The notes below the pieces were generated by a model. It saw only the letters and a program-made list of their open reading frames with translations. It did not search any database and was not told the origin of the DNA. Position numbers and translations under genes: made by a program. A stretch of 64,000 nucleotides of DNA from Kalmusia sp. IMI 367209 (Eukaryota; Ascomycota; Dothideomycetes; Pleosporales; Didymosphaeriaceae): NCBI GenBank assembly GCA_027946365.1, contig JAPEUQ010000018.1, positions 124,001-188,000 on the forward strand, read 5' to 3'. Position 1 is the first letter of the stretch; every line of letters begins with the position of its first letter. Shown piece after piece: positions 1-64,000 of the stretch.

Positions 1-1155
1 TCAATGACATACGAGCCGAAGAAGCTTTCTATCCTCCTCAGCATGTTCAAAGAGTCCGAATGCCAAGAGCCTGCGGATCACATCTTCGCTCTGTTGAGTC
101 TGGCCACTTCGGACTCCAACAGGATCCCAGTCGATTACTCCATGGATCGATCGGAGCTTTATTGGGCGCTTTTAGCCTCCCAAGTCGAGAAAGAGGACGG
201 ATATGAGTGGGAAAAGGCTGAGAGGAATATGGTGCACACCCAGAGGTCGTATACTGAAGTATTGAAGCATGCCATGCGACTGAAGTACATGGATGTAGTG
301 ATGGCTTTGGGTCGACTGTGGAATGGAAAGGAAATGTTACAGTTGTGGGAACTGCAATTTGTTGAAGCGGTGAGGAACTGTATCTCAGCTCTTAGGTTGG
401 ACAAATGGCCAATACTTAGAGCGAACCCCGACACAGCCCGAGTTCGAAAGTTCGAGCTCGATTATGAGGAGGCCCGGCTTTTCCCACCAGGAAATAAGGC
501 TAAGTTACTCCTCGCAGATGTATTCCTTCACGTCAAAGCAACTCATCCCTCAGCTGCATGCGCACCGACTCCCATGAATCATGGCATCGGCATCTTTGAC
601 TACGGCCTTTTCCGAATCCAAGACATTAGGTCGCCCTTTGAAAGTGAGCACTCAAACTCCACCGAGATCGTTGAAACCAGCAACGGAACCTTAGAGTTCC
701 ACGACTCCTCTTTCGCACCGCTCATACTCACTCAGATGCATTGTGAAGGCCATCAAACACAGCTTCAGCATGTGATATTCCAGCAAGAGGCTGACGATCA
801 GCTTCCCCTTTCTCTTCAACCCGTTCAAAAGCAGGATGTATTCTGTATGTTCTCTGGTCATCAGCCGGCATTGATTTTGCGCAGAATCGCTGTAGACAAG
901 ATTGTTTTGGGGACAGCTATGACATTGCGAAGCAACCGAAAGAATAGGACCTCTCCGATCATGAAAGTACGTCTTTTCAATTTCATATTGAACCCGCTCC
1001 TTCTAATAGTCCGAAGTTGCTGACTTGAATCTGGGCAGATCAAAGAATCCAACGCCAGGCCTACTGTCTATATGAAACCTCATAGCGTCCTGAGACTTCA
1101 CAACTGGGGAAAAGATGCGAAAAGCGCTGATTACAGGTTGCACTTGAAAGGTTAA
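1..1155 (+). CDS. HET-domain (heterokaryon incompatibility-like) protein, C-terminal part, cut by the window start
   Basis: The reading frame is open from base 1, so the 5' part of the gene lies outside the window. The model is join(<1..966,1039..1155): a 72-nt GT-AG intron restores the frame to a TAA at 1153-1155. The segment ADHIFALLSLA followed by IPVDYS matches the pattern that follows the HET core in this family (D.IYALL.LA...I.VDYS). The rest resembles the variable C-terminal region of such proteins. HET proteins are involved in fungal non-self recognition and cell death, but the catalytic HET core is not in view here. The family call therefore rests on one motif, and no specific allele can be named. 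Confidence 0.65.
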
Positions 1156-1667
1156 TGGTCGCCAAACTCTGTACGTTTGGCATTCAACAAGCGCTGTGGT
1201 ACTAATGAATGATTGTTTAATCACAAAAATACTGGATGTTTGACTATTTCACGATCATAAATAAACAACATCCATCATTCCCAGAATACAAATTGCAACG
1301 TCGATACCAGCTCTATCATAAAGTATCATCAGCTGATGCTTCTCGTGTCTACTTCCTTCTACTGCTTTGCAGGTCTCCCTACCTAAAAATTATAGTGTCA
1401 TTCAATGGCACCTGCTACAATCGAGAGTTCGCGTGAAATGGCTAGGGTGTTGATTATCACTAGCGGGGCATACGATCGAAAATCTCTGCTACTTGAACTG
1501 TGATCGAGAAGAAAATTAACACATGGTGGGGGCCTAGAGCCCGGATCTACTCGTTCTAAATCTTCTTTACTGCCTTGAAAACCCTACCACGACTCATAGG
1601 ATTAAGAACATTTCAATTGCAAAGCCAAAGCTTACAATAACTGACTCGATCTTATTATCACAAGTCC
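1156..1667. other. Intergenic, no recognised gene
   Basis: This is AT-rich sequence between the HET gene and a small Cys-rich gene remnant. A 66-codon open stretch at 1236-1436 has no recognisable features and I do not call it. Confidence 0.4.
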
Positions 1668-2079
1668 ATGCTACTATCGCAACTCGAACTACTTTCGGTC
1701 GATTTTCTGTTCACCATGTGCAAGATCTACGCACAAACATCATACGCCTGCGGCTGCCCAGGTCCCTTCAACTACGAGGTCTCTTGTCAAGAGTTCATCG
1801 ATCTCGCGTTCAGGTCTAGTGTAAAAGATACGGATCAAAAAATCTGGCGCTTTCGGTATCACACCCTATCAAGGACCGCACATGTGGCTGCGAAGCCATT
1901 AGCCATCATATTTGGGACAAGACATGTCGGCGGAATGGTCATTAGGGCAGGCTCCTTATATGGTCGATAGTGATGAGTACCGGGAGGTTTCGAGGAACAG
2001 GGCATCCAAGATGAACAGAGTTTGGGATATGAAGATGGCTTTTCGATGGCAACAGGGTAAGAGGTATCGGGCATATTAG
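1668..2079 (+). pseudogene. Small Cys-containing protein gene, apparently frameshifted
   Basis: An N-terminal piece with the motif MCKIYAQTSYACGCPG (likely start 1716, second Met) can be joined through a 53-nt GT-AG intron (1821-1873) to a Cys-rich piece, DRTCGCEA. That piece stops at 1943-1945. A third coding-like segment (VDSDEYREVS to WQQGKRYRAY, ending 2077-2079) lies just downstream in another frame, and no intron of plausible length connects them. The simplest reading is a small fungal gene with one frameshift near 1940, or a sequence error there. Function unknown. The third segment could be chance, so confidence is modest. Confidence 0.35.
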
Positions 2080-2742
2080 CGTGATATGCTTTTACGAAAG
2101 GGGGTGTGCGAATAACTTTGGTCTATGCGCTAATTTCATTATCGCTCAACCAATTATTGTGATTCAAGTGCTGCTGCCGACCGCTGAGAGTTGGTACGTC
2201 GAGATATGCCACGCTCCAACTCTGCTTATCTTTCGCTATATCTTCACCACTAAAGGCTAAGATGCCAAATTCTATCTCGTTTAGCGATCATTTTATACTA
2301 TGCACAGAGAAGCCTTTGAATTACATTCTGGACACTAATTACGTGATAGTCCCGAAATAGAAAGGCTATGTCAAAACTCACGCTATACTGCCGCAACGTT
2401 AACTCAACAGCAGTACGATTCAGGCTTTCATATCTGTTACACTCCTACTCATGACTAAGTACACGCTGAAACATCGAATCGCTGTACAAGATCACGCGTT
2501 CAAGGTTTGAAACAAGGGAGAGCGAGCCGATTTCCTCCCCATTAAACTGACATCTCGCGTAGGCTGCCACGCTTCGCGACAGTCATGCTTCCTTAAATTA
2601 CCATATTCATAATCCACAAAAGGAAGAATGGTACTAATAAATCTTTGCGAAAGTCTTCACTCGCCACAAAGTTACCCTAGCGGCATGAAGTGCTTGTGTC
2701 GAATCTTTTTTGTTTCAGGGCTTAACTCTACTAGCCGATCGT
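2080..2742. other. Intergenic, nothing recognised
   Basis: AT-rich sequence with only short, unsupported open frames. It includes the 3' flank of the CorA-like gene that follows on the minus strand. Confidence 0.4.
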
Positions 2743-4283
2743 TCAGGACATGTCCGAAAGCTCCACACCTTGGTCAGCTGTCTTACCAGCCTGTTTCCTT
2801 TGCCGTAATCTACGCTCAAAATACCGATCTACTCGCTTGATTCCATCATAGAGATGCCTACCGCCAAGTCCAGGCATCTTGCCAATCAATGAGGCCCTTG
2901 TATCCCAGTACCAGAATCGCCAGGTGAGATAAACTAGCAACGTCAGAGGGCCCGCTACAAGCCATAATATCCAAAAGTCCCCAGTTACATCAATACTGAA
3001 CGGCCCGTCGCCCGTTATGTAAACGAATTCGGTGCCGAAGACTGCCGCCACAGTCCCGAGAGGCATAAAGAAGAGTGTCATTACGGCTATGGTCTTCATA
3101 CTCTTGCTCTCGGATTGCATTGTTCTGCTGTCAGACTGAGTAACGAGATGAAAGGAGAGCTGAATGATATTGTTCATCCGCCGATCTAGGCTCGCAAGGC
3201 GACGTTTGGTCGATTCAAAGAGTGTCTTCTGGTATGCGAGATTCTCTTTAAGTGCTAGTTGACTATGGTTGGGACTTTTGTCTATCGTCGACTCATGGAA
3301 AGCGCGAAAACATTCTAGCGTCGCGAGAGCAGAGTCGCAATTTTCTTGGAGGAATATTGCATGCTTGGCTAGGTTGTGCAGGCCACCGAATTTGACTTCC
3401 TTCCCGTTCATGAAGGTATCTTCTTCAGCACCTTTGAGAGTATTCTAACAACATCAGTAAGGGTACAGAGATGGAACTCAAGGTGTGTACCGTTTCAATT
3501 GGCCTAAAGCTGTGTGCCACACCCCAACCCGCCTCATCAAGCAACTTGTGCATTTCTTCTATGAGGACGCCCACTAGCATGTATGGGTCTTCTAGCATCT
3601 CCTTACAACTAGCTTGTTCTTTGATATGCTGAAGACGTTCGACAAAGGTTGGCGGTGCACCAAAAAAGTAAATTTCAAGGTGAGCCGAACAGTCAGTGCT
3701 TGCTGAGATGCTACTGCTGGAAGTTTCTGGCCTCTTAACTCGCAGCACAACACCTGTTTTGGTCCATATAGGATTATCCTGGCTCATGTATTGGCCGGCA
3801 TGAACGATGCGCACTTGTCCATTTTCTTCTTGCCTCTCAACGTGTTTTCCGAGAAAATGAAACCAAAGATTTCTGGCACCGTCCGCATTTGTCTGGCTGC
3901 CAAAAGACTGAGATACCCCAGAGAGGCTCTCTAAGATGAAGGAGCTTGGGATATCGCAGCTGGTGAACATGTTCGTGAGTTCACGTACGTATGACGGACG
4001 TGGTACGTCTCGATCGACTAGTCTGCATTTTGTCAACAACGTCTCTAATGGTTATATAGTACGCTACTCACACGGCTCGAACAAGGACATTTTCTTCTAA
4101 ACTCTGCTCGTAGCTTCTGACTGATGATTTTCTCCGATCAATACCTTTTGGTGCACCGCCCTTCCATTCGAAGATGTGTATAGGAAAGTCACTACTTTGA
4201 GGTGGTTCCTCCCCTTTTGGCCACGTTCGATAGCGTTGGAGCAGTGACTGGCGGCCCCGGTTGAACGCGTGCGGTAGACTCAT
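2743..4283 (-). CDS. CorA-like (Mg2+ transporter-type) membrane protein
   Basis: The model is complement(join(2743..3444,3491..4022,4072..4283)). Introns of 46 and 49 nt are GT-AG and the frame closes exactly (481 residues). The C-terminal third has a coiled-coil-like stretch (about residues 290-360) and then two hydrophobic segments separated by a short loop (MKTIAVMTLFFMPLGTVAAVF and FWILWLVAGPLTLLVYLTW). This is the fold layout of CorA channels: a large cytosolic N-terminus with two C-terminal helices. The canonical GMN signature between the helices is absent; FGTEF occupies the corresponding place, as in many fungal CorA-like proteins of unproven transport activity. I infer a plasma or organelle membrane protein; the substrate is unknown. 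The start at 4283 is the first ATG of the open frame. Confidence 0.7.
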
Positions 4284-5709
4284 TGCGATTATTGAATGCT
4301 GAAAAGGTCTCCGTTACATGATAAGAAGATATGTCGTAGAAGCACGTGGAGGCTTGAGTCTTGCGCATATATTTTCGAACACCGCCAAATTTTTCGCATG
4401 ATTTACAATAATTTTTTGCGGCTGATGCTGCGGCTATTCATCAAGCTGGCTCAAACGACAGGCCTCGTAGAGCTGGCACACAACCAGGTTCGAGTGAGCT
4501 CTCGTACGGAATTTGCCATCATGTCCCCTACTTATCGCCTACCCTTGCTTCATCCCAGCAAACCGCCCCATGGCTTCCTCATGGAGCTGAGCCCACTCTC
4601 AATGCTCGTGACAGGAACTGACTTCTAAAAGCGGCGTAATCATGCACGCTAAAGGGGATGTCAATTTATCTCGCATCACGTTTTCGGAAATTTGGCGCTA
4701 CACAAGGTCGAATCCGCGTGCATGTGGCGCAAGGCTGAAGCGTCAAGCAAACCAATCATTCGAAAGCCCCAACACCCCATTCCATGCAATTAGATGTTTT
4801 ATCTCGTCTGCTTTTCGGTCCAGGCTTATTCCGGTGATCTGGGTAGCTCGTGGGTGATCAACATCGCAGCGATGCTGGGAGCACATCCTACTCGCGATTT
4901 CCTGTTCACGATGCGTGCGTTACAAAAGCTGCGACACAAAAATAGGCAGCAAGGTGGACATGCGGCTCTTCCGCTTCTTGTACCAGCTGACGTCGCCTTG
5001 GCGTCACACAGTCTCGGGTTTGAGTCACAACTGAGGCGCGTCCGAATGCCTCACCTAGGCTTTTCCGGCTCGAAGGCCCCATCACGGAGGCTAATGTGTA
5101 GCGCCCGTCGCTTCTGCAACGCCACGGTACTCCTTTGAGTATACAATGAGCTGTGACCCAACTCTAATTCAACCTTGTGTCACATACACATTGCCAGGGT
5201 CCACGTCCTCCATCCATGGTCTCGGGGCCCAGACCTGCAGGATTTGTTCCAAGATTAGTATCCATTCATGCGTACCCTCGAGTGTACCATCCCCTGTGCA
5301 TTCTGATTCGTTGCACCCATGGTCTCCCAACCACTTATCTTTCGCGGCCAAAGTTCACCGGATCTTGGGAGATCGCTTGACCCTGAGAGTTTTGCGATAC
5401 TGTTTCTAATGCGTACGCTCTACAATCGGCGAGGTGGGAACTGAACGGTCAGTTTGCGAACGTCGGAATGTTAGTGGACCAATTCGCGCATAGTTGTCAT
5501 CAGCCCATGCTTGGCTTTTCGACGCCCTCATTACATGGTCGTGATGAGTCCATGCTTCACGATACGAGTGGTGCCACTTCTATTTACGCCCAGTCTCTTG
5601 GATTGTTGGGAGCTTCGGTTACATATTTAGCCCGCGCTTCCTCGCTAAGAACGATCAATCTTGGTTTTCACTGCTAGACGATTTTTTCTTTCAACAATTG
5701 GAGAATTAG
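4284..5709. other. Long intergenic stretch, no supported gene
   Basis: Several overlapping open frames of 60-114 codons occur on the plus strand, but none shows domain-like sequence, convincing splice sites or a signal peptide. The last 50 bases contain a pyrimidine-rich run typical of fungal promoters just before the small gene at 5710. Confidence 0.4.
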
Positions 5710-6169
5710 ATGGTAAATTATAGTCCCAATCCTAGATAGGACATATCTCAGTCTCGACAGGAATACGTCCCACACGGTGGAGGCTTCGATCCGCGTTACC
5801 CTCACGGTCCTGCTGCTCCTATTCACACTCAAGGCCAGCCTTATCAGGTAGAATCATATCACTCAAGTCAATATAACTGTACGCTGATTCTTCAAAAGGC
5901 ACCATTGCCCCACGGTGGAGGTTTCAATCCTGCAAACCCCTTTCCACCTGTGAACGCTCAACCGCAGCGCATTGCTCAGCCGGTCTATCCATACCAGGGG
6001 GCCCGCCCAATTCAAGTAAGTCATAGGAACTCATCGTTTTGATAGCAATCTAATTTTCTAGGCTCCTCAAATTATCTACCAGGCCCCTCCACACCCGCAT
6101 CACTACCAACAACAGCAACCCGACACATCGCCTGGCTGGCTGGGACAAATCTGCCAGTGCTTTAGATAG
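5710..6169 (+). CDS. Small Pro/Gln-rich protein with duplicated PHGGGF modules
   Basis: The model is join(5710..5712,5761..5847,5899..6015,6062..6169), 104 residues. All three introns (48, 51 and 46 nt) are GT-AG and phase 0, and the first exon is just the ATG. Exons 2 and 3 each begin with the same module (VPHGGGFDPRYP and LPHGGGFNPANP), which suggests exon duplication. Exon 4 is His/Gln/Pro-rich and ends with WLGQICQCFR, so a short hydrophobic tail carries two Cys residues that could be lipid-modified (inference). There is no signal peptide. The stop codon lies 20 bp before the start of the next gene on the same strand. Function unknown. Confidence 0.6.
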
Positions 6170-6189
6170 AATTCTTGGCAATCTTCAAT

Positions 6190-9045
6190 ATGGCTGCAAC
6201 TGGCACACAGCCAACATACAACATCTCTCCAGTCACCACTGCTCATGGCAGCGGAGATGGGTCATACCTCCACAAAGATGAGGGCATCGTCAAAGTCAAT
6301 CAGAACGGGCAAGAATATCTCCAAGTTCGGGTAAGTGAGAGGTTTTATTGCATCAGACCTAGCATTACTTACATACTCCAGGGGAAGGGTCCGATGAGAT
6401 TGAAGGGCTATCTTCATGTCTTTGATCCTCACACTGTTTTCAAATGGGGGTTTCCTAATTTCTATCGTAAGTAAAGCGGTAATCATCTATATTCCACGAA
6501 CTGACTGTGACCTGCAGGAAAGCCTGGTCAAGCCTATCATAAACTTGCGCAGCATCGCCACGTCGATTGGTTTGTACAACTCTCATCAATATAGCCACAA
6601 ATGCTGACCCTATCAGCTTTGACCGCGAGTGGACCGGTGACTACGATGATCGCTACATATCCTCATTTGATGGAAAGGTCAGCAAGCTCGTTGTGCAGGC
6701 TGTTGACGAGATCTACGACAATTGTACGAACAGCACATGGCGACGAACGTTTGTTCGCAATAGGGCGCCTTTTTACCTCCGCTTGGCCAATTGGCCATTC
6801 AATCATGTTGACTATGCACGCAATGGTGGACCCATAAGCGAAGGTATACTTCTCAAAGCCCTTCCGTCCTATAGTTGCTAACGTTAATCAGATTGGCCAC
6901 TGATTATTGGGAAATGGTTTCTCGCTTCCATCGCCATTTCGTTCGTGGTAAGTATCTCGACGCTCAATAGAGCATGAAACACGTGCTTATAATTGTTCTA
7001 GATTGGTACACCGTACGGATCTACAGCCGAGGTCAGGAACGAGGGCAAGTATGATGCCTTCTTCTATCGCTACAACGGATATCCGAAAGTAGCACGCAAC
7101 GTTCTCGAAATGGACACACCACGTGGCCATCGTTCAGGCGACACTAACCCAGTCGCTGAACGCCTTTTGAAGCCAAGATATCTATGCTTCCTACAAGCAC
7201 AAGGAGAGCCGGCTATAGTGATGAACGTGGACCAGTGGGTCAAGCAGTACAAGGCACATCACAACCTCTCCTACATTTTTGTTGCATATACTGCTGAGCA
7301 GTTTCGCACGACCGAGGACATGATCGTGCTGCACCAGATTGCCGAGGCTGCTGCAAGAAACGCTGGTGTATCTGCGTATTGGGTCGGAGCCTCCTGCATG
7401 CCGGAGCAGGCGGAACTGCAGGACGACGTAAGTACTATTAGTTGCGATAATGGGTTTTCAATGCGAACTAACATTTCGTAGGTGTATCGCATTTGTGATG
7501 TCATCCGGGGAGCCCACTCTCTTGCGATCGCCGTCGGTCGCCCTGCGACTGATGTCGAACACGTATACACAACCGATCTCATGCTCCAACAATGGGGCAA
7601 ACGCATCTGGACATTCCCAGAAGTGCTCCTTGCTCCTGCTGGCAAAGATATCAAAGTGTACACTCGCGGTACCGACCTGATGAACCCTATGACTCTAGCG
7701 AAAAATCAGTTCGCAGGTGAAGTCTGGAAAGAAGATGCACACATCGCCCGCCAGGTAGGTTTTGCACTATTACATTTAGGGAAAAACCTGAAACTGATTC
7801 TCAAAGCTCATCGATCACTACGAAGGCAACCTCATCTTGAATCAGCTGGAGCTCGTAACGCTCGCACTCGAATGTCTACACAAGCGAGCGACTACACAAT
7901 ATCTCCGGGGTGATCATAGCTACGCCCTCATGGGTCTTCTACGCATACGTCCAAAGATCGATCCTACTGATTCTGCGTTCCAAGCCTTCGCTCGGTGAGT
8001 CCATGTTGTCTAGATAACGCTGATGTCACATCACTGACGGTGATGATACTAGGCTTTCTCTCGCCAACGATAGCAACCAGCTGCTAGAACGCCTCATATG
8101 CGTCCTCCCCAAGAGCCCAACGCAGCCATGGCACTCGATGGACGACGCATACCATGCCAAGCTGTGGGACATTCTTCCCCAAGAAAGCAGCATCGCTGGT
8201 GTAGGCACAGACGACACTATCATTCTCGACGGCTGCCGCGCCGCCAACGTACGTTGGAAGTCCTTCGCCCAGGTTGCGCACCTACAGCGCATAACTTGGA
8301 AACGCGCGCTCGCAGCCCGCCTCCTGCACCTTGGCGGCTACGTGCTCTGGTTTGCTGTCGTCATGCTGGTCGTGTTCCCGATAGTGGGCATACCTCTGTT
8401 CATCTACTCACTGATTCTCATGGGCCTTTCTCCATACCTGCTTCGTATGCTGTATCTCGGTAAATTTTGGGGTCAGCAGGGGTGGCTCTTTGGCTTTGAA
8501 GGTTACATGGATGTCGACACTATTGAACGTCAGATTTTTGGAGCAAGGCTGGGTAGACTTAAGTGGTCGACGTATGCTAGCCCACTGTCTAGACACCATC
8601 GCAATGAGTATGGCGATTGCATCCCTGATGATCCAACGTCAGACAGGGCTGTGGCGGACTTGGTGGAGAGATGCAAGCATGCACATCCAGGCGAGCAACG
8701 CATCTTCACCATTGTCGACACAGGTAAAGCTCCCTATCAACACAATCCTAGGGCAGACGGAAGCTAACAAATATAGGGAGCATGACGGTCACCCTCTTTC
8801 TCGCCGCGCGCCCACCGGTATGCTTCCTCCTTGCCGGCTCTGAGGGCGGCATGCAGCGCGCTATTGGTTGCTCGTACGACTGGACGACTTCGACACTGTA
8901 CCGCGAGACAGTGTTGCGGATGGATACACCGATCTTGGATCGCATGTTCAGAGTAGCGAGGGTCAAGATTGGATTCAAGAGAGAGCAGCATCCTTTCGGA
9001 CCTTTTGCGCAGGTCGGGGAGGCGCAAGGTGGGCTGAGAGATTGA
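6190..9045 (+). CDS. Large HET-like protein with a transmembrane segment
   Basis: The model has ten exons: join(6190..6330,6382..6466,6518..6569,6617..6843,6892..6947,7002..7427,7482..7754,7807..7994,8053..8723,8777..9045). All introns are GT-AG and 47-58 nt, and the frame closes to 795 residues. The central region has the rhythm of a HET domain: YIFVAYTAEQF, then VYRICDVIRGAHSLAIAVGR, then WGKRIWTFPEVLLAP (compare the family pattern R.W..QE). A later hydrophobic stretch of about 40 residues (VLWFAVVMLVVFPIVGIPLF and onward) predicts one or two membrane helices. The start is the first in-frame ATG at 6190. A role in self/non-self recognition is inferred from family resemblance only. Confidence 0.65.
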
Positions 9046-9470
9046 ACAGGAATTCCATGGCTATTGATCGTCTATAAAGGCGAGGGTTTTATTTCTCATA
9101 TTTTCTTCTTGGATACGATATGATACGACGTAATGTAATTCTTGTATAATAGGGTCAATGCGATCAGACTCGACGGATGTTACCCTGCTAGCGAATCAAC
9201 CGAGCGTGAGAACTCGCGCAACCTGTCCATGCTCTCGTAAAGCATCGGCGTCTGTTCCCCTGCTAAATCACAAAAAGAAGATATCCCGTGCTAGCCCTCA
9301 TTCTCCCCTAATACCTCCCGATAGCATTATAAAGTAAGCTTCTCCCACTAGTCTACCTCGAAACATCAGTTTGTGCTTGAGTACCGTTGAGTACAGTTTA
9401 AAAGCAAACAAGCTACGCGCAAAACGTATTCCACATCGCTAAATCCTACTCACTACCCTCTCCTACCTTT
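9046..9470. other. Intergenic between convergent genes
   Basis: This is the shared 3' region of the HET-like gene (plus) and the Dabb gene (minus). I see no further feature. Confidence 0.4.
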
Positions 9471-9938
9471 TCACCCTGCAAGCACATCCCTAAAATAAAC
9501 CATCATAGCCCCATGGTGCACACTTTTCGCAAATTTCTTCAACTTCGCATGCGTCTCGCAGCCCTCATCGTAATACTTCATATCGGCCTCATCTTTGAAT
9601 CTATCACATCGTCAGCCGCCTTCTTACCCTATCAATTTTTTTCCCCACAGAGCCACCAATTGATACACAATACGTGATTTGTATTGCATCACTCCGCTTC
9701 TCTTAATATCCCGCTCAAGTGAAAGGAAAAGGCAAACTCACTGCGTAACCGCCGCAACCGTATACCCCTGATTTCTCTGGTCTTCGTATGTCGGCCCCGC
9801 CTTCGCCGATAGAATATATGGCTTTCCGTCTTTGGTGGCGGTAGCCGCGAGAGGGCGGTAGTAGGAAAATAACTTTTCTTGGTCATTGCGGGAGGGGATT
9901 TTGAAAAGGACGACGCGGGTTATGGGGATTGATGACAT
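9471..9938 (-). CDS. Stress-responsive alpha/beta-barrel (Dabb) domain protein
   Basis: The model is complement(join(9471..9600,9742..9938)), 108 residues, with one unusually long 141-nt GT-AG intron. The length and layout fit single-domain Dabb proteins, which are dimeric alpha/beta barrels of about 100 residues. The N-terminal strand ITRVVLFKIP is the usual opening. The segment FKDEADMKYYDEGCETHAKL followed by MMVYFRDVLAG matches the family pattern of a D/E-rich helix (D...YY..HP.H) and a final strand. Biological roles of the family vary, from stress response to polyketide cyclisation, and no cluster partner is visible here. Confidence 0.75.
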
Positions 9939-10244
9939 TGTCTGAAGTTTACCAACGAGCGGGGGAAGCTAACGCGTAAGTCTAGGTATGATCGTATATG
10001 AAGCCGTGGGTTTGGTGATCGTACAATACCGCAGATGTCGTGTTAGCTAGCAGTTGGGGAATGAAAGTGTTTGACGTAGTAGGTCGGGGTAGCGCGGAAT
10101 CGTTCCGCGTGAGTAAATTGGTCCCAGAAGTGTATACTGCAATAGTGCGACACAACGGAGTTACAAACGTGCATTGAGCTCTGTTAAAAAATTGGAGTAG
10201 ATCATTTGCGTCGACAAAAGCACTAGTGCTTCCTATCTATAAAG
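9939..10244. other. Short intergenic region
   Basis: Promoter side of the Dabb gene and 3' flank of the peptidase gene. No feature recognised. Confidence 0.4.
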
Positions 10245-11828
10245 CTACAATTTCCGCCTCATAGGATTCTGAGGCTGGTCCCATGCTGGACGATCTGGAT
10301 CAAAGCCCACCAGACAATTCACAGTCTCCGCGCCCTCACCAGCATCATTAATCTCGCTCCCCTTGGGGCCTCTCCATTGCCCGCTCAGCTTGATATACCC
10401 ATCTAAAGCATCAGTGAGCGTTTTACCCAAGTCCAGCGCTTTGTCCGCCCTGGTGTGCGAGAAGAATGTCAACAAGCTCCTCCCAGCATCCCTCTCCCCA
10501 TTGTTGATGAGTGTGGCGGCGCTCTTTTCGACCCATGACAAGTCGGAGAGTGACTGATTCTCGAAAGCGGTGAGCATTTGCGTGACGAGCGGGTGGAAGG
10601 CGTCGGGGTTGGAGCACATGTAGTAGAGGACGCGTTTGAAGACGCGGCCGGCGAACACGGATGCCTCTTGAAGCTGGAAGTCTGGGTTGAGGAAAGATGA
10701 GGAGGCGCCGGTCGTCAGGTAGCGGTGTTCCCCAAACTCAGGCGGGATAGAATCGACGCCTAGCCACCAGGGAACGAACGGCGCTGCTACCGAGCCTGTA
10801 GGCGCATTCCAGATCCGGATCGTGTCTGGATCCATGTCTTGGAACAAACTCACGACTTGTCCGTAACCAGCTTCGTCGTCGGATATCCGAGGGTCTCGTA
10901 CGCGTTCTCGCATGTCTGCTTCTGTGACGGGGACCATGGCTAAAGTAGCTTCCTCGAGCGCAGCCTGGCTCATGTACTTGTTCCCACCGTCGCGTGCAGT
11001 CAGATTCTGGCCTTCAACTTGATAGCCGTACGCATTGAAGATATTAAACGGCGCTGTACTGTTCGGATTCCACCACCCCTGCTCGACCGCAAAGCTGACA
11101 ATGTTGCTGGATCCCATATAATCCGTGCTGTTCTGAAAGTTGACTGGGAAGTCCTCGATGTATCCTGGATATAGCACTCTCACAACGTCTGTACCCAGCC
11201 TTTCCGCAGCCCACAGCCCCTGTCCGCCAGAGAATTCCCAGACGACCCAGCCTTCGTTGGCGTCTGCAATCAAGTGCGAATTCCCACCATAATCAGCATA
11301 CCCGTATTTTGCGATCATATCGCCGATGATCTCCACGCCCTCACGTGCTGTGCTTGCTCTCTCCAGCACCACACGCGCTAGATCGCTATACTGCAGTCCC
11401 TTCTGTGGATTAGGCGTCATGTCGTATAACTCTTGGCGGCTGTTCGCCCAGACGTCACGCACAGCGACGCCTTTCTCATTGACGCCACCGTTTGTCAACG
11501 GCGCCGGGAAGCCCTCGAAGTCGGAGTATTCCATAGAAAGGTAGCGGAACGTGTGGTTGACTTGTGGGATCTGGATCAAAACGCCTGGCAGAACTGCATC
11601 TTCAGTGACGCCGACGCTGATGGTGGCATTGGCTGCACGGTCTGCTGCAGGGAAGATCTGTAGCCAATGCGAGGAAACTTCTTCACCAGTGCCGCCAACG
11701 AGGGTCGCATTTGAGGCTGTCAAGTCTCGACCGACGTAGAAAGCATGACTTGCTGTGGTTGATGGGATGAGGTAGCCGAGGGCTATTGCTGCTATGGACA
11801 CCTGTGTCACCATACTCAAAAGCGCCAT
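10245..11828 (-). CDS. Secreted peptidase-C69-type (dipeptidase/secernin family) protein
   Basis: Single exon of 527 residues. Residues 1-26 form a signal peptide (hydrophobic core SIAAIALGYLI, cleavage expected after TTA). The mature protein would start SHAFYVGRDLTASNATLVG, which aligns with the N-terminal nucleophile region of family C69, where the mature protein normally starts with Cys. Other family-like segments are NEKGVAVRD, GNSHLIADANEGWVVWEF and QAALEEATLAMVP. Several N-glycosylation sequons (NAT, NHT, NST, NQS) support secretion. The Ser at position 27, in place of the expected catalytic Cys, is the notable oddity. Ntn hydrolases can use Ser, so activity cannot be excluded. Confidence 0.75.
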   Translation of the reverse strand: MALLSMVTQVSIAAIALGYLIPSTTASHAFYVGRDLTASNATLVGGTGEEVSSHWLQIFPAADRAANATISVGVTEDAVLPGVLIQIPQVNHTFRYLSMEYSDFEGFPAPLTNGGVNEKGVAVRDVWANSRQELYDMTPNPQKGLQYSDLARVVLERASTAREGVEIIGDMIAKYGYADYGGNSHLIADANEGWVVWEFSGGQGLWAAERLGTDVVRVLYPGYIEDFPVNFQNSTDYMGSSNIVSFAVEQGWWNPNSTAPFNIFNAYGYQVEGQNLTARDGGNKYMSQAALEEATLAMVPVTEADMRERVRDPRISDDEAGYGQVVSLFQDMDPDTIRIWNAPTGSVAAPFVPWWLGVDSIPPEFGEHRYLTTGASSSFLNPDFQLQEASVFAGRVFKRVLYYMCSNPDAFHPLVTQMLTAFENQSLSDLSWVEKSAATLINNGERDAGRSLLTFFSHTRADKALDLGKTLTDALDGYIKLSGQWRGPKGSEINDAGEGAETVNCLVGFDPDRPAWDQPQNPMRRKL

Positions 11829-12737
11829 TGCTGAAGGAGGAGATCAGTTTCGGAGCGAGCTACAAGATCATCCTGGAAGACACGGCTACTTAAGTCGTTG
11901 GTCATTTGAATTTGTTTGTGTACGAGTCAGTCGTCTTATCGAAGAGCGGAGATGAGCTAAGGTAGCGTTGAAGAAAAAGCGGGATGGGTATAATCTCTTG
12001 GCGATGAACCATCGGACGACTACCGTAGCTATAGATCTATACCGTTGATAATTATGTCGCGATAGGCCTGGCAATGCCTGCTATAAGAAGTAGTATAAGT
12101 GTGTGGAACATGGGCAGATGATTGCTGAGCTGATGTTCGGCGCTGGTTCTCATTCCGTTTTGCCCCGCACCAACGCAATGTGGGGACGTTTATAGGCTAG
12201 CGGTGTGTTGATCACAGTTTTGACCGGAGTATTCCGTAAAACAGGATAGGCCGATGTGCAATGGCAGCTTTGAATAGGTACAAAAATTCTAGGACCAACT
12301 TGAGTCGATGGCTGGTCGGCACTAGTTATACTTTGTTCGATATCAAATCCTACTTAATAGATTGTAGATTACAACAAGTAGTAAGATATCTTTGGAAGAT
12401 ATTCCTGCACAACTTCATAGCCTTGCAATATTGGAACCTATCTCGTCGAAAAGGAAAAGATGGATATCGTAATATCGGTCAGTGGGTTTCCGGAAGATCA
12501 AAGCAATTCAGGAGTCTGTTCCTGTGCATATCGTTCGCCTACAACGTTCGAAGCTGCTCTATGCATAATCTTTTCATAGCTTTCTTCAACTGAAAGATCG
12601 CTAATCTTGCCATATGCGCTCATGATGATGTTGCTCTGCGAATAGGATATACCGTGTTGAGATAGGATTGCATGTGGCTTTGTACGCAGTCCTAAACGCC
12701 TGAAGGTCTTACGAGTTGTCCTGAAGACACCAAGGCA
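11829..12737. other. Intergenic, no supported gene
   Basis: Holds the 5' flank of the peptidase gene. A 110-codon plus-strand frame at 12261-12593 has a composition typical of random AT-rich sequence and is not called. Confidence 0.4.
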
Positions 12738-14089
12738 TCACTCTCCCGGAATTTGTGACCGAGTTTCGAAATCATTGCCAAATAAATCCCATTGATTTCT
12801 GGAGATCAATGCCTCCATCAAACTGTTACATGTATCGCTGCATTGGGGACGTTTGTAATTTTTGCTTGAACGCCTGATGTTGTTGAACACGAGGAAGACG
12901 CTGGATGTTTTGTATATCTCGAGATTGGCGTGGTATTGGAACGAGAGCAAAGAGTTGTCTAGCCTCGTGAATTTGTGCGGATATATATAATCCATACGAT
13001 CGTAATCGCATAGGTCCGCTACGTGTATAATGAGTCGTAACGGAAGGGATGATAGTAAATCTCCTCTCCAGTATCCTGGAAACTGGGTTGAAACTATGAC
13101 CAAAGCTTGAGCTTCTTCTTCTTCTTCTTCTTCTTCTTCTTCTTCTTCTTCTTCTTCTTCTTCTTCTTCTTTCTCTATGGGTCGATTTGTGGGTATGGCA
13201 TGACAATCTTCAGGGAATATGGTCTTCAGACCAGAATCAGGTGGTAGGAGCAGATGTGCCCCCTGGAGGAGGGTGGTGATTTTGGCTTTGCCATCGTCAT
13301 CACCTATGAGGAGCACTAATTCGTCATAAAGAAGCGCGGGGTTGTGCAAATCAATAGGAATCTTTTTTTCTCCTAAATGTATCCTCATTGACGTGCAGAT
13401 GACTCGCTCATAGACTTTCGAGGAAAAGACTTGAGATTCAAAGTCGAAAATATGCGAGACTCTAGACATGTTATCCGTGCTCGCGGTGGCAAAGGATGCT
13501 GCATCGCGGTGTACGATAAGAGAGACCGGATCTTCTTTTGCATCTTCGAGAGTTGTGCGGGGCTGTGGCAGCTCTAGTATGCGCTTCTGATCAGACATTG
13601 CATTGCTTGTTCAACATCAGTACTGCCATACACATGGTGCACATGGGCCACTCACCAATTGCAGACGGTGAGCAATAGAGTTAAGGCACTCGTCTGATGT
13701 TCTAAAAGCCTTTGCAACACTTCGATGTGATCAGCCTTTAGTAGAAGCTTAAGCTTTTCATGATTATCAAGCAGCTCATCGCTTGAGAGGTCGAATTGGG
13801 AAAACATGACATCCATTTTCTCGACTAGTACCTTGCAACACAATATCGTGACGTCAAAGTCCATGGTCAGTTGGTGATGTACTTCTTCGCTTGCACCATG
13901 AGTCCATTCCTAAGTCTTGTATAACGCAGCCCGGAGTGCAGCGAACTGTGATGTGAAGATGAGGAAAGTGAGATCTGCGTCCCGCCAACGGCTACGTAGA
14001 ATGCTGATGGTCGATATGGTCTTCCTAACTACATCGATGATGTTGCATAGTGCAACTACGGAGCCGATTATCGTGATTGGGTCCGCCAT
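12738..14089 (-). pseudogene. Receptor-like protein with fungal N-terminal helical domain; interrupted by a nonsense codon
   Basis: The model is complement(join(12738..13605,13656..14089)), with a 50-nt GT-AG intron. It begins MADPITIIGSVVALCNIIDV, the conserved start of the helical N-terminal domain found on fungal ankyrin/NACHT-type receptor proteins. It continues with SRWRDADLTFLIFTSQ, DFDVTILCCKVLVEKMD and EHQTSALTLLLTVCN, all in family order. Codon 60 (13910-13912) is TAG, where family members carry a Gln before Glu-Trp. The only GT-AG pair that would remove it is about 37 bp, too short to be plausible. Everything downstream stays in frame, including a poly-Glu run encoded by a (CTT)20 microsatellite on the plus strand. 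The sequence after the run shows no recognisable domain. Either this is a recent null allele or a single base is miscalled. Confidence 0.6.
13112..13171. repeat. (CTT)20 trinucleotide microsatellite
   Basis: Twenty perfect CTT units on the plus strand. In the minus-strand reading frame they encode a run of about 20 Glu residues inside the interrupted receptor-like gene. Such tracts change length easily by slippage, so this is likely polymorphic between strains. Confidence 0.9.
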
Positions 14090-14450
14090 TGCGATATGCT
14101 AGCCTTGTAGGGCATAAGACACTACGACAAGGACACGAACACATTAGTCAAAGGAGACACTGCTCTCGTAATATCAGGTGTTTTTGGAGGAGTGTAAATC
14201 TAGAAGGTACCAGAAGATGAAAAGACCGGTGTAAGATCACTGTACAGCCGCTCCTCGTATCCGCCTCGAAGGCAGCGCCGCGATCAGCCTTTCGAACGTG
14301 CCTACTACAACGGATCAGCCAATCACCAATGATACGTATCCGATTCTTCCAGTTTCGATGTGCAGCACTCACTGCGTGTTTACATATATTCAAAACGTGT
14401 ACGCTATCAACAATCCCCCAGCTATATAACGCACTCTCGATCAGTGCGCT
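14090..14450. other. Intergenic, nothing recognised
   Basis: Lies between the start of the interrupted receptor-like gene and the 3' end of the permease gene. No coding or structural signal seen. Confidence 0.4.
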
Positions 14451-16376
14451 CTATATCCTCCATTTTTTCCAGAACTTCCACCCGACCTTCTCGTCGTCTT
14501 GCTCCTCGACTCTCCGGAACCTACTCCTCTCCTTGCCTCTCCTTCGACCCACCCACGCAAACCAGATAATAAGGCCGGCTACCATGAATGCTACTACTAG
14601 CAGGGTTTGCACAGGTTCTGCAAACACGGCTCTACTGAGGAGAAACAGGCTTACGCAGCAAAAGATGATTGGCGTAGTGATCCACGTCTTGTACGGACGT
14701 TCAAGCGTCGGTTCCTTGACGCGCAGAATGATGAGGCCAAGGACAGCTAGAAAGTAGAAGGTGTAACCCGCGACGCCGTAGAAGGTAACGAGGGTGTCGA
14801 AGGAGCCGATGAAGACATATACAGCAGTGAGCAGGGCATTAAGCGTCATAGCCGCGATGGGCGTGAAAAAGAAGCCCGCATCCGCATCGGCGAACCAATC
14901 TACAAACTTGCGCGGGATCTTGCTTTTCCCTGGGTTAGCGTTCAAGCTATGGAGACGGATAGCACGATGACTCTTTCCTAGGCCAATGGTCCCGAAAATC
15001 TCGGGAAAGTAGCCTTCCTTGCCGGCAGCGTAGACGAGGCGGCCGGAGGTGAATGTTGTGGCATTCAAAGCTCCGAAACAGGAGCCTGAGACGAGCAATG
15101 CGAGGATGAGCGAGCCAATGGGGCCGAAGACTTGATGGCCGAATGCGACGGCGACGGTGTTGGAGGACTCGATGAGTTCGGTTGGGAGCACGAGGAAGTA
15201 CGCTACATTTGCCATAACGTAGCAGAGTATGACGAGCGGGAGCGACGTGTGTATCACTCGGGGGAGATCGCGGGTTGGGTTCTTGAACTCGGCTGTCACG
15301 TAATTTACCTGTACAGTTTAGTGGTGCGCAGCGACGTGTCTGGCATCGAAGCTTACATTATCCCAGCCATCGAACGCCCATAACCCGGCGTAGAGTGCCA
15401 CAGCCCAGTTGCTAACATCGGTGCTTGTCCCCTCGAACCAGCCCTTTTTCTTCCAATCGTCATTAGCGTGGCCTTTGTAGGAGAAGCCGGTCGCGGCAAC
15501 CACGATGCCAATCACCGTGACGCCAATGAGGGCGAAGAACTTGAGAAACATGAAGACATCAGCGCTCCTAGTACCCAGCTTCGTAGACACGCAGTTCAAC
15601 AATGTGACAAACACGAGTCCTACGATAGCGATGCCCTTGTTCAGCCATGTGCTGGCCTCGGCGGCGTCTGCACCGATGATTGCGCGCACAATATATTCGC
15701 CAAAGATGATTGCAATGATGGCGGCTGACCCGGGTTTGAGAACAACGACGGCGCACCAGGTGAAGAGAAAGCCAGCCCACTCGCCAAATATCTTGGAAAG
15801 ATAGACCTGTGCGCCGCCGTTTAAGGGTATCGCTCCCCCAAGCTCCGCATAGCTCGCTGCTCCTGTCCAAGCTAATATGCCGGCAACCACCCAGACCAGT
15901 AGTGAGGCGCCCGGCGATCCGGCGTTCCTATTGACCTGAGAGGGCGATGAAAATATGCCACTCCCTATTATGAGACCGATAACGAGTGATAGGCCATTAA
16001 GATAGGTCAAACTCTTGTTCTTCTCCAACGAGCCGCCGTTAAGCGCATTAGAAGGGTCCAATGCGGGATTTGAGGGCGCGCCGAGCGCTGTATAGCCCTG
16101 CGCTGTGCTCGATAGTGGGAAAAGGTTCGGGGCGAAGTCGAAGGCGGAGGAGACGCTATAGGAGCGGTTGTGGCGTGTGCGGTTGTCATCATGGCCGGCG
16201 GGATTGAGCTCGGAGAGGGGGTCCTCGTCGTCGAAAGATAGGCGCTGTGAAGAGCGCGCGCCCGATTCTGATGAGTCGACAGAAGTGCGCTGCGAGACAT
16301 GCGAGGACGAGGCCAGCGACGCCAGTTCAAGCGAGTCGCGGGTTGGGGGAGGGAGGTTGGCGTAGCGGGCGGACAT
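14451..16376 (-). CDS. APC-superfamily (LAT/methionine-permease type) amino-acid transporter
   Basis: The model is complement(join(14451..15308,15357..16376)), 625 residues, with one 48-nt GT-AG intron. The first 125 residues are a Ser-rich cytosolic tail. Then come about 12 hydrophobic segments, starting with LTYLNGLSLVIGLIIGSGIF, the glycine-rich first helix typical of APC carriers. The segments WTGAASYAELGGAIP and WAFDGWDNVNYVTAEFKNP are strong LAT-type signatures, the second being the conserved loop of Mup1/LAT permeases. It probably imports a neutral or sulfur amino acid across the plasma membrane, but the substrate cannot be read from the sequence. The C-terminus is charged and cytosolic. 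The gene is divergent from mitochondrial leucyl-tRNA synthetase. Confidence 0.85.
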
Positions 16377-16717
16377 GATGCGGCGTGGGCGTGGGCGTGG
16401 GCGTGAATTACCTGGCGATACCCGTGTTTTGAAGCGCCATGGGCGGTCCGATGTATTAAAGAAAGAAGAACAAGTATATAGGGCTAGAATATGCCCCTTT
16501 GTATGAGCTAAAGCGTGCGTGGGTGGTTGTCGAGTGTTTCAATGCGGAGGTGCAGACGAACCGGTCGGAGATGCCGCGAACGGCCTAGTCGCTGTTTTCT
16601 CCAAGTCAGAGCTTGGAGCTTGGAGCTTCGAATGCTTCACAGAAGCTTGACGCAACTTCAAGAACCCATGCGCCTCTCCGATCCACCACTTTCGCGATAT
16701 GCCCGCTATTCTAGGTG
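16377..16717. promoter_or_regulatory. Divergent promoter region with a GCGTGG hexamer array
   Basis: These 341 bp separate the permease start (minus) from the leucyl-tRNA synthetase start (plus). A tandem array of GCGTGG units (three full plus GCGTG) occupies 16383-16405, directly upstream of the permease ATG. A GC-box-like role is possible but unproven. Confidence 0.4.
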
Positions 16718-19700
16718 ATGCGAGGCCTCACTTTGCACCGCGTGGGCTGCCGGCGCGCCTGGAGCCCCACGCTGCCACGGCGATGCCTACTCTCGACCAG
16801 CCCACCACAGAGAAGTGGTGAGCAACTACAGCAGTCCTTCCAGGAAAAGTTGGTTGGCCTCACACCCAAATGGCAGCCTTTCTGGGAGTCGAACGAGTCG
16901 CGATTGCCTCAATTGAGGAAGGATGGCCGCGAGAAGGCCTACATCCTGCCCATGTTCCCGTACCCCTCGGGCACGATGCATCTGGGCCATTTACGTGTAT
17001 ACACCATATCCGACGTCCTGGCCCGCTTCAAGCAGATGCAGGGCTATGACGTCTTACACCCCATTGGATGGGACGCTTTTGGCCTGCCCGCTGAGAATGC
17101 AGCCATTGAGCGGGGAGTCCATCCGGCTACATGGACACTGCAAAATATCGACGCCATGAAGGAACAAATGAAACAGATGGGGGGACAGTGGTCGTGGGAC
17201 AGGGTACGCCTTAATCCGTACATGTTTGCTGGACTAGGATTAACAAGGCCAACCAGGAGATACGCACCTGCGACCCCGCCTTCTACAAGCACACCCAGCG
17301 CCTCTTTCTCATGCTCTTCGAACGCGGCCTCGCCTACCAAGCTGAATCGCTCGTCAATTGGGATCCCGTCGACCAGACCGTCCTTGCGAACGAACAAGTC
17401 GACGCGAATGGCATATCGTGGCGGTCAGGTGCCAAGGTGGAGAAGAAGATGCTCAAGCAATGGTTCTTGAAGATCAAGGAGTTTCAGGAGCCGTTGCTGA
17501 AGGATATGGAAGAGCTAGCAAAGAATGGTCGTTGGCCGGAGCGAGTGCTGGCCATGCAGAAGAACTGGATCGGTCGCTCCGAGGGCACCAAGCTGAGTTT
17601 CGATATTGGCCCTGCGACAAACAATGCTATCGATGCCGAACACACTCCTCAGCTCGAATCAGTCGAGGTTTACACCACGCGAGCTGATACTTTGTTCGGA
17701 GTCATGTATGTCGCCCTGTCACTGAACCACCCAATCGTGCAGCGACTCGCCGAAGACGATGTCGCATTGCAGGAGTTTTTGGACCGAGCCAGCAACTTCC
17801 CTCCAGATTCTAAAGAAGGTCTTCAGTTACCAGGTCTTCGTGCTAGGAATCCAATTGCAGATCTAGTCGATGACAAGGATATTGACAAGTACCTGCCCGT
17901 CTTCGTGGCTCCTTATGTGCTCGATGACTATGGGTCTGGAGCCGTTATGGGTGTTCCTGCTCACGATGCGCGAGACCATGCATTTTGGCGACAGAATAAA
18001 GATGATTTACCTCTAAGACATGTCATTCGTCCGAATCGCAACTTCTCAAAAGATGATGTGACTCTGACGGAGGATAAACCTCTACTGGACAAAGGCTTCT
18101 TGTCTTCAACTGACAGAAATTTTGATTGTCTTTCTTCTGATCAAGCTATCAAGAAGATTACTGAGCGACTGCAACAGGCTGGGAAGCTGGCCGAGCAAAC
18201 GGAAAAGTGGCGTCTGCGAGATTGGCTGATCAGTCGGCAGCGCTACTGGGGTTGCCCCATCCCCATAATTCACTGCAGCTCCTGCGGACCAGTCCCTGAA
18301 GAGGAGCGTGCGTTACCTGTGGAGCTTCCCAATCTGCCTGCGTCGTTCTTTAAAGGTCAAAAAGGCAATCCGCTTGCAGAAGACGAGAACTTCAAAAAGA
18401 CTACATGTCCCAAGTGTCACAAGCCTGCTGAGCGCGAGACTGATACTATGGACACATTCATGGACTCTTCATGGTACTTCTTCAGGTTCCTCGATCCTTT
18501 GAATGACAAGGAACTTGTCGACCCTGTAAAAGTTGGCGAGGGTATGCCAGTTGATGTGTACATCGGAGGTGTGGAGCATGCCATTTTGCATCTCCTCTAC
18601 GCTCGCTTCATATCAAAATTTCTAGCGACCACGCCTCTCTGGCCACATGGCAAAGAAGCGCTTGGAGAGCCTTTCAACCGACTTATTACCCAAGGCATGG
18701 TGCACGGCAAGACATACACCCATCCAGAGACTGGACGATTTTTGCGCCCAGAAGAAGTAGATCTCAGCAACCCATTAAAACCCATCATAAAGGGAATCAG
18801 TGGGGATTTAAATGAATCTCGAGTTTCTCCAAAGGTTAGCTACGAGAAGATGTCTAAGAGTAAGTACAACGGTGTGGATCCTGGCACCACCATAGCCACG
18901 TATGGTGTTGATGTCACACGAGCGCACATGCTCTTCCAGGCACCTGTGAGCGACGTCCTCGAGTGGGATGAGCAGAAGATCACTGGTGTGCAACGCTGGC
19001 TTGGAAGAGTGCTCAGACTCTCGACCGCTTTCTGGTACCCTGCCGAGGAGGCCGCTAAATACAAGCCGCTGGACAATCTAGATGCCAATGTGACCACAAT
19101 TCTGCACCACCTTGAGGCTCAGGGTATTTTAAATTCGAAGTCTACAACGCAAGCGGCGGAAACCGACGAACAGAGACTCATCAACGGTCTTGAACATGCG
19201 GAGATGTTCCTCCTGTCCAAAACTCAGGAGACCATCGCCGCCGTGACGAAGGCCTACACTGAGACGTTTTCACTGAATACGGTTGTCAGTGACCTCATGA
19301 CCCTGACGAACACGATTTGGGATACGCCGCATACATCCATACGTACATCATGGCTCAAGTGGTACGCCACGATCCATCTCCTACGAATGGTCGCACCAAT
19401 TGCACCGGGGGTTGCAGAAGAGGGTTGGCACGAACTCATATCGAGAACCAACCAGCAAATACATAGTGATTCACATCACCCTCTCAGCGATTACATTAAT
19501 TCTAAAACTGGCTCTGGCCCGTCCATCCTTTCGTTTGGCTTTCCTACCGCGGATCTCGCTATAGTTCCGAAGCTCAACCCAACCGCTAATTGCGTCGTGC
19601 AGTTCAACGGCAAGAAGAAGTTCGAGGTGAAAATCCCTAAAGCTCCGGTTGGCATACGTACAGCGGATCAATCGTTGTATCTGCTCGATGAGCTTTTGAA

Positions 19701-19893
19701 GACGACCGAAGGCAAGAAATATCTCGCTAAAGAGACGGGGGTAATTTGGAAAGAAAGCGGTACGCAGGAACCGGATCTGCGGCACGAACAGATCCCAAGA
19801 GGCTGGAGCATGATTGTTGTCAAAGACGGGAAATTGGTCAATTTCGTCGCCCCGAAGGCCCCGAAAGCCAAGAGCGAAAGAAAGAAGACGTAG
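16718..19893 (+). CDS. NAM2: Leucyl-tRNA synthetase, mitochondrial
   Basis: The model is join(16718..17203,17257..19893), 1040 residues, with a 53-nt GT-AG intron. The N-terminus is rich in Arg and Ser ([15 protein letters not shown]), as in a mitochondrial presequence. The class I HIGH-type motif reads HLGH at residues 88-91 within [15 protein letters not shown], and KMSKSKYNG starts near residue 693. Between them lie the editing domain ([30 protein letters not shown]) and the [13 protein letters not shown] motif characteristic of bacterial/mitochondrial LeuRS. The enzyme charges mitochondrial tRNA-Leu; fungal orthologues also assist group I intron splicing in some species. I use the first ATG, because the codon before it is GTG. 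Confidence 0.95.
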
Positions 19894-20359
19894 GAACCGA
19901 ATGCCGTCAACGGGAGACGATGAAGAAAGGGGTGAAATCGAGGTAGTCACGATGATAGCGTAAGGTCTGGTCACAGGTGTGTATATACAATGTTTGTGGT
20001 TGGTCGAGTTTATACGATATGTGTAGAAAAGATGCATGCCATAGAGGCGCAATGGCAGCGTTGTATTTATTGTACAGTATGTATTACATAGATATGTATG
20101 ACACGAATTAGTTCAAAATGATAGCTGTCTAATGCGGTGCTTGATGCTGTAAACTGGTCCATGATTGATCATAAATACTGCCCTATGTCGAGGACGCCGT
20201 GGTCTCCATGTCTTTCGTGCAATCCAATTCTTCTTACATCTTCGCCTACCCTACCAAAGCGTCGTCCTACTTCTTAACGTCGATTCCGGATGGCCATTGT
20301 TCTTGCTTCCTCATCATACAGCTCCGTATCTTACATCGGCACCTCGTCCTCGAAATTCC
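19894..20359. other. Intergenic between convergent genes
   Basis: Shared 3' flank of leucyl-tRNA synthetase and AIM32. Open frames here are antisense shadows. Confidence 0.45.
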
Positions 20360-21484
20360 CTACGCCCTCGCCCTAGGCCTCAGCTTCAATCCCACATCCT
20401 CCCCCTTCTCAGCCTGCATCTGCGCCTCCAGCATCCTAGCCACATTCCCGCCTGATTGAGTGATACCGCCGCGGAGTAGATCTGCAATAATCCTTCCCTT
20501 AACCACGGTTTCTTCAACAACGCCCTCCACCTCTTCGGGCCCTATGCGGCCGTACCATATCCCGGATCCCATCAACTCGTTCGTCTGCATATTTGGGGGC
20601 AGGTAGATGATGACGTTGCCGGCGTATTTGTGCCCCCCGATATGACTTATCAATCCTACGTCGGCGTCTATCCCTCTCCTCGCAAGCTCCGTACGGAAAG
20701 AGGATTGCAGTACAGGCCCTAAGATTCCACAGCGCTGGTCACGCCCGCCGTGGCCACAGATCAGGACTATAGGTTTGGTTATGGGTTCGGGCGCGGGGAG
20801 TGCGGAAGCGAGGCTTGTGTCGCGGGTTAGGTGTGCTTTCTGCTCTGGCGAAAGTCCAGCGTGTGCGGGGTGCAGGGTACGTGCTGCGAGGTATGCGGTA
20901 GCGAAGGTTGCGTATGCGCTGTCTTGGTTCGGTATTGCGGGTATTCGCTTGAACAAGGGGAAGAGTAGCGCAGTTGTGGTATTCGCTTTCTCGCTCGCGG
21001 GGAAAGAGCAGGCGGTTACGAGGACGTTGTTAAACGGCTATTTCACGATCTCGTCAGCATTGGTTCCCATAAAGAGCGCAAGGAAGAAGTGTGTAGGATT
21101 ATGAAAGGCGAACAAACAAACATCGAATCCTTTGCCTCCTCTTCCGATTACGCCTCTTAACCCGCGGACGAAGTCACCTGAAGACGACTCCTCGTCTTCT
21201 ATCCTGCTCTTCCAGTCTTCTTTCCCGGTACATATGAGGACCTGCTCGGCGTAGGGCGCCATTGTGTGTAGTAGAGGCGTTTTGCGATCGATGTCGAGGT
21301 TCGGGGGTGTGGGGGCGCAGGCGCAAGTTGGGGAGGGACATGTTGGCGTGTAGGGAATTGTCTGATGGAGGGGGCGGGTCGTGGAGAAGGTTCGTATTGA
21401 AGGAGCGCGAGGGAGGAGGCGTCGGATGAGCGACATCGTGGGTAGAAGAGAGGAAGGAGGGGAGGAAAGGGTATTGGTGAGCAT
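20360..21484 (-). CDS. AIM32: AIM32-like sucrase/ferredoxin-fold mitochondrial protein
   Basis: The model is complement(join(20360..21037,21122..21484)), 346 residues, with an 84-nt GT-AG intron that joins GKGFD to PFNNVLVTAC. The family signatures are in order: LDIDRKTPLL, then MAPYAEQVLICTGKEDW, then ICGHGGRDQRCG, then SHIGGHKYAGNVIIY and GIWYGR. The CG..GRD..CG and HIGGHK motifs are those of thioredoxin-like ferredoxins; AIM32 of yeast is a mitochondrial protein of this type. Two starts are possible. The downstream Met at 21436 gives a textbook presequence (MSLIRRLLPRAPSIRTFSTT), so it may be the real one. The exact role remains poorly defined in the family. Confidence 0.85.
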
Positions 21485-21955
21485 GGGTGACTCGAGTATT
21501 TATTTTGGCTCGGAACGAGTTCCGCTGATGACGCCGTGCGGAGATAGATGGTTGTGATCGGAAATAGCCGACTTCTCCGAGGCACCATAACATATATTCA
21601 TTCAAGTACCAATTAAATCTTGAAAAATGCTACATTGCTAACAAAGATAGTGTCATTCAGAGTGATGGGAGACGACCGAATGACAATGGACAATGGCCGT
21701 TGCCGAGAAGTCGAGGTTTCCTTCACTTCTCGCGGCTTCTTGCATTAATAGTAATGAACTTGCTACTTTCCCACAGGAATTAGCATGGATTTCCACCAAC
21801 GTAAGCCTGAAGCCTCGATAAATTCTTCTCCTTTATTGTTCTCTGACCCTCTGCTTTGTCAAGATATTACACATCAGCGACTTCGTGACTAGTGACTTTG
21901 AATATCAATTCAAAACATCTCCAAGAACCCAGTTGCGATACCCAACAGAGACTAT
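21485..21955. other. Intergenic, nothing recognised
   Basis: Upstream flank of AIM32 and of the decayed HET gene. No feature supported. Confidence 0.4.
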
Positions 21956-22855
21956 TTGAACACCTCCATGAGGATTCTGAGCGACATGTTGCAACAATCG
22001 ACCACGTCCGAACTCCAGCACTGCGCACCAATTTGTGATTCTTGCTTCAAAATGTGGGAACCATGCATCGCTCGTTTTGAAGAATGCCACCGTCTATCAG
22101 ATATACGAATACGCGCTGAAACTCACAGCAGCTGCCGGCTTTGTTGTGAAATTTTGAAGTACAAGTTTAGGGGTGGGGGGGTTACTCGGATAACGAGGAG
22201 CCTATGAACCTAAGGTCTGAAGGTGATCTATATCATAACCAGCGCGATGTTGGGATCAATTTGAATGAAGCCAAAAACTTATGTCATTTCGACAGGGTCA
22301 TATGAAAATGTATTTCGCTTCGTACAGAGCTGGAAACCTGGTGAGTATAATCAATTTCTCAATCAAAAACTCAAAACGTCGATGCCAACAACATTGTATA
22401 CAATGTGTCACATATGGTCCTTTTGGCGCGGCTTTGCAATCCCATTCTATATTGTTTCGCAAGACTATAATGCTGATACCTTCATAGATGAAATCCGGCA
22501 ACGCAACATCTGGAAACCATTTTACTCATCAACCGAGGGGAGTATCAATATTATCGAGCAATAGTTGGATGAGTGTGATCGCGATCATCAGGAATGTCGT
22601 CTTCTGAACGCACCGCAACTACCAACCAGACTAATCGATGTTGGAACCTCGAAAGACGAGATTTTGATATGCTTACGGCTCAGCACATAACTCGGCGCCT
22701 AGGCAGAGACTATGTTCGTCTCGCTTAGGTCGTGCAGTAGTTCTCGCTAAGGAGTGAGGGATAGTAGTCACAAATCCCGGCGCGGGCCATTACTTAAGTC
22801 AACGATAATCTTAGCAACACGGCTGTCGATAAAGTGGCAGATTTTTAAGACACAT
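21956..22855 (+). pseudogene. Decayed HET-domain gene
   Basis: Successive fragments follow the order of a HET protein but are broken. A Cys-rich N-terminal part (CDSCFKMWEPCIARFEE to SSCRLCCEI) is followed by stops and a likely frameshift near the G-run at about 22170. Next comes LDECDRDHQECRLLN...LPTRLIDVG, the region just before the HET core, preceded by an in-frame TAG (22562-22564) where Trp is common. A last piece (near 22790-22850) resembles the IILA.RLSIKW part of the HET core. No continuous frame exists and no intron set repairs all breaks. It is therefore a relic and probably not translated. Confidence 0.55.
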
Positions 22856-23027
22856 AACTGCTTAAGAGGCTTTTATTCACAAATCCAACCCTTGACTGTA
22901 GGTTAGACAATAGCGCTACGCCCGCCTGGCATAGGGCGATAGTGTGGGTTATGTAACCAATCTGTATCATTCATCATATCCAGTTACGTCAAGCCCGAAC
23001 AGAATTATATTATCAAACTCTCGCTTT

Positions 23028-24127
23028 TTAAATCTGGCCCTTGAGTCCCTCCAGGGTCTGCCTGAAACCCGGCCACTCATCATCCTTGATACCCAAATCT
23101 TCCTTGCTCACCGAGTTTACCGAACCCCATCCTGACTTAAACTGCTCTCCAAACACGAGTTGGTCCGCAAGCTCCTTGCCACCCACGCCCCACACGTTCT
23201 CAAAGTCCTTGACGCTGACTTGGAGATACGCTGTCTGCCGGCCCGTCACTTCGCCGTAGATCTCAAGCATTTTGCCGAAGCTGAGCGTCTCAGGCGCAAT
23301 GTCGACGTACTTGCCCTTAGTTTTGTCGGGGTTGGCGACGATTTGGCGTGTCCAGATACCGGGCGTGATGTTGATGTCTCCTGAGACGGGGATCACGGCG
23401 TCGGGGGGCGTAGGTACAATTTGTACCCATTTTCCCCAGGAGCCAGGCTAGCAAACAGTGTTAGGACTTCTTTTACATACCATCTATGGATCAATGTCGA
23501 GTTTAGGGATGGCATGGGAAGCAACTTACAAGCTCAAATGGCTTCAAGTTAGGGAAGTTGGCGAAGTTGTTCGGGTAGAAGCCAAGGACAAGGTACGTCG
23601 TTTTCTTGTTGAGCTCAGGCAAGTCGCTGCGGATCCAGTCGTCGACCTCGGCCTTGTAGTCGAGATGCGGCACGGGGTATTTTCCGTCAGTCAGGGCCTT
23701 TGCACTCGGTAGCGTTGACCAGATGTAGTGTTCGAGAGTTGACGTCTTGGACGCAGCGCGTGCAAGCTTCTTCGCTTGCTCAGCCTCCTTGGTGCCAGAC
23801 TCGTCGGGAGAGCTGCCGGTGAAGAGATGTTCCCAAAAATTGGTCACGGCGAAGATGGCAGTGGCACCCTGTAGAGTGTTAAAATTCAAGTAACAAGAAG
23901 AGCGTGAATGGAGCTTGGTGTACCTCAAAGGCCTTTACGAGAGAAGCTTCATCGTCGGCGTTGGCAGAGACTACTTCTGCACCTTGAGAAGCGAGGGCCT
24001 TTGCGTTGTCGCTGCTAGCATTGCGCGTAATGGCGCGGACTTTCCAGCCGTCGAGCTTGAGAAAAGCGCGGGCTACACTTCCACCCTGGGCACCGGTAGC
24101 ACCAACGACAGCGATTGTCTTGCTCAT
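23028..24127 (-). CDS. NmrA-like NAD(P)-binding protein
   Basis: The model is complement(join(23028..23447,23530..23868,23924..24127)), 320 residues, with introns of 82 and 55 nt. The N-terminus KTIAVVGATGAQGGSVARAF is the GxxGxxG dinucleotide-binding loop of the NmrA/atypical short-chain dehydrogenase family. AVTNFWEH and STLPSAKALTDGKYPVPHLDYKAEVDDWI follow the family order; the YxxxK triad is absent, as is usual for NmrA. Such proteins act as redox sensors, as in nitrogen metabolite repression, or as isoflavone-reductase-like enzymes. It is the closest gene on the 3' side of the peptide locus, about 1.4 kb away; a shared role is only a possibility. Confidence 0.85.
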
Positions 24128-25566
24128 TGTGATGTTCGAACTTGGTATATTTAGAACGCCGTGTGGAAAAGAGGTGTGGTGCTCAAGTAGGATAATATGA
24201 GATGTGATGAGCTGATGAAGAATAAAGAAAAAGCTTTACAATGGGAGCCAGACGTCCCTTTAAGCACTTTGCAAGCTCGCAATGCTTACATGCAGAATAC
24301 TTACATGCGGAATATCAAAGCCTTACTCCATCAATGTAGTCGTACGAAAGCTTAGCTCGAGCCTAGTGTACGCTCATGCCAGGACAGCCAGCTCTTGAGC
24401 AATAGAGTGGAAACAACCTGGCCTTTGCCCTCAAACGCCCTGTTCTAGGCAGTTAGGCGGCCATTTTGGCCTTCACAATTGAACCACTCGTCATCATCAA
24501 TAGCAATGGCGCCAAAATATACACTTGGTTCTAACCAAGTTGGGTTCATCTTTCGTTCAGCTGAGGCACTCAAGCGGGGCTCGTCGTCCAGCCTTGCAGC
24601 AAGTTGTTTCGCAACCCCTCCGTCTTGGCCCCAATTCCCAACCAAACTTTCCCTCCTAGCCAATCATGCCAGTGAGCACAGCCCTCGGCGGGAGCTCACG
24701 CACGCAACCGTCATTCATAATAGATGACAAACATGCACGTCCATCTATACATGGTTCTGCGGCGCGGGCTGATGAACAAACCGACAGCCAGACATGCTCC
24801 ATTTGCAAGCCGTGACAAAGAGTAGGTGCATATGGCGTAGCATCGGTGTGAAGTCGTGCTTGAAGCCGAAGATTTGTCATTGGACTCGGAACCGGGAAGG
24901 GTTGTTCCGCTTGCTTACATCGATGGCCGACATGCGAGATGCGGGGGGTGGAAGGCTGATTGATGTTGCGAGTCTAGACTAGATTAGGAATGCGACGCTT
25001 ATATGTGTGTCGGCCCTCCGATATTCAATCATTTTCCTCTTCTCCGGTGATAAAGTTGTATCGCCGACTACCAGAAGCTTGAATGATGGATGGTAGTAAG
25101 CATTGATTGATTACTATCAACCATGTATAGGAAAATGGTATAGAGCACTCACACTTAAACCCTTGAACCCAGCGGGCAATATGATAGATAAGTCAACTCG
25201 TAATCGCTTTTCCAATCTTCGTGGCGGCAATGATATGGCGACTGAGTGGAGTTGCACTCATTTCGCGAAGTTCAACTTATTCGCCTTGACTCGCAAAGGC
25301 TTGCATCCAACGTTTCACTCAGCACAATTCGCATCTGAGTACTCTACCAGAGACAATCAGTGAATACTTTCCTCAGTCTATGGTTAGAAGAAGCTGCAGT
25401 GCACAAGTTAAGCTATACGTCGTTTTCGAGAAAAGTGAACTCGTAGAGCGAAGATGTTATTAGCTCAATTTTACCATCACTGCTCTCATTTAGCATTCTG
25501 GCTGTCACAACGAAGAAAAGAAGTCGATATATTGACATTTTGAACGCCTGTATCCAGACTACACAA
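24128..25566. other. Intergenic, left border of the peptide locus
   Basis: No gene recognised. A perfect inverted repeat with 8-base arms, ACTTGGTT-CT-AACCAAGT, lies at 24533-24550 and could be a protein-binding site, but this is unproven. Confidence 0.4.
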
Positions 25567-26836
25567 TTATCTCCCTTTGCTGATGGCACCTGGATTATGT
25601 AACACCGTCTCGTTGATGATGAATCGATGTTTCTCGCTCTCGTCTATGATGGTATTCTTCCCATCTGGTACGACCGGTCCTATCGATTCACCTGTTAGAT
25701 CTACGACTTTGCACCAGCAAGTATACGGCTAAGGTGGCATGTCTTACCGTATTTCGGATGAACAAGCACTCCGGGTTTGAATGGGTCCACTCGGTTTTTC
25801 TTCATACCGTCCATCAAAAGACTCCAATTTATACACTCGTGCGGCGAATCGCGGTTCCCCAAAGGGAACTGATTCTCATCGACCCAGTGGAGTGTCTCAG
25901 GGTTGGTGTCGGCTTTACACATGATGGCTTTGAGGATCATTTGTAGGCAGTGTACTGCAAACATCTCTGCAATCAGTCATTTTTTTGAAAGGGCTCAGAT
26001 AGGCTACTTGCAATTATGTTCTTGTAGGTTAACACGATCTTGCTCCGTCGTGTTCGGATAGTATCGATCAGGCCAGTACGAATGGTGGATGCGTTTCTGC
26101 TCCTTGTAAGCAGCCGTTTTTAGTACTGGTGGCGGGTATGAGGTATTACCAAACAGTGCAACTGATGCATAAAAGAGTATATAGCAAGGAAGCCGCCACC
26201 TTCTGAAGGTATGGCTTCATCAAGTCGTCCGACGCTCTCGACGTACGAATATGGCACTTCGGTATAGAAGTCTTGCCTAATCCAGCGGGTAAAGCGTTAG
26301 TGTAAGTTACAAACTGAGGAGCCGGTACCATGTGTATGTCTCAATTGAGCGAAAAACATGTACGTTCCGACCTAAGAACATCTACTTTGTATTTAAACCT
26401 TACATACATGAGATCCGCCCATGCGGCGTCGAGCTTGTCGCTTGGATGACCCATCAGCTCATAGTCCTCGGATGAGTGGCCAATGTCCATGTGTGTAGGC
26501 TCGTAATGAACGAAGTTTCGGAGTGGTGCTGGATCGGTCAGTATTCTTCCTGTATAACTATTTGTATCAAAGTGTCGAATTACTGTCAACGACTTCTGCG
26601 CCATGTAGCCTTTCTCTCTTCCACCACCATGATGTGACCGTTACAAGAGCTACCGAGTAGATAGTGGTGAGAACGAGGACTACTAAGGCGATCACGAGTC
26701 GAAATTTCAAGTAATAATTCGGGCGTAGTTTCCAAAGTACTGGAATGCGTTGGTTGATCAGTTCGTCGTGTTCAGACGACTGAGATATTTCATCGTCTGG
26801 CACTGGGCTGTACTCTTCATACTTTGACTTCTCCAT
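25567..26836 (-). CDS. UstYa-family (DUF3328) protein A of the peptide locus
   Basis: The model is complement(join(25567..25691,25748..25954,26012..26096,26150..26276,26408..26528,26584..26836)), 305 residues. Five introns restore frame exactly; the fourth, in gene order, uses a GC-AG pair (donor GCAAGT). A single membrane helix (FRLVIALVVLVLTTIYSVAL, about residues 46-66) follows a short acidic cytosolic tail. Two HxxHC motifs typical of the family are present: HQLHC at 162-166 and HNLHC at 194-198. GHPSDKLDAAW and IMCKAD...LHWVD...ECINW are also family-like. UstYa proteins catalyse oxidative crosslinking of ribosomal peptides in ustiloxin, phomopsin and asperipin pathways. It is transcribed away from the precursor gene's 3' end. 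Confidence 0.88.
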
Positions 26837-27388
26837 TTCAAAGTTCGTGAAAAGATATGAAACACAGTTATGGCAGAATCAACGAAGATTACGGACTTTC
26901 GGATACTGCGAGGAGCATTCGCAGTGCGGGGTGTGTCTCCCAGGTCTAGCTGTTTACGTGCCGGGTAAGCGCAGAGTCTCGCTAATGTTCTCACTTGGTT
27001 CGTGAAGACTTTGAAAGTGGGGAACCTGATAAGATAAAATCCCTACGACCCAACGCGTCATCGAACTAGGATAGCAAGGAGCTTACAAGTGCATGCTCTT
27101 CTCTGCAACCCTAGCATGCCGGTAGTTTACTGTACTCGGCGACTCTAGTCTGAAGTGTGTAAGATCATTCAGGATGGTGCCATGCTCTCTTTTCTCTGAT
27201 ATGCATGCATTAGCGCTTCGCTTAGAGTAGCTTACATTCTGCCAAGTGAATACCAGCTTGTTGTGGGATAAAGGTTCTGCAAACTATTACCATGTTTGAT
27301 ATCAGTAACGGCTACCTCCAGAGTATTTGATTGTAGAATTGGACCTGCTAGATGGGGTTTGGTGGATCTGCAGCGACGATTCAAAGGC
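26837..27388. other. Intergenic, upstream of UstYa gene A
   Basis: Putative promoter of UstYa gene A. No gene recognised. Confidence 0.4.
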
Positions 27389-27718
27389 ATGAATATCGGG
27401 AGGAGTGAGGTTGCGGGTACTACCTCGGTCGTATACACCTTGTTCTACGATCAATATGCCTCCCGTAGGATTGAAATCGCCACCACCGCGACGCGGGATG
27501 TCACGTATGAGCCAGTAATATCCGGAGAAGAAAGCTATGGGTCGTTCTTTTTACCCCTTTATAGTCCGGCCCCTCCGAAAGAGGTCATGCGAAGTGCTTA
27601 TGGTAAATTCCGCAAACCCGTCATCCATTCCAATTCATATTGCATCAAACTCTCTGGCCTAGGAGAAGAGGTAGAAAACGGATTCACCGACCGAAGCACT
27701 CTTGAAGATCATGCATAG
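27389..27718 (+). CDS. Orphan open frame inside the peptide locus
   Basis: An uninterrupted 109-codon frame from an ATG at 27389 (open further upstream without an ATG). No signal peptide, domain or splice site is visible. The predicted sequence has a plausible protein-like composition (for example VISGEESYGSFFLPLYSP) but I recognise nothing in it. It sits between UstYa gene A and the 3' end of the precursor, on the opposite strand to both. It may be spurious. Confidence 0.2.
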   Translation: MNIGRSEVAGTTSVVYTLFYDQYASRRIEIATTATRDVTYEPVISGEESYGSFFLPLYSPAPPKEVMRSAYGKFRKPVIHSNSYCIKLSGLGEEVENGFTDRSTLEDHA

Positions 27719-27904
27719 ATTGAAAACGAGCGACAGTCATCATTCATTGTTACAAAAAATCAGGTTACTACCCATCTTGCTTATCCTATTCAAATTCCCC
27801 CCCACCGCTCCAACTACCTTCGCCCCCACTACCCCTCTTTTCGCGCTAACGAAACCCAACCAATAATCTGCCTATAAATTCCAGTCTATAGCCATCCAAG
27901 ATAC

Positions 27905-28437
27905 TCAGGCACGCTTGGTCCAGATGTTGTCTGCATCGACCTCAGCCTCGCGAGTCCAAATGTTATCGGCGTCAATTTCAGCATTGCGAGTCCAAATGTT
28001 GTCAGCATCGACCTCGGCGTCGCGAGTCCAGATGTTATCAGCATCTACCTCAGGATTTCGCTTGGTCCAGATGTTGTCAGCGTCCACCTCAGCCTCGCGG
28101 GTCCAGATATTGTCAGCGTCCACCTCGCGAGTCCAAATGTTATCGGCGTCAACTTCAGCATCGCGAGTCCAGATATTGTCCGCATCAACTTCAGGAACTC
28201 GCTTAGTCCAGATATTGTCAGCGTCTACCTCGCGCTTGGTCCAGATGTTGTCGGCATCGACCTTTGCAACAGGGGTGCGAGTCCAGATGTTATCAGCATC
28301 CACGGCAGCACCGCGCTTGGCTCCTAGCGAATATGAGATTTCGAAGTATTGAGAGATATTAAAACTAACATACCAGAGGGAGTGGGAGCAGCCTGAGCTC
28401 CGATGAGAAGAAGAGGGGCAAGAACTTTGAATTGCAT
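27905..28437 (-). CDS. Repeat-type secreted peptide precursor (candidate ribosomal-peptide precursor)
   Basis: The model is complement(join(27905..28323,28374..28437)), 160 residues, with a 50-nt GT-AG intron. Residues 1-17 form a clear signal peptide (MQFKVLAPLLLIGAQAA), followed by a short pro-segment ending AKR. The remaining 135 residues are 11 tandem units of 10-15 residues, each with an invariant DADNIWT followed by KR (4 copies) or R (7 copies). This is the layout of fungal precursors processed by the Golgi protease Kex2, such as UstA, PhomA and alpha-factor. Flanking UstYa genes favour a crosslinked ribosomal peptide. There is no Tyr or Phe in the repeats; Trp is the only aromatic residue. 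A non-crosslinked signalling peptide remains an alternative. Confidence 0.85.
27911..28312 (-). repeat. Eleven tandem core-peptide repeats
   Basis: Eleven units of 30-45 bp encode [spacer]-V/I-DADNIWT-(K)R. Codons vary freely at third positions (GAT/GAC, AAC/AAT, ATC/ATT, four Ala codons) while the seven core residues never change. Spacers before the core read GAA, TPVAK, E, VPE, DAE, E, EAE, NPE, DAE, NAE and EAE. Confidence 0.95.
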
Positions 28438-29407
28438 GGTGCTGGTCTTTCCGAAAGAGCTTAAAATTGATAGTGCAAGGCTCAACGTAGTGGAGTTATC
28501 GTGAGTAGATGGTATGAGATATTTGTTCACATGGGAAGTCCTTCCGTAAGTTATACCTCACTAGCGAAGACCGTCATGAAGCGGGGCTGGATCTAGTGTG
28601 CACTTTTGGACATGGTGCGAAAGAGCGGCAGCATGGGGAGAAGGACTTGCCAGGGTCCTTGCTCGCGATGCATCGAATGAGGGTAGTCTTTACAACTTGC
28701 CTTCTCATCCTTTTCGTAGTGGCCAAGCCGTCAATCATCCCGCTTCCTCCACGTCTCAGTGGTGCTAGAGTCATTTTCCATACTTTCGTCATGAGCTTGC
28801 TGTCAAACGACCTTCTCTCGAGAGGGACCTGCCCTTTCAAGTTACCCGAGCGTGATAAGCTGTGAACTTCATCGGTATTCTCCTTCCCTTGTAATGCTCG
28901 AGAGCATATCTTGAGCTTGATTGTTCCTTGCCAAAATCATGACTTGCTTGCAAGAAATGGGGCCACAAGCAGAATAAGTTTAGTGAGTAGACGATGGCGG
29001 GACGAAATCGCTAGTTTACTCAAAGTGGTGTACCCTTCGAACTTCTAGCGTTGGGCTCCAACTGTGAATGAGACCGGAGTCTTACGTGCTTAGATGCACT
29101 CTTCCTTTGTAATCCGCCAAAGGAATACACCTGTACATATATCCTCGGCTGCTAGTGACGCTTGATGTAGTAAATGCCAAGCATTAGAGTAGACCTGCCT
29201 CTTTTGTAGAATACCGCGTCCCTGGTCGTATGCAGACCTGGCTTCACCCATGTAAGCTTAGATTTTACCTACGCTCGGCACCTGGGCACCAAAGCATGGC
29301 CCTGACGTCGAGAAGTCGTGTGAGTTGGTACCCCTCGCAGTCTTCCTTGAATCCTTCACTGTTGTTCTCTAATCGCTCGTCCAGTCCATCTCAACTCTTC
29401 ATCGCAA
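28438..29407. promoter_or_regulatory. Divergent promoter between precursor and UstYa gene B
   Basis: These 970 bp separate the precursor start (minus) from UstYa gene B (plus), so the two could be co-regulated from here. An open frame at 28677-28865 starts with a hydrophobic stretch (MRVVFTTCLLILFVVA) but lacks further support. No specific factor site could be assigned. Confidence 0.4.
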
Positions 29408-30496
29408 ATGGCTATCCTCGAAGAAAAGATCGCATATACGCCAATTTCGGATAGAAGTTCTTCTCAGTCTGAAAGTGATCATCGTGAATCTGATGAGCTG
29501 CTATTCGAAGGCGGCTTTCCAACACTACGACGGAAAAGTCGGTCTTTGAGATCGTACCTCGCTCTCGTAACTGGAGCCATTATTTTTCTCGTCCCATATA
29601 CCTTGATCACTGTCAAATTAACTTCAGCATACTGGAAGAAAGAACGCCTTCACGGTGCCTCCGTGATAGACTGTAAGAAGTCCTTATAGTGAGCCGCACA
29701 CAATACCTTACTAACATCTCGCAGCACCATTAAGAGAATACATCCACTATGAGCCTAAGATGTTCAGATTCATGGAGTCCTCGAAAGACTACTCCCTCGT
29801 AGGCATGCCCAGCGACGAACTCGATGCCCGCTGGTCGAATATCATGCAATACTTCTTTACCGAGGTGCCATACGACTACATGAAGAACCTCGGTCGTCTG
29901 GACGAGGGCTTACAGTTGCCGAATGGGAACTACGTTGCCAACTATGCGTTTATGCATCAGTTGCATTGCCTCAAGAGGATATATACGGGATATTTCCCGG
30001 AGAGGTATTTCCCAAATATGACGGAGCATGAGAAGGAGCTGCAGCTGGAGCACAATTGTATGCCACATTTCCGTCACGTGATTTCATTCAAATTACTAAT
30101 CTCGATGAAAAAGTACACTGCTTAGAGATGGTCATTGAGGGTGTAATGTGCAAAGCCGACGAAACACCGCTCACGCTTCGCTGGCTGGACAACACGCCCC
30201 TTCCCACGGGCAACCGTAGTATTGCACACGAGTGCGTGAACTGGGATCGGATTACAGAGGGTCTGGAGAAGTATAAAGTGGATCCATTCGTGCCAGGCGT
30301 CTTTATACATCCCAAATTTGGTCAGTGTTGAATTAGTCCTCAAGCTGGATGGTATATACTAATATTTATAGGTGCTGTTGTTCCGAACGGTAAAAACACA
30401 GTTATCGAGAATCGGATTGGCTATACACCTGGAGCAAAGAAGTTAGACTACGACAAGTTCCCTACTCATGCGACACATAAGCCCGGCGATGAATAG
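29408..30496 (+). CDS. UstYa-family (DUF3328) protein B of the peptide locus
   Basis: The model is join(29408..29672,29725..30057,30114..30320,30372..30496), 309 residues, with three GT-AG introns of 51-56 nt. A membrane helix (YLALVTGAIIFLVPYTLITV) follows an acidic N-terminal tail. Two HxxHC motifs are present: HQLHC at 166-170 and HNLHC at 198-202. Other shared segments are KKERLHGASVID, GMPSDELDARW, TEVPYDYM and VVPNGKNTVIE. All three introns match positions in UstYa gene A, and the last two exons have identical lengths (207 and 125 nt), so A and B are duplicates. It is predicted to act as an oxidase on the repeat peptide, as UstYa/UstYb pairs do in ustiloxin biosynthesis. Confidence 0.88.
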
Positions 30497-31907
30497 AGAC
30501 CCAGGGCTGATGTGCGTCTTCTTACTTAAAAATTGATGCCATATGACTGTGGTCACGGGACCGTGATCATGATTATCCCCAGTCCAATATGTGACTCTTA
30601 ATAAGATTGAGTTGTTCACTTAAGATATTGGAGTTCCCCGTTGCTATGGAAGCATAATGTGGCTTGATCGAGGTTCCAGCTTGCAAGTTCCTGTATAATA
30701 AGATGGATGAGTATAACGTAGATGTTTTTGTCTACAATCGAGCTGGGTAGTCGCAGCTGTATTAGCAGTCCGCAAGACGATTACTCGATATATTAAGCTC
30801 CAGCCTTTTCTCTTCCGTATCTACTAGAAGAATCAATTTGTGGCCTACTTTGTGCAAGTCACCATTCAGTCAATGAAGAATTTGCCTACGTTTGGGTTCG
30901 TTCCTGGGCTATTACAGAGCGTATTCCAGCATCACGACAATACTAAGCTGTACTTCAAAATCTAATGAGTAGCGTACATGACCATGCTGTCATGTTCTCC
31001 GTAGAAATTAACGTCTGTAATACCTCATTATCAGCGATCGGAGCCTCGTCATACTAACGCTTGATATGACTTGCTGCTACGCCCTGCCACTAGGAACACA
31101 TAAGACCGGAGCATGCAGTAAGACCCCAGCCATGGTTCCCAATTGTGTCGTTACAGAAAAGAACGCCATGCGATCGTCGAGCGTCCATTTAGGCCAACAT
31201 TCTGACGCCTACAAACGCCGTAAAAGCGCCATCCCGTTAGTGTCTAGTTTGTAATTTCCGAGTACGTTTGGGAACTGACGAGTTCTCTCTTCTCACGGTA
31301 TCTCGTCCATATTTTCAAGAAATAGTGGCAGCATGCGAAATAATTGCCGTGAAATATCGGTCCAGATCCTTTCCCTTTTAAAAGTGCATGTCAAAGATTA
31401 ATTGACACAGCTGTGCAACTGTGCTTGTGTTGGGCTATCTTATAGAGCGTTTAATCCCAGTTCTCGGACGCGCAGTAACGAATCCTCGGTCATTTACCTT
31501 AGGCGTAAACCCGTGAATGAAAGTCTCATGGACGAATTGGTGACGGGAGCTCCAAAAATCAAAGATTTGCTAGGTGCCTGTAGATTCTCAATGGCTCTAT
31601 ACTGTTCAATATGTAACTCCCACTCATTCTCCACCCTAGACGCCAAACCTCTTAAGGTGGCGTGATGATGGTTGTTAGTCGGCAGCATCAACAAACAAAT
31701 GGTCCAGTTCCATATGACAGCTCACTCGGTTACCCTCAGGAAAGCATAGCTATTTTCGCACGTTTTTCATCACCCGATCTTCTTTGTGCAAATGAAATAT
31801 AGTCCAACTCACAAGCAAACAACGACTCAAATGGAGCAAGCGATTCATTGACCACTAGAAGTATTGCGTAATATATACACGAAAGCAACCTCCCAGCACC
31901 TCCCAGC
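30497..31907. other. Intergenic, right border of the peptide locus
   Basis: Apart from the inverted repeat at 30553 I see no gene. Open frames are short and without domain-like sequence. Confidence 0.4.
30553..30566. other. Perfect inverted repeat after UstYa gene B
   Basis: TCACGG-GA-CCGTGA lies 56 bp past the stop codon of UstYa gene B. It could be a factor site or chance; its loop is too short for a good RNA hairpin. Confidence 0.3.
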
Positions 31908-33213
31908 TCAAGGCCCCTGCGTAACCTTGAACAGGTCCGCAATAACATCCTTCACACCAGGATTCCTCCAGTCGGAAAAGTCGCTTTTGAGCACGCCCCA
32001 CGATTCCTGCACACAGTTAGCTTCCCAGCCCTTATATCTCCACCCTCGGGCAGGGGGAAAAACTCACATCTTTATCCACGTTCCCATCCCTCACATAATA
32101 ACTCCCCTGCAGGGCCCACAGGGCCCAATCCCCATCGTTACCCTTGACATAATCGACCAAGCATGTGAGATAATCATAGTCCTCCTGGGTCTCGATGCCA
32201 TGCCTCTCGGGCGGCCCGCCAGCCTGGCTGAAGCCGAACTCGGATAGCCAGAGCGGACCCGTGTACGCCTTGCCCTGCTGCAGCAGGAAGCCGCTCGTGC
32301 CGCCGATGGTGACGCTCTTCCAGACGCCGCAGTTCTTGAAGCTCGCGATCCAGTTGGGCGTGAAGGTGTAGTGGTGCCACTCGTACACGACCTTGTCGCC
32401 GAACGGGCTGCGGTCCAGCGGCTGGTTGCGCAGGAACGAGATGTCGGTCGAGCTCAGCGTGCCGCCCATGACGATGAGCAGGTTGGGGTTGGCCTCGTGC
32501 ACGGCTTTCGCGCCTTGCACGATGTACGTGTACCATGCGTCGCGCGACTGCACGACGGGCACTTCGCGGATCTCGTTGCGCAGCCCGATGCCGGCGACGG
32601 CTGGGTGGTTGGCGCTGAATTGCGCCATGGCGCGCAGGCCGGAGGCCCACTGCGTCGTGTTGAAGAAGCGCGAGTTGGAGTCGACGTAGCCTGGCGCTTC
32701 GTCCCACCAGCCGTTGCCGTCGTCGAGGTTGCAGCACCAGCTCGCTTTGCTGACGTGGTTGTCTAGAATCACGCGGAGGCCCTTTTGGCCTAGTGAGTCG
32801 ACGACGTGACCGAAAGCTTCGCCGACGGATGCATTCTCGATCCAGGCGTTGTTGGACTTGACGCGTGTCCAGAGGTCGTTGACGGCGTTCTTGTCTGCAC
32901 CGGTGCGGTCGGCGAGCGTAGAGAAGGAGGTGGAGACTTTGAGACCTTGGTCGAGCGCCATATCGATGCTGAAGGTGAGGCGTACGCAGTTGAAGCCTTG
33001 GTCTGCGATCCATTTTGCGAGGGTGTCGACGGACTGGTGCTGTAGACCCTCGGGAATGTGTGCTTCCATGTGGCCTGCCCAGTTAAGGCAGCGCAACTTG
33101 AATCTTTTGTTTTCTGAGTCGAGGATCCATCGCGATGATGTGTGGAGGGGTGTGAATTGTGCGGCTGCTGTTGCGGTGAGAAGGAGCATGCTCCAGACGG
33201 TGGTTAGGAGCAT
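31908..33213 (-). CDS. Secreted glycoside hydrolase family 5 glycanase
   Basis: The model is complement(join(31908..32006,32068..33213)), 414 residues, with a 61-nt GT-AG intron. A signal peptide (MLLTTVWSMLLLTATAAAQ) is followed by a (beta/alpha)8-type sequence. LNWAGHMEAHIPEGL and FNCVRLTFSID are the early strands, and LDNHVSKASWCC is the conserved DNH region. The catalytic acid lies in GIGLRNEIRE, the conserved His in YEWHHYTF, and the nucleophile Glu in LWLSEFGFSQ. The protein probably hydrolyses beta-linked plant or fungal glucans or mannans outside the cell; substrate class is not decided. The coding region is GC-rich compared with its flanks, consistent with strong codon bias. Confidence 0.9.
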
Positions 33214-34116
33214 CTTGCGTCGCTATTACAAGAGTTCGAAGTACGATTGACGTAACGGTGGATGTTGAATAGCCATTGCGTTTATAAACATGTGAGTGAG
33301 TATACTTAGCCGGATGTATTTTCGTATTCGGACATGGATGAGTGCTTCGGACTACTACCTACCATTTGCGGCAACACCGCCCCGGCGGAACTGACCTATG
33401 GTAATATCTTGCGAGGGGCAGCATGGCCTTTTCGGGTACCTGCGCGAGGCGGGGTAGTTGTCGTAGAAGTACGACCATTGGAGATGGATATTATGTGCTG
33501 CCTTTTCAGGGAGATTTATGACCATGTGGTGTGCTCGTTGGCGTGAACACGAAGACAGTGGACTGCTTTACGGATGAGGTTAGAAGGCGATAGGATGCTT
33601 TACCATGCTAGGCGCATGAAAGTTCAGCTTCTTTGGCTGGGGCTGCATAGTCGAGGAGCAGTGTGGAGTAGACGGCAACCACAAAGCATAGGTCGTAGGC
33701 CATGCCTACGGTAATGAAGTGAACCTTCTCGCCATTTCTATTCGCTAGGTGGGGGCGAAAGGATCACAAGTCGAGGAGACAGCGTCCACCGATGGCTGGG
33801 CGTTTCATCTTCGAGGAGCAAGGAATGAAAGCTCCGAACAGGCGTGGCGCAGTAACTTTAAAGATGCTTGGAGCAGCGGACTTGGGCACGATGTGTGACA
33901 CTAGTGGCGCATGCGAAGATTCTTGCACTATACACTGTGCTGTCGTTTAAGCTGATTGTCTTCGTTTATATTGGGATTTAGCCATCTCGACTCTGCACAC
34001 GTGAACATGAAAAAGTGTTTGTTACCTAGGTGCTTCCTCCTTGAGCCATTGGTCACATTTTACTTATTCGATCTACTGTCTCCGTGATACCATCTACGGT
34101 CTCGCGATTTGTTCTA
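33214..34116. other. Intergenic, nothing recognised
   Basis: Promoter side of the GH5 gene and 3' flank of the methyltransferase. No supported gene. Confidence 0.4.
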
Positions 34117-35485
34117 CTATCTCTTTGATTCCATCTGCAATCCCTGTGGCCCGATCCGTTGTTTCTGTGGCTTGATGCGCTGTTTATGCCGTTCGTTCAA
34201 CCACTGTCGTAAACCCTGATAGTCATTGAACAAGACTGAATTTATAGGCCTGCCGAGTGGAGTCCCTTGCCCATGAGACACATAATCAGTCCACGAACTA
34301 GACGACGAATAAGTCGGAAAAGCAACGTCATCGTACGAGTCTGCAGCGCTGCTGCTTTTCCCAAGCCATTGTGTGCCTGCGCCGCGCCAGCAGAGGACGG
34401 AGCGCGCGTTGCCCTCGCCAAGCACGGGGAACTCTTCCGGTACTGCTGCCGCTTCGCTCGGCTCGTCGGGTTGCTCCCGCCATATTTCTATGCCATCGAA
34501 GATGTGCATTGCTCGCGCTGTGCGGGCAACACGCAGCGCCTGGTCAAGGTCCGCAACCTCGAGCAATACGACCTTGGCCTCGACGTGCCGTGCTATGTCC
34601 AAGAGAGGCTGGTAGAACGCATCGCCTCGTTCGGCGTCGGTGCGACCGGCTTCGGCAGAAGGCACGAGAGCTAGTTTTGGTTCAAAAATGCGCACGGAGC
34701 GCGTCGTTGTCTTCCAGTAGGCTGACGGCGAGATGTACGGCGGGTTCGATATGATGATGTCCCAGAAGACTGGCAACTTTGCCAAGCGGAGAGTCGTTAG
34801 TAGAGGGGGTATGGCTCCTTCGACTAGGTCGGCAAATTGATCAATGAGCACATCTGCCTTGACATAACCTATCGCGCCCTTCTCTACCAAGGCTTTCGTT
34901 TTGCGCACGCGCTTGAGGTTGTGAGCAGCGAGGCGCAATGCTTCGTCGGCGACATCGACACCCAGAATGCGCAGGTCGGTGTTGTGGCGTGCAGCGTAGA
35001 GCTCGTGGTGGAAGAGAAGCGGTATGGCGCCAGTGCCCGTACAAAGGTCCAGCACGCGCAGCTCGCTGGGCAGACTCGGAGCATCGCAAATAGCATGTAC
35101 GAGGCGCTGAACAGATGTAGCTGTATCCTGCCTGTCTACGCATTAGCCTATGCTCGCCTCCATTTCGAGCTTGATGTCAGCGCACCGAGGGATGAGTACG
35201 CCGGGTCGACAGCGAATCTCGAGATTCCCGAAGTATTCGGTGCCAATTATGTATTGCAGCGGCCTCCCCAAAGCTCTCTGCTTCACTAGATCGCGTAATA
35301 ACGCGCTTTTAGACGCAGTGTCGCCCTTTCTGCTACGGGCTTTTTGCGACATTGTCGACGTGTTCGCGGAGCCAGCGCAGCTCGTTCTGCGCGGCACGTA
35401 GGTCGCGGCAGGGTGGAAGGAGTCGCGGAAGGAGCGGGTCTATAGCATAGGCTTTGCGAAGCAGCGAGGTAGGTATGCGCGGCAT
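34117..35485 (-). CDS. MTQ1: MTQ1/HemK-type N5-glutamine methyltransferase with an apparent 1-nt frameshift
   Basis: Two exons, complement(34117..35131 and 35186..35485), are separated by a 54-nt GT-AG intron. Family signatures are LQYIIGTEYFG, GVLIPRQDTATSV, VLDLCTGTGAIPLL (SAM-binding loop) and IISNPPYIS (the diagnostic NPPY). Orthologues methylate the Gln of the GGQ motif in (mitochondrial) release factors. The conserved N-terminal part (MPRIPTSLLRKAYAIDPLLP to AQNELRWLREHV) is in a different frame from the rest. One extra base in the A-run corresponding to 35341-35345 explains this: exon lengths minus one nucleotide give exactly 438 codons. It is either a sequence error or a true null allele. 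Confidence 0.8.
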
Positions 35486-36237
35486 GTCAGTCGCGAATAC
35501 ATAACGTGCGGTGGTGCGATCGTATGTTGTGTCGCGTCCAGAGATATGTACTGCAGTGTGTTAGTAGGAATCTCCCACATGGGACAGTACCTACTAGAGA
35601 ACAGCTACCAAACCAAAATTATGGAGTCTGCTGATAGCACGGTAAGAGTTGGACGTCGCTCGCGAAATTGCAGGCATGTCACAGTTGCAGCGAGCTATTA
35701 GATGGGGATCCTTGTTCGCTCTAGCCCCATATAGGCGGACACTACGGGAGTACAAATACACTAGAAACCTCATTGACTATAGGAATGAACTAGCACGCCT
35801 TTAAGACTTTTGCAGGAGAACTGACTTAAGAAAACATGCTATGCTTTATGGTGATTCATCGAATATCTATTGATCGCAAAGCCTAGCTAGAGTACATCGG
35901 AAGGTATTGACGTCGGACCAGCCTCAAAAGAAAGGAGGAAAGGGACAGTACTGTGCTGCTCCTCCATTGAGAATCCGTTCCTGTTCAACGCAGACAAAAG
36001 AAACCTTTGAACGCCATCCGAATCAGATCAGACACAGTCAGATCATGCGCAGCTCTGGCGCTGTAACGAAGACCCATCGATGTAAATACTATTCAAAACG
36101 TCCTCAACGTCTTGAAACGACGACTAGAAACCCCAAAACAGAATATTTCCCAAGCCGATACGATTCGAAAAAGAATCTATTCATTGTCAGCTCCAGCTTG
36201 GGTGTATGCAGCATGCATCCTACCCGTCAGGAGACCA
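35486..36237. other. Intergenic, nothing recognised
   Basis: Upstream flank of the methyltransferase. A 114-codon plus-strand frame at 35907 looks spurious. Confidence 0.4.
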
Positions 36238-37320
36238 TCAGACTTGTTTAGCCTCTGCAGCCTTCTTAGGCTGTTCAGAATTCGGGGCCGACTCAACGGT
36301 ACCCTTCGCGATGTGTGCGCGAAGGTCCTTGCCTACAAGTGTCTTGTACTCGCCCACGGGCAGGTCCTTCGTAGCCTCACGCTTGGCTTCATTCTCGCGT
36401 CGAAGCTCAAGGTCGCCACCCTTGACGAAAGCCGCGTAGTTGCCCCAAGCGCCAAGGGCAGCGCAACCAGGCTTTTGAACTGGTCGATCGTCGGTCGATT
36501 CGGCCTTCTTGTGGTGGACTGAAGGGCCCTGGGTGGGCTGCTTCGAATACTTGACATTTGGACCGCGCTGGCTCTGCTGCTGGACTTGAAAGCTGCCCGA
36601 CTTGTTGGCAAAACCAGGTCGGTTACCCTGCGGAGTGCGATTGTTGTACGACTTCTGGGCAGGGGCGTGTTGGTTACCCTGCTGAGGGCGGTTGTTGTAT
36701 GGAACGTTGGAGCGATTGCGGTTAGAGCTGAAGCCGTTGAAGCCGTTCTGGCTGGCGTTGAAGGCCTTGGAGCCGTTCTGATGGGAGTTGAAACTCTTGG
36801 AGCCATTCTGGTTCGAGTTGAACGCCTTGGAGCGGTTTTGGTTCGAGCCGACGCCTTTGAAGCCGTGCTGATTGGGGTTGAAGGCTTTGGGGCCGTTCTG
36901 ATTAAGAGTGGTAGTCTTGAAGCCGCTCTGGTTTGGGTTGAAGGCCTTGAAGCCGTTCTGATGAGAGGTGAAACCCTTGGAGCCGTTCTTGTTCAAGTCG
37001 AAAGCCTTAGGGCTGTTTTGGTTCGAGTTGACACCCTGGAAGCCAGCACGATTGCCGCTGGAAGCCACAGCGCCGCTGTGACTCACCTTTGAAATGGGCG
37101 GGCTGTTGGGGGTGTTGTCTGAAGTCTGCGAGCTATCGTGGCTATCCTTGGAGCCCGATGAGCTCCTGTGATGGGGAGCAGAGGAGGTGGATGACTCGCT
37201 CTTGGTCTCGAGAGGAGCCGCACGCTCGACTTGGGGAGTAGTGACAGCCATAACTTGGTTCATGGTGTTTTCAGTCTTATGTATTGAAAGTTTGTGGATC
37301 AGGAGAATTTGTGTGAGCAA
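36238..37320 (-). CDS. Asn/Gln-rich protein with tandem decapeptide repeats
   Basis: Single exon of 360 residues; the second Met (37263) is an alternative start. The Ser-rich N-terminus is followed by about ten tandem decapeptides from residue 98 with consensus N-x-N-Q-N-G-x-K-A-F. A Gln/Asn/Arg-rich stretch comes next, and then a more ordered, charged C-terminus (GCAALGAWGNYAAFVKGG, LELRRENEAKREATKDLPVG, GKDLRAHIAKGTVES). No signal peptide or membrane segment. The repeats are low-complexity and intrinsically disordered. The C-terminal part looks like a conserved helical module, so this may be an RNA-associated or stress-granule-type protein, but that is only inference. I do not recognise the family. 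Confidence 0.6.
   Translation of the reverse strand: MLTQILLIHKLSIHKTENTMNQVMAVTTPQVERAAPLETKSESSTSSAPHHRSSSGSKDSHDSSQTSDNTPNSPPISKVSHSGAVASSGNRAGFQGVNSNQNSPKAFDLNKNGSKGFTSHQNGFKAFNPNQSGFKTTTLNQNGPKAFNPNQHGFKGVGSNQNRSKAFNSNQNGSKSFNSHQNGSKAFNASQNGFNGFSSNRNRSNVPYNNRPQQGNQHAPAQKSYNNRTPQGNRPGFANKSGSFQVQQQSQRGPNVKYSKQPTQGPSVHHKKAESTDDRPVQKPGCAALGAWGNYAAFVKGGDLELRRENEAKREATKDLPVGEYKTLVGKDLRAHIAKGTVESAPNSEQPKKAAEAKQV
36730..37029 (-). repeat. Ten tandem 30-bp repeats encoding decapeptides
   Basis: Ten units in register encode variants of NxNQNGxKAF, including NPNQSGFKTT, NPNQHGFKGV and NSHQNGSKAF. Units are diverged rather than identical, so the array is not a recent expansion. Confidence 0.85.
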
Positions 37321-39312
37321 GTGAGCAAAGCGGAAGAGTATGGAGAAAAGGTCGCAAGGGCAGCGGAGAGATAGTTATATAGTATTTAGGCGGCAGGCCA
37401 AGCGAGGGTATTGAGGACAATACCACACTTCTCACCGCTGGTCAGTGCTTTCATCGGCGTGGTGACGCGGTTGCGACTCCCAGCCGCCCTGATTATTGTC
37501 CAGGCGGAAGCGCTGATTGGCCCAGCCGTGCGCTCGTGATGGCTCGTTGCTCCGTTGCTCGGCGGTGAAAGAGCACGACCAGAGGAGCACAATAGGCGGC
37601 GGTCCCGCTCGTGCCTAGCAGACAATAGCTAAGCGACTCTATTGTCACTGTGGAGTTGAATAGAGAGGCGCGACTAGTAATTACGAGTAAGGGTATATGG
37701 TACATGTGAAGGTGAGTCTTTATTATATACGTGAATATGGTGCGCGATATCAGCAATCCATGGCTACTATTTGGGGAGGGTGACTCATTCATGATTGAAC
37801 TTCGGTCGGGTGGGATTGGCTGAAACGCTCAACTCTATGTTTCTTAGTTCTGCTTTGCTAGAACCACGGGTTGCTAGTCGATTGACTCAATAGCCAAGAA
37901 TCTTGTAGAACTGTGAAGGAACTCGCATAACACCTCCAATCAATACTGTTAGCAATAGCTTGTTCTTTTCCGACACGCGAATAGGTGATCATGCACAAGT
38001 GGTGCCGCTAATTTGGGTGGTTTGCTCTCTTCGGATGAGTCAAACGCTTTCACCGGAAGGGCGATGCATGTGGCATGTCCACGAGGGGCCTGGGGGCGCT
38101 CGTGTTGTATAGATCCTGTTGTAAGAACGCGCCTTGTGGTAGCTTCTAAACAACAAATGCGAGGAGCAATTCAAGGAATCCCGATCGCGGCTCTGGCGCT
38201 GCAGCCTCTAGAATTCCCATCTGGTCTTGCTCTAGCGATACGCGGCTTGCGTGTAAGACGCATCAGGATCGCTCTTTCCTCCCCGTGGCCTTGGCGGCTC
38301 GCATGGTCGTTGCCTCCGTGCCCCGATTTTAACATGTCTTGTGCGGTCTTGTAAGCCATCATACCACATCTTCATTCGTAACCATCAAATCGTGCTTCTT
38401 CTTACTGCTCATACGTCGTCTCTTTCGCCCGGAGTCTGGCTGCTCGCCCTCGTCCAGCAGATGCTTCCAAACTCAGCCATCGGCCGCCATCTTCATACAC
38501 GTCAGTGACAGCACTCGCGCCAGCTCGCCATGCCGTTCAATGCGGTGACCTGCTTGATCAGTGGTATTAGGGCTATGCGAACACATCCATTCGTTCGAGG
38601 GTTGCTGTCGTGTTGCTTGACGTCCAACGCCCGCCCAACAGGCGTCGTCGCTTACACGCTAGGCCGAAACCCCCACTGGCTCCGTCCCAATGAATCATGG
38701 GTAAACACCAAGCCCTCCTAATGATCCTTCCACGTATCTCAGCGACCTTGTCGAACTGCCGGAACGCCATTCTCTTGTCAATAGTTTCCATGTGAGTTGT
38801 TCTATCGAACCCTCGAGGTAGCGACAAGTAGATGCAAACATGCGGCACGGCGGTGCAATGCTTCATGTAACCAATGATCCGTCTCTTTTTGACCAAAGCA
38901 CTCTTCCTGGGCGTGGGAGCAATAGAATGTGCGTCTACCAGAACTCCGGAACGTCCCTGCAGTTAATCTACCATGTCTATCCGGGCAGATGGCGAGGCTT
39001 TTGCCTCCGCTCAAGCTTCAGAATACACCTGTCTTCGCTCTGATCCTTCCCCACATCCAACTTGGATAGAGTGCCAAGTCCTCTCCGCCTGACAACCTTT
39101 TAGCACCTCCCATTTGTGGGGTCCCCGCATGTGCGCTCTCTTTGGCGACGCAGGCGACTTGGCAGGGCGTTCGGCAGATGGCTAAATGGACTCCCTATCA
39201 ACTGGTCTGGGCGCAGATGATCCTGGCTGATCGTCGTTCTTAAAGAAGGTAGCTTCCGCGAAACATTGCATCCTCGTGTGCTGCTTCGACTTTGATTTCA
39301 CCCTCGGACACA
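37321..39312. other. Long intergenic stretch, no supported gene
   Basis: Two kilobases between the repeat protein and the sugar permease. Several 60-113-codon frames occur on both strands but none has domain signals or convincing splice sites. Unannotated short genes cannot be excluded. Confidence 0.35.
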
Positions 39313-41037
39313 ATGGCGGAAGCAAGAAAAGACGCATGGACGACGCATTGGCGGCTATTCCTTGCTTGTGGGGTCATGATTTTGAGCCCCTTCCAATATG
39401 GAATCGATTTCGGTATGATTGGTGGTTTGCAGGCTATGGTCGGCTTCCTGGAGGTGTGTTACTCGTACCTCTTCTAGCAAAGCATACTGAAGTGGCTCAG
39501 GTCTACGGCTACCGGACTCCCACATCGCCTACAGGATGGAACATTGCAACTGAACGTCAGCAATTGATCTCCTCTCTCATGACACTCGGCGCCTTTATCA
39601 GTTCTGGCACCGCCGGTCTCATTGCAAACAAGCTTGGTCGAAGAGCTTGCCTTTGGGCGGCCTGTGTCACATGTTGTGTAGCCAACATTATTATGATGAC
39701 TACCACGCACATTGGTGCGCTATATGTTGGCCGTCTTGTCATCGGATTCGCAAACGGTTACTTTATGACATTCTCACAACTATACATTCAAGAGAGCAGC
39801 ACCGCCAAATTCCGCGGTCTGTTTTTGACTGGCTTCCAATTCTTCACCTCTTTCGTTCGTAACAGTGCTCTAAAGATATGGTAGTAGCTAATAGTATGTA
39901 GGGTACTTTGATTGGCACGATCGTAGACTGGGCCACCGCAAAACGCCCGGACAAGTCATCATACCTGATACCTCTCGGCCTAATATACGTCGTTCCCTTC
40001 TTTCTTAGCATTGGCATGTTCTTTATCCCAGAATCGCCACGATGGCTCATTCTACAAGGACGATACGAAGAAGGGAAGAAGTCGCTCGACTGGCTGCGCC
40101 CAGACGGTCACGATACAGCGGCGGAGGCTGCTGAAATCAGGGCGGCCATTGACAAAGAGAAGGAGATGAGCTCTGGAGTGGGTTGGGTCGATATGGTCAA
40201 AAATCCTGTGGATCGCAGGCGGACTTTCCTCGCCATAGCTGCCGTCTCTCTACAAGCTGCGTCAGGGGCCATGTTCATCATTGGTGAGTGACACTTATCT
40301 GTAAACGCTACCGCGCAGTTATTGACATGTGACCAGCATATAAAGCCTACTTCCTCACCATGGCGATGGTGTCGAACCCATTCGCCATGTCTAATGTGCT
40401 CAGCTGCATCGGCATTCTAGCCATTATAGCCAACTCCCTCATCATTGTCAAGTTCGGCAATCGTCGCGTCCTCCTCATAACCGGCCTCCTCGTCTGCGGG
40501 ATCCTTCAACTCATCATTGCAATCGTATACGACAAAAAACGACGCACAAAGAACACAGGTACGATCATTGTCGCCCTATCATGTCTCTACATGTTTAGCT
40601 ACAACGGTCTCATTGCAACCTACGCATGGTTGGCTGGTGGAGAGATCCCCACGCAGCGTCTCCGCTCCCATACCTTTGGTCTCGCCGCAGCCGTTGGTTT
40701 TGCTGGCGCTTGGCTCACCACCTTCACCGCGCCCTACTTTATCAATCCCGCCGCCCTCAACTGGGGACCTCGCTATGGATATATCTGGTTTCCGTCTTGT
40801 GTCATCGCGGCAGCCTGGGTCTTCTTCTTCCTACCCGAGGTGAAGAACCGCACGTTGGAGGAAATCGATGAGATGTTTGAAGCACGGTTGCCGGCGAGGA
40901 AGTTCGGATCGTACAAATGCGTGGGTGTCTTGAATACGTTGGATGCGAAGGCGCGGAAGAGCATCGAGAAAGAGCATACACTCGAGGTGCTGAGAAATGA
41001 GAAGGTACAGGCCGAGACGTCGGTTGCGAAGGAGTAA
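39313..41037 (+). CDS. MFS sugar transporter
   Basis: The model is join(39313..39453,39501..39854,39902..40283,40337..41037), 525 residues, with three GT-AG introns of 47-53 nt. Sugar-porter signatures are present: FQYGIDFGMIGGLQAM at the first helix, ANKLGRRACLW (the GRR loop), PESPRWLILQGR after helix 6 and the PEVKNRTLEEIDEMF variant of the PETKG motif at the end. About twelve hydrophobic segments are visible. These proton symporters bring hexoses or alpha-glucosides across the plasma membrane; the exact sugar cannot be read. The isolated position gives no metabolic context. Confidence 0.92.
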
Positions 41038-42063
41038 CCTGGACTTGTTAGAATGGAGCGAAAGTAAAGCGTCCTTGCTTGAGCGAGGTGCATGCAAATA
41101 ATGCAATATCATTTGCCTTAGATGCGCCTCCAAACGTCAAAGCAACAAATCATCACCCAATCCTGTCTGTGAATTGAAGTCCACGACCAAGCAAATGTCA
41201 GCTTGGCGCACGTAGATACTTCCAGCCAACCCCCAACTCCCATCACAGGTTGCTTGTGCACGAAGTAGCAGGCGGTGCCTCGACCCCCAGAAAACTCATC
41301 CTTGGATTCATCAACAGACTCTGACCGAATCCAAATCTCAGCGTGCAAGAATCATGACGCTGGATGGAGCACCTTCCAGAACCGTCAAAAGCTTTCTTCT
41401 CCCTCTTCCGTACCACCAATAGCACCGCTAGAAGAGCCATATCCCAGCCAGCCAACACGCGGCCAGACTCACAGATGCAGCCGATGAATGCGGGATTACT
41501 CCTAGTAGCAAAGCCATGACTAACATGTGAACGACGACGAAGCGCAGGTGAGAATCATCATATAAGAGGTGAAAAATACCGTGAAATTGACGTGCTGCGT
41601 AGCACCGTCTGATTGAAGTTTGGTCCGATGGAAGTCGGTGTGGTTTCGAAGACTTGGAATCTTCGCAGGGCCGGAAATGATTTGCGCCCCATTTCGTCAT
41701 TTACTTCGAATACACTCACTCTGCGCTTGTTGGGATACCTTGGTTGTTTGTGTCACACCGAGGGAGTCACCAAAGTTAATATCAACATTCAAGTAGTGAG
41801 TCGAGATAGGGAAGGAGGAATGTTGATACATAACCTTTCTATTCAAGACCGATATGACAGAACATGCTACAATATAAGGGTATATCTCTACTCCCCCGCC
41901 ACACTTCCACCCACGACTCCTAGTTTCACTCCCCATACGTCGTACTCATGAGTAAGTATGTTCTGGGGTAATTCGGCCCGCGATACAACACCGCCCTCTA
42001 TCAACCAAGCACCCTCTCCACCGTCCAAGCCCCTTCCCCACCTCCCGTCTTTGCACGACCCTC
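41038..42063. other. Intergenic between convergent genes
   Basis: 3' flanks of the sugar permease and the DEAH helicase. No gene recognised. Confidence 0.4.
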
Positions 42064-45000
42064 CTAACGCCCAAGCCCACCCCTGCCCGCCCTTCTCTCC
42101 TGGAGCGACATCTCGACCTCGCACTCCCTCCTCTCGAGTCCCTTCTCCTTGCCCATCTCCACGATCTTGCCCTTCGGCTTGCTCAACTGCAGCAACGGCG
42201 TGTTGAGAGCGATGTTGATGATCTGGGGCCGCGTGACGGGCGTCAGAGGATGCATGCGCGTCTTTGGTGTCCTCACGGCGTCGACGGTCGAGGGGGCGGC
42301 GCGCTGGAGGTGCGAGTAGATGATGTAGGCGGGCAGCTTCGCGGGAGGTGTTCGAGCGAGGAGGGAAGAGGGGTGTATGTATACGTATTGGCTTGATGGG
42401 TCGTCTTTTACCACTTTACCCTTTTGTGAGGGAAAGAGCGTGATGTAGGGCACGTCGATGGCGGTCTTCGGCTTCCGGGGAAGTTCTGGCGGGATGGGAG
42501 CGAGGTCAGCACGCAGAGCGACTTGGTCGATGAATCCAGCAGCGCAGATCTGTGTTAGCAAATTCATAGCATGTTGGGAGGGAGCGGGTAGTTTGGCCTG
42601 GTATGCGCCGATGGCGGCGGGACGGTGCGCGCGGACAATCGAGGTAAGCTGTTGGCGGAGCTGGCTTGCTTCGCGCATGCCTTTTGCGTTGAGGAACATG
42701 TCTTCGCAGAAAGCGTCGCCGTCTGATTCGTAGGCGTAAGCGCAGACGGCGTTGTTGAGCTTGATGCAGTCGCTCTGCTTGGCGTTAGCTGCGAGCTTTG
42801 CTTGTGCCTTGTTGTATGCTTTTCTGAACCTGGATCGCTCTTCAGCCTCCATGTTGTCCTGCTCTGTTCGCACGGCAGACGGATCTTGTGGCGGCGGGTC
42901 GCGGAGCCCAAGTTTGTTCTCTGGTATGATGAGCTCAGGCACTGAGAGAGCGGCTACCAACGCAATCGTCTCGGCAGTCAGATTTTGGGCTACGCCCATC
43001 ACCAGAATGCGAGAGAACCGAGGGTTGAGAGGGTACAGCGATAGCTCATGGCCCATCTTCGTTACCTTGCCATCAGCTGATAGAGCCCCGAGGTATGAAA
43101 GAAGATTTTCTGCCCTCTGCAAATTGCCGCGATCTGGAGGAGTAGGGAATGGGAAACCGAGGACAGGAGCTCCCATGCTTTTAAGTTGGAGAACAACGCC
43201 CTCAAGAGGTGTCCGCATGATCTCCGGCTCCGCATACTCTTCGAAGTCGCGCTCAAACACAGCGGACGAGTATAGTCGGTAACAGTGGCCTGGCCCTGTA
43301 CGACCGGCTCGACCAGCTCTCTGATTCGCACTTGCTTTACTGATCCAGCCCACTTCGAAGCTTTGAACACCCGTATTGAGGTCGTACTTTTTCTCCTTTG
43401 CTCGTCCGCAATCGAACACGTATCGTATGCCGGGAATGGTCAAACTCGTTTCAGCGACGTTGGTCGCCAGCACAATAAGACGGGAGCCTTCGGGCGGGGG
43501 CTCAAAGACGCGCAATTGCTGATTTGTGGGTAGTTGAGAATAAAGCGGTAGAACATGGACCTTCATCACCTGATCTTCAGCCTTTTCCTCTCCGATATTG
43601 AACTCTCCTTTATCCTCGTCATCTAGTCCCATGATGATAGAGCCGTCAGAGTCTGACCCGTCGTCATCCTCGTAGTCGTCACGGTCAGACTCATTTCCAC
43701 CTCCTAGCTCAATGTCCTCAGTCTCAAGCGAGGTATCTTCCGGTGATATCTGAACCTTGCCCGTCTTGACCTCATTGCCCTGTGTGGAAGTGAAGGCTTG
43801 CCTTAACCGCTTCGCGAGATGCGTGATCTCGTTCTGGCCAGTCAAAAAGACCAACATGCCTCCCCGCGGGAGTTTGCGATGTCCTCTGCAGACCTTCCTG
43901 TACATCTCCTCAACGTAGTCCCTATTTGTCTTCCGGGCGAAGTGGTTTGTCACCTCGTACTGTCGTCCTTCCGCCTTCAGCAGTGGTGGGGGCTCTTGTC
44001 TGAACAATCGCTTGTTCTCCGTGAAGTCTGATATCCTCAATGTAGCAGACATGATGACGAGTTTAAGTGGCTTCTTCGTCGAATCTTTCTTCGCCAAGTC
44101 CGCCCGAAGATCAACGATTCTACTCAGCATGCCGATTAGTATATCGGTATTCACGCTCCGCTCATGCGCCTCATCGATTACGATCGCAGAGTACTTCGTA
44201 AGAATGAAGTCTTGAGATATCTCACGCAGCAGAACACCGTCCGTCATGAACTTGACCGCCGTCTTTGCGCTCGTTGAGGTATCGAAGCGAATCTGGTAGG
44301 CCACTCTAGCCTTGTCGCTTCCTAGCTCATCGCCCACACGCTTCGACATGCTCACGGCAGCAACTCGTCTAGGCTGCGTAACTCCGATCATACCGGGCAT
44401 TGGGCCGTCCGGCGCACCGTAGCCAGCCTCGTATAGAAACTGCGGAACCTGTGTTGTCTTGCCGCTACCGGTTGCACCCCATACCACGACCACATCATTG
44501 TTATGTATCGCCTCCATGATCTTCTGTTCCTCGGCGACGACTGGGAGCTGCAATCTCGCCTCTTGTATTTCTGGGATTCGTTGCACCGTGACGCTATAGG
44601 CTTTCCGTGTACCATCCGTTGCAGTCTTCGTCTGGAGCTCGGGAGGTAGAGGGTCCGCTTCTGGCGCGCGCGGTGTGAAATCTTTCGGTTTCGGCGGTAT
44701 CGCATACGTGAGGTTATTCGTCGGTACGAATCCAATCGCTTCGTTTCTTTGCGCTGTCGCCCAGGCTTTGAATGCAGATGTTCTCTCTTTTCTCGCGATT
44801 TTGTTGTCTTCATCGCTGCTTGTGTCGCTGCTGCTTTCGTCGTCTGAGTCTTGCTCAGACTCGTCCGATGCCGATACCGACTCGTCTTCCTCCTCAGCAG
44901 ATTCCTCGGATTCGGAGCCTGCTGAATCAGTAGAAAGGGATTCCTTGTCATCCGCAGCCGCATCTTGACTGTCCTCATCCGAGCTGAAACCCTCCCACTC

Positions 45001-45573
45001 GACTTCCTCCTCCACGACCACAGGCTTATCATTCCCCTTTCTCCGCTTCCTGATCTGAATGACCGGCTTGCCCTGCTCATCCACATCCAACGGCCTCTTC
45101 AGTCCCGCACCAAAAAGCCCCGTGCTCGCTGCCGGCCTGGCTGCAGGTTGCTCCGACAGTCGTACAGGCCTCTGCGCATCCTCACTCTCCTCAGAAGACG
45201 ACACATCCTCGGGCTCCACGCTCTCCCTCCTCACCCTCTGCCTCTTTGCCGCCTCGCCCCGGCCCAGCGTCTTGGAGCTCTGGAACAAGCTCGTATCCAC
45301 CTTCTGCTCAGCCAATTTCTTCAGCAGCACCAAATTCTCTTCTTTCTTGAGCTTGGTGTCGATGTATTTATCCAGCCTCTTCTTCTTCTTCCCGCTCATT
45401 TTCCCCTTGCTCTCAGCGACAATCTCCTCCTTCATCGCCTTCTTCTTCTCCTGCCGCGCCCGCTGCTCCGCAGGCAGGATCTCGGCCGCGTTCGCATCGG
45501 GCGCATCGTCGCCGGCGGCGCTCTGGCGCGCGAGCACCTTGTGTTTCCGCTGCCGCGGCACAAATCGTGGCAT
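42064..45573 (-). CDS. ECM16: DEAH-box RNA helicase, Dhr1/Ecm16 (DHX37) orthologue
   Basis: Intronless; I choose the Met at 45573 (MPRFVPRQRKHKVLARQ) over the ATG 27 bp upstream because the basic start fits the family (1169 residues). A long N-terminal acidic/Ser-rich region precedes the helicase core. Motifs: GATGSGKTTQVPQFLYEAG (Walker A), VIDEAHERSVNTDILIG (DEAH box), MSATLR, then LATNVAETSLTIPG and QRAGRAGRTGPGHCYRLYS (motifs V and VI). The C-terminal DUF1605/OB-like region follows. The enzyme releases U3 snoRNA from pre-40S particles in the nucleolus and is essential in yeast. It is divergent from the proteasome chaperone gene. Confidence 0.93.
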   Translation of the reverse strand: MPRFVPRQRKHKVLARQSAAGDDAPDANAAEILPAEQRARQEKKKAMKEEIVAESKGKMSGKKKKRLDKYIDTKLKKEENLVLLKKLAEQKVDTSLFQSSKTLGRGEAAKRQRVRRESVEPEDVSSSEESEDAQRPVRLSEQPAARPAASTGLFGAGLKRPLDVDEQGKPVIQIRKRRKGNDKPVVVEEEVEWEGFSSDEDSQDAAADDKESLSTDSAGSESEESAEEEDESVSASDESEQDSDDESSSDTSSDEDNKIARKERTSAFKAWATAQRNEAIGFVPTNNLTYAIPPKPKDFTPRAPEADPLPPELQTKTATDGTRKAYSVTVQRIPEIQEARLQLPVVAEEQKIMEAIHNNDVVVVWGATGSGKTTQVPQFLYEAGYGAPDGPMPGMIGVTQPRRVAAVSMSKRVGDELGSDKARVAYQIRFDTSTSAKTAVKFMTDGVLLREISQDFILTKYSAIVIDEAHERSVNTDILIGMLSRIVDLRADLAKKDSTKKPLKLVIMSATLRISDFTENKRLFRQEPPPLLKAEGRQYEVTNHFARKTNRDYVEEMYRKVCRGHRKLPRGGMLVFLTGQNEITHLAKRLRQAFTSTQGNEVKTGKVQISPEDTSLETEDIELGGGNESDRDDYEDDDGSDSDGSIIMGLDDEDKGEFNIGEEKAEDQVMKVHVLPLYSQLPTNQQLRVFEPPPEGSRLIVLATNVAETSLTIPGIRYVFDCGRAKEKKYDLNTGVQSFEVGWISKASANQRAGRAGRTGPGHCYRLYSSAVFERDFEEYAEPEIMRTPLEGVVLQLKSMGAPVLGFPFPTPPDRGNLQRAENLLSYLGALSADGKVTKMGHELSLYPLNPRFSRILVMGVAQNLTAETIALVAALSVPELIIPENKLGLRDPPPQDPSAVRTEQDNMEAEERSRFRKAYNKAQAKLAANAKQSDCIKLNNAVCAYAYESDGDAFCEDMFLNAKGMREASQLRQQLTSIVRAHRPAAIGAYQAKLPAPSQHAMNLLTQICAAGFIDQVALRADLAPIPPELPRKPKTAIDVPYITLFPSQKGKVVKDDPSSQYVYIHPSSLLARTPPAKLPAYIIYSHLQRAAPSTVDAVRTPKTRMHPLTPVTRPQIINIALNTPLLQLSKPKGKIVEMGKEKGLERRECEVEMSLQERRAGRGGLGR

Positions 45574-45849
45574 CCCGTAAGGCTCGTGGGGGGTTAACAC
45601 CAGGCACCGCTATGCAATGGCCGCTGGTGCAAGGGAACCGAACTCGTCTGCGCATATTTACGATGTGAGCCACACCTCGAGAAATTTAGGTGGGGCCCCG
45701 GCGTGTCGGCGGAAATCTCCCCGCGGCCTGACCGCCCGGCAGAATCACTAAGAGATGTATAGCTGCGCGAAGCTACGCTTGCTGCACTTTGAATCAGTAG
45801 GTAAGCCTGCAGTCTACCTGCTTTCTCTCAACGTTTCGGAGCTGGAGAT
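45574..45849. promoter_or_regulatory. Divergent promoter, helicase / proteasome chaperone
   Basis: These 276 bp lie between two housekeeping genes transcribed in opposite directions. The GC-rich centre is likely the shared promoter; no specific element is assigned. Confidence 0.45.
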
Positions 45850-46383
45850 ATGGTAGAGGCAACCAAAGAGGCCTACGAAATCAGGCAAGCGGCCTTCCCA
45901 GCGCCGACAAAGACCTCCACAGCAACAATACACGGTTTCCCCACGACAGCGACAACGCTCTACTTCGCCGACAAGATCCTCGTAACGGTTACACAGAATG
46001 GACGGTTGGCACACTGGGTAACCGAATGCTTTACCTAGTCTTCTGTGTGAGCCAAAATAACACCGCCCTAGGTCCACGTCCCCCTCGACATCGCCGCGAC
46101 TGATGACTCCCTAATGTCAAATCCTTACCACGACCGCGACCCCGATGATCCCTCTTCCGACCTGCTTCCCATGCACCAGTTGACCGCGACGACCATTCTT
46201 GGCGGCACAGTGCCTGAGCTAGATGTCTTGGGCCAGACCCTCGCGACCAATATAGCCAGCGCTATCAAGACGCGGAACGAGCGCGAGTTGAGAACTGTCG
46301 TGCTGGGTACAGGACTAGACAAGAGCATGAGCGGGAGGGAGGAGTTTAGCGAGTTGGTAGGCCTCGTGTTGGACGTACTGTGA
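45850..46383 (+). CDS. Proteasome assembly chaperone 3 (PAC3/PSMG3) family
   Basis: The model is join(45850..46017,46072..46383), 159 residues, with a 54-nt GT-AG intron. The motif TLYFADKILVTVTQNGRLAHWVHVPL is the conserved core of PAC3 proteins (split here across the intron: exon 1 ends at HW). The C-terminus VVLGTGLDKSMSGREEFSELVGLVLDVL forms the last strand and helix. PAC3 helps assemble the 20S proteasome alpha ring together with PAC4. Length fits the family, and the start ATG sits in a promoter context shared with the helicase gene. Confidence 0.8.
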
Positions 46384-46840
46384 GGAGGGATATGCAGGCC
46401 AGCTGCCTAGCGGCGGGATCAAAAGCTAGACTACCCGTTGGATATCTCGCATACAAGATGCATGACATTACGACGCACATGATGTCACGAAAGCTTCATG
46501 ATAGAAAGCTATTTGCAGACGCTCTGAAAGTGCAGCGAAGACATGTAGATAATCAACAAATTCTCGAGGATGTGAAATGTCCAGGTTTCTAAGCTACAAT
46601 CTTAAGATCCTCGGTCAATCCACCAGCGAGCCCAAACTCGACCATAGCGGCCTTATCAAACCCCCGACACGATTCGCCATTTTGTGAACAACCGTCATAT
46701 TTGAACCCTGGTTATAACAGAGCGCCAACACAATGCCTCCGCTATTAGGCTTGCCGTTATGTCTAGGACCGTACGTAGGAACACGCTGTGAAACATGATT
46801 AGTCGTGAAGCTCCAAACGAGTCGATTGGTAGGTCGTACC
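46384..46840. other. Intergenic between convergent genes
   Basis: 3' flanks of the chaperone and actin genes. Nothing else recognised. Confidence 0.45.
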
Positions 46841-48422
<1,582 letters not shown>

Positions 48423-49521
48423 GTTGACTGATTAGGGTGCGAGATTAGGAGGTAGACTAGAGGGGCGCGGGCTGCGATTCGGAGTGGCTGCAGCAATTGG
48501 GGATCAGCGTCAGGCGACAAGAGATGCGACTGTGGGTAGTCGAAGAGGAGGCGGATGGCGAGGGAGCTTACAGGTTGCGGGTAGCGGTGGTGAGGTTGAG
48601 GTTCTGTGCGAGAGAGGCAAGTGTCGGTGGGTGCTGCTAAATAAGCGGGTGCGTCGATGCGCCGACTTCTTGCCAGGTTTTAGCGGGGGCGGCGGCAGGA
48701 GCGAGCGAGGTTGGTGAAGGGGGCGCTGCACGAACGCTGCGCGACTAGACACGGATTCCGCGAGCAGCCTCAGACTTTGCTTGCAGACGATGGCATTTAC
48801 TTTTCCGAGCCCAGCAAGCGGCGCCTTATACACGCGGCTAGGCTGCAGCGTTTCTATTTTCATGCCGTGTCTGTGTGTACTTGTGTATACGCAAGCTCCA
48901 CGCCCCGGCCGTGGCGGCGGATGTCATACACTGAGAAGGACGCCGCAGGCAGCGCTGCAAAGCGCTTGGCAGGCCTCCACTGCGTACGACGACGTGTTCG
49001 CTGCGACGACGTGTCGGCGGCAGGGCAAGCAAGCCTCTGGGACAACATAAATTCGACAGCGGGCTGCACGGCGGTGATGGACCAGGGCATTCTCGCCAGC
49101 CGCCCAATGCTCACCGCCTCGTCCCCGCGAAAATGTACCAATCGGGCACGTCACGTGCAATGAGGGGCACCAGAGCGGGGGGGGGGTCCAATCGAGAGGG
49201 CTTCATTGCACACGGCCAGAAAAAGTTACCCTTGCGAAAGTGCCATCGGCCATGAGGATTGGTGGTTGTGCCTGTCAAACCAGTGTTGTCGTCGCCGTTG
49301 CAGGCCATCTCGACTGTGTTCGTGGTTGCGGACCCGCTGGAAGAGGCAGTGCCGTGGAAGGCTCTCGAACGCGGTAGCCCCTTCGCGCGCCGTCGCGACC
49401 CAGCCTGCGTCATCCTGTTCGCGCCAAAACTTCGTGTCCAACGCCTAAATACGACTGTCGCACACGCTGCCTCGCCCCATTCTACCTCGACCAACCCTTT
49501 TACACGAAATCTGCCGCAATC
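48423..49521. promoter_or_regulatory. Divergent promoter region, actin / FES1
   Basis: These 1.1 kb separate the actin start (minus) from the FES1 start (plus). They contain pyrimidine-rich tracts, a CACGTG E-box at 49152-49157 and a run of ten G at 49177-49186. Open frames in this GC-rich stretch on both strands look spurious. Confidence 0.45.
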
Positions 49522-50204
49522 ATGAACAACCCGCGTATGAACGATCTGCTCAAATGGGGCATCGAAAACTCGGAAGCCTCGCGAAACGACCCCAATGCGC
49601 CCAAGGACCCGAACACCCAGCTCGATCCGCAGACGCTGCAGGAGATCCTGAGCGGCATATCAGCGCCTTCGGATGCCGAGATGATGAAGCGCAAGATGGA
49701 AGTCATCACGCAGCCAGACTACACCCTCGACCAGAAGGTCGACGCTTTCGAGGATTTCGAGATGCTGGTGCAAGGCATCGACAATGCGAACAACTTGGAA
49801 AGCCTGAAGCTGTGGACACCCCTCATAGAGCAGCTGGAGCACGAAGAACCGGATTTGAGGAAGTACGCCGCATGGTGCGCCGGCACAGCGGTTGAAAATA
49901 ACATCAAAGCCCAGGAGCGGGTAAGTGGTCTCGCTACTCGTTTTGAATGGTCAAGACTGACAGTTTGCAGTTACTTGTACTTGGTGCCATCCCAACACTT
50001 GTAAAGCTCGCGACCGAAGATAATAATCTGGTCGTGCGCAAGAAGGCCGTCCGGGCCCTCTCGTGTGCCTCCCGGAATTACCAGCCAGCGCTCGACGCTG
50101 TGGTAGACAGCTTGCCCTCCCATTTCAAACCGGAGAACAAGCTGGATGCAGGAGATATGGAGTCTGTCGATAGTCTGATCAATCAGCTAAGGACACACGC
50201 GTAG
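49522..50204 (+). CDS. FES1: Hsp70 nucleotide exchange factor Fes1
   Basis: The model is join(49522..49920,49971..50204), 210 residues, with a 50-nt GT-AG intron. It starts [18 protein letters not shown], the conserved N-terminal Fes1 segment. Armadillo-type helices follow: [56 protein letters not shown] and [19 protein letters not shown]. Fes1 releases ADP from cytosolic Hsp70 (HspBP1 in mammals) and promotes turnover of misfolded proteins. Length and the repeat register match fungal orthologues. Confidence 0.95.
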
Positions 50205-51098
50205 CGCATGCGGCAAGGAACGCGACTATGACCAAATGGAAAAAGCATTTGATTGGCGTTGGGGCACATGGAAAAGTTCTAGACTTTGATACCACGGGAC
50301 GGTCGAGCATTTAAAATCTCAAGGCAGACCTTGAGTTCGATAGGGCTTATACATCTAGGTCAATCAGAAATTTATAATTATCCAAGTCTTTGACGAAAGT
50401 GCCACTCTAGAATATCTCCAGACCCAATTCGAAGCGTGCAATTTTTTTCTTGTTGCCTTAAACACGTTGATCTTAATGCCTTCAACTAAAGTATATCGGT
50501 AAGGATTGTTAGCTCGTGCGTGTGGGGGGTTGAGACGTTTGACAAGCTTCAGAATGACGAATCAGCTGTAACAATATAATCTACTCTCAGACAAGTTATC
50601 GGGAACCATAACGATAGAGCATCTTCTTGATGCCTAAAGGACGTTTATTTGATGCCTGGAACGGCATCTTCTGTTCACATCGTCTGTGCGTTCGCGAACG
50701 ACCTAGCGAGGGAAATTGCAGGCCTCGAGTGGATGGTAATAATTCCTCTAACGACGACAGGAAGCACGACGGAGCATCAAACGGGATCCCGTAGCCCGTT
50801 GGTCATCTTTCCTTCCGAATCAAGGTAGCGGGAACACTAGTGAGATATGGACCCGCGCGCAATAAAGACTTCGAGTCAAACACCACTCCTACCAATTCTA
50901 CGTAGACAAATTCACGATTGCATTCCTGGCGTCATTCTTGTATTTCGTGTCTGCTATCAATTGGATACGCTCATCCTCCCATCTGCGCTGTCGCTGGCAT
51001 TGTGGCTTTCGAGCACGCAATTGACGCCGCTGTGTTCGTCGGCTTTAATATTACCTCCTCGCACTCCCAATAAATTCTTTGAGTGACGGCATTGAAAC
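50205..51098. other. Intergenic, nothing recognised
   Basis: 3' flank of FES1 and promoter of the MFS gene. A 79-codon frame at 50847 is hydrophobic but unsupported. Confidence 0.4.
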
Positions 51099-52873
51099 AT
51101 GCCTGATTCAAGACCACATCACGAAGACGACGATGCCTCGATTCATGTCAATGATGAGCGAACGCCATTGCTCACGGCAATTACTTCCGCGCCTCTCGCT
51201 GAGACGGGCGAGGCGGAAGTAGCCGCTGAGGCAGCGCATCATGAAGCTCAGTCGGAGGATGATGATGATGATGCGGATGTACCACTACCGCTTACCCAAA
51301 TCTTGCTGCTTTGCTACACGCGTGTTGTCGAACCCGTGGCATTTTTCTCCATATTCCCATATATCAATTCCATGATAGAAAAGACGGGTGGTATCGAGAA
51401 GGCAAACGTTGGATTCTACTCAGGTCTTATCGAGAGCTTATTCTCTCTGACGCAGATGTGCGTGATGATATTCTGGGGAAGGGTAAGCTAACAACCGAAC
51501 CTTTGGAGTCGTACTGCGGACAGATAACTAATCCTTACAGGCCGCCGATCGGTTTGGGAGGAGACCAGTTCTGATTCTTTCGCTCTACGGAGTGACTGCT
51601 TGTACCGCTCTTTTCGGGTTCAGTCAGTCGATATGGCAAATGATCCTCTTCCGATGCTTAGCTGGTGTTTTCAGTGGCACTGTGGTGTAAGTAAGACGAG
51701 TGAGGTACTTCGAAATCACCACTTACTAGGTACAGGACTGTTCGTGCTATGCTCACGGAGAACAGCACCAAGAAAACTCAGGCTCGTGTGTTCAGCTATT
51801 TTGCTTTTGCCGGTAATTTAGGTATCTTTGTAGGGCCGTTGATGGGTATGACTTCGATGACAGCTTGAAATCCGAAACTGACATTTTGTCCTGTAGGAGG
51901 CGTGCTTGAAAGCCCGGCAGATAAGTTCCCGTCAGTTTTTGGCCGCTTTCAATTTTTCCACGATTATCCGTATGCTTTGGCTGGGTTTGGTTCGGCTTTC
52001 ATTGGCCTCAGCGCAGCTGTGGTCGTCACCCTGTTCGTGAAGGAGGTCTGTAGCATATCAACTCATCACTCAACCTGTACTAACACTCGGCGCAGACTCT
52101 ACATATCCACCGAGACCTGAAAAAATCCTCCGATCCTCCCATGTCTACGTGGGAACTATTCAAGTACCCTGGAGTTGCGAGAGTCATGCTCATTTACAAT
52201 TACTGTATGCTCTTAGCATTTGCCTTTACTGCCGCATTCCCCGTCTTCATGTATACGCCTGTTTACCTCGGTGGACTAGAACTTGTGCCTGAATGGATCG
52301 CTTTCTTCATGGCCCTTGGCGGTCTAGCTCAGGCTTTCTGGCTACTCGTTCTGTTCCCCTTCCTCCACAAACGTATCGGAACTGGTGGTCTCCTTCGATT
52401 CAACGCTATCGTCTGGCCCATTTTCTTCGCGTTGGATCCGACTTGCAACGTCCTCCTGCGCCATGGACAGAAGACTCTGTTTTGGATATTGTTTCCTTTC
52501 AACAATGTCTTCGGTAGTTCGGTTGCGATGGCCTTCAGTAAGTATCCGTCTCCGGATGCCGCCTTGTTTTATGCGAACTAATGCATTCGTAGCCGGTGTG
52601 CAACTCGCTCTCAACGACATATCTCCATCTCACGAGACCTTTGGCACGTTGAATGCACTCGTACTAGCTCTGCAGAGTGGCCTGCGAGCAATCATACCTG
52701 CCGCGTCTACGACACTCTATGCGATTGGCGTCAAATATCAAATATTCGGTGGGCAACTATTTTGGGTCACGATCGTTTTTGTGGCCGTGGGATTCAATCT
52801 CGTCCTAAGGCTCTTGCCGGAAAAAGCTGAAGGGAAGCCGAGGCCTTCGCGACGGGAAGATGACGAAGCATAA
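51099..52873 (+). CDS. MFS transporter with DERTPLL leader
   Basis: The model is join(51099..51482,51541..51686,51736..51845,51897..52045,52096..52537,52593..52873), 503 residues, with five GT-AG introns of 49-58 nt. The acidic N-terminal tail carries DERTPLL, a dileucine-type sorting motif. The conserved loop between helices 2 and 3 reads WGRAADRFGRRPVLILSL. LTENSTKKTQARVFSYFAFAGNLG and GPLMGGVLESPADKFPSVF are typical of the tetracycline-resistance-like fungal MFS group. About twelve hydrophobic segments are visible. The substrate is unknown; the dileucine motif raises the option of a vacuolar membrane location (inference). Confidence 0.88.
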
Positions 52874-53215
52874 GCCGAACACATCTAATTGCATATCGAG
52901 TCTTTGCGTATTCGACAATACTCGACCCTCGATTTAGATATTATTAATTATCCCAGAATACAGAAAGCAGAAAAGATAGTGTCCCGAACCTTGGTAGTGC
53001 AGGGAGGAAAGTGGAGGGAAAGTTCTTCTTTGGCTGCGCCATCACTCGGCAACCATTCTGTACACTGAACAACAGACCAATATAACTAGCATATCCACTG
53101 CCCATATGGCGTAGCCGTTGCAACATCGCCAGGCACTCACTACTATATAAACCCCCCACCTATCACTTATTACGCCTCAACTCGACTTTGGCTTTTTGTA
53201 CTCAATTTGCTACAC
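52874..53215. other. Intergenic, promoter of the HMG-box gene
   Basis: Contains an ACTATATAAACCC sequence about 70 bp before the start at 53216 that resembles a TATA box. Nothing else recognised. Confidence 0.45.
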
Positions 53216-55557
53216 ATGGCGTCGTCCCCGGGGATGTACATCGCTGGTGCGATTCTCAAAGATCGCATAGAATCGATTGGGAATCTATATAGCGGGCAAG
53301 CTGACTCAAGCCTAGCTAATGCGCTCCTTCTAGATCTTCATTGCTACGTCTCCCAGGATTTGAATAGCCATAGAAACGATAAGAAGAATGTCGTTTTAGC
53401 AGCTGCGGCGCGCATTGACGTCAACAAGCTATCTCAACAACATGTTTGCCCTGTCCAAAAGATCGAGCGCGTGCGCGATTGGATCCTCGACGACGTGATC
53501 CCATTCGTTGAGAATTTCTTTGCTCCAGACGATGAAGACGAAGACATGTTCTACGATCTCGAATGGCCCATGACAACTTCAAAGCTGGTGGAGTGGTTGC
53601 AAAAGAGGTTGTTTAGTATTCTCGACAACAAACGTACAGTGGACAAGCACTTTGTTGAGGTTCCACGCGTCGACCTCAGGGATCTTGTGGAGGGCACCCA
53701 CATGCTTTGTCAACGATTACCGGATTTATTTGGACAAGCTGGTGCAAGCACTGCCTACGAGGAGCAAGATTTGTTCACGCTTGATATCCCGTTGCGACAG
53801 GCTGAGGAACTACGAAACGCAGTTCACCTCTCGCAGGCATTTGACTTTTCAGAACCCCTGGAGAATCAACAGGTCGGTCCTCAGACGGAAGGAATTAACC
53901 TGCAAGATGACCGCCCCACAAACGGCCTGGATGAGCGAAAACTTACACGCCGAGAGCGAGCCCAGGCCCGATCTAGGTTCGATAGGGAAAGCAATCATTT
54001 GCGCAAGGTAAGTTTCAATCTTGTTAGCATCTACCGGTCCAAGGCTATTAGTCAAACATGGACTCTAAGTGAAGCCTCCAGACTCAATGGATCTAACATA
54101 TAATACAGACGGTTCTTCTAGCGTCCGCCAACAGAGTCGAAGGCGCCTCACAGCTCAGTGGCACGAAGTCCCTTGAGCAGGATCCCCATCCACCCAATTC
54201 GGTTAGCCATGGATCACACCGAAGTCACCCAATCCAGTCGGGAGCTATGAGCCAGGACGCAGTTCAGCACGCAGGGTCCCAAATGCAAAACACTACTCGC
54301 GTACCTCGTCACGCATTGTCCTCCTCATCCGGCAATGGTAATGGTACCAAAACCCCAAATGCCAACGGCCTTGTCCGCTCGACCGATAACGCACTGTTCC
54401 AAAAGCGAGGGAAGAAAGCAAAGGAGCAGCAGGGCGCTCAGCCTGCAGTTAGAAGGAGCAAGACTGCACATCTCCTCTTCATCAGAGTCGAGCGCGAGCG
54501 TTGGGGGACAAAATACCGGTTCGCCCGAAACGAATGGATGAAATGGCTATCCATCGTTTGGAAGCAGCTGACCGATGACGAGGGAGAATACTTCGAGATC
54601 CTTGCGAGAGAGGATCGAGCGAGGGAGATCTCGGAACAGTCTTACGTAGCGGGCGGATACACTGTCGACCAAGAAGCTAGCCAGCAGTACGATGATGCTC
54701 TTATCGAGCTTGCCCGACTTGCTCCGCGCGCTCAGGCTGCTTTGGATGCCGAGAACCATGAGATGTACCGACCCGAGCCATCTAATCGGAGTGCAGGTGC
54801 TGCGGTGGGTAAGAAGCAGGATGCGGACGCGAAAAACAATCAAGCTTGGGAAAACACCAAACAATTTGTCCGCTCTACCTTAGGTGCTTTCCATGGCGGT
54901 GAAATCTCGAACATTCCCGCCACACAGGCACCTCGCACGAATCAGCCTACCATCAGCCCGACAGCTGGTGCACTTCCATCTGGTCTGCATCCTGCGGACG
55001 CATCGGTGACTGTAGATTCAGAAGAGAAGCCTGCGGATTCGATGCATGAAACCTTGATGGACGTCGATGCGCCGATAGAAATTAGTGAGGCGGAGCGGAA
55101 TCGGGAGCAGCAGCAGTACTGGGAGCAGGAGTTCGCACAAGCTCGTAACATGGCTGGTCATGGCCGTCCTCGTCTTCCTCCTCCTAACAACGCTGGTTCT
55201 GGCGCTTTGGATGGCGACAACATCAACAACCCTATCGACTTGGCGACCCTTGCTGAGGACGAGGACAGCGACGATGACAGCGACGACGAAAACACTGGTG
55301 CCGCTGCTTTAGGTGGCGACACGAGCAAGAGCAAGGCGACCGATAGCGATATCACCTCTCCGAGCGGCAGTACGTGCGATGATGAGTGCTTCCGCCACAT
55401 TGCCGACATCGATAACACACGAGGCGAAGACAAAGCCGACAGTGTTGCCATCGATAACGAATTCGTTGATAACGTCGACGAGAACAGTGACTGGGACATG
55501 GAAGAGGATATCCAGGGGTACGAGAAGGTGGTTGCCGGTTCTGACACCGACACTTAG
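53216..55557 (+). CDS. HMG-box-like nuclear protein with acidic C-terminus
   Basis: The model is join(53216..54007,54109..55557), 746 residues, with a 101-nt GT-AG intron. The region around residues 380-445 (TAHLLFIRVERERW, NEWMKWLSIVWKQLTDDEGEY, ILAREDRAREISEQSY) has the HMG-box pattern: an aromatic at the first helix, a W-K-L turn, and Y...A..D. The N-terminal 260 residues form an unrecognised, helix-rich region. The C-terminal third is low-complexity and strongly acidic (EDEDSDDDSDDEN). A DNA-binding chromatin or transcription role is inferred. Sequences outside the box show no family I can name. Confidence 0.75.
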
Positions 55558-56335
55558 CCTTTCCGCCAGTTTGGACAAGCATCGACCTTGTAAGTCAGCT
55601 CTGTCAATATTTACTGTATATTGCTCACACGTACAGGACGGAGCTATCGCCTTTCGGTGTTCAAAGGTGTTAGTTATGTTTGCCTACCATGTGATGGATG
55701 ACTTGGTTCTGCGTGGCGAGGTGATTATTTGCGTTATTGACGCTCAGAGAAAGGGCACGTATGCTAGAATCGTTTGTGCGTAAGAGGAGGGAATAATCGA
55801 TGAGGCGTGCACATTGAATGAGATTGGTTGTCGACTTGACTTTTGTCGGGGCGCGAAGCATGCATGACTTATTTCTCGCGGTGCTGTATCTACCGCTTTG
55901 GACACACACGTTCTCACGGTGATCGAATCTGAGATGTGAATGTGCACTCTCGCCGACGAAGCCACGTTAGATGGATGCATCCGCAAGATGAGTTTACAGG
56001 ATCATTAACAAGCATGGTGGAAATACAAACCTGAACCCTTTGCTGTGATGATGACATAGAAGCATACTTTACACTGATTTTGATTATGAGTCTGCTTTGA
56101 TTGCAGTCAAGACATCTATGTGACGATTCAACGAAGGAAGAAACAATCGCAACGCCAACACTTCGAAACCCATCCACCGTGATATGCTTGTTCATGCAGA
56201 ATCCTTAAACGCCACTATCCTTGAACACACTCCGTTATCCGTGAATGCTACCAGACGACCCGCCAAACGCCTTATCATGCCCACCTACGTGGCGTAACAA
56301 CTCCGATTCAGCACCCACACGTGCAAACCAACCAC
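55558..56335. other. Intergenic between convergent genes
   Basis: 3' flanks of the HMG-box and ELP5 genes. No gene recognised. Confidence 0.4.
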
Positions 56336-57667
56336 TCAGATCTCATCCTCCTCCTCATCAAAGTCATCCTCCTCGCCCATGTCATAGAGAATGCGACCAC
56401 CCTCGCCACCTTCTCCCTTCTGCGCATCAAAGTACGGCAACACGACGGCCTCCCTCGCCACCTTCTGCTTATCCGTCAGGCCCAGATTGAACGACATATC
56501 ATCGTCGACGCTTGCAGCGTTGACCAAGCCCATGACCTCCTTGTTCTTGTACGCAGGCTGCTGATCGAGCAAGATGACGAACTCCCTCTTGAGCACGCCG
56601 ACGGTGAGACCAGGCTGTGGGGTGTGGTAATCTGCAACTAAGGCGGGGCGAAGGAAGAAAGACTCGCGCTCGGGGCGGCCCGACTTGCGGCGGAACTCGG
56701 TGTCGAGGATGATGCCGCGGCGGTCGTTTGCGTTGATGCACTGGACGACGCCTTCGGCGCCTTGGAGCAGGCCGAAGGTGGGCTCGGGCAGGGCGCGCTC
56801 GCGCGCGGCTTTGGCGGCGAGGGCGTGCGCGAACGACTTGCACGTCACGACGGTCGTGGCCATGAACTTGAGGAGGTCGAGCGTCGGCGGGGCATAGGCG
56901 TCGGCCGAGGGAGCGGGAAGAATGTCGGTGTGGTAGACGCCGACGAGGGTGGAGGCGTACTTCATGACGACGAGGTTGAAGAGGAGCTTCATGTCGATGT
57001 TCTTGGTGGCGACGGCCTCGAGCATGGAGTCGATGATGACGAGGCTCTCCTTCCGGTCGGTCATTGCCTGCTCGATGCTCTGGAGGACGCCGGCCGCGTT
57101 GAGGCCGAACGCTGGGATGTGGCGCCCGCCTGGGTGGAAGCGGGAGCCCTCGAAGGAAACGAGCACAACGTTGATGTTGCGCGAAAGGCCGCGGCGCATG
57201 ATCTCCGAGAGGAAGGGCGCAGCGCGCTGGTTGAGGTCATCGAGTACAAGTGTGAATGGTGAGGAGTTGGTGCGGATGCTGAGGAGGCTGCTCATGAGGT
57301 GGAGCATGTGCCGCTCATAGTGCACCTGGCTGAGAGGACGCGACATGGCGTTCTTGTGAGTGCCCACACGCTCAGGATTGCGCGTGCGGATGCCGTTGAA
57401 CGGAAGGATGTGGTTGGTCGTCTTGATCCAGTTTGTGCAATTGGCGGCACGGATCCTAGGCTTGGGGGTGCGAGTCGCAAGCTTCTTCTGGGTCTGGTGG
57501 GCGTAGAGGTCGCAGATCCACTTCGGGATCGGAGCCTCGCCGGTGTAAGCTTCGAACTGTTGCTGGAAGTTCGGGTCGGCGACGGCTTGCGACCACGTCA
57601 TGTTAGCGAAGTCGTAGATGGTAAGCTGGCTGAGACAGTCGCTAAGGGCCACGGCGTCGACAGACAT
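56336..57667 (-). CDS. ELP5: Elongator complex subunit Elp5, with an unusual N-terminal extension
   Basis: A single open frame of 443 residues. From residue 108 (MSRPLSQVHYERHMLHLMSS) it follows the Elp5 pattern: SSPFTLVLDDLNQRAAPFLSE, MRRGLSRNINVVLVSFEG, then RKESLVIIDSML and an acidic C-terminus (EEDDFDEEEDEI). Elp5 is part of the RecA-like Elp4-6 ring needed for tRNA wobble-uridine modification. The first 107 residues (MSVDAVALSDCLSQLTIYDF and onward) are not typical. Either the true start is the Met at 57346, giving a normal 336 residues, or a separate upstream exon/gene is fused in frame. The extension is fully open, so I keep it but flag it. Confidence 0.8.
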   Translation of the reverse strand: MSVDAVALSDCLSQLTIYDFANMTWSQAVADPNFQQQFEAYTGEAPIPKWICDLYAHQTQKKLATRTPKPRIRAANCTNWIKTTNHILPFNGIRTRNPERVGTHKNAMSRPLSQVHYERHMLHLMSSLLSIRTNSSPFTLVLDDLNQRAAPFLSEIMRRGLSRNINVVLVSFEGSRFHPGGRHIPAFGLNAAGVLQSIEQAMTDRKESLVIIDSMLEAVATKNIDMKLLFNLVVMKYASTLVGVYHTDILPAPSADAYAPPTLDLLKFMATTVVTCKSFAHALAAKAARERALPEPTFGLLQGAEGVVQCINANDRRGIILDTEFRRKSGRPERESFFLRPALVADYHTPQPGLTVGVLKREFVILLDQQPAYKNKEVMGLVNAASVDDDMSFNLGLTDKQKVAREAVVLPYFDAQKGEGGEGGRILYDMGEEDDFDEEEDEI

Positions 57668-58302
57668 GATGGAGAGAAGGGCTTGTATGCTTTGGAGGAT
57701 GTAGTGTAGTTGACTGGCTCAATAAAAGATTTGTACGAGACAATAGGATTTTGAGAGACGGTGTAAGTGTGTGAGTGAGAAAGTGGAAGAAAGCGGGCAG
57801 CGTGCTTCTTTTGTTCGCCATGGAAACTCAGGAGGTTGGGAGACACGAATAGTGGCTGGGATGTACAGGGGGCTGGCGAGATGGCCAGAAGATGGTGAAA
57901 AGTAGACGTACCTTTACTGAAGTGAATGTGAATGTGAGAGGTGATATTGGTGAAGCCGCAGTGACAATAGTATTCAGCCCATCCAAAGCAATATTGATAT
58001 CCAGTATGTAATTTGCATGCACATTTTCCTTTTGTTCTAGGGTTTTTGATTATTTTTGGTCTGAGTTCAAAAGATCTCCTCCCCGACGTTGCTTTTACGA
58101 CGAACGTGAACGTTGGCTGCGCTTCTTTTTTGGTGCGCGCTAGCACAGACGCGGACTAGCGCACCGGACTTAGGCAGATGCGCTGCCGCTCCCCGCAAAC
58201 GTTCGAATCGATACATCATCACAAAGTGACTTGAAACGACCCTTACTTAAGGTTGCACGAGATGCTTTGTCCAGAATATACTTCAGAGATCTTGTTGCCG
58301 TG
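57668..58302. other. Intergenic, divergent promoter of ELP5 and the dehydrogenase-like gene
   Basis: A 182-codon minus-strand frame overlaps the ELP5 5' end and is probably leader sequence. A T-loop-like GTTCGAATC lies at 58201-58209 without a valid cloverleaf around it. Confidence 0.4.
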
Positions 58303-59679
58303 ATGACGCAGCAAGGCACTCAGTCATCTCGCCCGCCACGGCCACGATCACCACATTTTCCTCCACACAATGCACCCCGCGTTTGGTTCTTAACAATAGG
58401 CTCATCGCCAATAGCAATTGCATTAGCGCGGCAGGTACTAGATCACGGTGATTATGTAGTCGCCGGAGTAGTACCTCAAGAGTTTGAGAAAAGAGAAGGA
58501 CAAACTGAAGATTTTAGGGGTTTCCTAGAGGACGTGAAACACACCGAGCGATGGAGGGAAAGATTGCGGGTCGTTGGTTTAGACGGGAGGTAAGATCTGA
58601 GAGCTCGACGATCGGTTTATTGCTAAGATGCCGCGTTGTTCTAGGGTTGTAGGTCAGTGTCAGGCTGCTATTGCGGAGGCTGTCGAAGCGTTTGGTCGCA
58701 TTGATGTGTTGCTTGGCAATACGAGTGAAGGTAAATATACTCCAAAGCTATAGATTTTGATATGTATATTGAGATGTTTTACAGCTGTAATCGGTGCTGT
58801 GGAAGAACTCGCTCAAAGCAGCCAAACCATCACCCTCGTTCAGGATACGTTTGAGACTAACTTCTTCGCGAACGTCAATGTAATCAAAGCTGTACTGCCA
58901 ACTATGCGCGAGAGAAAGAACGGCCATATCATCATGTTGACTGGAATAAGTGAGCTAGTCTGTTCACCATATCGTAAATAAGACTGATCATGGGCAGCTG
59001 GTCATTTAGGCACACCCGGCCTAGCATTATACTGCTCGTCTCAATGGGCCATTGAAGGATACTGTGATGTGAGTATTCCGCTCGTGACTTTACAAACTTA
59101 TTGACAAGAGCATAGAGCCTCGCATACGAGATTGCGCCGTTCAACATCAAAATGTCCATCGTACAAGCCAACATGGAAGTTAACGTCCTCACCAATAAAA
59201 TGACCTCCGCGCCACCCATGCGCGAATACCTCCAAGCCGAAAATCCGGCGCCACTTGCGCGCGACATCTTCTCTAATCTTCTAGACAAGCTTGACCGCGT
59301 CAACAATCCTCTACCGTACGCGGACGAGAAATCGCCAACTGACAGTATCTCTACCACCAGCCCCGATGGCACCATGCACGAACCATCGATAGGAGATTTA
59401 CTCAGCTCAGACTCAGTTACTTCGCTGTACGCGCCACTGCCATCGATAGTGAAGGGGTCGTTGATAGCGGAAACTGTGCATGCATTGACGGCTATCGGAG
59501 GACACGACAATCCTCCTGCTCGGCATATCGTTGGATTTGAGGGTGTTACTGCGGTAAAAGAGAAGTTGAAGACGACGAGTGAAGAGCTAGAAGATTTCAT
59601 CGAAACTAGTAACGCAGTGGATATTGCGCGGCAATACGACCCATCGATGATGGCCTCGTTAGATGGGGCACAATCATGA
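58303..59679 (+). CDS. Atypical short-chain dehydrogenase/reductase-like protein
   Basis: The model is join(58303..58589,58645..58730,58785..58949,58998..59068,59116..59679), 390 residues, with four GT-AG introns of 47-55 nt. The fold order of short-chain dehydrogenases is clear: RVWFLTIGSSPIAIALARQV (first strand and loop), FGRIDVLLGNTSE, NFFANVNVIKAVLPTMRERK, GHIIMLTGI and the active-site helix LALYCSSQWAIEGYCDSLAYE. The cofactor loop lacks the usual TGxxxGxG glycines. The catalytic YxxxK reads Y191-C-S-S-Q195, so the lysine is replaced by glutamine. The C-terminal 120 residues are an added Ser/Thr-rich extension. Enzyme activity is doubtful; a regulatory role is possible. Confidence 0.8.
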
Positions 59680-59875
59680 CGACTGTGTCTTGAGTGTAAA
59701 TTCATGTCGCTTTGCATAACCAATAGCTGATTTTCGAAATAGCGTATCTTCCGAACTCAATGCAATAGTTTCTGTTTCGAATAGGTTCTTCTTTACATCT
59801 TTGTGCCGGTTTGCAGCTGCCCGCAATAATCCACTGTACTCATGTTGCGATGCGCGATCATTGATAATCACTTAT

Positions 59876-60285
59876 CTACAGTGAAACTCTCGTCAAACCC
59901 CGGATCTTATTGACGGGGGTACTTTTCTGGGCGACATTAGTGTTATGCTGGGATGCGAACCTTGAATAAGGCCAACATACCTCGATTATGCTCCCAATAT
60001 CATACTTGCTTCGATAATTCCAGCGGCAACCGATAACAGTCATATAGGCCATTATCCCGAAATCCATTCCATATACCCAAGTTAAAGTGAGATCACACCA
60101 TATCTTCTTACAGTCGCGCTTGGGTAACCCGAAATACACGTCGCGGAAGACCTCGAAGAAACGTTCGATGTTGAGGAAGGGAAAGTCTGGTGGGGACCAC
60201 TTAAAACTTGAGAATTGAAGCAGATGCAAACTTTTCTCATATAATGCACTTACTTAGTCGCCTCGTGCTTCTTCTGCTTTGTCAT
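59876..60285 (-). CDS. Small orphan protein
   Basis: The model is complement(join(59876..59926,59981..60206,60254..60285)), 102 residues. The first intron (47 nt) is required to reach the start ATG. The second (54 nt) is optional because its length is a multiple of three without a stop; retention gives 120 residues. The middle is protein-like and rich in aromatic residues (FKWSPPDFPFLNIERFFEVF, DVYFGLPKRDCKKIWCDLTL, IMAYMTVIGCRWNYR). No signal peptide or known domain is recognised. It lies just downstream of the dehydrogenase-like gene and convergent with it. Confidence 0.4.
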
Positions 60286-63050
60286 GTGAAGTTATTGCTG
60301 TATGGATTTCACCCTGTTGATATGAGATACGCTACATATAGCATACATCGACTAACATACTCAGCCTCTGCCTGCACAATGAGCACCTTTGCGTACACAG
60401 ATATTTTTCAAAGCTGTATGCCTAATGATTCTTTGCCGTAATGCTATAACTTTTGTCAATACAGCGAGCAGAATTGGCGTAGCAATATACTGACCTACAC
60501 ACCATGCTGTAAGATATCTTTAGACATGGCATGGGCAGGATCGCTCACCTCTTCGGCTGTATCATCGGTCTCACACTTATCTTCCATGATGAATGCTGAA
60601 AGTTGATGACGTGAAAGGGAAGGAAATTGTCTAATGGCTTATTCGTACTAGTGTCTTGAGATATCGAAATGAAACCCAATTTTTCGGAAATGAGATCAAG
60701 ACCATGATTCACTGGTATAATTGACCAGGTTCCGCCATTACAATCACATGATCTAGATGTGCCTTTTTATCATTATTGATAGATTCGCAGCAGAAGGCGC
60801 AGTTAGCGTAAAACAACAGTAGAAGATAGAATAGCAGCTGTTCCTCTCCTACTTTATATGACTAGGAATGCGTCAAAGGACAACAAACTGCTTTGATATT
60901 ATGCATTTTAGGGAAAACCGTTCTATTAAGCATTAGTAAAGATATCATGATATTGCTATTGCTATGTATAAATGTGTAAATGCAACGCTAAAGAATTATT
61001 GGATGCCGTCGGTGAGAGACTGACGTAATTTAGCCACAGACACACAATGTCACTAAATGAAAAAGAGGTTTTTTGTTCTTATCAGCGGGAGCAGAACCAC
61101 GTTTGCAATTGCACAGACAAATTCTTCAACTCTAAACTACTAATAAGTGATACTAGACGGTTCTACTAAGAATACTAGCTGATAGTAGATAGACCAGGAG
61201 GCAGCGTAGTGCACCGGGTATCAGGGTGTTCGGTTGATAAAACACCGGTATCATGCGTGAGATCCAAAGTCTGCTTCATGCTGGACAATTGATTCTTACC
61301 GACGCCCCTGAGCATTTGATGTCGTCAAGTCAATAGAAAGAAAACGGATAAAGTCGTAGCTAGATGAAGCTCCACAACGAAAGTAAACTCAATGGTAATG
61401 ACCCTTCCGCAATCAGTAGATAGACGCCCACCGATGCAATAGGTGGAACCAGGATTCCACACACACCCTCGATTCGAGCAGCAACGCTGCACAAGACCGC
61501 ATTTGAACTGCACACAACACAAAGATCAATCTAGACACCACTCTCGGCCGCCCGAATACGAATGTAATGAGACAAGCTCAAGCGAAAGTACGATGATCTG
61601 TTATTGGCACACCTACCTTTCCAACTGGCAACGGACCACCACGGTGCTTACCTGTTTTTGCCGTCTTGGGCATGAACACAGCCGTGTCATGCAGTGTCCC
61701 TTGGGCTGTGTAGATGCAGCCTCGTTGAGGGATTTGGCAGTGTAAACACCTGGATGCAACCACACTACAGACTCGCATGCATCAGAGACACACAAAGTAG
61801 CCTGCGCAACATGAGTGTATTGCACACTTGAAATATCACTGAGTCGATAGTCAATAATCGAGTTTGCAACGTGTGCCTGACAACAAGACGACCAAGTGCA
61901 CACAACGCTACCATCCACCCAACCCCAACATAGCACCCTTCCAGAACCCTTCCAAATCACCTATCCTCCCAGCACCACCCGAATACCACCTCGGCCGCAG
62001 CCACCCCTCGCACCCTACCAATCCCTCGCCCAATCCTCGCACCGCATACACGAATCCCTCGCCATCACCACCAATACCCAAGCTTGGCAAAAGCATCCCC
62101 GGACACCCCGTCCCCAATCCCTTGCCCACGTGGGCCAGGGCAGCCGCCCGTTGGCCAGCAGCGCGCCAAGGGCGGCGGAACAAGCTTTTGGGCGGCCCGG
62201 CTAGCGCGACTGGGCGGGAGCCAAAGCGCACGGGGCGGGGAGAACGTCGCGTGGGGAATCTCTTGCCGGTTGGTAACGGGAAGGTGGGAGCAAGGTCGTG
62301 AGGCGCGGGTTTTCTTGGGTGTGGGTCGTGTCGTACGTATATGCACATGCAATGCGTAGCAGATAGTCTGGAAGGGCTGGGATGTGGAGACCGCGCTGCA
62401 GTTTTCGGGTGTCGACGGGGTGTGGTGAGTGGTGATAATGCTAGGGGGGGGAACCGCTGTGGAGATGCACTGTGGTGTGTCGCGTGCTTGCTCTTCTGTT
62501 GAGGTGCTATTTGGGCGTCAAGATCTGAGTGTGGAGACAGAGAGGAATTGCTACCGTGGTTCTTGCCGATCGGCACTTCCTTCGGGAACATGTTAGACGT
62601 TGAACATTCCGTCGTCTATGCCGATGGGTGGTGAAACGTCGGGTGGAGATTGCCCGGCCAGGCGATGGTTCTCTGATCTTGGTAGCTGCGTAAGCTGTGC
62701 CACCGTTTGGGGATTTTGGTGACGCGTGATACGTGCAAGGCGGGTTCTTGGTGCATGATGATGATCACTGCTCGGCTGCTCCCTGCGCACAGGAGAGACG
62801 TGTTCGCTCATGGATGCAATTTAGAGATCTGGAGTTGTAGCGATTGAGGATATATTATGATAATGATGGTATGCCTGCATGTGCGCAAATGATACGCCGT
62901 AATGGATACAAGAAAGCGGAAAATAAAGAAAGCCCAATTCTATGCCATATATCGCAAAACCGTAACATGCACATGAAGCCCAACCCCCGGGTATCTCAAC
63001 TTTTCCTCGTAATCATCGTCTCGCCTCATACTCTAACCGGGACGAACAAT
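60286..63050. other. Long intergenic stretch, no supported gene
   Basis: Mostly AT-rich to about 61,800, then GC-rich with low-complexity Pro/Arg-type frames on both strands (61,896-62,591) that look spurious. The 3' flank of the phosphate symporter occupies the right end. Unannotated short genes cannot be excluded. Confidence 0.35.
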
Positions 63051-64000
63051 TTATGACTTGAAGTGCGGTGCGTTGAGGACGATGCCCATAAGCACACCAC
63101 CAATGGTTCCGGCAACAGGGATGGTCATGATCCAAGAGAACACAAGCAAGCCTACTCGCTGGAAGTTAACTGCCTTGAAAGTGCCGTTGCAAAGACCGAC
63201 ACCAACGGTGGCGCCAGTGATGCACATGGAGGTTGAGACGGGGAGAGAGTATTGTGAGAAGACAAGGACAGTGATGGCGGCGCCCATCTCCATGGAGGAT
63301 CCTATTTTGAATTAGCAAATCGTTTGTGGATCAATGGGGGGATGGAATTTACCTCGCGAAGGAGAGTGGTAGGTGATCTTGTTGCCCATGACCTTCATGA
63401 TGTTGTAACCGTAAGTGATGAGACCAGCGGAGATGGTGGCAGAGAGGACAGCGAGTTGCCAAACGGGGACAGGAGCCTTCTTGTCAGATGCCTCGCCGTA
63501 CATCCAAGCGTGGTAGATAACAGCCCAAGGACCGACGGAATTACCAATGTCGTTGGCACCGTGGGCGAATGAGGCAGTGCAAGCGGTAAGAATCTGGACG
63601 AAAGAGTACACATGCTCGACCTCGTTGGGATACTTCTCGGCGTTGGCATAGACGCGCTCCATGCGAGCACCTTCGGGAGTGCCGTGGATACCAGACTGAG
63701 CGGCGTGGATGTCGTAGTGGAGACCATAGAGAAGACCGGCGACGATCATAGCGGGAAGGCGGATGAGGAACGTCTTCATGTTCTTCTTCTCGTAGATTTC
63801 ACCAGCGCCCATGGGGTTGTTGTGCAGAGTGCGCATAGCCCAGCCGATGGGTCCACGCTTCTGCCTAAGCTTCGCGTGGAACCTGGCCTCACCCTCGGCG
63901 ACCATCTCCTTGTACGTGAGTTGCCTAGACTCTGCGTGGGCAGCAGACTTCTCCTGGTCGATAGGCGCAATCGTGTCCGCTCCACCTTTCTTCAGGTCAT
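63051..64000 (-). CDS. PHO89: PHO89/PHO-4-type sodium/phosphate symporter, C-terminal part, cut by the window end
   Basis: The model is complement(join(63051..63301,63353..>64000)), with a 51-nt GT-AG intron; the frame is open at 64000, so the 5' part is missing. After a cytosolic loop (IAPIDQEKSAAHAES and following) comes the second PHO4-family signature CTASFAHGANDIGNSVGPWA. VFSQYSLPVSTSMCITGATVGVG is the matching final-domain motif, and then the last helices. The protein takes up inorganic phosphate with Na+ at the plasma membrane and is normally induced by phosphate starvation. Its promoter is outside the window. Confidence 0.93.

Follow-up and report, generated by a model that had tools for sequence, protein, structure and literature searches.

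We conclude that a three-gene unit in the plant-dwelling Pleosporales endophyte Kalmusia sp. IMI 367209 is, with a probability of roughly 80%, a minimal UstYa-dependent, dikaritin-like RiPP locus whose precursor core is free of tyrosine and carries tryptophan. The unit consists of UstYa-family gene A, precursor gene P, and UstYa-family gene B, and it probably yields a short, chemically altered, Trp-containing peptide. A sequence-only reading of the window (the 64,000-nucleotide stretch of DNA that was analyzed) had proposed a UstYa-dependent ribosomal-peptide locus with neither a tyrosinase nor an obvious dedicated peptidase nearby, and as the best reading this proposal has good support.

Manually built spliced models of the three genes, guided by splice sites and homology, place the repeat precursor between two UstYa genes as originally claimed. 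The proposed span of 25567..30496 is exact, since it runs between the outer stop-codon ends of gene A (25567, minus strand) and gene B (30496, plus strand). Gene A (25567..26836, minus strand) encodes 312 amino acids in six exons (26836-26584, 26549-26408, 26276-26150, 26096-26012, 25954-25748, and 25691-25567), with intron 4 being of the GC-AG type. Gene P (27905..28437, minus strand) encodes 160 amino acids, with the putative signal-peptide part in exon 28437-28374 and all 11 cores in exon 28323-27905, separated by a 50-bp intron. Gene B (29408..30496, plus strand) encodes 309 amino acids in four exons (29408-29672, 29725-30057, 30114-30320, and 30372-30496). P and B are divergent, and the 970 bp between them (28438..29407) may form a shared promoter; this region and that upstream of A have no common word above shuffles.

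Random placement of the 69 merged UstYa genes of this genome would put two within a random 5-kb span at a frequency of ~3e-5, a figure that is a rough guide only because UstYa genes cluster. The locus has probably been overlooked in annotation, because the database search, which did find a UstYa protein (P0003) of the same assembly, turned up nothing near-identical to A or B at a comparable length.

Both flanking proteins match Pfam family PF11807 (UstYa/DUF3328), with scores of 132.5 bits (A) and 134.5 bits (B) against a cut-off of 25. Hydropathy and a motif scan bear out the single membrane helix and two HxxHC motifs previously ascribed to each. Protein A has one hydrophobic segment at residues ~41-72 and motifs at residues 169 and 201, and protein B likewise has one such segment and motifs at residues 166 and 198, the motif sequences in both being HQLHC and HNLHC. 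Among 49 database proteins found as relatives of A and B, 35 entered the alignment and 36 entered the tree. The 37-row alignment shows no variation at residues H166, H169, C170, and H198 of B, and at least 90% of its rows conserve H201 and C202. The tree separates A and B into well-supported clades (6 rows, support 100/100, and 4 rows, support 100/99, respectively), each with Pleosporales orthologs. By sequence comparison, A and B are identified as old, distinct UstYa-family proteins.

A sequence search of the PDB gave no match at E<=1, and when the Clathrospora B ortholog was taken to a PDB fold search as an AlphaFold model (mean pLDDT 72.4), none of the 77 matches reached E<=0.001. The cyclochlorotine hydroxylase CctR is a copper-dependent DUF3328 enzyme that resembles A and B in its single membrane helix and its pair of HxxHC motifs; in CctR, these motifs hold two copper ions (PMC12435403). 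It acts on a nonribosomal cyclic peptide, whereas A and B adjoin a ribosomal precursor. Modeled on CctR, A and B are predicted to be copper-dependent oxidases; the roles that PMC12435403 describes as implicated for DUF3328 proteins are halogenation, hydroxylation, macrocyclization, and isomerization.

The precursor begins with one hydrophobic, signal-like segment (residues 2-17 by hydropathy), and its 160-residue model confirms the earlier count of 11 DADNIWT copies in a secreted-type precursor. The array, also picked up as tandem repeats, consists of (E)[V/I]DADNIWT units at 27917..28300 (minus strand), most of which read EVDADNIWT, while EIDADNIWT is unique. For the linear, unmodified peptides, the computed [M+H]+ values are 1062.474 and 1076.490, respectively. 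The repeats are under strong selection, given that the 7 core codons show a pS of 0.848 and a pN of 0.000 across 55 repeat pairs. Tyrosine is absent from the entire precursor, and Trp is the sole aromatic residue of the core.

The description of the repeats as Kex2-type holds for the 4 of 11 cores that are followed by KR, but a single Arg follows the other 7, and the spacers also resemble Ste13 substrates. Specifically, 9 of the 11 N-side spacers are non-empty and all of these read as X-Ala or X-Pro dipeptides (two are empty), with 6 of the 9 coming after a single Arg instead of KR. Because these dipeptides fit the Ste13 substrate, the likely unit is (E)VDADNIWT. If cleavage were instead restricted to KR, the precursor would be split into peptides with 2, 1, 4, and 4 cores, perhaps serving as acidic metal-binding or surface peptides. 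The four KR sites are in keeping with such an outcome, but we consider it unlikely. Every single-Arg site is followed by an exact X-A-E or E unit, or in one case by TP-VA-K, as expected if these sites are cut, and a related precursor in the same genome (described below) has KR or KK after all 5 internal cores. Moreover, some single-Arg sites are cleavable by Kex2, as in killer-toxin precursors.

The spacers also raise the prospect that P gives rise, via Kex2, Kex1, and Ste13, to a pheromone- or hormone-like peptide that is linear and carries no modification, with UstYa neighbors that are coincidental or have another substrate. Every non-empty spacer of P fits the Ste13 signature of ascomycete alpha-pheromone precursors (X-A/X-P after a Kex2 site). 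According to Le Marquer et al. (PMC6339444), this signature is as a rule reserved for alpha pheromones in ascomycetes, and neither cyclic-toxin nor epichloecyclin precursors have it. Against this prospect, which we regard as quite unlikely, P is flanked by two UstYa genes, and the related precursor beside their closest paralog has no Ste13-type spacers. Annotated mating-factor or pheromone precursors are also described as having no DUF3328 neighbor, with three exceptions (PMC7329392). Furthermore, three more precursors linked to UstYa genes in this genome (L033, L040, and L046) contain X-A/X-P runs, and the signature is thus compatible with modification.

P also departs from alpha-pheromone precursors in its core, which is DADNIWT rather than the PYG[L/M]P[I/V]G given for Pleosporales (PMC6339444), and it has two DUF3328 neighbors. 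The exact Pleosporales pattern was not found in our search, and a looser pattern yielded five single sites and no array; two of these sites read PYG[I/L]P[L/F]G.

Except for the precursor, Pfam scans covered every listed window ORF of 140 amino acids or more (34 of 35), together with three shorter pieces and the two spliced proteins. Apart from A and B, they revealed no UstYa gene in the window, and no tyrosinase or other dikaritin-type gene, although short-exon genes could escape such scans. The earlier statement that no tyrosinase, methyltransferase, or dedicated peptidase lies nearby is upheld for tyrosinase, whose nearest match on the contig is ~90 kb away. However, it missed a HemK/PrmC-like methyltransferase ORF 3.6 kb to the right of B, with scores below curated cut-offs, and a C69-family peptidase ORF ~14 kb to the left of A; neither looks like a pathway gene. 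Asperipin-type clusters may also be without a tyrosinase. For a repeat protein encoded at 36241-37374, neither Pfam nor NCBIfam gave a match, and by eye it was judged to have no signal peptide.

With the dikaritins ustiloxin and phomopsin, with which asperipin-2a is grouped, the locus shares repeated cores, a putative secretory start, and adjoining UstYa/UstYb-type DUF3328 genes, as well as, by prediction, the Kex2-type release described for them (PMC9233826). It differs in that P lacks Tyr, its cores end mostly in single Arg with Ste13-type dipeptides, and neither a tyrosinase nor a peptidase or methyltransferase recognizable as a pathway enzyme was found nearby. Thus, the proposed dikaritin assignment stands insofar as a repeat precursor is UstYa-linked. 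It does not extend to the strict sense of a core Tyr cross-linked to Ile (PMC9233826), because P has no Tyr and the nearest tyrosinase match is distant. Victorin and the epichloecyclins likewise derive from multi-core secreted precursors and undergo side-chain cyclization, as the product of P may do, but victorin links Phe to Leu and epichloecyclins link Tyr to Ile (PMC9233826), whereas the only aromatic residue of the P core is Trp.

P further resembles the KEPs (Kex2-processed repeat proteins), which have secreted-type precursors with short repeats. As described in PMC7329392, UstYa genes are enriched beside repeat precursors; 22% of 7,878 KEPs adjoin DUF3328 genes, and 20.5% of this subset have Trp. 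The definition given there calls for a SignalP signal peptide and at least 3 tandem repeats of at least 8 amino acids between dibasic sites. P has its N-terminal hydrophobic segment and 11 repeats, but the published filter may cope poorly with it because a dibasic site follows only 4 of 11 cores and single Arg the other 7.

Among the UstYa paralogs of the genome, the closest is P0003, encoded at a locus (L048) on another contig (C3), where it adjoins a divergent but related precursor; the two genes are divergently paired with 878 bp between them. This precursor carries 6 cores of the form DSDD[V/I]WLW or DADDIWLW. It resembles P in its MQFKxLA start, in having an intron just past the signal-like stretch, and in its cores of the form D-[AS]-D-[DN]-[IV]-W. 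In contrast to P, it has two Trp per core, KR/KK ends, and no Ste13-type spacers, and one UstYa gene was found at its locus rather than two. A genome-wide search for D-x-D-[DN]-[IV]-W found arrays only at the window locus and L048, which hold 17 of the 26 sites. The intergenic region of the C3 pair has no word of 10 or more bases in common with the A-upstream or P/B regions of the window.

Repeat precursors adjoin UstYa genes at 9 of the 20 loci read in this genome, and at 5 of 14 in the sole block that was not hand-picked. Before this count, we dropped by eye L043 and L044, whose repeats are not of the Kex2 type, L001/L002, which duplicate the window locus, and L032, which represents one gene with L035, as well as antisense frames.

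Conservation of the linkage, which the sequence-only reading had put forward as a check, is observed in part. The paralogous precursor/UstYa pair is one instance, and the A-ortholog and B-ortholog entries of Periconia macrospinosa both give a contig of 76,074 bases, which appears to carry DM02DRAFT_691275 and DM02DRAFT_691290. The precursor itself was not found in other species, the protein database yielding no homolog within E<=1 from 2,389 candidates. Only a B-clade protein was found from Clathrospora and Pleomassaria, and only an A-clade protein from Cucurbitaria and Polyplosphaeria, so A and B are seen together in one of the five named clade species. This last point counts against our preferred explanation, as do the missing precursor homolog, the non-dibasic ends of 7 of 11 cores, the absence of a common promoter word, and a Ste13 signature that is elsewhere linked to pheromones by the account in PMC6339444.

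A search of the articles themselves in the open-licence literature gave no relevant mention of DADNIWT or its shorter variants. 'DADN' and 'NIW' do not occur in the main texts of the RiPP and KEP papers searched, and an occurrence of 'VDADN' in a barley paper is unrelated. Likewise, the open-licence literature searched has no mention of DSDDIW, DDIWLW, or variants of these C3 cores, and for Kalmusia with UstYa or IMI 367209 it holds nothing beyond the genome paper.

For the UstYa-dependent RiPP reading, we propose that P would enter the secretory pathway, where Kex2 would cleave at KR and, with less certainty, at single Arg. Kex1 would trim the C-terminal basic residues, and a Ste13-type dipeptidyl aminopeptidase would strip the X-Ala/X-Pro dipeptides, so that (E)VDADNIWT remains. 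In favor of this route, a P-domain match of the Kex2 type lies elsewhere, as do two DPPIV_N matches of full length. Anchored in secretory membranes as homo- or heterodimers, A and B would oxidize the core with copper and O2. Because the core has no Tyr, the Ile-Trp pair, which is kept as [I/V]-W in the related L048 precursor, would be the most likely modified site. The change could be a Trp-to-side-chain cross-link, or hydroxylation or desaturation, and the product is predicted to be a secreted bioactive peptide.

It is conceivable that A and B only hydroxylate or desaturate the core, such that the RiPP is a linear modified peptide, and we give this version tentative weight. Desaturation is performed by UstYa-family proteins in phomopsin biosynthesis, and the P core lacks the Tyr used in Tyr-Ile cross-links. 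Hydroxylation is among the implicated DUF3328 roles and is the reaction of CctR (PMC12435403). On the other hand, cyclization is described as requiring the UstYa-type proteins that adjoin the precursors of ustiloxin, asperipin-2a, and phomopsin (PMC7329392).

The related L048 unit in the same genome suggests an uncharacterized peptide family. We speculate, as a possibility that we hold loosely, that the two loci represent an undescribed Tyr-free UstYa peptide family. Its members would have the core D-x-D-[DN]-[IV]-W, with Trp cross-linked to a neighboring side chain by a UstYa dimer that binds two coppers, and the DADNIWT member would be matured wholly by the mating-pheromone proteases Kex2, Kex1, and Ste13. 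The presence of Ste13-type spacers in a UstYa-linked precursor bears on the question, raised in PMC9233826 and PMC7329392, of whether UstYa-linked RiPPs are derived from mating-pheromone precursors. If the family reading is true, many more of its precursors would be marked by the C-clade of UstYa orthologs, which is wide and spans Xylariales, Sordariales, and Pleosporales, with genes from Xylaria, Nemania, Thermothelomyces, and Karstenula among its members. A Trp-based, Tyr-free core would also be added to the peptides made by UstYa proteins, and the three genes would offer a minimal system for finding the bond made by a UstYa pair.

The three-gene unit consists of two UstYa-family (PF11807/DUF3328) genes, A (window positions 25567-26836, minus strand, six exons, 312 aa) and B (29408-30496, plus strand, four exons, 309 aa), which flank the repeat precursor P (27905-28437, minus strand, two exons, 160 aa). 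All three models have open frames throughout, with GT-AG introns except for one GC-AG boundary in intron 4 of gene A (25955-26011, GCAAGT donor), which may have contributed to this gene escaping annotation. PF11807 is the sole Pfam family matched by A and B, whose products are 47% identical over 268 columns and each carry two HxxHC motifs and one hydrophobic segment. Invariant positions across a 37-row alignment are H166, H169, C170, and H198 (B numbering), with H201 and C202 close to invariant; a third conserved stretch, HECxNW, adds the invariant H238 and C240. An AlphaFold model of the B ortholog from Clathrospora (mean pLDDT 72.4) predicts one long helix spanning 43-77 and two more, at 165-180 and 191-215, which contain the HxxHC motifs (168-172 and 200-204, alignment columns). 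This predicted placement agrees with the description of CctR, a DUF3328 cyclochlorotine hydroxylase that also has two such motifs.

P contains 11 copies of DADNIWT. Uncorrected counts for the seven core codons over 55 pairs give a pS of 0.848 versus a pN of 0.000, which indicates that the core peptide is kept by selection and not by recent copying. The sequence-only reading recognized this core, but the full repeat unit is wider, with V or I before the core in 11 of 11 copies and E before that in 9 of 11. On the C side, KR follows four cores and a single Arg the other seven. When the residue before V/I is counted with the core (E in nine copies, A in one, K in one), two N-side spacers are empty and nine are made of X-Ala/X-Pro dipeptides (GA, TP-VA, VP, DA, EA, NP, DA, NA, EA). 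Position 1 is variable (G, T, V, D, E, N), position 2 is always A or P, and the copies are mutually related. PMC6339444 gives X-Ala/X-Pro as the Ste13 recognition motif; the occurrence of single-Arg/Ste13-type spacers in a UstYa-linked precursor runs counter to the description in that paper.

A related locus lies elsewhere in the same genome. Genome-wide searches covered the 42.78-Mb, 30-contig assembly, in which the window is G000:C10:124001-188000; PMC10027605 lists IMI 367209 as cf. Kalmusia sp. with the same size and contig number and an N50 of 2,200,773. The UstYa protein P0003 (N0V90_009890, Kalmusia sp. IMI 367209) has its gene at C3:1208287-1209346, where each exon stretch matches at 91-97% and the stretches overrun exon edges. 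Its best non-self matches are B (1.2e-48, 63%) and A (2.4e-26, 55%), and the next locus follows at 7.3e-14 and 34%. The P0003 gene and a 136-aa precursor form a divergent pair 878 bp apart (L048:4285-6682, on G000:C3); P and B are likewise divergent, with a gap of 970 bp. This second precursor carries six D-[SA]-D-D-[VI]-W-L-W cores (DSDD[V/I]WLW/DADDIWLW) and shares with P an MQFKxLA start and an intron right after the signal-like part. When the genome was searched at the DNA level for D-x-D-[DN]-[IV]-W, with the Val codon GTG excluded, 26 sites emerged. These two arrays account for 17 (11 and 6); the remaining nine each stand alone, two reading DADNIW and DADDIW. The reversed pattern, used as a control, gave 16 sites.

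A tree of 38 rows resolves clades A (6 rows, support 100/100), B (4 rows, 100/99), and C, to which P0003 belongs (16 rows, 100/99). B and C are joined at 84/91, under the starred level, in a tree with some long branches flagged. Members of the C clade belong mostly to Xylariales and Sordariales, and Karstenula (Pleosporales) is also included. The Claviceps UstYa proteins P0037-P0040 share 41-43% identity with gene A and group in a well-supported clade of their own. The five named A- and B-clade orthologs outside this genome are all from Pleosporales. A conserved linkage of P with A and B is favored by the paralogous pair on C3, by the separate clades, and by Periconia macrospinosa, which has both orthologs (A, DM02DRAFT_691275; B, DM02DRAFT_691290), each record listing a 76,074-base contig. 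Against it stand the species represented in a single clade, namely Clathrospora and Pleomassaria (B only) and Cucurbitaria and Polyplosphaeria (A only), where several models are partial at about 200 aa, and the lack of any match to P in the protein database search.

Merging the 102 exon-level PF11807 matches in the genome leaves about 69 genes, which form 55 clusters. Twenty clusters were read at 6.5-10 kb each (19 stretches and the window), and 9 of these 20 UstYa loci contain a repeat precursor with basic spacers. Five stretches (L047-L051) were hand-picked for UstYa arrangement or P0003; among the other 14 (L033-L046), five have precursors (L033, L035, L040, L042, L046), and three more occur in 3.3-3.7-kb stretches (L009, L017, L031). 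Since X-A/X-P runs also follow basic residues in the L033, L040, and L046 precursors, the Ste13-type signature is not restricted to P. Among the hand-picked stretches, L047 (G000:C3:61500-68000) has a three-gene layout like that of the window, with two divergent UstYa genes around a short ORF whose start is hydrophobic and whose core is of Tyr/Trp type (PQWYDISYIDK and AQWYGEYFS stretches near KR). Repeat precursors in UstYa clusters also include one with about 20 DEDAAKY[S/G]KR units (L049:980-1831) and one with 11 TNIYPGIKYLGDED-type units (L051:2481-3221).

No tyrosinase was found in the neighborhood, in line with the sequence-only reading, the nearest match on the contig being about 90 kb away (C10:59194-59751). 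A Pfam scan of 34 of the 35 window ORFs of at least 140 aa (all except P) and three shorter pieces, which short-exon genes may escape, named neighbors that include an NmrA-like gene, a GH5 cellulase, a sugar transporter, a C69 peptidase, an amino-acid permease, a leucyl-tRNA synthetase, a helicase, and actin. One ORF gave a weak methyltransferase match, below cut-offs, that looks HemK/PrmC-like, and several had no Pfam match. A 378-aa ORF (36241-37374, minus strand) matches neither Pfam nor NCBIfam and lacks an obvious signal peptide; its 10-aa repeats resemble NGSKGFNSNQ but are imperfect. General proteases occur elsewhere in the genome, with one Kex2-type P-domain match and two full-length and one partial match to DPPIV_N. 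Single PYGIPLG-like (G000:C10:693410) and PYGLPFG-like (G000:C23:3089580) sites are possible traces of the alpha-pheromone gene.

UstYa genes beside repeat precursors are a known kind. In PMC7329392, 22% of 7,878 Kex2-processed repeat proteins (KEPs) have DUF3328 neighbors, and the repeats of DUF3328-linked KEPs contain Tyr in 65.6% and Trp in 20.5%. Thus, a core that lacks Tyr or contains Trp is not novel in its own right. Searches of open-licence papers and the protein database recovered neither the core family D-x-D-[DN]-[IV]-W nor its two loci.

The initial assignment to the dikaritin class does not hold in the strict sense, which according to PMC9233826 requires a Tyr-Ile cross-link, because P has no Tyr. 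Beyond the demonstrated gene order, domains, motif, selection, and paralogous pair, we propose that the product of P would be secreted and matured by Kex2, Kex1, and Ste13, and that the core would be oxidized with copper. Given that Trp is the sole aromatic residue of the core, that [I/V]-W is common to both precursors, and that Tyr is absent, oxidation at [I/V]-W is favored. With modest confidence, we consider a cross-link at this pair more likely than simple hydroxylation, although the bond is speculative. The locus may well be dikaritin-like in its working.
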